In this document: piece after piece, positions 1 through 34,138 of the stretch
Numbering within the stretch: the stretch's first letter is position 1
How the letters are laid out: every line of letters begins with the position of its first letter
Origin: Isosphaeraceae bacterium
GTDB taxonomy: Bacteria > Planctomycetota > Planctomycetia > Isosphaerales > Isosphaeraceae
Direction: 5' to 3'
DNA: 34,138 nucleotides
Assembly: GCA_025356475.1 (NCBI GenBank)
Contig: JANXSX010000093.1
Span: forward strand, 1 to 34,138
Program-made: the position numbers and the translations under genes
Notes under the pieces: model-generated
What the model was told of the DNA's origin: nothing
The model's database searches: none
The model's input: the letters and a program-made list of their open reading frames with translations, nothing else

Positions 1-2
1 TT

Positions 3-119
3 GGCGTTGTAGGAGGAGCTGCACTCACGCTCGTCGTGATCTGGAGGGTGGAACGCAAGCGGTTCCCAGGACCCCCCAGGGTTTCCTTGAACGAAAAGCA
101 GGATGCGAACCGCCTTTGA
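3..119 (+). CDS. C-terminal end of a membrane protein (partial, runs off left edge)
   Basis: The window opens inside a plus-strand frame that reads 38 codons to a TGA at 117-119. The visible peptide starts with a Gly/Val/Ala/Leu-rich hydrophobic stretch (GVVGGAALTLVVIW), followed directly by a basic patch (RVERKRFPG) and a short polar tail. That is the pattern of a final transmembrane helix with a cytoplasmic positively charged end, so the protein is probably anchored in the inner membrane. Nothing of the catalytic or extracellular part is visible, and no function can be given. The support is the hydrophobic/basic arrangement alone; a random open frame of this length at a window edge is possible. 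Confidence 0.5.
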   Translation, partial: GVVGGAALTLVVIWRVERKRFPGPPRVSLNEKQDANRL

Positions 120-148
120 ATCTCGCGTGCCTCGAGATTCAATCCCCC

Positions 149-189
149 GCAAAAAACAACCCCGGTCTCTCTCGCCAGGGAGACCGAGG
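149..189 (-). terminator. Intrinsic-terminator-like hairpin with U-tract on the minus strand
   Basis: CCCCGGTCTC (160-169) pairs with GAGACCGAGG (180-189) around a 10-nt loop. Read on the minus strand the stem is followed at once by GTTGTTTTTTGC, a textbook U-tract. On the plus strand there is no U-tract, so it would end the upstream membrane-protein transcript only as a plain hairpin. No convincing minus-strand gene lies to its right (190-612), so what it terminates is unknown; a small RNA is one possibility. Confidence 0.55.
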
Positions 190-514
190 TCATCGCAGGA
201 GATCTATTCGCCGCAGACCGTTCGCGCTTCTACAGGTAAGCCATAGGCACATTCAACTCACGTCAAACAAGCCCAACCGTTACCTGCATCCCCGGTTCGT
301 CTCCAGGTTCCTGACCCTCACGTTTTGCACTCACACTTATCATAGTATACTTCCGAGATATTGGGGAAAGTTCGAATCTCGGAGAAATCTTTTTCAGAGA
401 TTCCACTCCTCCAGGGAGGGGTACAAACAAGCTCTCTTCAGCCAAGACAGAGATAACCGAGTCGTACTTCGACCGGGGTTTCGTCCAATCCGTTCGATCG
501 ATTGGGGATAACAA

Positions 515-542
515 TTGGACGCGGACGACGAATCGGTACAAG
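515..542 (+). promoter_or_regulatory. Possible sigma70-type promoter before the anchored protein
   Basis: TTGGAC (515-520) and TACAAG (537-542) are separated by 16 bp and sit about 70 bp before the ATG at 613. The match is fair, not strong. The rest of the 190-612 interval shows no gene I can support. Confidence 0.25.
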
Positions 543-612
543 ATGGGGACTTCCATGGAGATCGTGATTGACCGCCGATCGTCCCCTCTCTTCACTGACC
601 GGAGCCTTCGCG

Positions 613-1488
613 ATGTCGCAGTACTATGAGAAGCCGACCCCTTATGCCCAGGCCGGAGGCTTCGGCCCGCCCGTTCAGAAAGAGCGCGGCTGCCTGTTCT
701 ATGGCTGCCTGATCGCGGTGATCATCGCGGTGCTCACGGTTGTGGCTGTCGGAGTCGCCGGCTACATGGGATATCGCTTCGTTGCCAAGATGGTGACCGA
801 GAACACCGAGCCCACTCCCATCGACTTGCCTGAAACCGAAATGCCGGAAGAGGAGCTTAAGGCGCTCACCGATCGATGGGAAGGCTTTCGAACCGCTCTC
901 AAAGATGACCAACCGACCGAGGAGATCGACCTTACAGCCGACGATATCAACGCCCTGATCAGCCAGAATCCAGACCTCAAGGGGCGTGTCCATGTCGATA
1001 TCCAAGGCGATAAGATTCAGGCCAAACTCAGCATTCCTGTCGACTTTCTTGGCCCTCCCGGCAAAGGCCGGTTCTTCAATGCCGAGGGGGAATTGAAGGC
1101 CTCTCTCGACGATGAGAACCTCGTCGTCAAACTTGTCTCGGCCAAGATCAAAGGCAAGGAACTCGACAGCAACTTCATGGCCAGTATTCAGGGCCAGAAC
1201 CTCGCAAAAGATATGGGAAACAGCAAGGAAAACCGCGCTTTCATCGCCAAGTTCGACCAGATCAAAGTCAAGGACGGTAAGGTGATCATCATACCCCGAA
1301 AGAAAACGGGGTCTGCGAAAGAGGACGAAACCAAGAAGGTCGACGAGCCCGCCGAAGCCAAGAAAGAGTTGGAGCCTTCTGAGCCTCCCGCCGAGAAAGC
1401 CAAGCCTGAGGTCGAGAAGGCCAAGCCTGAGGTTGAGAAAGCCCCGATCCCGCCCACCGTTGAGGATACCCCCAAGGTGGCAGCATGA
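613..1488 (+). CDS. Single-span membrane-anchored protein of unknown function with acidic/lysine-rich C-terminal tail
   Basis: I do not recognise this family. The ATG at 613 (MSQYYEKP...) is preferred over an in-frame ATG at 568 because the extra 15 residues look non-coding. The 291-residue protein has a short Pro/Tyr/Gly-rich cytoplasmic start, a CLFYGCLI segment leading into one strong transmembrane helix (about residues 36-60), and an extracytoplasmic domain of roughly 150 residues ending near IIIPRKK. The last 55 residues are low complexity, with a twice-repeated KPEVEKA unit. The folded domain has an alternating hydrophobic pattern suggesting beta structure, with a conserved-looking LTADDINALISQNPDLKG segment. 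It converges on leuA; a hairpin at 1494-1524 separates the two. Anchoring is well supported; the function is not. Confidence 0.75.
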   Translation: MSQYYEKPTPYAQAGGFGPPVQKERGCLFYGCLIAVIIAVLTVVAVGVAGYMGYRFVAKMVTENTEPTPIDLPETEMPEEELKALTDRWEGFRTALKDDQPTEEIDLTADDINALISQNPDLKGRVHVDIQGDKIQAKLSIPVDFLGPPGKGRFFNAEGELKASLDDENLVVKLVSAKIKGKELDSNFMASIQGQNLAKDMGNSKENRAFIAKFDQIKVKDGKVIIIPRKKTGSAKEDETKKVDEPAEAKKELEPSEPPAEKAKPEVEKAKPEVEKAPIPPTVEDTPKVAA

Positions 1489-1493
1489 TCGCG

Positions 1494-1524
1494 CCGGCTC
1501 GGACGGATTGCCCGCTCGAGCCGG
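1494..1524. terminator. Bidirectional hairpin between convergent genes
   Basis: CCGGCTCG (1494-1501) pairs with CGAGCCGG (1517-1524) over a 15-nt loop. It starts six bases after the stop of the anchored protein and lies 52 bases beyond the leuA stop on the other strand. No U-tract follows on either side, so it is a hairpin terminator candidate by position only. Confidence 0.4.
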
Positions 1525-1575
1525 TAAATCGTTGAGAAGCAACGGGAGATTCCTCTGGTCTGGAGCCTCCCGACC

Positions 1576-3147
1576 TTACGCCCCCATGCCGGGCCGCCCG
1601 ACGACTTCGCGAGCGTGCCCTCGTTCGCGACGAGTCGCGATTGCATTGACTGCGTTGAGGTAGGCCAGAGCCGAGGCCTCAATGATATCGGTCGAGGCCG
1701 CGCGACCGCGAACGGTATGACCGTCGCTGATCACCTCAAGCTCCAGCGAAACCTCGCCTTGGGCGTCCTTGCCTTCGGTGACGCCGCGAACCGAGAACTC
1801 TCGGAGGTTGGCAGTGACCCCCGTGACTCGTTCGACCGCCTTGAAGATTGCGTCCACTGGGCCATCCCCGATCGCGGCATCCTGGACGATGTGGCCGTCC
1901 GGAGCACGGATGCAGACCGTTGCCGTGGGCAAGATGTTCGTGCCCGCTGTCGTATGTAGGCTGATCAAACTCCAGTGGGCGGGGGCATCCTCCAGGTGCT
2001 TCTCAATCAGTACGGTCAGGTCCTCGTCGTAGACTTCTTTCTTCTTGTCGGCGAGGGCCTTGAAGTCGTCGAACAGGGTTTCAAGCTGCATGTCGGTCAG
2101 GTGGTAGCCCAGTTCATCGACCCGATCACGGAGCGCATGCCGGCCCGAGTGTTTGCCTAAGACGAGATCGGTCTTGGGAACTCCCACTTCTTCAGGCTTC
2201 ATGATTTCATAGGTAGATCGTTCTTTGAGCATTCCATCCTGATGGATACCCGCCTCGTGAGCGAAGGCGTTGCGACCGACGATCGCTTTGTTGCGCTGGA
2301 CACTCAGACCGGTGATGGTCGAGAGCATTCGGCTGATCGGGTAGAGCCGCTCGGTCTTGATGCCGGTGGTCAGACCATAGAAATCCTGGCGTGTCTTAAG
2401 TGCCATGACGATCTCTTCAAGGGCCGCGTTCCCCGCACGTTCGCCGATGCCGTTGATCGTGCATTCGACCTGCCTGGCACCCGCCTCGCAACCTGCCAGG
2501 CTATTGGCCACGGCCATGCCCAGATCGTCATGACAGTGAACACTGATCACGGCCTTGTCGATCCCTTTGACACGCTCGCTTAGGGTTCGGATGACGCTGG
2601 CGTATTGGGTCGGGGTCGCGTATCCCACCGTATCGGGAATATTGACTGTGGTCGCCCCTGCTTCGATGGCAGCCTCAACGACATCGCAGAGGAAGTCGAT
2701 CTCGGTTCTTGCTGCATCTTCAGGACTGAATTCGACATCGGCACAACAGGCTTTCGCCTGCCTGACACTCTGGACCGCTCGCTCGATCACTTGTTCACGC
2801 GTCATCTTGAGCTTGTGCTCGCGATGGATGGCGGACGTTGCAAGGAAAACATGAATCCGTGGCGTTCGGGCATACTTTAAGGCTTCCCAGGCTCGCTCGA
2901 TGTCTCGTTCGTTGCATCGGGCGAGCCCGCAGATCGTTGGGCCCGCGATTTCTGTAGCGATCGCCCGCACGGCTTCGAAGTCGCCTGGCGAAGCGATTGG
3001 GAAGCCGGCCTCGATAATATCGACCCCCAAGGCCGCGAGTGCCCTGGCCAGCTCGAGCTTCTCAGCGAGGTTCATGCTCGCCCCCGGTGACTGTTCGCCG
3101 TCGCGCAGGGTTGTGTCGAAGATCAGGATTCGGCTGGAATCGGCCAT
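1576..3147 (-). CDS. leuA: 2-isopropylmalate synthase
   Basis: Catalyses the first committed step of leucine biosynthesis: acetyl-CoA plus 3-methyl-2-oxobutanoate gives 2-isopropylmalate, in the cytoplasm. The N-terminal DRE-TIM (HMGL-like) barrel begins with [17 protein letters not shown]. Further on it has the metal-binding HxH ([12 protein letters not shown]) and the [13 protein letters not shown] signature. The C-terminal ~120 residues (from about TNILPTATV) match the LeuA allosteric/dimerisation domain that binds leucine. The start at 3147 gives 523 residues, normal for the family. An in-frame ATG at 3255 would add 36 residues read through a terminator-like hairpin, which argues against it. 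No other leu gene is adjacent; a dehydrogenase of the IcdA/LeuB superfamily lies near 17 kb. Leucine-responsive attenuation is suggested by the leader hairpin. Confidence 0.95.
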
Positions 3148-3175
3148 GAGCGTCGCCTGCCTGTGTGGGGTGAAG

Positions 3176-3235
3176 ACCAGGAAAAGAAACGAAAGAAGCC
3201 CCGAGACTGACCGCAAGTGCGGGTCTCGGGGCTTC
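3176..3235 (-). promoter_or_regulatory. Attenuator/terminator-like hairpin in the leuA leader
   Basis: GAAGCCCCGAGAC (3195-3207) is perfectly complementary to GTCTCGGGGCTTC (3223-3235); inside the loop CCGC and GCGG can extend the stem. On the minus strand the hairpin is followed by a T-rich run (TTTCGTTTCTTTTCC), and leuA starts about 48 nt further on. A strong intrinsic terminator between promoter and start codon is the arrangement of transcription attenuation. The in-frame sequence just after the stem is Leu-rich (LLSFLFL), but a classical separate leader peptide is not clear. Confidence 0.6.
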
Positions 3236-3494
3236 GTACTGATCGGGCGTGACATTCGCGCCGTGGACGAACCCTAAGACCGCTCTCCCCCGAGGATCGG
3301 AAGGAGGGCTGACCGAAGTCGGAGGCCCAGGAATTGGTGGCGAATGATCATGGATTGTCTGACGGTCGGATCGGCTAAAAAGTTCGCAAGTCAAGAAATT
3401 ATTCTAATCCCGGAGACTCCGCCGGTCAATCGCGCGCCGACCCTCAATCGGGAGAGTGGTTGGACTTTACGGGGATTACCGATGATGGTATCGC

Positions 3495-5132
3495 ATGGTC
3501 ATGATGGCAGAGAACTCAGGCTACGTTCGAGGTCAAACACGGATGTTGAGCCTCCGAAATCGATGGATCGCACTCGGGATTCTGCCGTTCCTGGCAATCC
3601 TCTTGCCTTGGGATCTCTATCAGGGTTCAAGATTTTCGGACCCGATGAAGCGCGGGCATGAGGCCTGGATTGGTCGACAGATCGGTCGTACCGCGAGAAA
3701 CCACGTCGTGCTCGGCCTCGGCACGACGAAGGGTGCGAATATCACAACGGTCCACTCCGATGAGAGTCTAGAAATTCATCGTTCCTACAGCCCACTCGCG
3801 TCGTGGTTGGTCGCGATCCCGATGGCGCTTGGAGTCCCGTTCCATTCTTCGATCAAGTTATCTGTCTTCGTCTCGATGAACTTATTCTTTTTCAGTCTTT
3901 GGCGGTTCGCGGGAGAGCTCTGGGGGCGGCGGGTCGGCTTACTGGCAACCGTGTTCGCCGCTACGTTCCCGATCGTCCTCTTTCAGTATGGACTGACCTG
4001 CATTTTTGAGATTCTGGCACTCGGACCGTTGATGGCGTCAGTTGCGCTTCTGGCTCGTCCTGAACGAGGCCGGCTGGGCTGGATTGGGCTGGTCGCCATG
4101 TCGATCTCCGCCGTGATGAACTCGTGGATCTGTTGGTTAGTCATCCTTCCGGGACTGTTGGTGGACTTCCGGCGGGGAAACCGAGTTGGGGCGATCTGTG
4201 TTGGGGGGCTCTCGGTTGTGATTCCAACGGCGGTTCATTTACTGACATGCGGACTTGCCTCGGGTGACCTGAAGTCGGATCTCATCCACTTCATGGGGCA
4301 CGTCCTGGAGCGACTCTCGACCCGAACTGATCAAGGCTCACCTATTGGTTACAGCCAGGTTGCCACACTCCTCTGGACACGTTGGATCCGGGGACTTGGT
4401 CTCGTCCCCATGGTGTGTGTCTCGCTCTGTTTGGTGGCGATCTGGTCGTCTCGATTCCGAGTGACAGGCTGGTACTGGTTCGCGGTCCTCTTTGTGTTCG
4501 CCTTACCTCTCAATCTGGCACCAAATATCGCCTACTACCACGACTTCTTTGTCATGCTCTTTGTGCCGGTCGCAGCGATATCCTGTGCCTACGTAACGGA
4601 TTGCTGGATCGCTCAGTCGCGAGATGACTGGCGGGGCCGGGCTCGAGTTGCCTTTGTCTTGACCCTGTTTCTTGGCCTTGATGTGATCCCCAGGACAAAG
4701 TTGACGCGATTGAGCCCACTCGATTATGAGCAGGAAGCAATTTGCAACGAAATTGGGCGAATGGTTGAGCCGGGCGACTTTGTGATCGCCAACGACGCCT
4801 TTTGTTTCATCTCTGATGGCCATGCCCAACAGGTCGGCGTCCGTCTCGGGGTAAGTCCGCTCCCCTTCTTCGCGGGACAGATGGCTCAGTCCGTGGCCGT
4901 GGCAATGGGAACGGACGAGGCATCAAGGCTGGCCGAGACCGCCGGGCCTGGGCGTCGTGTCGTAATCGTTGAAGTTGGCGACAAGCCCTGGGACCTACCT
5001 TCCGGCTTCGAGAGACTCACGCCTTTAGACAACCCGTTGATCATTGCGATCAAGAGGACTCCAACCCGTGACCCGTCCATGGGGCGATCCGAACAGACAG
5101 CGACACCTGGATCAACATCGTCTCGCAAGTGA
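3495..5132 (+). CDS. GT-C superfamily (ArnT/PMT-like, GT39-type) integral membrane glycosyltransferase
   Basis: A 545-residue polytopic protein with roughly ten hydrophobic helices between residues 25 and 400 and a soluble C-terminal domain (about 410-545). The first periplasmic loop (SDPMKRGHEAWIGRQIG, then the ...ITTVHSDESLEIHRSYSPL region and a helix) resembles the N-terminal region of dolichyl-phosphate-mannose or undecaprenyl-phosphate sugar transferases of the GT-C fold. Such enzymes move a sugar from a polyprenyl phosphate to protein or lipid A on the outer face of the inner membrane. Acceptor and donor cannot be told. Starts at 3495, 3501, 3504 or 3543 are all possible; 3543 has a GAGG about 10 nt upstream and removes 16 polar residues. 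No clear operon partner: a 319-bp gap follows. Confidence 0.7.
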   Translation: MVMMAENSGYVRGQTRMLSLRNRWIALGILPFLAILLPWDLYQGSRFSDPMKRGHEAWIGRQIGRTARNHVVLGLGTTKGANITTVHSDESLEIHRSYSPLASWLVAIPMALGVPFHSSIKLSVFVSMNLFFFSLWRFAGELWGRRVGLLATVFAATFPIVLFQYGLTCIFEILALGPLMASVALLARPERGRLGWIGLVAMSISAVMNSWICWLVILPGLLVDFRRGNRVGAICVGGLSVVIPTAVHLLTCGLASGDLKSDLIHFMGHVLERLSTRTDQGSPIGYSQVATLLWTRWIRGLGLVPMVCVSLCLVAIWSSRFRVTGWYWFAVLFVFALPLNLAPNIAYYHDFFVMLFVPVAAISCAYVTDCWIAQSRDDWRGRARVAFVLTLFLGLDVIPRTKLTRLSPLDYEQEAICNEIGRMVEPGDFVIANDAFCFISDGHAQQVGVRLGVSPLPFFAGQMAQSVAVAMGTDEASRLAETAGPGRRVVIVEVGDKPWDLPSGFERLTPLDNPLIIAIKRTPTRDPSMGRSEQTATPGSTSSRK

Positions 5133-5274
5133 AGCAATCGAGGTTTTCGATCGAGAGCGGCAGAGGACTTCCCCCTTGTGTTAGGCTTCCGCACCGCCTG
5201 AAATCGTGTAAATCACGACATTCTCATGACCTTAAAGGTTCGTGTTCTCACAAAATCATCCTTGCTGAACGGAG

Positions 5275-5303
5275 TTGACTCAGTTCGTTTTTCACAGCAC
5301 AAT
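5275..5303 (+). promoter_or_regulatory. Candidate sigma70 promoter upstream of the deacetylase-nagB pair
   Basis: TTGACT (5275-5280) and CACAAT (5298-5303) are spaced by exactly 17 bp, about 150 bp before the deacetylase ATG at 5452. It is the only good match in the 5133-5451 gap, which otherwise contains no gene I can support. Confidence 0.4.
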
Positions 5304-5451
5304 GACCTTGGCGGTGAACTCGTAAAGAATTCAGATTGGGTGTTCTCGACTGGGTCGTTCGTAGATCTCCAGACTTAGGTCGGATTTCCTCCCCCCGCCG
5401 TTCGCGGACGCATCCCACGCCCCGGAACGCACTGCCGGAGCTAGTATCGTC

Positions 5452-6411
5452 ATGAGCCAGCCGATCGAATCCCGTTCTACCCAGTGGCTGCCCGCCTTCG
5501 ACCGCCTGCTTCGCACGGTCAAAGAGAGCGGGCCCCACGGGCATCTGACCGATATCCGTGAGAGCTTACGAAACGTGCTCGGGCCGAATCGACCCCTCGT
5601 CATGCTCTGCCCGCATGCAGACGATGGAGCAATCACGGCTGCATGCTTGATGCACGAATATGCGGTGCGGAGGGGTTTGCCGGTGATCGAGGTTCTCGTT
5701 TTCGCCGGCGAGCGAAACGTTGCCGCGCCCTGGCTGAACGATCAGAAGAAAGTCTCCGTCCGGGAGAGTGAGTTCCGGCTCGAATGCAGTGTTCTCGGAG
5801 CGGAGTCGGTCTGTTGGGATCTCGACGCCTATCGGACCCCGGGCTATCAGCCGAGTGGACATGATATCGATAAGATCGTGGCCTGGTTCCGAGATCGAAA
5901 GCCGGGGGCTGTCATCGTTCCGCCGGCGACGGATGCTCACCTGGCGCACAGAATGACCCGCGCGATTGCCGGTGTCGGGCTGGTGGGGGCTGGGCTTTCC
6001 GACACGTTGGTACTGACGGGCTGGACTCCTTGGGGACCTCTCCCCAAGCCCAATGCCTACTTCACCTACGATGGAGAAGCCGAACGGACCAAAGAGTGGG
6101 CGATCCATTGCCATGCCTCGCAAGTCCTGCTGACGGACTACACCGAATTTTGCTCACACCTGGGCCGGGCCTATGCCGCTCTGACCCGCGAGTGGGCCGA
6201 AGGGCATAGCCTGACCGGTCGCGCGCATCGCACCGACGAACGTTTTGTCGGTGTGGAACTGTTCCAGGTGGAACGCTATGACCCAACTCATCTCGATCCA
6301 TGTTCGACCGACCCGATCATGATGGCGCTCGGGATGTTGGGCGGTTACATTCCCTACGAGACCGAAAAGCTATCAAACTTGGCGGCAGGGGCGTTGGCCT
6401 CGCCTGTTTGA
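5452..6411 (+). CDS. PIG-L/LmbE family zinc-dependent N-deacetylase
   Basis: 319 residues with the family signature PHADDGAI (about residues 48-55), whose His-x-Asp-Asp supplies the metal ligand and catalytic Asp. A second conserved block, PPATDAHLAHR (about 162-172), carries the remaining His ligand. The fold is that of GlcNAc-PI, mycothiol, bacillithiol and chitooligosaccharide de-N-acetylases, which remove acetate from N-acetylglucosamine-type groups. The next gene is glucosamine-6-phosphate deaminase on the same strand 111 bp away, so the likely substrate is an N-acetylhexosamine derivative used for catabolism or recycling (inference). In Bacteroidetes the two domains occur fused in one long NagB-like protein, which supports a linked job. 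An alternative role in a low-molecular-weight thiol pathway cannot be excluded; no glycosyltransferase or cysteine ligase of such a pathway is adjacent. Confidence 0.88.
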   Translation: MSQPIESRSTQWLPAFDRLLRTVKESGPHGHLTDIRESLRNVLGPNRPLVMLCPHADDGAITAACLMHEYAVRRGLPVIEVLVFAGERNVAAPWLNDQKKVSVRESEFRLECSVLGAESVCWDLDAYRTPGYQPSGHDIDKIVAWFRDRKPGAVIVPPATDAHLAHRMTRAIAGVGLVGAGLSDTLVLTGWTPWGPLPKPNAYFTYDGEAERTKEWAIHCHASQVLLTDYTEFCSHLGRAYAALTREWAEGHSLTGRAHRTDERFVGVELFQVERYDPTHLDPCSTDPIMMALGMLGGYIPYETEKLSNLAAGALASPV

Positions 6412-6522
6412 TGACTCTTCGCCAAGTCGTTTTCTCAGATCTTTCAGCCAAGATTATCTTCAAGATCTGCACATCTTGGGAGGCGAATCGAGTCTCTCCG
6501 GGTTCCTTGGAGTGTTGCACCG

Positions 6523-7329
6523 ATGCCGTTTGCAGTCGCCCGATCGTTAGAGATTGCCGACCAGACTGTTTCGATTTACTCGAACTCCGTCTCTGCCAGC
6601 CGCGCCGCAGGCGAAGTGATTGCGAGAACCATTCGGTCGGCTGTTTCTGTGCGGGGCAAGGCCGTTCTCGGACTGGCGACCGGCACGTCATCGATCTTGG
6701 TCTATGAGCACCTCGCTTCGCTCTTCCGTCAAAAGGATCTCTCGTTTGCAGATGTGACGACCTATAATCTCGACGAATATTACCCGACAGCTCCGACAGC
6801 TCCTCAGAGCTATCGCAGGTTCATGGCGGATCACCTGTTCGATAAGGTCGACCTCGCTGCGAACCGGACCCATCTCCTTGATGGGACCGTGCCCGAGGCT
6901 TTTGCCGCAGATCATGCGGCGGCATACGACGATTGGATCAAGTCGGATGGTGGGCTGGACCTCCAATTTCTCGGTGTTGGACGTAACGGCCATATCGGTT
7001 TTAACGAGCCGAGTGATATCGGCGTTGCACGCGCTCTGGAGCTGCCGACACGATTAGCTGAGCTTCACCCCATCACACTCGCCGATGCCGCCCGAGATTT
7101 TGGGGGTGACGAGACGCGAGTTCCTCGGCGGGCTTTAACGATGGGAATCGCGCCCATCCTATCGGCGAGATCGATTCTTGTTCTCGCCTTTGGGGCCAGC
7201 AAGGCGGCACCTGTGGCTCAAGCTCTGACCGGACCGATCTGCTCCGAGCTTCCTGCGTCACTGTTGCAGACTGTCTCTGAAAAAGTGATCTGGATCTTGG
7301 ATGAAGCGGCCGCGCGAGATTTAGGGTGA
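6523..7329 (+). CDS. nagB: Glucosamine-6-phosphate deaminase
   Basis: Converts glucosamine 6-phosphate to fructose 6-phosphate plus ammonia in the cytoplasm, feeding amino sugars into glycolysis. The 268-residue protein has the phosphate loop GLATGTSS (about 50-57), the YNLDEYY segment with the catalytic Asp (about 84-90), and the GVGRNGHIGFNEPSD block with the ring-opening His and Glu (about 151-165). Length matches the short Gram-positive-type enzymes; the extended allosteric C-terminus of the E. coli enzyme is absent. Start at ATG 6523 has a weak TTGGAG about 10 nt upstream. It follows the PIG-L deacetylase by 111 bp and is probably co-transcribed. 6-Phosphogluconolactonase shares the fold but lacks the NGHIGFNEP block. 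Confidence 0.93.
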   Translation: MPFAVARSLEIADQTVSIYSNSVSASRAAGEVIARTIRSAVSVRGKAVLGLATGTSSILVYEHLASLFRQKDLSFADVTTYNLDEYYPTAPTAPQSYRRFMADHLFDKVDLAANRTHLLDGTVPEAFAADHAAAYDDWIKSDGGLDLQFLGVGRNGHIGFNEPSDIGVARALELPTRLAELHPITLADAARDFGGDETRVPRRALTMGIAPILSARSILVLAFGASKAAPVAQALTGPICSELPASLLQTVSEKVIWILDEAAARDLG

Positions 7330-7751
7330 ACTGGTCTCGGCAGTTCCCTGACTCCATCCGGAACCTTACGGATGATCAATAAGCGACCCTCAGAGGATTG
7401 CAAAGTCCGTCCCAGCTTCCCCTGAGAGAAGATGGCCGAAGCCCAGATGAGGGTGTATTCGCGTGACCATTGCCGCCGGCCCCCATTCGCCGCGATGCGG
7501 CGCGTACTCCCAATGGAGAAGGAAGGGTTGAGGACTTTGCAACTCGCCTGTAAGCGACCCACTAGACTTCGCGCCTCATGTGTGTTTAACTCATGTCTCA
7601 ATTGAACCGTACGGTTCGACGGTCGACGTCGATCTCACTGATTTTTCACACTACGTTCATGTTTGATGGATCCAGTCGAAGGGACCATGCCGGTCCCGTC
7701 TTTGCTGTCATGGGTTTGTCGCCAACGCATTTGTGATAAGGATTGTTTTTG
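7330..7751. other. Intergenic region with a perfect 14-bp palindrome
   Basis: No gene here is well supported. GAACCGTACGGTTC at 7604-7617 is a perfect palindrome without a loop, the form of a dimeric regulator's operator. It lies about 135 bp before the small membrane-protein gene. A minus-strand frame (7218-7601, TTG start) runs through most of the interval but overlaps the end of nagB by 112 bp and is doubtful. Confidence 0.35.
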
Positions 7752-8102
7752 ATGGGTTCCATGGTCCTTTACTATTTTGCGATCAAGGGCATGTTTTTCT
7801 TCAGTTTGGTACGCGCACAAGTCAAATCCGAGGCACTGTCGAAGCATTACATTTTTCTCGGGTTCATTTATTCCCTGGCTGTCGCCTTTCTGAGTGTGAC
7901 TCTGCTTTTGAGTTGGTTAGAAGACAACTGGGCAATGTGGCAGATTCAGCTCGCCAGCATGCTGAGGATTTCGCCTTGGTTGGCTTGGATTGGCCAGACG
8001 TTCCTGATTTCTTCCTTTTATTTTTGGCTCCTCTCGAGGTTTGATGAAGGGATCGCGTTTGTGATCCTCGTCATCTTGGGGATTGCTATCGTACTGTTTT
8101 GA
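7752..8102 (+). CDS. Small polytopic membrane protein, unknown function
   Basis: 116 residues that are almost entirely hydrophobic, with about four predicted helices: residues ~4-20 (LYYFAIKGMFFFSLV), ~35-58 (IFLGFIYSLAVAFLSVTLLL), ~72-95 and ~98-116 ending IVLF. The ATG at 7752 is chosen because AAGGA (7738-7742) lies 9 nt upstream; a TTG at 7743 and an ATG at 7761 are alternatives. Charged residues cluster in the loop after helix 1 (RAQVKSEALSKH), which would be cytoplasmic by the positive-inside rule. It precedes the zinc-ribbon membrane protein by 58 bp on the same strand. I do not recognise the family and give no function. Confidence 0.65.
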   Translation: MGSMVLYYFAIKGMFFFSLVRAQVKSEALSKHYIFLGFIYSLAVAFLSVTLLLSWLEDNWAMWQIQLASMLRISPWLAWIGQTFLISSFYFWLLSRFDEGIAFVILVILGIAIVLF

Positions 8103-8160
8103 TCTAGTGCCTCGATCTGCGATCGAGGAGTGGGCTCCGAAACGGCGAGGTCGTAGCCTG

Positions 8161-9186
8161 ATGGGCATTGTGTTTTTCTGCCAGAGTTGCGGTAAACGGT
8201 TCGATGTTGAAGCTCGAATGGCGGGGAAGCGCGGTCGCTGCAAAGGCTGCGGCCAGCAGATGGCCATTCCCCAGGCCGCCGAACTGGCATCCATGGTTGC
8301 CATGCCTGCATTGGCGGCTGCGGCAGTCGGCGCTCCACAAAAAGGGGGGGCTGCCCCATCGCTGTCCTCCTGGTTAGGGGGGATGACCAGCAACGTAGGG
8401 ATGGCCCCTCTGACCATCGACCGTATGCCAGCGGGCTGGAAGCGGCCGATCAAGCCGTCACCACTCGACGATGCGGAAGACTCGAAGCCCTACAACCTGA
8501 TCGATCCCGTAACAGGCCGATATACCACGCCAACCTCTAAGCCCGCGAACGGCTTGCAGATGCTTTGGCGGCGTGAGTTTGGGGTTGTCCAGCGTGTCTT
8601 TCGCTGGCTGAACGAAACCGCCTACATGGTCTCCGTGCCGTTCCTGATGATCCTGCTGCTCGGTGCCGTGATGCGTAACCGGCCCCTCGCCTTGATGGGG
8701 GCGACCGTGGTGATCGGACTGAATCTGGCGAGGATCATTGCAGGACTCGCAAACTTGCTGGTCATCCCGTTTCGCGACGGGCCAATCACAGGGGCTTTGT
8801 TCTTATTCCCCCCATACACGATCTACTATCTGTCTACCCGTTGGTACAAGCTGCGGAGGCCGACCCTTCGTGTGGTTGAACCCGTCCTGACGATCGCCGC
8901 CGTCATTTTGGCCTTCACATTTATCCCATGGCTGGCCCGGGGCGGTTCGTCGAAGGGGAGCCTGGCGGATCAGCTCAAATCCGGTGCCAGCGCTTTTGGA
9001 CAAGACGTTCGTAGTGAGCTTGAGAAGGCTAAGGGTGCCGATCTTGAGCGGTTGGGAAGACAGGCTCAAGAAAAGCTCAATGAAGTCGGGGCGAAGGTCC
9101 ATGAGGCAGTGAAGCAAGACCCATCACTTGCTGGCCCCAGCGACCCGACGGATGGGCAGCCCAGCCCACCCCCCAAACAACCGTAA
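8161..9186 (+). CDS. Zinc-ribbon membrane protein of unknown function
   Basis: The ATG at 8161 (MGIVFFCQSCGKRF) is chosen over a start at 8083, because it places the zinc ribbon at the N-terminus as is usual and has GAGG about 10 nt upstream. The 341-residue protein starts with a CxxC-x15-CxxC ribbon (CQSC...CKGC, residues 7-28). A low-complexity linker and a segment with LIDPVTGRYTTP follow, then about four membrane helices between residues 155 and 265. The C-terminal ~75 residues are polar, predicted helical (SELEKAKGADLERLGRQA), and end in Pro-rich sequence. It lies 59 bp before the membrane Ser/Thr kinase on the same strand, so the two may be co-transcribed. Such ribbons are common at the start of planctomycete proteins; the role here is unknown. 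Confidence 0.75.
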   Translation: MGIVFFCQSCGKRFDVEARMAGKRGRCKGCGQQMAIPQAAELASMVAMPALAAAAVGAPQKGGAAPSLSSWLGGMTSNVGMAPLTIDRMPAGWKRPIKPSPLDDAEDSKPYNLIDPVTGRYTTPTSKPANGLQMLWRREFGVVQRVFRWLNETAYMVSVPFLMILLLGAVMRNRPLALMGATVVIGLNLARIIAGLANLLVIPFRDGPITGALFLFPPYTIYYLSTRWYKLRRPTLRVVEPVLTIAAVILAFTFIPWLARGGSSKGSLADQLKSGASAFGQDVRSELEKAKGADLERLGRQAQEKLNEVGAKVHEAVKQDPSLAGPSDPTDGQPSPPPKQP

Positions 9187-9245
9187 GCGTTGATTGAGCG
9201 CAATTGCGACGATCTGCACTTCGATGAATCCACTGAGAGTCCCCA

Positions 9246-10907
9246 ATGGCCACGTCTCAAGATAGTACAACTTCGGCGGATCGAGTGGACGACGACGAGT
9301 TGATCGATCTCGTGCCCACGATGCAGTTTGAGCGAGACCATTCCGATGACCCACGGCCCGGCGTTGCAAATCTTGCCGCAGGGAGCATGGGGAGTCTCAC
9401 CGGAGAGGTTCAAACGCTGCGGAGGAGCCGGCTTGGCGCTGCCGCCACGTTTCTGGCGGTCGCCTATGGGGTGATCTTCTTGTGGATTCTGTTCGGGTCG
9501 GGTGCTGACGGCTGGCTCGTCTGGACTCTGATGGGGTCACGTTGCGTCCTAGCGGCGGGCATTGCCTTCGTGCTGATGAGCCGAGCCGCTCTACCCACCT
9601 CACAGCTTCGGGTCCTCGAATACGCATTATTCGGCGGCATTACCCTGATCCTGATGATTGCCCAATATCAGGTGAATCTCGACCTGATGCGCAGCGGGGA
9701 TGCACTCGGTACGATTGCTTATATGAAGAACGGCGTGATCCAGATGTTCACGCTGATGATTCTGTACGGGATGTTCATTCCGAACCCTCCACGAATCACT
9801 GCGAAAGTCGTTCTGACAATGGCCTTGGCCCCCGTGATCAGCTTTGTCCTTTTGGTGGAAAATGAGGAGGTCAGCAGTGTGGTTGACCAGCTCCGCACCA
9901 GCGAGCAGGTCGGCTCGAATGTCCTGTTCCTTCTGATCGGGGCAGCCCTTGCCGTCTACGGTTCGCATGTCCTGACTGGCCTGCGTGTCGAACTCCACCA
10001 AGCCCAAAAGTTTGGCAAGTATCAGCTTGGTAAGCAAATTGGCGTAGGGGGGATGGGGGAAGTCTATCTTGCAGAGCACCAGATGCTCAAGAGGCCGTGC
10101 GCTCTCAAGTTGATCAAGGCCGAAGCTGGGACGGACCCGATCACGCTGGCCAGGTTTGAACGCGAGGTCCAATCGGCGGCTCAACTTTCGCATCCCAATA
10201 CGATTGAAATCTTCGACTATGGTCATACGGATGATGGAACATTCTATTATGTGATGGAGTACCTGCAGGGGATGAGTTTGGCGGATTTGGTGCGAGTCCA
10301 CGGACCGCTCCCCGCAGCTCGGGTCATCTATCTGATGCGTCAGGTATGCGCAGGGCTGGCCGAAGCACATGGGCTCGGCCTGGTCCATCGCGACTTGAAG
10401 CCGGCCAACATTTTCATCGCGGTGCGTGGTGGTGAGTTCGACGTCGCCAAGGTTCTCGACTTTGGGCTGGTCAAGCTCACGAAAGATGCGGATTCGTCGT
10501 CGGCACTCACCGGAGAGTACACCGTCAGTGGTACGCCCCTGTTCATGGCTCCAGAACAAGCTGCGGGGGCCAAGGATCTTGACGCCCGCGCCGATGTTTA
10601 TGCCTTGGGAGCCATTCTCTACTACATGCTCACAGGTCAGCCACCATTCCAGGCTGAGGCTGTGATCCAGGTAATGATCGCCCATGCTCGAGATCCTGTC
10701 GTCCCCCCTTCGGTGCTCGTCCCGTCTATTCCGAAAGACCTTGAACAGATTGTGATCCACAGTCTCGGCAAGAAGCCCGAGGATCGGTATCAGGACGTCA
10801 AGGCAATGGGGAAAGCACTGGCGAGTTGCTCGGATGCACTCGCCTGGAACGACGAACTCGCCGAACAGTGGTGGACCGAAGTCGCAAAGACCGAGATTGT
10901 GCTCTAA
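9246..10907 (+). CDS. Membrane-anchored Ser/Thr protein kinase with N-terminal multi-helix domain
   Basis: 553 residues in the order: acidic cytoplasmic tail (1-55), about six transmembrane helices (about 62-248), then a full Hanks-type kinase domain (about 257-530). Kinase motifs are complete: glycine loop IGVGGMGEVY, catalytic Lys in CALKLIK, HRDLKPANIF near residue 381, DFG near 405, and APEQA of the activation segment. It should phosphorylate Ser/Thr on cytoplasmic proteins. The order is the reverse of PknB, where an N-terminal kinase is followed by one helix and PASTA repeats; here the membrane unit comes first and could act as a sensor. Start ATG 9246 has GAGAG 7 nt upstream. The neighbour upstream is a zinc-ribbon membrane protein with which it may form an operon. 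Substrates are unknown. Confidence 0.93.
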   Translation: MATSQDSTTSADRVDDDELIDLVPTMQFERDHSDDPRPGVANLAAGSMGSLTGEVQTLRRSRLGAAATFLAVAYGVIFLWILFGSGADGWLVWTLMGSRCVLAAGIAFVLMSRAALPTSQLRVLEYALFGGITLILMIAQYQVNLDLMRSGDALGTIAYMKNGVIQMFTLMILYGMFIPNPPRITAKVVLTMALAPVISFVLLVENEEVSSVVDQLRTSEQVGSNVLFLLIGAALAVYGSHVLTGLRVELHQAQKFGKYQLGKQIGVGGMGEVYLAEHQMLKRPCALKLIKAEAGTDPITLARFEREVQSAAQLSHPNTIEIFDYGHTDDGTFYYVMEYLQGMSLADLVRVHGPLPAARVIYLMRQVCAGLAEAHGLGLVHRDLKPANIFIAVRGGEFDVAKVLDFGLVKLTKDADSSSALTGEYTVSGTPLFMAPEQAAGAKDLDARADVYALGAILYYMLTGQPPFQAEAVIQVMIAHARDPVVPPSVLVPSIPKDLEQIVIHSLGKKPEDRYQDVKAMGKALASCSDALAWNDELAEQWWTEVAKTEIVL

Positions 10908-11077
10908 CCGCTTGATCGTTGGGCGTGGGCTCCATACGTTTCTAGGCCCAAGACGTCCATTTCTGCCCTTGTCTCAACATGAGGATCGGATACACTCCGC
11001 AATCATGACCATGAGCGAGGATGGATAGGTCATCTGCTCGCTCCGTTCGACTCGTGTCCTGCGAAAAAGGAGTTTCG

Positions 11078-11866
11078 ATGGACCACCCCTTCGTTTTCCG
11101 ACCGGGTACCTGCGACGAAGAGATCTTTCAGGTCGTCGCGACGAACAACGAGTACCGTTTGCCGGACTCGTTTAATCCCGACGATATCATCCTCGACATC
11201 GGTTCTCACATCGGCAGCTTCAGTTACGCCGCAGCCCTTCGAGGCTCGCACAATGTCCATACTTTCGAGGCCTTTCAGGCCAACTACGACTGCGCGACCC
11301 GGAATCTCGCCACCCTCTCCAACCAGGTGACGGTCCACCAATCCGCAGTCTGGCGATCCGACACGAAGGAAACTCTCTACTTCAACGCGCTCGAAGACGT
11401 GAATACGGCCGCTGGACACGTTCTCGGCAATGAAGGCACGGCGGTCGATGCCCTCGGTCTCGATGAGATCATCAATCGTGTGACCTCGAATGGTCAGAAG
11501 CGAGTCAGGCTGATCAAGCTCGACTGTGAGGGTTCAGAATTCCCCATTCTACTCACCGCCAAGACCTTGCACCTGGTCGACCAGATCGTGGGCGAGTACC
11601 ACAACTTCACAACCCAACACGGTGCGGAACATCCGTTCCATAAGATTGCCGATAAGGCCCGTGTCCTGGGATTTGAGCGTTACACAATCGACGAACTCGC
11701 CGATACCCTGAGGCGCAACGGGTTCGAGGTCACCGTCGAGCCTCACGCCAAGATCCCCACGCTCGCTGGATTGTTCTTTGCAGTCCGCAGAGAGGTTCCG
11801 AGCATCCTCTCTCGGTGGGACCTCTGGAGGCAAAAAGCCGCCCGACTCCTGCGCCGGGCCGGCTGA
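11078..11866 (+). CDS. FkbM family SAM-dependent methyltransferase
   Basis: 262 residues with the Rossmann methyltransferase motif I ILDIGSHIGSFSYAAA (about residues 37-52), motif II FEAFQANYD (about 66-74), and the family's KLDCEGSEFPIL (about 147-158). FkbM-type enzymes O-methylate sugars or polyketide hydroxyls. The acceptor here is unknown, though glycan or lipopolysaccharide decoration is common. The start at 11078 is set by AAGGAG (11067-11072) five bases upstream; an in-frame ATG at 11021 would add 19 residues without a ribosome site. It stands alone: the upstream kinase ends 170 bp earlier and the Amt gene converges on it across a strong hairpin. Confidence 0.85.
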   Translation: MDHPFVFRPGTCDEEIFQVVATNNEYRLPDSFNPDDIILDIGSHIGSFSYAAALRGSHNVHTFEAFQANYDCATRNLATLSNQVTVHQSAVWRSDTKETLYFNALEDVNTAAGHVLGNEGTAVDALGLDEIINRVTSNGQKRVRLIKLDCEGSEFPILLTAKTLHLVDQIVGEYHNFTTQHGAEHPFHKIADKARVLGFERYTIDELADTLRRNGFEVTVEPHAKIPTLAGLFFAVRREVPSILSRWDLWRQKAARLLRRAG

Positions 11867-11892
11867 GCAACCCGACATCAGTTGAACATCTG

Positions 11893-11935
11893 AGAAGCGG
11901 GCAGAGCCACAACCGATTTTGGCTTGCCCGCTTCT
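11893..11935. terminator. Bidirectional terminator between fkbM-type gene and amt
   Basis: AGAAGCGGGC (11893-11902) pairs with GCCCGCTTCT (11926-11935), and inside it AGCC pairs with GGCT, giving a long near-continuous stem. It starts 26 bases after the methyltransferase stop and seven bases beyond the amt stop on the other strand. Only a short TTAACC follows on the plus strand. Confidence 0.6.
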
Positions 11936-11942
11936 TAACCGT

Positions 11943-13328
11943 TCAATGGTGCGACAAATGGTCGGCAACCGCGAGTCCGTCGCCTGCATGGCCATTCATG
12001 AGAACTTCGTCTCGGCGATCACCAATGTGGATCGCGGACTCGCCATGCTGGCTCAGATCCAGACCGAGCACTTCCTCTTCGTGAGAAACACGTAGTGGGA
12101 TGATCATGTCTGTAATTTTGTAGAGGATCATCGAGCCGACGAATGAGTAGACCGCCACGATTACCAACGCGATCAGATGGTTGAAGAACGTCGTGGTGTG
12201 CCCTGAGGTCAGCCCGACATCTTTGGCAAAGATCCCCGTCGCGATCATACCTACCATGCCTCCGACCCCGTGGCATGGGAAGACGTCTAAAGTATCGTCG
12301 AGCGTCGACTTCGTTCTCAGATGAACCGCGAGATTACTGATCACGCTCGCGACCAGGCCGATCACGATGCTTTCGCGAACCGTCACGAATCCGGCTGCCG
12401 GTGTGATCGCGACCAGCCCAACGACAGAACCGATGCATGCACCGAGGGCAGAGGGTTTATTGCCTCGCATCCAATCGAAGAAGATCCAGCCGAGCATGGC
12501 CGACGCCGAGGCAGTGTTGGTGGTGGCGAAGGCTAACGCTGCCGTGCTATTTGCTGCGAGTGCGGATCCCGCGTTGAACCCGAACCAACCGAACCAAAGC
12601 ATCCCGGTCCCCAAGAGCACAAACGGAACGTTCGCAGGAACATGCTGTTCCGCTTCAATGTGGCTCTTCCGACGGCCCAGAACCAAAGCGCCCGCGAGCG
12701 CCGCGAACCCGGCAGACATGTGGACGACCGTACCGCCCGCAAAATCCTTGACCCCCCACTTGTTGAGGAACCCATCGGGATGCCAGGTCCAGTGGGCCAG
12801 TGGCGAGTAGATGAAGAGACTGAAGAGAACCATAAACAGCAGGTAAGACGAGAACCGCACCCGCTCTGCGAACGAGCCAGTGATCAGGGCAGGCGTGATG
12901 ATCGCAAACTTTAACTGAAAGAGGGAGAAGAGGAGCAGGGGGACCGTAGGCGAAAATTTGGGGTGGGTGGCCTCTCCAACTCCATCGTACATGAGGAACG
13001 TGAGCGGGTTGCCGATCAAGCCCCCAATGCTGTCACCGAAGGACAGGCTGAACCCCACGACGATCCAGACCAATGTGATGACGCCAAGCGCGATGATGCT
13101 CTGGAGCATCGTCGAAATCACATTCTTGAAACTGACCATGCCGCCATAGAAGAACGAAAGACCGGGGGTCATCAGCAACACGAGCGCCGAAGCGGTGAGC
13201 ATCCAGGCCACGTCACCTGGGTTGATCTCGCCTCCCACAGGGACATTCGTGGACCTCGCAGGTACAAAGAGAGCCGCGAGAGCGAGCAGAACAAGCAATA
13301 GGAACGGAATCGGTGTTGCACGTTTCAT
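11943..13328 (-). CDS. amt: Amt family ammonium transporter
   Basis: Moves ammonium across the inner membrane as a trimer of 11-helix subunits. The start at 13328 (MKRATPIPF) begins a cleavable-looking signal or first helix, followed by GDVAWMLTASALVLLMTPGLSFFYGGM, the family N-terminal signature. The pore twin histidines are present in VVHMSAG and in PCHGVGGMVG, and the Asp of the binding site precedes FAGG (VKDFAGG). The C-terminal cytoplasmic tail (GLDLSQHGESAIH) matches the part that contacts the regulatory PII protein. Length, 461 residues, is normal. No glnK/glnB gene is beside it, unlike the usual amt-glnK pair. A start 32 codons further upstream exists but would prefix an Arg/Cys-rich, implausible sequence. 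Confidence 0.95.
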   Translation of the reverse strand: MKRATPIPFLLLVLLALAALFVPARSTNVPVGGEINPGDVAWMLTASALVLLMTPGLSFFYGGMVSFKNVISTMLQSIIALGVITLVWIVVGFSLSFGDSIGGLIGNPLTFLMYDGVGEATHPKFSPTVPLLLFSLFQLKFAIITPALITGSFAERVRFSSYLLFMVLFSLFIYSPLAHWTWHPDGFLNKWGVKDFAGGTVVHMSAGFAALAGALVLGRRKSHIEAEQHVPANVPFVLLGTGMLWFGWFGFNAGSALAANSTAALAFATTNTASASAMLGWIFFDWMRGNKPSALGACIGSVVGLVAITPAAGFVTVRESIVIGLVASVISNLAVHLRTKSTLDDTLDVFPCHGVGGMVGMIATGIFAKDVGLTSGHTTTFFNHLIALVIVAVYSFVGSMILYKITDMIIPLRVSHEEEVLGLDLSQHGESAIHIGDRRDEVLMNGHAGDGLAVADHLSHH

Positions 13329-13655
13329 GGGCGGGTCCGCTGAAAGAACAGGCGTTTTCGAGGGTTCCTCCACGCGCCGATCCCGAACGCAACACAACAC
13401 ATGGTGGCGGCGAACTCGCCACAACCTGTGTCATAAGAGAACGTTAGGAATTCAGACGAGGGCGGGAGGGATACTCAGCCAAGCACGACGACCTAGCTTT
13501 AGACGCATGCCCTGTGCCAACTGGGAAAACGCTCCGTCAGGATGCGATTGCTTGCATGCCCTCACGCCCTTCGGGTGCGGCAGCGATGGATCCAGTTCAT
13601 CGACAGGCCGAGACCACATCGTCTCGGCTTTACCCAGATATGTTGGCTTCTCCGA
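13329..13655. other. Intergenic region with terminator-like hairpin at 13607-13628
   Basis: GCCGAGAC (13607-13614) pairs with GTCTCGGC (13621-13628) over a 6-nt loop, starting 28 bases past the stop of the ThuA-domain gene, and probably ends the esterase-ThuA transcript. A smaller repeat, GTGGCG (13404-13409) with CGCCAC (13417-13422), lies upstream of amt. No gene is supported in the interval; it should hold the amt promoter, but I see no clear -35/-10 pair. Confidence 0.45.
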
Positions 13656-14432
13656 TTATTTCACGTCGGGCGTCACCTTCCCGGTCGCGGCCCATTCGAC
13701 GCCTCGGCGCAGCCAGGCCTGGAGGGCGGGGTCTTCCAAGGCGATCACGTCGTGACCGAGAGCATTATTATAGACACGCCCTTTTCCATACATGTTGACC
13801 CATGTCACAGGCTCATCCTTGCCTGTCCCCTTGGGCTTGTTCGGGTCCGAGTACGCCGTGGCGAGAACGGTCGCGCCGCTGGGAATCATCGAGTTTTGGT
13901 AGAGTTCGTCAATCGCGTGGTGGAACGACGAGACCAGGCCCTCCGAGATCGGGTGCTTCTCGGCCGTTGTCTTGACCGTAAACTCATGCTTTGGCCCGTG
14001 GAAACCTTGGGTTCTCCAACCGCCGACGACCTTCTCGAACTCCACCCAGTTTGGCTTCACGAAGGCGCTCGAGGCGTAGTGGTAAACGACCAATCCTTTG
14101 CCCCCTTTGATCGCGCTCAGGAACGCCTCTTTGTTCGCGTCGCTCCACTTCGACTCTTCCGAGCCCTTGGGGGTGTCGTTGTAGTTCAGGAGAAGCACGT
14201 CGTACTTGGCCAGGTTCTCGGTCGTCAGATCCTTGCTGGGAGCGGTGGTGACGTCGACCACAGCCCGTCCCTTGACGGAGAGGATCTCCTGTAGTGCCTT
14301 ACTGGTCGCCTTCCAGTCGTGGTACTGGTCACCAGTGATGATCAAGAGCTTGATGGGCCGGGGCTCATCAGCCGCCTGGACAATCGAGGCCAGGGTCAGA
14401 AGAGCGAGCGGGAGGAGCAGGAGGCGTCGCAT
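13656..14432 (-). CDS. Exported ThuA-like domain protein
   Basis: 258 residues beginning with a signal peptide MRRLLLLPLALLTLASIVQA, predicted to be cleaved before ADEPR. The mature part is a ThuA-like (trehalose-utilisation, class I glutamine-amidotransferase-like fold) domain. It has LLIITGDQYHDW near the start, the YDVLLLNYNDTP strand, a GLVVYHYASSAF nucleophile-elbow-like segment and a late HAIDELYQN block. The start at 14432 has GGAGA about 9 nt upstream. ThuA domains are very frequent in planctomycetes, often in exported sugar-degradation proteins or fused to dehydrogenases; the reaction is not established. It lies 28 bp downstream of the exported esterase on the same strand, so the two are probably one operon acting on a polysaccharide outside the cytoplasm. 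Confidence 0.85.
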   Translation of the reverse strand: MRRLLLLPLALLTLASIVQAADEPRPIKLLIITGDQYHDWKATSKALQEILSVKGRAVVDVTTAPSKDLTTENLAKYDVLLLNYNDTPKGSEESKWSDANKEAFLSAIKGGKGLVVYHYASSAFVKPNWVEFEKVVGGWRTQGFHGPKHEFTVKTTAEKHPISEGLVSSFHHAIDELYQNSMIPSGATVLATAYSDPNKPKGTGKDEPVTWVNMYGKGRVYNNALGHDVIALEDPALQAWLRRGVEWAATGKVTPDVK

Positions 14433-14460
14433 GCGAGAGATCTCCGTGGTGAAGTAAGGA

Positions 14461-16026
14461 CTATTTGAGCTCATCGAGTGAGATCGGACCGAACATAGGG
14501 ACCGCCATATCCGCATAATCGGCCAGGTTGCAGTAGGGGTCGTAACCCCAGCCGTACCAGAGGAACAGCTTCTCATCGTTAGGCAGACTCCGATCCAGCT
14601 TCAAGATCACTGAGTCGTTCGCAGAACCAACCATCGCCTCGTAGATGAGCGGGTATTCGGTCCCGTCTTGCTTGCGGAGTGAGAAGCCGGCGATATGGCG
14701 TCGGGGCATCAGACCTGAAATTTGCCGCGCAACCTCGATTGCGGTCCGATCCGAATTTACCAGCAGACTCATGTTCGCTAAGCCGGGTTGGTCCAGTGCG
14801 AGTGGATCGTCCTGGGCGGCGGCGGGACCAACGTTGACGTTACGAAACTTGACCACAAGGCTGTTTCCCTGACCCTTATACACGCGATCGAGGGTGGGAG
14901 TCGTACCCCCCTCTTGGCCGAAGAGTTCGCGAAGCGCGATCCGAGCGAGCCGGGTTCCGAGTCGTTTCAGGCCTGCCGTCCCAACATGGATGCCGTCGTC
15001 CAGCTCCAAATCGAGAACAGAGACGACGGCGGTGTTGAGAATGGTCTCGGGAATCTTGCGCTGGAGGTCCTGAACCTTGTTCCATGAGGCAGGATCGCCC
15101 GCTTTGGCGAAACGACCGATCTGTACATAATAGAATGGCAAGTGAGGTTGATTGAAGTCGGATCGGACGGCGGAAATCAGTTCGGTGAACTTCTGGAGGA
15201 AGATCTCGGCTGCGGCCGGGTTGGCGTCACTTTCTCCCTGGTACCAGAGAACCCCCTTCACCTTCCCCCCGGCGAGCTTAACCTGTCGGAGCATGGACCC
15301 ATAGAGACTCTTGCCCCCCTGATCCTTCTTCGCAGGACTCCACCCTTCCATGCTCGTACCGCCATGAGCACACGCCACCAGTCCGACAGGAACTCCTGTA
15401 TTTCCCGCCATGACGACCCCAAACGGAAGCCCAAGCCCAGCGCCCTTGGTCCGATTCTTATGTTGCTCGGTGGAGCGTGCTTCTCGCGTGTTGGGGTCCC
15501 CCGAATGGACAGGGTCGGGAGAATCGACCAGCCAGTGGAGCGGCTCCTTCGCCTCGCCCCAAGTACCATCCATACCAAGCAGCATCACCTGATCATAGGA
15601 AGGGGTGACATCGACAAGATTGCCTACGCCTTCCATGTTGGATTGGCCGGCGAGTACCCAAAGATCACCCACGAAGAACGGTCCGATGGTGACCTGGCCG
15701 TGAACGTCGTTGCTCACGTAGTTCACGACCGCGTTGTACGGGCCGCCGGTCGGTACCCCCAGGATTTTGCCATCGCGCAGTCGGCTTCTGGGCGAACCCT
15801 CGATTGAGAGGATCTTGACGTCTTTTGATTCGCCATCGAGAACGAGAGGAATATCGGCCTTGCCGGTAGCGTCCCGCTGATAAACCCGGTGGGGAGTCGG
15901 CTCTGTGAACGTCGGGTTCTTGTGGCCCGAGGGGATCGCCCCCCCCTGACTTTGTGCCGAACCCGCGAGGAACGTGACAACGAGAAGGGTAGAACCGAGG
16001 CTGCGACGATCGAAAGGAAGCATCAT
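14461..16026 (-). CDS. Exported SASA-type (sialate O-acetylesterase-like) carbohydrate esterase
   Basis: 521 residues with a signal sequence (MMLPFDRRSLGSTLLVVTFLAGS, cleavage likely after AQS). The SGNH/GDSL-like catalytic blocks are present: nucleophile Ser in AGQSNMEG (Ser129), the oxyanion segment GTSMEGWSP, the family block GVLWYQGESDA, and the DDGIHVG Asp-x-x-His pair that completes the catalytic set. About 110 residues before the nucleophile and about 130 after the catalytic His look like beta-rich accessory modules. Enzymes of this family take O-acetyl groups off sialic acid or xylan; which substrate is used here is unknown. Only 28 bp separate it from the ThuA-domain gene downstream. 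A second ATG two codons in (16023) is equally possible. Confidence 0.88.
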   Translation of the reverse strand: MMLPFDRRSLGSTLLVVTFLAGSAQSQGGAIPSGHKNPTFTEPTPHRVYQRDATGKADIPLVLDGESKDVKILSIEGSPRSRLRDGKILGVPTGGPYNAVVNYVSNDVHGQVTIGPFFVGDLWVLAGQSNMEGVGNLVDVTPSYDQVMLLGMDGTWGEAKEPLHWLVDSPDPVHSGDPNTREARSTEQHKNRTKGAGLGLPFGVVMAGNTGVPVGLVACAHGGTSMEGWSPAKKDQGGKSLYGSMLRQVKLAGGKVKGVLWYQGESDANPAAAEIFLQKFTELISAVRSDFNQPHLPFYYVQIGRFAKAGDPASWNKVQDLQRKIPETILNTAVVSVLDLELDDGIHVGTAGLKRLGTRLARIALRELFGQEGGTTPTLDRVYKGQGNSLVVKFRNVNVGPAAAQDDPLALDQPGLANMSLLVNSDRTAIEVARQISGLMPRRHIAGFSLRKQDGTEYPLIYEAMVGSANDSVILKLDRSLPNDEKLFLWYGWGYDPYCNLADYADMAVPMFGPISLDELK

Positions 16027-16723
16027 AGGTGCATTTCCTGGCCCACTTGAACCAAGGAAGACCGACGACCCATCGGTCTCCCTGCGATGTCACCCTAATG
16101 CGAATTCATGGGTGATTCAAGTGAGAGGCCGCCTTATTTTCGCAATCGGTGAGATCCCACCTGCCCAAAGTCCTGAAAGGAATTCAGTGCCCTCGCCCGA
16201 TGGTGTAGGGGGTTCTCATGGGTCACAAGGAGGCGAAGACGCCTAGCCGTCCAATCTTGGGGAATCAATTGGAACGATCAAGTTGCGGGGCGGGAATCAC
16301 CCCCGCTGAAGATCCAAGCCTTTCCACGGCGTTCAATGACCCTTTGGGGTACCCTCAGAGTTCCCGATGAGTGATTTTCTCGCGACTTGAGGTTAAGGGA
16401 AAACCCGATGGCCGTGCGTGGTTTCTCCTGATGTCGCTATGACAGTGTCAAAACAAACAAGCCTCGACGTGCCAATATTCACGTCGAGGCTCGTTGGTTT
16501 TGTTGCATTCATCAGCAGGAGGACTCTGAACCGATGTCCAAGAGCCAATGCAGCACGGATTCTGAGTGTGTTTTGCGTTACGACGGCAATCAGGAACGCA
16601 GAACAACCACCATTATCGTAAGTCGACAAACCAAGAAAGTCAACAGTTTCGGAAAGGGTCATCCTTATCGCTGGAAACGGAATAGTGGACCTGGATATTT
16701 TGAAGACAAAAGTGTGAGCCTTC
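16027..16723. other. 697-bp intergenic region with an 11-bp stem hairpin
   Basis: GCCTCGACGTG (16461-16471) pairs perfectly with CACGTCGAGGC (16480-16490) over an 8-nt loop. T-rich sequence follows on both strands (TCGTTGGTTTTGTTG on plus, TTGTTTGTTTTG on minus), so it is a good bidirectional terminator. It would end the dehydrogenase transcript, though 234 bp past the stop. The rest holds the esterase promoter region; I see no gene I can defend. A plus-strand frame from 16534 is weak. Confidence 0.5.
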
Positions 16724-17758
16724 TCAAACCCCACTGGATCCGAGTCGTTTGGCGACCTCAGCCGCCACGGCTGCCGCGAAGCTTTCGGTGGACTCGGTCC
16801 CGCCGAGGTCGCGGGTTCGGATGCCATCGCCCAGGAGAGTGAGGGTGGAGGACTTGATCGCCTGGGCGACCTCGGTTTCACCAAGTTGCCCAACGAGCAT
16901 GGCGAAGGCCAGAAAGATTGCGGTGGGATTGGCCAGACCTTTACCGGCGATGTCGGGGGCTGTGCCGTGGGCGGCGTCGTACATCGCGACCCGGACGACC
17001 GCAGAGGCGTCGAAAGCAAGGTTCGCACTGGCACCAATTCCCAGGCTTCCCGCGAGCCCACAGGCCATGTCCGAGAGGAAGTCGCCGTACTCATTGAGGA
17101 CGAGGACGATCTGGAACTTTTCCGGAGACATGATGACTTTGCCCAGAAGGGCATCAAAGAGTTCGACCGAGTGGGGAACCTCGGGGTACTGGCTCGCGAC
17201 TTCCTTTGCAACGGCCTCGAACAGGCCATCGGTCGCCTTTTGGATCGTATATTTACTGGCCGAGGTAACACGCTTACCGGTTCGCCGACCGAGGCTAAAG
17301 GCATAACGGGCCGCTTCCCGGACGGGCCTCCGCTCGACGATCCGCAGACTGACCGCGCCATCTTCGCCAATGGCTCGACCTGGGTCGTCATAAGTTCCAC
17401 CCGTGGCGATCCGGACGATATCCAGATCGAGCTCGCGACGGAAGTTGGTGGGCACACCGGGGATCGTCGAGACCGGTCGATGAATGACCGAGAGATCAAG
17501 GCGACGACGGAGAACCGCGTTGGGACTCTCCTCGGCGGTAATGGTCGGGTGCTTGAGGGCGACAATGGTCTGTACGATTGATGCGACCGCCTCGTCGTAG
17601 ACGGCTTTACCCCTCGCCCGTCGGTTTTCTAAAGAAAGATCGATCGGTCGGAAGTCGAGATGGATGGGTAAAGCATCGGCCAGAGTGTGAACCGCCTTAG
17701 AGAGCTCGGGGCCGATTCCGTCGCCCAAGAGCTCGGTGACCGTGTACGAGGGTCGCAT
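16724..17758 (-). CDS. Isocitrate/isopropylmalate dehydrogenase family enzyme, divergent
   Basis: 344 residues from the ATG at 17758, which has GGAG about 12 nt upstream; longer in-frame starts at 17800 and 17860 add unconserved residues. The decarboxylating-dehydrogenase fold is clear: N-terminal LLGDGIGPEL; substrate loop SPNAVLR, which fits SxNxxLR; HRPV; catalytic Lys in SASKYTIQK; metal-binding Asps in NEYGDFLSDMACGL; and nucleotide-binding HGTAPDIAGKGLANPTA. The loop usually written RENTEGxY reads RIATGGTY, keeping the catalytic Arg and Tyr but losing the acidic and amide residues. Substrate is therefore unclear: isocitrate, 3-isopropylmalate or another 3-substituted malate. leuA is 14 kb away and no leuC/leuD is present. 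The gene is divergent from the coiled-coil gene across about 250 bp. Confidence 0.85.
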   Translation of the reverse strand: MRPSYTVTELLGDGIGPELSKAVHTLADALPIHLDFRPIDLSLENRRARGKAVYDEAVASIVQTIVALKHPTITAEESPNAVLRRRLDLSVIHRPVSTIPGVPTNFRRELDLDIVRIATGGTYDDPGRAIGEDGAVSLRIVERRPVREAARYAFSLGRRTGKRVTSASKYTIQKATDGLFEAVAKEVASQYPEVPHSVELFDALLGKVIMSPEKFQIVLVLNEYGDFLSDMACGLAGSLGIGASANLAFDASAVVRVAMYDAAHGTAPDIAGKGLANPTAIFLAFAMLVGQLGETEVAQAIKSSTLTLLGDGIRTRDLGGTESTESFAAAVAAEVAKRLGSSGV

Positions 17759-18007
17759 CGCGAAAGGCTCTCCAGGCAGGTCAAACGAAGGCAGGTCCAT
17801 CGGGAGGATCGCCGATTGTACGGCGACAAGCGCGAAAGCGTCAAATCCACGGGCTGGCATCCCGCATTTGCTGAGGTATACTAGGTAGAATTCGTGGACA
17901 GTGCTACCTTCGTTCGCGAGGGTTCCCCCACGTTTCCCCAGTTCGTCGAGACCAACCGGCCGCCCCCTTTCCCAGGCCGATTGATTTGATTTGTCAGGAG
18001 ACGCCCG

Positions 18008-18562
18008 ATGTCGACCGCGGGAAAAGTCCTGGTTGTCCTGGTCATGCTTTCGATGGTGCTCTGGGTGGTCATGGCCTCGGCTGTGACTCAGCTCAACACC
18101 AATGGCGGACAGGCTGTCGAGGCGAACAATAAGAAAATCGAAGAGCTCCAGACCGACCTGAGCCAGGCCAAGGCCGATCTCTACCGTCTGAACAGGACGA
18201 TCGAGCTCGAACAAGAAAAGACCGATCTGTCACGGGCCTATGTACGGAATCAGCTCTCCGACACCGAAAAACGCCAGGCGGACATCGTCGAAACGCTCGA
18301 ACGCCTCAAGGTGGAAGTCACACTCGCGGAAAAAGCAGCTCTTCAAGCCATCGGCAACAAGGAGCAGCGGACCAAGGATGTGGCGGACCTCCAGATCGAA
18401 AAAGCAAGGCTGACCGAACAGGTCGACCGGCTGAAAGGTGAGGATTCCCAACTCCGTGAGCAGAGCGACACGCTTCTGACAAATCTCAAGAACACTCTGG
18501 CCGAGAATAAGAAACTCGCCGAGCGGGCCTCGTCCAAGCGTCCAGCGACCGCGACTCAGTGA
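18008..18562 (+). CDS. Membrane-anchored coiled-coil protein, unknown function
   Basis: 184 residues: one N-terminal transmembrane helix (about residues 5-27, KVLVVLVMLSMVLWVVMASAV), then a long predicted coiled coil (about 38-172) rich in Leu, Glu, Lys and Gln with heptad spacing, and a short Ser/Lys/Thr tail. AGGAG (17997-18001) six to seven bases before ATG 18008 sets the start. The coiled coil could be a spacer or a dimerising partner in the periplasm or cytoplasm; nothing points to enzymatic activity. Similar one-helix/coiled-coil proteins appear in cell division and envelope complexes, but I cannot assign it to one. A strong hairpin follows at 18607-18639. Confidence 0.8.
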   Translation: MSTAGKVLVVLVMLSMVLWVVMASAVTQLNTNGGQAVEANNKKIEELQTDLSQAKADLYRLNRTIELEQEKTDLSRAYVRNQLSDTEKRQADIVETLERLKVEVTLAEKAALQAIGNKEQRTKDVADLQIEKARLTEQVDRLKGEDSQLREQSDTLLTNLKNTLAENKKLAERASSKRPATATQ

Positions 18563-18606
18563 CAGCGGCTCGGACTGAGTTTGCCACCTTACGCGAATGA
18601 TGACGC

Positions 18607-18639
18607 CAGGCAACGCCCCAATCTTGGGGACGTTGCCTG
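18607..18639. terminator. Terminator-like hairpin after the coiled-coil gene
   Basis: CAGGCAACG-CCCC (18607-18619) pairs with GGGG-A-CGTTGCCTG (18626-18639), leaving one bulged A and a 6-nt loop. There is no U-tract. It lies between the coiled-coil stop and the promoter of the next gene, which insulates the two transcripts. Confidence 0.5.
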
Positions 18640-18641
18640 CG

Positions 18642-18670
18642 TTGACGCAAGTTCACCCCGGTGCTAGGCT
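18642..18670 (+). promoter_or_regulatory. Sigma70-type promoter of the lipid kinase gene
   Basis: TTGACG (18642-18647) and TAGGCT (18665-18670) are separated by exactly 17 bp. The distance to the ATG at 18707 is 36 bp, leaving a short leader. This is the best promoter match in the window. Confidence 0.55.
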
Positions 18671-18706
18671 AGTTTGAGAAGTAGCCGAAACACTCGATGC
18701 GTTCCA

Positions 18707-19723
18707 ATGTTCGACATGAAAACGACACGAATCCCCGACTCGATTGCTCTCAATGGTCCTCCAAAGGGAGGCTGGGCGGGTATCGTTGCCAATGCCGCTT
18801 CGGGCCGGGGCAAGGGTCGGGATCGGGTAGATCAGCTAGTCAAAGCCCTTAAATCGGAGGGGTTGGCTTCGCGCGTGGCCTGGTCAACCCTTGACCGTAC
18901 GCAACTCGTCACGGATTCCGGATCCGATCCAGCCTGCCGCGGACTGGTTGCCGTCGGCGGAGATGGGACGGTCTCGGGGCTGATCAATGAGCAGCCAACC
19001 GTGCCTGTGACCGTCATGCCGGCTGGGACTGAGAATCTCTTCGCACGCCACTTCGGACTCCGAGCCGATCCGAAGCTCATCGCACGAACAGTTGCCGCCG
19101 GACAATCGGTTTCGACCGACCTGGGGGTCGCCGACGGTCGTCGTTTCAGCCTGATGGCCGGATTCGGATTCGATGCTGAGGTCGTCACCCGTCATCACCT
19201 GGCCCGGGGAAGCTCAGGCGTCTTGAAGCCAACTCACCGGGCGGCGTATGTCGAGCCGGTCCTCCGATCGAGCTTCAGCTATCAATTCCCTCCGCTGTCG
19301 ATCGAGATCCTCGACCCAGGCCAGGAAGAAACCCTGATCGGTACGACCGCCTTTGTCTTCAACCTTCCTTGCTACGCTTTAGGTTTGCCGTTCGCGCCCT
19401 CAGCGACGGGTCACGACGGTTGGATCGATCTAATTGTTTTCCGTAACGCCGGTCCCTTCCAGGCATTACGATATCTCTGGCTCGTCCTTCGCGGGATTCA
19501 TCTCCAAAAGCCAGGGGTGTTCCACCGGCGGATTCGCATGACGAAAATTTCGACCACCGCACCGGTTCCTGTTCAGCTCGATGGCGACCCAGGTGGGGTG
19601 GTATCGAATGATCAGCCTTGGGTGATTGAAGTGATCCCCCAAGCGGTCGAGGTCCTGGTCCCTGCTCCTTACCTCGCAAGCCTTGCCGCACTTCGGGTCG
19701 CTTCAAGTGGGGCAATCGGCTAG
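18707..19723 (+). CDS. Diacylglycerol-kinase-type lipid kinase (DAGK catalytic domain)
   Basis: 338 residues of the YegS/DgkB/sphingosine-kinase superfamily, which phosphorylates lipid hydroxyls with ATP at the inner membrane surface. The N-terminal lobe has NAASGRGKGRDR (about residues 29-40), the nucleotide-binding VAVGGDGTVSG (about 81-91) and MPAGTENLFARHFG (about 105-118). A beta-rich C-terminal lobe follows, with IRMTKIS and a PVQLDGDPGG turn conserved in this fold. ATGs at 18707 and 18716 are both possible; no clear ribosome site chooses between them. It is 101 bp upstream of kdsA on the same strand, so both may take part in envelope lipid metabolism, but that is inference. The exact lipid substrate cannot be read. 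Confidence 0.85.
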   Translation: MFDMKTTRIPDSIALNGPPKGGWAGIVANAASGRGKGRDRVDQLVKALKSEGLASRVAWSTLDRTQLVTDSGSDPACRGLVAVGGDGTVSGLINEQPTVPVTVMPAGTENLFARHFGLRADPKLIARTVAAGQSVSTDLGVADGRRFSLMAGFGFDAEVVTRHHLARGSSGVLKPTHRAAYVEPVLRSSFSYQFPPLSIEILDPGQEETLIGTTAFVFNLPCYALGLPFAPSATGHDGWIDLIVFRNAGPFQALRYLWLVLRGIHLQKPGVFHRRIRMTKISTTAPVPVQLDGDPGGVVSNDQPWVIEVIPQAVEVLVPAPYLASLAALRVASSGAIG

Positions 19724-19824
19724 ACTCCGTGGATGCGTAGAGAGCCATGGAGCAGGTTTTCGCTGGAATTCCCCGCAAGCCATCCGGTGGATTCTCATTC
19801 GACCCACGGACGGAGTCCTCCGAA

Positions 19825-20658
19825 ATGATCACGATCGCCAACCCCGTCACGATCGGTCCCGTCCTAGTTGGCAAAGGCCATCCCCTGGCCTTGATTGTCG
19901 GCCCTTGCGTGATGGAACCGAATGACCTGACCATGACGATCGCCCGTGAGGTCGCGGAAATTGGACGTGATCTCGGTGTGCCGATCATCTTCAAAGCCTC
20001 GTTTGATAAGGCCAACCGGACCTCAAAGTCGAGCTACCGGGGTCCAGGAATGGTCGAGGGTCTCAAGGTCTTTGAGCGGGTTAAAGCGGAAACCGGACTG
20101 CCGGTGACCACCGATGTTCACGAAACGCACCAAGCCGCGCCGATTGCTGAGGTGGTGGATCTCCTTCAAATCCCTGCTTTCCTCGCTCGCCAGACGGATC
20201 TCCTGGAAGCAGCCGCAGCGACGGGTCGACCGATCAACGTCAAGAAGGGGCAGTTCATGGCCCCCTGGGATATGGAGCATGTCGTCGCGAAGATCGTGGA
20301 GGCCGGCGGCCAAGGGGTGCTCCTGACGGAGCGCGGGACGACCTTTGGCTACGGTCGACTTGTCAATGACTTCCGGGCAATTCCCCAGATGCAGGCCACG
20401 GGCGCTCCGGTCGTCTTCGACGCCACTCACTCGGTTCAACTGCCGAGTGCAGGGAAGGGAGTCTCCTCAGGAGAGCGGGCGATGGTTCCCTACCTGGCCA
20501 AAGCTGCGGTTGCCGTTGGCTGCGATGCCCTGTTCCTGGAGGTTCATCCCAACCCGGACGAGGCGTTGTCAGATGGACCGAACGCTTTACGGTTGGATGA
20601 GTTACGCGGATTGCTTGAAGCGTGCTTGAAGATCCGTGCCGCGATTGGATTGCCTTGA
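19825..20658 (+). CDS. kdsA: 3-deoxy-D-manno-octulosonate 8-phosphate synthase, metal-dependent type
   Basis: Condenses arabinose 5-phosphate with phosphoenolpyruvate to Kdo-8-phosphate, the precursor of the Kdo of lipopolysaccharide. 277 residues from ATG 19825 (GGAG about 10 nt upstream). IVGPCVMEP puts a Cys at position 28, where metal-independent enzymes such as that of E. coli have Asn. The other metal ligands are also present: His202 in FDATHSVQ, Glu239 in FLEVHPNP and Asp250 in [28 protein letters not shown] is the PEP/phosphate-binding block. This fixes it as the metal-requiring class. DAHP synthase is related but lacks the KANRTS signature. The product implies a Kdo-containing outer membrane. 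The next gene begins 37 bp later. Confidence 0.95.
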
Positions 20659-20695
20659 GTGTCGGGTCCGATCGTTTGGGGGAGGGACTTCACCA

Positions 20696-21061
20696 ATGCC
20701 CCCGCCAGGTCAGCGTGACTACAGTGGAATCCGCCTGACACGACATGCTCTGGAGCGATTCGTCGAGCGTTTTGGAGCTTCGCCCTTCGATGCCGAAGCG
20801 CGACTGACTGAATCACTCCGGCGGACTCGACGACTCGGAAAGAACGCTGAGAATGGCGCGATTGCCATCCTCGCCCTCGTTGGCGAGAAGGTTCTCGTGG
20901 CGATCCTCCAAGAGGACGCTTGCTTGACTGTGATGACCTGGAACCAATTTGAGCCCCGTTTGTCAGAATTCGGTCGCGTTCATCCACCCCGCAAGTGGGG
21001 CAGAATGCTCAGAAGGTTGGGTTACACGGAGCACGAACCTGATCCGGACACGAAAAATTGA
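20696..21061 (+). CDS. Small protein resembling DUF4258-like domains
   Basis: 121 residues starting at ATG 20696, with GGAGGG about 9 nt upstream. The core reads IRLTRHALERFVERFG, then a helix (FDAEARLTESLRRTRRLG), a hydrophobic pair of strands (AIAILALVGEKVLVAIL) and a final strand with CLTVMTWNQFEPRL. The pattern 'strand-xHAxxRxxxR-helix-strands-vvT' is that of DUF4258-type and related small alpha/beta domains, some of which are RelE-like toxins; no antitoxin gene is adjacent. It follows kdsA by 37 bp and may be co-transcribed. The C-terminus is basic then acidic. Family assignment is by pattern only and the function is unknown. Confidence 0.65.
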   Translation: MPPPGQRDYSGIRLTRHALERFVERFGASPFDAEARLTESLRRTRRLGKNAENGAIAILALVGEKVLVAILQEDACLTVMTWNQFEPRLSEFGRVHPPRKWGRMLRRLGYTEHEPDPDTKN

Positions 21062-21191
21062 GAGTCGCCAAAAAAAGGTTGCGCCTATTTGAGAATTGTG
21101 TTCTAGATTGATAGAAGCCTCATCCTGAACTTCACAGAACTCCCGATCCGACACGACAGGGACGTCGTGGAATTCGCAAGGCGATGCTGCC

Positions 21192-21500
21192 ATGCCGAAC
21201 CCTATGTCCCGCTTCTTCTCCGTGGCTCTGATCTTGAGCCTACCACCCTTGCTCGTACTCGCCGAGCAACTCTCCTCGATTCAGGAACGAGCGACGAGTG
21301 CTCCGCTCTCGCTGGTCGCTTTCGTTGAAGGGGTGATGGTCGTCGGTCTGATCATGGCCTCGAAGGAACGTCAGCGGCTACTCAGCCCCTCCGCACCTGG
21401 CGTCAGAACTCAGGTGAGGAATCCAGTGTCCAGCCGACCGATGCCGGTCCCATCGCGACCCCTCAGTCCGGGGCTGCGGGTTGAGGCCTTGGTTTCGTAG
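21192..21500 (+). CDS. Small two-helix membrane protein, unknown function
   Basis: 102 residues with two hydrophobic helices (about 8-24, FSVALILSLPPLLVLAE, and about 39-56, LSLVAFVEGVMVVGLIM), a connecting loop of about 15 residues, and a Ser/Pro/Arg-rich tail with PVSSRPMPVPSRPLSP. ATG at 21192 is the natural start; no strong ribosome site precedes it. The tail could be periplasmic or cytoplasmic. I do not recognise the family. Confidence 0.5.
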   Translation: MPNPMSRFFSVALILSLPPLLVLAEQLSSIQERATSAPLSLVAFVEGVMVVGLIMASKERQRLLSPSAPGVRTQVRNPVSSRPMPVPSRPLSPGLRVEALVS

Positions 21501-21882
21501 AGATCTGGACCAATGCCTTCTTTGGTATCAAGGATGGGAGCGGCTTAACTCGGTGGTCCCCGATTGGTCGACACGATCTGTCATGGCGTAGGAAAGACGC
21601 GGCGATTGTACTCTCAGAACGGTTTCGTCGCGAGTTTCAAGCCTCTTCTTTCCGAGTCTGGGGAAATCCTGGCCTCACGTTGTGATCGGTTCAGCCATCG
21701 TCGGAGTGAGTTTTCTTAGGATTGGTTGACAAGGGCGAGCATGTTTGGCAGCGTAGGTCGATTGACCGACCGAGCTTACGAGCGGTAGCGCCCAAACGAA
21801 TTGACATGGATTGGGCATGGCCTTCCGTGTCTTGGTCGTTTTCGCCGTCGTCGCCATCCTGAATAAGAAAAAGGTCCTCCCG
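21501..21882. other. Intergenic region before the lipoxygenase gene
   Basis: No gene, repeat or clear promoter is visible. In-frame TTG and ATG codons at 21811 and 21817 could extend the lipoxygenase N-terminus by a hydrophobic segment (FRVLVVFAVVAIL), so part of the interval may be coding. Confidence 0.3.
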
Positions 21883-23856
21883 ATGATTAAGCCGAAGACC
21901 GATTGGGACGATGCGCATATCAACGTCGTTTCAAAGAGGACACGAAAGCAGGTAGTGGCGGGAGAGGTGGGCTCGGGTTTCCAGGATGGTCTGTCCGCAC
22001 GATCGTTCCCCGAAAGCACCTTCGTTTCGGAGAGCATCGCCCACCTTCCACTCGATCTGTTTGGATTAGGTTGGACAAATATCCCTGCATTTCCCATCAG
22101 TCTTGAGGAGACGGCGGAGGCTGTCGGCAGGTTACTGATCCGCTCGTTCCAGATCAAGCAAGCGGTTCAAGGCCTCACCAATCCCTATACGATTGGAGAA
22201 TACGCGGGGGTCGGACGCGACTTTCTGTATGGCAGAACCTCCACGACCCGCCTGGTGACATCGCTGAAAACGCTCTCGTCGTTAATCGACGACTCGTCCG
22301 CGTCTTGGACGATCTTAAGCCTGATCAAAGACGCAATTGTCAGGGGTGTTGAGGATGTTGCTTCGTCCATATCGCCCCAACCACCAAGTCCGTTCGTCGA
22401 GCAATATCTCGAAGACCCCAAGCAGTGGTCGATGTCCTGGACCACCTTTCCGGAGGTCTATCAGAAAGGGTTTCCCAAACTTGAAGAATGGGCGTCGTCG
22501 CTGACGAACGCAGATGAGGCGAGTAAGCAGTTCTGGCCGATGATTGCGCAACATGGGTTTGCCTTCAACCTGATCATCCTCCAGAAGGTTGGACCCGCCC
22601 AGATTGGGGATCTCCAAACAACCTTCGGCGAGGCTTGGACCGCTGTACTGACCACTGCGTTCCAGGCGGGGCTGCTCTACGCGATTGACCTGCGTCGGTT
22701 TGAAGGTCTCAAACCTCAAGTAGTGAATGGGACCGTTCGGTTCACTCCGGCATCACTTGTCCTGCTGATCCAAGACCCAGCTTCGAAAGCGATGACGCCT
22801 GTCGCGATCCGGATCTCAGGGCACAATGGCAGTGGTGTGCAGATCTATTCGAGGGCTTCGGGCACGACCGATTCCTCTTGGATCTACGCACTTCTGGCGG
22901 CAAAGGCCTCAGTCACCGTCTACGGCGTCTGGCTCGGTCACGTCTATCACTGGCACATTGTCACCGCAGCCATGCAGATGACAATGTATAATCATCTGCC
23001 GCCAAGTAACCCTGTTTATCAAATCCTCGCGCCTCAGTCGAATTATCTCATTGGATTCGACAATTCATTAATGTTGCTATGGTCTTCTGTGGCCCCACCA
23101 ACGTCGATCGCAAGTCCTTTGCAGTTCTTGGATCTCATCGACCAGTTCGCCAATGGACGCAATTTCTTCGACGATGATCCCAAGAACACGATCCAAGCCT
23201 TGGGGCTCGATTCCGCTGCATTTACGATCACCAAGCCCTGGGATCAATACCCGATCGTCGGCCATTTCCTCGACATTTGGGACGCGGTTGAGTCCTACGT
23301 CCGAGCGGTGATTCTTCAGAGTTACGCCGACGATGCAGCCGTGCTTGGCGATGATGCGCTTCAAGCTTGGATCAACAATTCGTCAGACGAGAATGGCGGA
23401 AATATCCGGGGGCTTCCGATCATGGACAGCCGCGATGCGCTGATCCGGGTGGTGACCAGCCTGATCTACCGAGTCAGTGTGCATGGGGCGTCACGGTTGA
23501 ATGAGACGGCAAATCCTGCGCTGACATTCATTGCCAACTTTCCGCCTTGCCTCCAAGACTCAAGCATCCCGCACCCGAACCAAACACTGGACACCAAGGC
23601 GTTATTCAGGTATCTGCCCAAGACCGGGACCATTGGCCAGATGATGAATTTCTATTTCGTCTTTGGTTGCTCGGTTCCCTACGAGCCGTTCATCCCGCTC
23701 GAAGGGATCGAGAGCACTCTCTTTTACGGCGACAACCCGCTCGATCCTAGAAATCAGGCGTTGATCAAGCTCCGCAACCAAGTTCTGGGGTTCCTTCTAG
23801 AGCTGAACAATGGCCTTCCCCAACGGTATCAGTGGCCATTGAATATCGAGACTTGA
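21883..23856 (+). CDS. Lipoxygenase family protein with substituted iron ligands
   Basis: 657 residues from the ATG at 21883 (AAGG 8 nt upstream; an upstream ATG at 21817 adds a hydrophobic 22-residue lead). Lipoxygenases insert O2 into polyunsaturated fatty acids using non-haem iron. Family landmarks run in order: FTPASLVLLIQD...TPVAIRIS; WIYALLAAKASV; HVYHWH, which is the HxxxxH pair of iron ligands (His353, His358); LPPSNPVYQILAPQ; the Asp-rich SYADDAAVLGDDALQAWI block; and VVTSLIYRVSVHGAS with the third His (534). The fourth ligand, normally Asn or His four residues later, is Arg538. The C-terminal Ile carboxylate ligand is replaced: the protein ends PLNIET. It may be inactive, use a different metal site, or do another reaction. 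Bacterial lipoxygenases are usually secreted; no signal peptide is clear here. It ends 14 bp from the opposing DUF1501 gene. Confidence 0.82.
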   Translation: MIKPKTDWDDAHINVVSKRTRKQVVAGEVGSGFQDGLSARSFPESTFVSESIAHLPLDLFGLGWTNIPAFPISLEETAEAVGRLLIRSFQIKQAVQGLTNPYTIGEYAGVGRDFLYGRTSTTRLVTSLKTLSSLIDDSSASWTILSLIKDAIVRGVEDVASSISPQPPSPFVEQYLEDPKQWSMSWTTFPEVYQKGFPKLEEWASSLTNADEASKQFWPMIAQHGFAFNLIILQKVGPAQIGDLQTTFGEAWTAVLTTAFQAGLLYAIDLRRFEGLKPQVVNGTVRFTPASLVLLIQDPASKAMTPVAIRISGHNGSGVQIYSRASGTTDSSWIYALLAAKASVTVYGVWLGHVYHWHIVTAAMQMTMYNHLPPSNPVYQILAPQSNYLIGFDNSLMLLWSSVAPPTSIASPLQFLDLIDQFANGRNFFDDDPKNTIQALGLDSAAFTITKPWDQYPIVGHFLDIWDAVESYVRAVILQSYADDAAVLGDDALQAWINNSSDENGGNIRGLPIMDSRDALIRVVTSLIYRVSVHGASRLNETANPALTFIANFPPCLQDSSIPHPNQTLDTKALFRYLPKTGTIGQMMNFYFVFGCSVPYEPFIPLEGIESTLFYGDNPLDPRNQALIKLRNQVLGFLLELNNGLPQRYQWPLNIET

Positions 23857-23870
23857 TGATCTCGGAATTC

Positions 23871-25310
23871 TCAAATTAGTACTTGATGAATCGGCTGACC
23901 TAGGCACAATGGCGACGGTCGATTCAGAGCGTCGCGAAGCTCGATGGCGGGCGCGACACCTAACGAATGGTAAACCGTGGCGGCGATGTCGGCAGGGGTG
24001 ACCGGGTCGAGAGCGGGATACGCCGCCCAGCGATCGGACGTCCCAAAGACAGTGCCGCCCCGAATTCCTCCACCGGCGAGTACCGTGCTAAAGCAGTGGG
24101 GCCAATGATCGCGACCGTCACGACCCGCCCCCGCTCCTCCCACGACGCTCTGACCGACCCGAGGTGTCCGACCGAATTCACCGGTCCAGACGATCAACGT
24201 CTCATCGAGAAGGCCACGCGAATCGAGGTCGTCGAGCAGTGCGCTGAAGGCCTGATCGGCGGGAGGCATGAGGCGGGTCTTGAGGTCGACAAAGTTGCGG
24301 TTGTGGGTGTCCCAGTAGACGCTGACATTGGTGAGTCCATCGTTCTGCCAGAAGACGGTAACGACCGGGACGCCGGCTTCCACCAGTCGGCGTGCTTGGA
24401 GGACGGCCTGGCCGTGGGGATTGCGACCGTAGCGGTCGCGAATCTTGGGATCCTCACGTTCAAGATCAAAGGCCTCAAGGGCTCGTCGATTGGCGAGCAG
24501 GTCATACGCCCTCACGAAGTTCGACTGGGAGGCGCGAACTTGGTCGCTGGCTTCGAGGTGGTGGGCTTGGTCCTCGACCAGCGCGAGTAATCGCTTGCGA
24601 TCTTCCATCCGTCCCGAGCCGACTTCATCCGGCAGACGGAACGAACCAACCTTATATGTGTCGAGACTCGGATCATCGTCGATCGTGAACGGGTTCAACG
24701 CCGGCCCTAGCCAACCGGCTCCCTGGCCATGACTCTGCTCGACGAACCGAGGTGCTCCGGACGGGTCAGGGATCGTCGGTCGCATTTGAATGAAAGGGGG
24801 GAGGACCGTCCGTTCGCCTCCCTTATTGAGGTGCGAGAGGACGGCTCCATAGTGGGGCCAGTCATTGGCGAGCAGTCCGGATTGGCTCGGTACGGGTCGA
24901 CCGGTGAGTAACTCATGAGTCGCTGTCGTGTGATTGACGTCGGAGTGGTGGACCGAGCGGATCACGGCCAGGCGTTTTGCCTGGCGGGCGAGCAGGGGGA
25001 AGTGCTCGGAAATACTGAGGCCGGGGACTGTCGTCGCGATCGGCTTGAATTCGCCACGGACGTTCTCTGGAGCGTCGGGCTTCAGATCCCAGGTCTCTTG
25101 CTGGGCGGGTCCACCCCACATGAAAAGCAAGATGCAGGCTTTCGCCTTCCCGAACGAAGCCGAGCCGGGTTGAACCACCGATAAGTCACGAGCATGCAAA
25201 AGTGTCGGCAGGTTGAGGCCGAAAAGGCTCAGTCCCCCGGCTCTGAGGAACTCCCGTCGCGATCGTCCCTGGGCAACACGCAGCGAGTCGCAGCCTCGGA
25301 TTCTAGCCAT
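23871..25310 (-). CDS. Tat-exported DUF1501 (sulfatase-like fold) protein
   Basis: 479 residues with a twin-arginine signal (SRREFLRAGGLSLFGL, residues 17-32), so it is exported folded. The body is a DUF1501 domain with the alkaline-phosphatase/sulfatase-like fold. Landmarks are ACILLFMWGGPAQQETWDLKP, SVHHSDVNHTTATHELLTG, the WDTHNRNF block, and the late DETLIVWTGEFGRTPR...GRDHWPHCFS metal-site region. DUF1501 genes are a hallmark of planctomycetes, usually beside a DUF1549/DUF1553 (cytochrome-c-like) partner; that partner is missing here. The reaction is not established for the family. Start at ATG 25310. It converges on the lipoxygenase gene with a 14-bp gap. Confidence 0.92.
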   Translation of the reverse strand: MARIRGCDSLRVAQGRSRREFLRAGGLSLFGLNLPTLLHARDLSVVQPGSASFGKAKACILLFMWGGPAQQETWDLKPDAPENVRGEFKPIATTVPGLSISEHFPLLARQAKRLAVIRSVHHSDVNHTTATHELLTGRPVPSQSGLLANDWPHYGAVLSHLNKGGERTVLPPFIQMRPTIPDPSGAPRFVEQSHGQGAGWLGPALNPFTIDDDPSLDTYKVGSFRLPDEVGSGRMEDRKRLLALVEDQAHHLEASDQVRASQSNFVRAYDLLANRRALEAFDLEREDPKIRDRYGRNPHGQAVLQARRLVEAGVPVVTVFWQNDGLTNVSVYWDTHNRNFVDLKTRLMPPADQAFSALLDDLDSRGLLDETLIVWTGEFGRTPRVGQSVVGGAGAGRDGRDHWPHCFSTVLAGGGIRGGTVFGTSDRWAAYPALDPVTPADIAATVYHSLGVAPAIELRDALNRPSPLCLGQPIHQVLI

Positions 25311-25403
25311 GGTCTGCGACTCCTCTCACCCGACCCACGATTGCACAACTTTTCTCCATCATACCGGATCGGTTGTTGTGCGACCACAGCGGGTTCGACC
25401 TAG

Positions 25404-25527
25404 GTGTTCCCCATCATATGGTCGAGCCGAAGGTCCGCAAAAGGCCGTCCCAAGCAGTATCCGTTGATGAAAAAAGACCAGGGCTGAACTTCGCAACCAC
25501 TTGCTAGAAAAGGATGTTGCGGCTGAA
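25404..25527 (+). pseudogene. Decayed 3' end of an IS4-type transposase
   Basis: Three plus-strand frames in succession spell the typical IS4-type transposase C-terminus: VEPKVRKRP in one frame, RPKQYPLMKK in the next, and ELRNHLLEKDVAAE in the third. The normal stop after the final Ala-Ala has mutated from TAA to GAA. Frameshifts and the missing body show it is a scar. It is followed by AAGTTCATGCCATTCAAG, the same flank that follows the transposase end at the right edge of the window. The rest of 25311-25839 shows no gene. Confidence 0.7.
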
Positions 25528-25543
25528 GTTCATGCCATTCAAG
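25526..25543 (+). repeat. Copy 1 of dispersed AAGTTCATGCCATTC motif
   Basis: AAGTTCATGCCATTCAAG follows the decayed transposase end. The same core occurs on the minus strand at 31708-31726 and at 33935-33953. It probably marks the outer end of an IS family. Confidence 0.55.
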
Positions 25544-25839
25544 AATGTGTCCGGTGCATTCCCCAAACGAATTGACCAAACGTTTCCTAATCTTTCTGAA
25601 GTTGCAGTGAACCCGGAAACGCAAGAGGGACAGGAACGCAATCGGGACGCGGTTGTCCTCAGTTGAAAGTTGGGCTGTATCTCCACAACCTTCTCCAAGG
25701 TTCTCAACCCCAGTTCTTAACCTTGTGGATGCACTCGGGGGATTAATCCCCGCGATTTCCTTTTGGCCCTTGACTGCGAATCTACACGTGTGCACGATGC
25801 CGTACGGCGATGATAACCCGATCACGAGAGGTGAGAGAC

Positions 25840-26040
25840 ATGGAAGCGACCAAGTGTGTGATCTGCCAAGGTGATGATGTCGTTGATGCCATGCTCAATT
25901 CAGATCGTGTGCATGTCGTCTGCCGTGAAGGGTTGAAACCAGCGGTTCCATTGCAAGCTACCGTGTGCCTGGGATGTGGTTTCGTCGCCACCTACCTGCG
26001 GCGGGATGATTTGGAGCAAGTCCGAACCTGGAAGGGTTAG
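25840..26040 (+). CDS. Zinc-ribbon miniprotein
   Basis: 66 residues with two Cys pairs, CVIC (about residues 6-9) and CLGCG (about 45-49), the spacing of a small zinc ribbon. Between them lies an alternating hydrophobic stretch (DRVHVVCREGLKPAVPLQA), as in strand-loop-strand ribbon folds. The ATG at 25840 is chosen over one at 25810 because GAGAGGTGAGAG lies just before it and the ribbon then begins near the N-terminus. Similar stand-alone ribbons bind nucleic acid or protein; the role is unknown. It sits alone between a transposase scar and an opposing FG-GAP gene. Confidence 0.65.
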   Translation: MEATKCVICQGDDVVDAMLNSDRVHVVCREGLKPAVPLQATVCLGCGFVATYLRRDDLEQVRTWKG

Positions 26041-26212
26041 GAAGGGGTCGGAGTTTGACGCGGGGCGCTTTGGCCTCGACAGCGAGTCATTCCACACTGG
26101 ATGCAAAGTGGCGGTAGAGCGTCGATCTCTTGATACCCTCGACCCGTCATCGTGTCAACAATAAGGTAAGAGCAGTATCTGTCACGAAATAATCTGATCC
26201 AGACGTTATTGG

Positions 26213-27682
26213 CTACGGGTTCTCTGGATATTTAGTAGGTTTGAACTGTGCCACGTAATTCCCCCAGCCAAGATAGAGCGTACGATTGCCGGTCCGATCC
26301 AGTGGGCCAGCGGTGACGGGGCCAATTCCCCCTTTGAGCTCCAGCATGCATTCAGGACCAGACGGATTGCCCGGAAGATACCTCATGAGCTTGCCCGCTC
26401 CGGTCGCGAACCAAAGTTCGGGCTGGCCGTCGCCGTCAATGTCGGCGACCTGGTACTGTCCATCGTCGGGCTGGAGATCGCCAGCGTGTCCGGTGGCGAT
26501 GACCTTCCGGCTCTGTACCCCCTTGGGGCCTACGCGATAGGAGATCATCTCGCATTCGCCACCATAGATGTGGTCGGTTTGCCACCAAGCGATCAAGTCC
26601 CGCGTCCCATCGTTGTGCAGGTCGGCCGAGATGAACCTGACGTTGGCAAAACGATCGTCTTCGTCGATTTCGAGGCTCAGGGCAAGCGCTTCACCCGGGG
26701 CATTGACTCGGTAGACGTGAATTGCCGCCTTGTTTTCGGCATAACCGGTCGCGAGGCAGATATCAATCTGTCCGTCGCCGTCGATATCATCGGACTGGCT
26801 CCACTCGCCACTTGCGGGGAGCTGGCCGACGACTTTCCAGCCGAGTGCCTGGGTGGCAAATCCAGTGTCACTCTTGGTGGAAGTGAGGCGATACTCCACA
26901 ACTTCACCGAGCCCGCAAAACGTAATGAATGCCCCGTCACTCTCTGACTCCGAAGGAGTCTTACTCGCGGAGCCCCCCTGCGAGGCGAAGCCGATTCCGT
27001 GACTCCAATGGCTGGCGATATCGGGTCGGGCCATCCCAAGCGGTGTCATGCTCGGCATGTTGAGCCGCCACGCGTACAGTCTCGGTCGACCTGCCGGTAA
27101 GACCTGGCTTGTTGAAGCTAAGAGCTCGGGGACACCGTCGTGGTCCATGTCGTGAACGGCAAGGTGGCTGACGATACAATGTCCGTACTCCACAGCGTCA
27201 CCGAGTCCTGAGGCGACCTCGAGGGACAATCCGTTTGGCGAGTAGATATTGAATGAAAAAATGCTGCCATGTGGTTGGGTTCCCACGAAGACGCGATCCC
27301 CGAAATCGCCCATGGTGTCGAGCGATGAGGCGAGAGCGCTCACCTTGTCAGAGAACTTCTGAACAGGGAGCAGAGTCCACCCTGCGCTCAGTTGTTGGAT
27401 CGCGTTTTCGACACCCGAATGTCGCAGTTCGAGCCCCCGATCCGTCTGTGTGAAATCGCTCGCAACGCTCTGCCCACCGACGTTTTCCCACATGAAGAGG
27501 CCGAAACAGATGATCACAAACGCAATAATCGTGGTAAGGAATGCGGGACTCGGCCTGCGTCGTGATACTCTCACTCGACCAGATGAAGCGGTGGGCGTTG
27601 CCGCAACATGGGGCTGAGGCAGGATCGTCAACCGTCGTAGCGAGAAGAAAAGAGCCATGGGGTCCTTACCCTTCGGAATCAT
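26213..27682 (-). CDS. Membrane-anchored FG-GAP/VCBS repeat protein
   Basis: 489 residues with one transmembrane helix near the N-terminus (about residues 48-65, FLTTIIAFVIICFGLFMWE) and an extracytoplasmic beta-propeller-like body. At least three calcium-loop repeats are visible: HDMDHDGVPELLAS, DDIDGDGQIDICLATG and ADIDGDGQPELWFATG, plus a weaker ADLHNDGTRDLIAWW. The DxDxDG loops bind calcium, and such repeats form integrin-like propellers used in surface binding. ATGs at 27682 and 27658 are both possible. A ligand or partner cannot be given. Planctomycetes carry many of these proteins. Confidence 0.85.
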   Translation of the reverse strand: MIPKGKDPMALFFSLRRLTILPQPHVAATPTASSGRVRVSRRRPSPAFLTTIIAFVIICFGLFMWENVGGQSVASDFTQTDRGLELRHSGVENAIQQLSAGWTLLPVQKFSDKVSALASSLDTMGDFGDRVFVGTQPHGSIFSFNIYSPNGLSLEVASGLGDAVEYGHCIVSHLAVHDMDHDGVPELLASTSQVLPAGRPRLYAWRLNMPSMTPLGMARPDIASHWSHGIGFASQGGSASKTPSESESDGAFITFCGLGEVVEYRLTSTKSDTGFATQALGWKVVGQLPASGEWSQSDDIDGDGQIDICLATGYAENKAAIHVYRVNAPGEALALSLEIDEDDRFANVRFISADLHNDGTRDLIAWWQTDHIYGGECEMISYRVGPKGVQSRKVIATGHAGDLQPDDGQYQVADIDGDGQPELWFATGAGKLMRYLPGNPSGPECMLELKGGIGPVTAGPLDRTGNRTLYLGWGNYVAQFKPTKYPENP

Positions 27683-28385
27683 CGAAGATGAACATGGTTT
27701 CGAATGTCTGGGCGCGCAGAATCAGCCAGTACCAGCGATCTGCGTGCTGGAGTTGTCACACGTCACACAAGAATTCGAGGCACAAGATCAACCTACGCGT
27801 GGCACGTCGACTCCACACGGATTCGGCGACTGATCTCTTGGGGGGAGTGCAGGGGACTATTCTGACTCAGCGACATTTCCGTAAGGATTGGACCGAATTC
27901 TTTAGTTGCGAGCCAATTTTCCTTGAGATCCCCAAGGAGCGGCCCGCCTCACGACGTAGTCAGTCGGTCGCAGATTGTTCATCAAGGTTTATATAGGTCT
28001 TACGCCGGGGTTCGGGAAACCCGTGAACCTGAAGGTGGCAGTCATCGTCGCACTTGCAGAGGAGAACATGTGGCCATTGCCGATTGTTATCGGCGACACC
28101 CAACGTTCAGGAATCCTCGATCGCAGTCGTCGTGATTCCTAGGACTCGAACTTTCCGTGCGACATCATAGATTGGGGGATTTACGCCTCAGCCCGGGCTT
28201 GACGCAATTCGCCAAGTCTCCGATGATACCGCTGTGAGGCTTGGACGCGGCTGGGTTGACCACGACACGCCTTACGTGGAAGCTGCACTGCCCAGCTTCC
28301 CATCGAGAAGAGCAGTTCGCTGGAGTCATGATTGATCGGGTGGTCATGACTGCGGTCCGCTTGCGAGGGACAGGAGGTCCAAGGG
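27683..28385. other. 703-bp intergenic region with a compact hairpin and a 24-codon ORF
   Basis: GGTTC-GGG-AAA-CCC-gt-GAACC forms a tight hairpin at 28009-28029. About 40 nt further on, AGAGGAG (28058-28064) leads to an ATG at 28068 and a 24-residue frame (MWPLPIVIGDTQRSGILDRS..., stop at 28140-28142). A hairpin plus a strong ribosome site before a tiny frame suggests a leader peptide, the broken start of a mobile-element gene or part of a decayed intron. The rest of the interval, including 27683-27990, shows nothing I can defend. Confidence 0.35.
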
Positions 28386-28607
28386 ATGAGACGAGTTTTG
28401 TTCTTACTGTTGATGATCGGAAGTTGTTCACTGGCCTGTGCTTCAAAGCATCAAAAACAGCCGCCACTCGTCAAGCCAAGCTACACTCCGATGGACTCGT
28501 CCGAAGACATTGTTCGAAAGGCTGTCGCACGGGACGACAACAAGACCGCGAGAGGCTGGCTCTCATCGGCAGCAGCAAAGAATGGGATGCGGGCGACCGG
28601 TTTTTGA
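28386..28607 (+). CDS. Small predicted lipoprotein
   Basis: 73 residues starting MRRVLFLLLMIGSCSLACAS, a short signal peptide with a lipobox-like IGSC (Cys14) and a second Cys in SLAC (Cys18). Processing at either would lipidate the mature protein. AGGAGG (28372-28377) eight bases before the ATG is one of the strongest ribosome sites in the window, which supports a real gene. The mature part is polar (KHQKQPPLVKPSYTPMDSSED) and ends in a short helix. Unknown function, likely envelope-associated. It converges on the CDF transporter gene, with 17 bp between stops. Confidence 0.7.
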   Translation: MRRVLFLLLMIGSCSLACASKHQKQPPLVKPSYTPMDSSEDIVRKAVARDDNKTARGWLSSAAAKNGMRATGF

Positions 28608-28624
28608 GTGAGGTAGGGGATGGA

Positions 28625-29506
28625 TCAGTGCCTCGATCGTTCGTAAGGTTCCATGTGGATCAGAACCCCCGAGACTTCGGGAACGGCTGCGCGGATGGCC
28701 CCTTTAACCTTCCCGCTCAGGATGTGGGCGTCGCGAAGGTGCATCGACCCGTCGGTCTGGACGTGAAGGTCGACGAAATACTCGGTACCGAACTTTCGGA
28801 CGCGGAGCTTTTCCAGGTCGAGCACACCTTCGACACTCTTGGCTGAGGCGATGATCTGGTCGATGACCGGGCCGACGGGCATTCGATCCATTAGGTCATA
28901 GATCGTCGGTTTCAAGAGAACAACACCATTGATGGCGATCACACCGGCTGCGACCAGCGATGCCCAGTCATCGGCGGACTCCCAGCCCGGCCCTCCCCAG
29001 AGTGCGATCGCAATTCCGACGAACGCTGCGCCCGAGGTGATCGCATCACTGCGATGATGCCAGGCGTCGGCCTTGACGACCGTGCTCCCGGTTTCTTGGG
29101 CAATTTTGAGCACGCGACGGAAGAGAAACTCCTTGACGATGATCACCACGGGGATGACTGCCAAGGTGAACGGAGCCGGCATGTGGTGGGGGGTCATGAT
29201 CTCACCGACAGCCGCGATCGCGATTCCCAAGGCAGCACCCAGGAGCATCAACGAGACAATCACGGCCGCCAGGGTCTCGGCCTTGCCGTAGCCGAAGGGA
29301 TACTCGTCGTTGGCAGGTCGGGTGGTGATTCGCAGGCCGGTCCAGACGACCAGGGACGAGAAGATATCCATGGACGATTCAACGGCGTCGGCGATCAGAG
29401 CGTAGGTATGCCCGGTAATTCCGGCCACGAGCTTGATGATCACCAGAGCGATGTTGATCACAAGTCCCGTCTTGGCGGCTTTGATTCCCCGAGTCGCACT
29501 GTTCAC
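28625..29506 (-). CDS. Cation diffusion facilitator (CDF) family metal transporter
   Basis: 293 residues with six membrane helices (about 12-205) and a C-terminal cytoplasmic ferredoxin-like domain (about 210-290) of the ZT_dimer type. The metal site is ADAVESSMDIFSS in helix 2 (Glu-x3-Asp) and ADAWHHRSDAITSG in helix 5 (His-x3-Asp). A YPFGYGKAE segment in the helix 2-3 loop is typical of the family. CDF proteins expel Zn, Cd, Fe or Mn from the cytoplasm in exchange for protons. The Glu in helix 2 in place of the usual His or Asp makes the metal preference uncertain. Start ATG 29506. It is downstream of the APC permease, with a hairpin between. Confidence 0.92.
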   Translation of the reverse strand: MNSATRGIKAAKTGLVINIALVIIKLVAGITGHTYALIADAVESSMDIFSSLVVWTGLRITTRPANDEYPFGYGKAETLAAVIVSLMLLGAALGIAIAAVGEIMTPHHMPAPFTLAVIPVVIIVKEFLFRRVLKIAQETGSTVVKADAWHHRSDAITSGAAFVGIAIALWGGPGWESADDWASLVAAGVIAINGVVLLKPTIYDLMDRMPVGPVIDQIIASAKSVEGVLDLEKLRVRKFGTEYFVDLHVQTDGSMHLRDAHILSGKVKGAIRAAVPEVSGVLIHMEPYERSRH

Positions 29507-29583
29507 GGGGGCTTCCTCGACGGGCGTTGAACCGGGGCGAGGACGTTCCCCCCGATTCCCGGCTGGTCCTGAGTTCTACAGCC

Positions 29584-29613
29584 GGAGGATGTGAGCCGAC
29601 ACTCACATCCTCC
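29584..29613. terminator. Perfect 12-bp stem hairpin between permease and CDF genes
   Basis: GGAGGATGTGAG (29584-29595) is exactly complementary to CTCACATCCTCC (29602-29613) with a 6-nt loop. It starts eight bases past the permease stop on the minus strand. It has no U-tract, so it is a hairpin-type terminator or an mRNA 3' stabiliser. Confidence 0.55.
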
Positions 29614-29620
29614 CCGCTCG

Positions 29621-31600
29621 TTACGCGTGGATCAAGAGACCGATTCGTTCGGGGAGCTGCTCGGCAACACTCTGGATGACATTACCTTTCATCGCATTCC
29701 AGAGAGAACCCCGTTTGGTGGTACCCAGGAGCAACCGGTCGGCACCATGTGTGACAGCCATGTCGAGGATCGCGTCAGGAATATCACGAGCGACTCCGTA
29801 AAGCAGTCTCAAGGGGACCCCAGCTTCGGAGGCCTGAACCCGGAGTCTATCGAAGAGCGTCAGTGCTTCGGTGTCTTCCGATAGGCTGGGAGGAACTGTT
29901 GGCCCCATTGGGGTGACCGCCAGGTGGCGGAGGAAGAGGATCTGGAGTTCGGCCTCTTGGCTCTTGCACTCCTGGATCGCAAACTCGATCAACCGGGGGT
30001 TTCCCTGGGTTGCAACCATGTAGCGATACTTCGGTGTGTAAGAACCAGTCTGCATCATCAGAGCCTTGCGTGGTTTCTGCTCATTCTCTGCTGCGATATG
30101 TTCGGCTTTGTCAGCGGCAAGGATGGCTTCCCGATAGACCTTTGCCTTGATGCTAGCGAAAGTCATCATGCCAGCGACGGCCAGCGATGGAATGAACGCT
30201 TTCCAGTCGTCTCCAATCAGAATGGCAATCAAGAGCTCGGCAGATACGGACGCGACGGCGAAGGCCAGGTAGCCATTGCGGACGCCAACCGGGACCTTGG
30301 CCGCTTTGGAAGTCACGATCGTAGCAAGCCGGCCTGCCAGCCCAGCGACCAGGACGATCAGGGCGAAACTCCGAGCCGCCGGCTTCTCAAGGCAGATTGT
30401 CAGGCCGATGGCGAGCATGACAAGCGTCAGGAACTGCATGAATCCCCGCTCGATTTTACCGAGCGGAAGCTGGTAGTTCGTCGAGGTGGTCGCGAGATTG
30501 ATCGAGATCGCGCCGACAACTCCGATGGCATAGAGGCCGGCGAGTTTCTCAACATTCGGGAAGATCAGCACAACAACGGCTGGGATAATCGTACCAATGA
30601 TCAACGGCAGCATCGGCATCCCGTACCGATTCAGCCCCGAGAGCTTATGGGGAAGCTCCTTATCTCGCGAGAGCATGAACTGGATTGAGACGAGGTCAGC
30701 AAGGGCCGTATTTACAGCAGAAAGGAGCAGGGCGGCGAAAACGATGGCCGAGACAGCGGCAAATCCCGGCCCAACATAGTAAGAGGCGATCACCTTGAGC
30801 ATGTCGCCGGTATGTTCCAGTTCGCCCGATGGACCTCGAGCGCCGAGGATGCTATCGGGCAAGGTATTCATGGCGGCACCCAAGATCAGATTCAAGATCA
30901 CAATCTCGATCAGGACCGGCAAGATCGACTTGCGAGCCGTCTTTTCGACCGGAAGGACCATGATCCCGGTCATATTGGCGATCGCCTCGACCCCCGAAAG
31001 CGCCAGCACGATTTCGGTGAAGCCAATCCAGGAATGGAGAACGCCGTTCCTGAACGGCGATTCCACCTTCATCGTGTGAAGGTGAGGTAGGCAGTAAATT
31101 CCAATGACGAGCGTCAAGGCCACCGTGGCGAGCGCCACGACCATGGCAATTGTGCCCGTTTTTGTGGGTCCAAAGAAGTTCAAGCCGCCAATCGCAAGGA
31201 TCGTCAGGGCAGCAGCAAGAGCATCGACGGGTATGAGCCCAAAGAGCTGGATGTCTTTGATGCCGAGGTAGTGGAAGGCATCAAGACAGGAGAGCGACGC
31301 TGTGACGACATAGTCGGCACAGAGCAATAATCCCCCGACCACGGCAAGCAGTTGTGATCGGTGACGAGCTGAGGAGTAGACACCGCCGCCATCAGGGAAG
31401 AGCCGACAGATGATCTCGTAGCACCAGCCGACCCCGATCATCAGTGCGCACATTGCGGCGATGAACCAGAACGAGCCTCGGCCTGTGAAGGCGAAGGCAA
31501 GGCCTAGAACATAGAGCCGACTGGTCCCCCAGTCACCAAAGAGCATCGGGCCGGCATGGTACCAGTGCAATTCCCGAGGACGTTCGCCCGAGGCTAGCAT
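29621..31600 (-). CDS. APC-family amino acid permease with C-terminal universal-stress (USP) domain
   Basis: 659 residues: about 12-14 membrane helices of the amino acid-polyamine-organocation superfamily (about residues 20-480), a charged linker (about 485-515), then a USP-like Rossmann domain (about 520-659). The USP ATP-binding motif is LLLGTTKRGSLWNAMKGNVIQSV, matching G-x2-G-x9-G-S/T, so it probably binds nucleotide and may gate or sense energy state. Permease landmarks include the FTGRGSFWF and GWCYEIICRLFPDGGGVYSSAR segments. The substrate, probably an amino acid or amine, cannot be read. Start ATG 31600. Upstream lies decayed DNA (31648-31968). Confidence 0.85.
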   Translation of the reverse strand: MLASGERPRELHWYHAGPMLFGDWGTSRLYVLGLAFAFTGRGSFWFIAAMCALMIGVGWCYEIICRLFPDGGGVYSSARHRSQLLAVVGGLLLCADYVVTASLSCLDAFHYLGIKDIQLFGLIPVDALAAALTILAIGGLNFFGPTKTGTIAMVVALATVALTLVIGIYCLPHLHTMKVESPFRNGVLHSWIGFTEIVLALSGVEAIANMTGIMVLPVEKTARKSILPVLIEIVILNLILGAAMNTLPDSILGARGPSGELEHTGDMLKVIASYYVGPGFAAVSAIVFAALLLSAVNTALADLVSIQFMLSRDKELPHKLSGLNRYGMPMLPLIIGTIIPAVVVLIFPNVEKLAGLYAIGVVGAISINLATTSTNYQLPLGKIERGFMQFLTLVMLAIGLTICLEKPAARSFALIVLVAGLAGRLATIVTSKAAKVPVGVRNGYLAFAVASVSAELLIAILIGDDWKAFIPSLAVAGMMTFASIKAKVYREAILAADKAEHIAAENEQKPRKALMMQTGSYTPKYRYMVATQGNPRLIEFAIQECKSQEAELQILFLRHLAVTPMGPTVPPSLSEDTEALTLFDRLRVQASEAGVPLRLLYGVARDIPDAILDMAVTHGADRLLLGTTKRGSLWNAMKGNVIQSVAEQLPERIGLLIHA

Positions 31601-31647
31601 TCAGTTCCAACTCTTTCGCTCTAGGAATCGCAGATGGGACCTTAAAG

Positions 31648-31968
31648 TCACCTCGGAATCAGGTTCCTCCCAAGTTTATAGGAATTGCGACGGAAAGCAC
31701 CATACTCGAATGGCATGAACTTAAGCGTTAAGGTCTCGCGACCTCTTGAGCCATACTGGACCGTGGTGCCGTTCGGATAGGCGCGGGTCTAAGTACCACC
31801 GCCATTCAGGGTCAAGGTCGAGACGTCGTCTGGCACACCGACATCGTTCGAGCCGTCGGAGATCAAGTTGAAGATGATCCATTCCCTCCAGAGATCGGCA
31901 AGAATTCGTGCTGTCGTCTTTGAAGTTCCTGTCCCCTTCGATCCGCCCGACCCCTTCGATCCGCCTTA
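31648..31968 (-). pseudogene. Decayed minus-strand coding remnant with internal stop
   Basis: A minus-strand frame reads a Gly-Ser-Lys linker (GSKGSGGSKGTGTSK), then RILADLWREWIIFNLISDGS and DVGVPDDVSTLTLNGGGT. It meets a TAG at 31789-31791 and continues as TRAYPNGTTVQYGSRGRE to a TGA at 31648-31650. The protein-like composition and C-rich third codon positions argue for past coding. A TAA at 31966-31968 abuts the linker exactly where the toxin tail starts on the other strand. The 15-bp tandem repeat at 31933-31965 encodes the Gly-Ser-Lys units. Family unknown; perhaps an extracellular protein. Confidence 0.4.
31708..31726 (-). repeat. Copy 2 of dispersed AAGTTCATGCCATTC motif
   Basis: GCTTAAGTTCATGCCATTC on the minus strand is identical over 19 bp to the sequence at 33935-33953. 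Here no transposase end is recognisable beside it. Confidence 0.5.
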
Positions 31969-32085
31969 GTCGTCGAGAAGGGTGGCAAGATTTACGATGC
32001 TACAACAGGTGGTCGTGGACTGACGATAGATGAATTCAAGGCTTTATGGGGAAATTCAGGTGGTCTTGATTTTGGTGGTTTATAG
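31969..32085 (+). pseudogene. C-terminal tail of a polymorphic (Rhs/CDI-like) toxin, 5' part missing
   Basis: The plus frame reads VVEKGGKIYDATTGGRGLTI and then DEFKALWGNSGGLDFGGL before a TAG at 32083-32085. 'VV-x-x-G-x-x-YDA-x-TG-x-x-G-x-x-x-DEF/Y-x-x-LW' is the layout of the last ~40 residues of several papain-like or related toxin domains found at the ends of Rhs and other polymorphic toxins. The frame has no start codon and no toxin body. The sequence to its left is unrelated minus-strand DNA, so only the displaced tip survives. Its stop overlaps the ribosome site of the next gene, the normal toxin-immunity spacing. Toxin identity is by pattern only. Confidence 0.5.
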
Positions 32086-32094
32086 GAGTAAGCC

Positions 32095-32508
32095 GTGGTG
32101 TTACCCTACAATCTAGACAATGTCCGCAATCAACCTGGGCTTTTTGTACCGAACGGAGAGTATTCCGAGATTGTGATGTTCGTCGAAGGAGTCGACTTCG
32201 GCGTGAATCACAAGTTGTTCGAGGGATTCCGAGAATGGCTGATCCTTCGACTTGGCAAAATCGACTGTCGGTATTGGAACGGACTGGTGCTTGAGGTTTC
32301 CGGTATTGACTATCCCGCTGTCCCGGGTCGAATCACGGTGCCCGACGAAAAACTCGCCATAGAAGCGATGTTCGTCCTACTTGAGGAGTTTCTCGCCGAC
32401 AGAGCGCGCGTCGGTCTTCGAGCCATCCTCGAGAGTTATTCTGAGTCCCGGGAGCGCTGGGAGGAAGAGATGGCGCGAGCAGTTGAGAATGAATGTTTCG
32501 ATGACTGA
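32095..32508 (+). CDS. Acidic protein in immunity-gene position
   Basis: 137 residues, strongly acidic (many Glu/Asp, C-terminus ENECFDD), no signal or membrane segment, so cytoplasmic. The start is GTG at 32095 (or 32098), with TAGGAG (32083-32088) whose TAG is the stop of the toxin tail. The core reads LDNVRNQPGLFVPNGEYSEI, then MFVEGVDFG, FEGFREWLILRLG and ITVPDEKLAIEAMFVLLEEFL. The pattern 'RPG-...-F-x-x-G-x-D-...-L-x-GF-x-x-WL-...-EFL-x-x-R' occurs in small proteins found beside toxins in other bacteria, as far as I recall. Position, acidity and size support an immunity protein that binds the toxin; with the toxin gone it may be an orphan that protects against neighbours. A general cytoplasmic protein is the alternative. 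Confidence 0.7.
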   Translation: MVLPYNLDNVRNQPGLFVPNGEYSEIVMFVEGVDFGVNHKLFEGFREWLILRLGKIDCRYWNGLVLEVSGIDYPAVPGRITVPDEKLAIEAMFVLLEEFLADRARVGLRAILESYSESRERWEEEMARAVENECFDD

Positions 32509-32578
32509 TTGTAGTGTGCCAGCAACTCAGACAAGACACAATGCCTACTCTCGCCGCCCGCCAGGAGCGAACAAAGGG

Positions 32579-32627
32579 GACATCGGCAGGTGGCACTGGT
32601 GAACATTTCTGGGTGCCACTGGTCGTA
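32579..32627 (+). repeat. Palindromic repeat element, copy A
   Basis: A 49-bp unit containing GTGGCAC...GTGCCAC, which folds on itself. CACTGGTCG-TACT-CGACCAGTG follows directly (32618-32639) as a second perfect hairpin. An inverted copy matching 41 of 49 positions lies at 32941-32989. REP-like or MITE-end-like. No gene is supported in 32509-33051. Confidence 0.6.
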
Positions 32628-32940
32628 CTCGACCAGTGTCTTCATGCATTCGACGACCTTCAAAAGATCACGATCCACTCCGGCACATCGTCAAGTCGCC
32701 GAAGACTCAACATATGCCAATTCCATATCGTTCGTAATCGGCAAGTTCCGGACACTATTGCGTTCGTCAGGTGTGGGATCCGCCGATAATACGAGAAAGT
32801 CAGCTCGTGGCAATCGCCGGGCTCATGAAATCTCTTGGCGGGCTTTCGATGGCTGTTCATGGACAACGAGGGTAAATCGGCAATCGCCTTGGAGCAAGGA
32901 ACGGAGTTCGTCGATCCTTCCGCCGAAATCACTGGTCGGA

Positions 32941-32989
32941 TACGACTATTGGCACTCGGAAATGTTCACTAGTGCCACCCGCCGACATC
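32941..32989 (-). repeat. Palindromic repeat element, copy B (inverted)
   Basis: Reverse complement of copy A with eight differences counted by eye. Copies A and B face each other and enclose about 310 bp with no clear gene, so the whole 32579-32989 block could be a small non-autonomous element or a decayed IS. Confidence 0.55.
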
Positions 32990-33051
32990 CGCTCCCGCCT
33001 GCGGTAGCGATCCACTCAGTGTTGCGTCGCGTAGCGCCTGCATGACATGAC

Positions 33052-33121
33052 GAGCCGTATGCGTTAACTCGCACGTACGGATCTATGGGAGCCCTGGGAG
33101 GGCAACTTCCCAGGGCGACCC
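33052..33121 (+). ncRNA. Group II intron 3' end: domains V and VI (orphan fragment)
   Basis: Domain V is GAGCCGTATGCG (33052-33063), loop TTAACT, then CGCACGTACGGATC (33070-33083). It keeps the catalytic AGC triad and the two-nucleotide bulge next to ACGG, with one mismatch where a G-U pair is usual. Domain VI follows: GCCCTGGGA (33091-33099) pairs with TCCCAGGGC (33108-33116) inside a GGG/CCC closing stem, and A33118 is well placed as the branch-point adenosine. The intron would end near 33122-33126. No reverse transcriptase/maturase frame or 5' GTGYG end is visible to the left, so this is a 3' fragment and probably inactive. Confidence 0.6.
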
Positions 33122-33771
33122 GGCCCTTCAGAAGGCGCGAGATGCGGGGGCGGTTCCGACTCATACTGGTGCAATAGCATCCGTTCCTCATCCTGCTCCC
33201 AGAGATGTCCGTATCGCCGTTGCAGGTCCAGTTCAATCATCTTCCGCTCTACCTCCAGGGCCTCGGGGAGTTGTGGCAGCCGGGCCACGCGATCATTGAG
33301 AAGTCCTTCGTAATAAAACTTCATGTGAAGGTGATAAGACGTCATGCTTTGGTACGTCGACGCGTCGCGCAATCGTTCACCGACCCGGCTAATATCACCC
33401 ACAAGCCGACGCTTTGCGAAATCCACCTCCCTGCTGGCATCATCCCTTATTGGCTGAACATTCTTTGAGAGTTCGGAGGCGTTATCAGAGAGCCGAGTGA
33501 GCCGGTCGAACGTTGAATTGGTATGGCCCATTGCTTCCTTGGCGCGGTCGAGATCGTGCTGCCAATGGACACGGTTGATCTCGTATTGAGATTCGTGGTA
33601 CTTGATGACAGGTGAAAGCAGTTTCCGGCTGGCTGCCCCCCCACCGATGGTATCCCAGATTGCGACTATGGTGGCTATTGTCGCGGCCGCCAGCATGACA
33701 ACGAGGATCATTCGTCGGGCCGTATATTTGCCTTTCCAAAGCTGTCCGATCAAGCAGACGGGGCTTCTCAT
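33064..33771 (-). CDS. Membrane-anchored helical protein with replaced C-terminus
   Basis: 235 residues: basic start, one transmembrane helix (about residues 21-40, MILVVMLAAATIATIVAIW), then a long helical, charged region (about 50-200) with coiled-coil character, and a Pro/Gly/Ser-rich end. ATG 33771 has GGGAG about 8 nt upstream. The last ~18 residues (PGRPGKLPSQGSHRSVRAS) are translated from the antisense strand of the group II intron domains V-VI, so the native C-terminus was cut off by the intron. The C-terminal substitution may still be tolerated. Family not recognised. Confidence 0.65.
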   Translation of the reverse strand: MRSPVCLIGQLWKGKYTARRMILVVMLAAATIATIVAIWDTIGGGAASRKLLSPVIKYHESQYEINRVHWQHDLDRAKEAMGHTNSTFDRLTRLSDNASELSKNVQPIRDDASREVDFAKRRLVGDISRVGERLRDASTYQSMTSYHLHMKFYYEGLLNDRVARLPQLPEALEVERKMIELDLQRRYGHLWEQDEERMLLHQYESEPPPHLAPSEGPGRPGKLPSQGSHRSVRAS

Positions 33772-33813
33772 CGTCGGCTCCCTTCGAGTTCGCTTGCCAC
33801 CCTCATCATATCA

Positions 33814-33894
33814 TCAGAATATCGGCGGCTCGATCACCGGCTTGGCACCCGCGAGGATCGCGCCGCAGTGCGGACAGCATGCTGAAGGGGACAT
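33814..33894 (-). CDS. 26-codon ORF with zinc-knuckle start (possible gene remnant)
   Basis: ATG at 33894 to TGA at 33814-33816 encodes 26 residues, MSPSACCPHCGAILAGAKPV and a short Ile/Glu/Pro end. CCPHCG is the first half of the zinc ribbons that begin many planctomycete proteins. AAGGA lies just upstream. A second, similar start with ATG-ACCCCTTCAGCAT stands about 36 bp further upstream but reaches a stop after ten codons. It is either a microprotein or the stub of a broken gene, 42 bp ahead of the membrane protein on the same strand. Confidence 0.3.
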   Translation of the reverse strand: MSPSACCPHCGAILAGAKPVIEPPIF

Positions 33895-33934
33895 CCTTAT
33901 TCCTTGACGGCAAATGCTGAAGGGGTCATCCTTG
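33879..33934. repeat. 20-bp direct repeat, two copies
   Basis: ATGCTGAAGGGGACATCCTT (33879-33898) recurs as ATGCTGAAGGGGTCATCCTT (33915-33934) with one difference and a period of 36 bp. It covers the start of the zinc-knuckle ORF on the minus strand and runs straight into the IS-end motif at 33935. Confidence 0.6.
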
Positions 33935-33953
33935 AATGGCATGAACTTAAGCC
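33935..33953 (-). repeat. Copy 3 of dispersed AAGTTCATGCCATTC motif
   Basis: GCTTAAGTTCATGCCATTC on the minus strand overlaps the TAA stop of the transposase end, so the motif lies just outside the coding part, at the element's 3' border. Confidence 0.55.
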
Positions 33954-34138
33954 GCATCCTTCTTTTCCAGCAAGCGTTTACGGAGTACGGATTGGGGCTC
34001 TCATCAAGGAGAACTTCTTCATTCGACGCTTGATCACTCGTGGCTCAATGCGGTTAGGACGGAGCGGATTGACGAGAATGTCTCCCAGCTCGCCACCCGG
34101 TATCGGATGCGTTAACCACCGTAACGCATCGAGAAAAC
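33948..34138 (-). pseudogene. IS4-type transposase C-terminus, frameshifted and cut by the right window edge
   Basis: The minus strand reads FLDALRWLTHPIPGGELGD, ILVNPLRPNRIEPRVIKRRM and KKFSLMRAPIR. The frame then stops at a TAA while another frame carries on with VLRKRLLEKKDAA and ends at the TAA at 33948-33950. Together these are the normal end of IS4-type transposases, whose last block includes the NP-x-RP-x-R-x-EPR-x-x-KRR motif. A one-base shift between the two parts marks a pseudogene or, less likely, a sequencing error. The catalytic DDE residues lie outside the window. Confidence 0.75.

What the first reader, a model, noticed from the sequence alone, without database searches (positions are those of the whole stretch)
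21883..23856. Bacterial lipoxygenase with Arg and Thr in place of two iron ligands
The protein keeps the lipoxygenase backbone and the HxxxxH pair (His353, His358) and third His (534). The spacing fits the family: 358 to 534 is close to the bacterial enzymes. But the fourth ligand position, Asn or His in active enzymes (as in HAAVN), is Arg538, and the obligatory C-terminal Ile is replaced so the protein ends PLNIET. An otherwise intact, full-length gene without frameshifts suggests selection for some other activity: a pseudoenzyme, a different metal site or a lipid-binding role.
Basis: partly seen in the sequence, partly recalled or inferred. Interest (0 to 1): 0.72.

Follow-up and report, generated by a model that had tools for sequence, protein, structure and literature searches.

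The report
Bacterial lipoxygenase clade with active-site arginine
This gene belongs to a rare, widely scattered and well-preserved group of bacterial lipoxygenase-like proteins in which an arginine has replaced a metal-site residue said to be His, Asn or Ser in all lipoxygenases, so the group probably still binds a metal but may do unusual chemistry on lipids.

Summary
Window 21883-23856 (+) encodes a full-length lipoxygenase-fold protein with His353, His358 and His534, Arg538 at or next to the fourth-ligand position, and an Asn-Ile-Glu-Thr end. It is not an error or a decaying copy. I found 23 relatives at about 40-54% identity in Planctomycetota, Bacteroidota, Acidobacteriota, Actinomycetota and Alphaproteobacteria. 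They form one clade (100/100 support), far from canonical lipoxygenases, under purifying selection (dN/dS 0.09-0.20 in close pairs). All 24 keep the three His. Arg538 is present in 23 of 24; one nested member has Asn. The end is Ile/Val-Glu-Thr in nearly all. The 'two lost ligands' part is overstated: the fifth ligand is the C-terminal carboxylate, which Thr also supplies, and the predicted fold puts residue 657 on the terminal Ile of solved lipoxygenases. Most likely this is a metal-binding enzyme with a 3-His/1-carboxylate site and Arg near the metal. Activity, metal and substrate are unknown. It is a new variant of a known kind.

The parts
21883..23856 (+). Lipoxygenase-fold protein, 657 aa, ATG start, TGA stop
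21817..21882 (+). Possible in-frame N-terminal extension from an upstream ATG, MAFRVLVVFAVVAILNKKKVLP: hydrophobic stretch then Lys; true start unresolved (an AAAAGG lies 8 nt before the 21883 ATG)
   Evidence: about half of the clade, all Bacteroidota, has a strongly hydrophobic N-terminal segment; sequence inspection
22939..22956 (+). His353-V-Y-H-W-His358, first two metal ligands (HxxxxH)
   Evidence: both His 24/24 in the clade; aligned to canonical ligand His
23470..23472 (+). Arg530, invariant, one helical turn before His534
   Evidence: 24/24
23482..23496 (+). His534-Gly-Ala-Ser-Arg538: third His ligand and Arg at or within one or two residues of the fourth-ligand position
   Evidence: His and Gly 24/24, Arg 23/24; hmmsearch alignment HGASR/HAAVN; structural placement
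23500..23502 (+). Asn540, rival candidate for the fourth ligand; not conserved
   Evidence: L6 N5 M4 E3 S2 P2 Y1 D1
23842..23853 (+). C-terminal Asn-Ile-Glu-Thr; Thr657 carboxylate is the presumed last metal ligand, Glu656 invariant
   Evidence: Glu 23/23, Thr 21/23, Leu 1, Val 1; residue 657 superposes on the terminal Ile of solved lipoxygenases

Best explanation
The gene encodes a member of a distinct, so far undescribed bacterial clade of lipoxygenase-fold proteins. Shown: the three ligand His, a conserved Arg in place of the canonical His/Asn/Ser, one deep clade, purifying selection, and (by prediction) the lipoxygenase fold with a C-terminus that ends in the right place. Inferred: it binds a single non-haem metal (iron, or possibly manganese) through three His and the terminal carboxylate of Thr657. 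Arg538 sits beside the metal rather than binding it, for example holding the C-terminal tail (through invariant Glu656), a metal-bound water/peroxide, or a substrate carboxylate. It probably still oxygenates an unsaturated lipid or rearranges a lipid hydroperoxide. Substrate and product are unknown.
For: Three His 24/24, Arg538 23/24, Glu656 23/23, C-terminal Thr 21/23. Model pTM 0.85 with Z up to 28.2 to lipoxygenases, residue 657 on the terminal Ile. Profile-profile match to canonical lipoxygenases at 99.8%, E 3e-28. Clade at 100/100 with a long stem. dN/dS 0.09-0.20 in close pairs whose dS is not saturated. A recent review describes the shared core as 3-His-1-carboxylate with Asn/His usually in the second sphere (PMC13059375). 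An Asn694Gly study of soybean lipoxygenase exists (Segraves 2006, seen only as reference 29 of PMC12838591); from memory that mutant keeps some activity.
Against: No activity, metal content or structure has been measured. Arg is not a normal metal neighbour and could hinder metal binding. Model confidence is under 50 for residues 655-657 and 76 on average for 531-550, so metal geometry cannot be judged. The register around His534 is uncertain by one or two residues. No conserved gene neighbourhood points to a lipid pathway.
Confidence: 0.6

Rival explanations
1. Pseudoenzyme: the fold is kept for lipid binding or as a membrane-associated scaffold and the site no longer turns over.
For: Arg where His, Asn or Ser is described as common to all lipoxygenases (PMC13059375). 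About half of the clade has an N-terminal hydrophobic segment.
Against: All three His, the exact C-terminal length and the Glu-Thr end are conserved across five phyla, which a non-metal role would not demand.
Confidence: 0.15
2. Metal enzyme with a changed reaction or substrate: for example hydroperoxide isomerase/epoxyalcohol formation, or a non-fatty-acid substrate, tuned by Arg538 and the clade's Trp350/Trp357 around HxxxxH.
For: Clade-wide invariant changes in and around the first sphere, long stem to canonical lipoxygenases, Trp357 in a position that is not Trp in the canonical rows and mostly Thr.
Against: Nothing tests the reaction. Conserved changes could only retune ordinary dioxygenation.
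Confidence: 0.2
3. The Arg is an alignment illusion: helix slippage means that another residue (Asn540, Ser537 or a water) fills the fourth position, so this is an ordinary if divergent lipoxygenase.
For: MAFFT and hhalign put Asn540 on the canonical Asn and slide His534 by one. Fragment superposition puts Arg538 one residue past the canonical ligand.
Against: Position 540 is unconserved and Ser537 is Ser in only 16 of 24, while Arg538 is 23/24 and the sole exception is Asn, the canonical residue.
Confidence: 0.12
4. Sequencing or assembly error, frameshift or decaying pseudogene.
For: None found.
Against: Independent genomes in five phyla share the motif and end; open frame intact; dN/dS well below 1.
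Confidence: 0.01

Closest known systems
Canonical bacterial lipoxygenases (Pseudomonas aeruginosa LoxA 4g32/5ir4, Cyanothece CspLOX2 5med, Enhygromyxa salina 8x8f)
   Same: Catalytic-domain fold (Z 23-27), HxxxxH, third His, C-terminus at the same place
   Different: About 14-18% identical over the full-length structural alignment; Asn in HxxxN (from memory for the solved enzymes) where this clade has Arg; usual end Ile, not Glu-Thr
Human ALOX15B (4nre, 7laf), best sequence match
   Same: Region 257-558 aligns, E 4e-18; fold Z 27.6
   Different: Ser at the fourth position (HAAVS), Ile end, PLAT domain
Fungal manganese lipoxygenases (5fno, 5fx8)
   Same: Fold Z about 25.7; non-Ile (Val) C-terminus is natural there (PMC13059375)
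   Different: Keep the fourth-ligand Asn (from memory); the metal of this clade is unknown
Other bacterial lipoxygenases in the searched genomes (L003-L008, L010, L044, L048-L050)
   Same: Family profile E 3e-28 between clade and L003-L008/L010; some also lack terminal Ile (L004 Thr, L003/L007 Val, L048 Trp)
   Different: All keep HxxxN; separated from the clade at 100/100

Membership tests
Lipoxygenase superfamily (PF00305) | Profile match over curated cut-off | tested here: met
   40.5 bits against 23.6, but only residues 454-568
Lipoxygenase superfamily (PF00305) | Lipoxygenase catalytic fold | tested here: met
   Predicted model pTM 0.85; Z up to 28.2, rmsd 3.2 over 488 residues
Lipoxygenase superfamily (PF00305) | Three fixed His ligands (HxxxxH and a third His) | tested here: met
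   24/24 in the clade; third His on the canonical column or one residue off depending on method
Lipoxygenase superfamily (PF00305) | His, Asn or Ser at the fourth position | tested here: not met
   Arg in 23/24, Asn in L022 only; no conserved His/Asn/Ser at 535-541. Register uncertain by one or two residues
Lipoxygenase superfamily (PF00305) | C-terminal carboxylate in position to bind the metal, usually Ile, sometimes Val | tested here: met
   Residue 657 superposes on the terminal Ile of solved enzymes; residue type Thr differs. pLDDT under 50 at 655-657
Catalytically active iron or manganese lipoxygenase | Binds Fe/Mn and makes hydroperoxides from polyunsaturated lipids | not testable with these tools
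   Needs purified protein

The most novel reading that the evidence does not exclude
A separate enzyme family on the lipoxygenase fold whose metal site (3 His, C-terminal Thr carboxylate, neighbouring Arg) catalyses something other than ordinary polyunsaturated fatty acid dioxygenation, spread sporadically among bacteria by gene transfer.
Probability: 0.25. Interest if true: 0.75.

Novelty: new variant of a known kind. Interest (0 to 1): 0.56.

Why it matters
A 2026 review states that a His, Asn or Ser beside the three His is common to all lipoxygenases (PMC13059375). A clade spanning five phyla with Arg there would contradict that generalisation and gives natural material for asking what the residue does. 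It includes cultured species (Solirubrobacter soli, Dokdonia pacifica, Aureibacter tunicatorum) and a natural Asn-bearing member (L022). A screen requiring the usual ligand clusters, such as the criterion stated in the Myxococcus fulvus study (PMC6612559), would pass over it.

Tried and rejected
Error/pseudogene: rejected by relatives and dN/dS. Asn540 or Asn544 as substitute ligand: rejected by lack of conservation. Function from neighbours: Dokdonia genomes share neighbours among themselves, but nothing is shared across phyla; window neighbours are ordinary (leuA-type HMGL, DAHP synthase, diacylglycerol kinase, DUF1501). Viral contigs and phages: no relatives. Plasmids: only Aureibacter pAT1. 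NCBIfam: no model matches. First genome-contig scan with the single protein found nothing; the three-row alignment found 21 orthologues plus one weak partial hit, L033. Exact register by truncating the model at Arg538 gave canonical ligand +1 (soybean 695, 5-LOX 555, 15-LOX 546, LoxA 560; ligand numbers from memory), but the last residues have pLDDT 48, so it bounds rather than settles the register. Literature: no paper found that describes Arg at this position or this clade; subscription papers were not searchable.

Full report
What is there. The window is a whole 34,138-base contig of a 5.9 Mb genome that groups with Planctomycetota (inferred from its kin and neighbours). Window 21883-23856 (+) is an intact 657-residue frame. 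It matches Pfam Lipoxygenase (E 1.7e-10, residues 454-568) and solved lipoxygenases (best human ALOX15B, E 4e-18). It is the only lipoxygenase the Pfam model finds in this genome.

Relatives. A first scan with the single protein found nothing in genome contigs. Genome and plasmid searches gave a 54% relative in the same family (L009, the same gene as L012) and a 42.5% relative on Aureibacter tunicatorum plasmid pAT1. The three-row alignment A1 then found 22 loci, of which 21 are orthologues and one is a weak partial hit. With Aureibacter, L047 and the window this makes 24 non-redundant members: Planctomycetota, Bacteroidota (including Dokdonia pacifica), Acidobacteriota, Actinomycetota (including Solirubrobacter soli) and one Alphaproteobacterium. 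L031 is split by a frame break, L014 is cut at its 5' end and L032 at its 3' end. Occurrence is sporadic: clade members in 0 of the other 391 Planctomycetota sampled, 1 of 395 Bacteroidota, 1 of 396 Actinomycetota, 1 of 297 Acidobacteriota, 5 of 18 in the Dokdonia genus; in the last four groups the genome used as the centre is one of the hits. Patchiness suggests horizontal transfer (inference). No shared neighbourhood exists across phyla.

Conservation. His353, His358, His534, Gly535, Arg530, Trp350, Trp357: 24/24. Arg538: 23/24, the exception being Asn in L022, the canonical residue. Position 540 is L, N, M, E, S, P, Y or D. Glu656: 23/23 complete C-termini. Residue 657: Thr 21, Leu 1 (L018), Val 1 (L022). 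Close-pair dN/dS is 0.09-0.20, so the gene is maintained.

Tree. The clade is separated from 11 other bacterial lipoxygenases at 100/100, with long stems (2.8 and 1.4 changes per column either side of the midpoint). L022 nests among Arg-bearing members, so Arg is most simply ancestral to the clade and the Asn of L022 a later change. Branch order at the base is unresolved, and the root is a midpoint.

Structure. AlphaFold2 on 20 members gave mean pLDDT 81.7, pTM 0.85. Foldseek and VIA list lipoxygenases at the top; Z reaches 28.2 and model residue 657 meets the terminal residue of each: 663, 673, 676, 685, 839, 1066. So the C-terminus is in register and its carboxylate could bind metal. Confidence is low at 655-657, and residues 531-550 average only 76.

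Register of the Arg. hmmsearch against 11R-lipoxygenase aligns HGASR with HAAVN. MAFFT and hhalign place His534 one residue early and Asn540 on the canonical Asn. A model of residues 46-538 puts Arg538 at soybean 695, 5-LOX 555, ALOX15B 558, rabbit 15-LOX 546 and LoxA 560, each one past the ligand as I remember the numbering; its last residues have pLDDT 48. So Arg538 lies within one or two residues of the fourth-ligand position, and no residue between 535 and 541 other than Arg538 is a conserved polar side chain (Ser537 is 16/24). The conclusion 'no conserved His/Asn/Ser there' does not depend on the register; 'Arg occupies exactly that site' does.

The last ligand is the chain's terminal carboxylate (PMC13059375), so Thr for Ile does not remove it. 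Among other bacterial lipoxygenases fetched here, ends are Ile, Val (L003, L007), Thr (L004, with canonical HASVN), Trp (L048) and Ala (L045). The same review calls the Asn/His position usually second-sphere, so Arg there need not abolish metal binding.

Mechanism. Most likely (0.6) a metal-dependent lipoxygenase-type enzyme with a 3-His/1-carboxylate site and an Arg next to it. Arg538 may hold the Glu-Thr tail, a metal-bound oxygen species, or a substrate carboxylate; none of these was tested. Rivals: altered reaction or substrate (0.2), pseudoenzyme (0.15), helix slippage giving an ordinary site (0.12). These readings overlap in part, so the numbers do not sum to one.

Novelty. A full-text search of open papers found no description of the clade or of Arg at this position. 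Database annotation already says 'lipoxygenase family protein' for Aureibacter. Hence new variant of a known kind.

Referred steps: none.

Noticed in passing
L045 (Acidobacteriota genome G1491), 504-aa open frame: Another lipoxygenase-like protein with Gly at the fourth position (VEHEILG) and an Ala end (NINA); outside this clade.
   Followed up: no
L048 (Saprospiraceae genome G1615): Lipoxygenase with canonical HSSLN but ending SSASW (terminal Trp), on a very long branch in the tree.
   Followed up: partly
L044 (Actinomycetota) and L049 (Saprospiraceae): A separate lipoxygenase pair with SHLxNxH, HTxVN and an SIQI/QIQI-type end, with extra sequence before the C-terminus; 100/100 together in the tree across two phyla.
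   Followed up: partly
window 21811-21882 and N-termini of L016, L017, L019, L021-L025, L027, L030, L047: Hydrophobic N-terminal segment followed by Lys/Arg in most Bacteroidota members, and a similar stretch upstream of the called start in the window, suggesting membrane anchoring.
   Followed up: partly
   Followed up: no
L031 3222-5146 (same gene as L054/L055): Dokdonia member split into two frames by a frame break; not read through.
   Followed up: no
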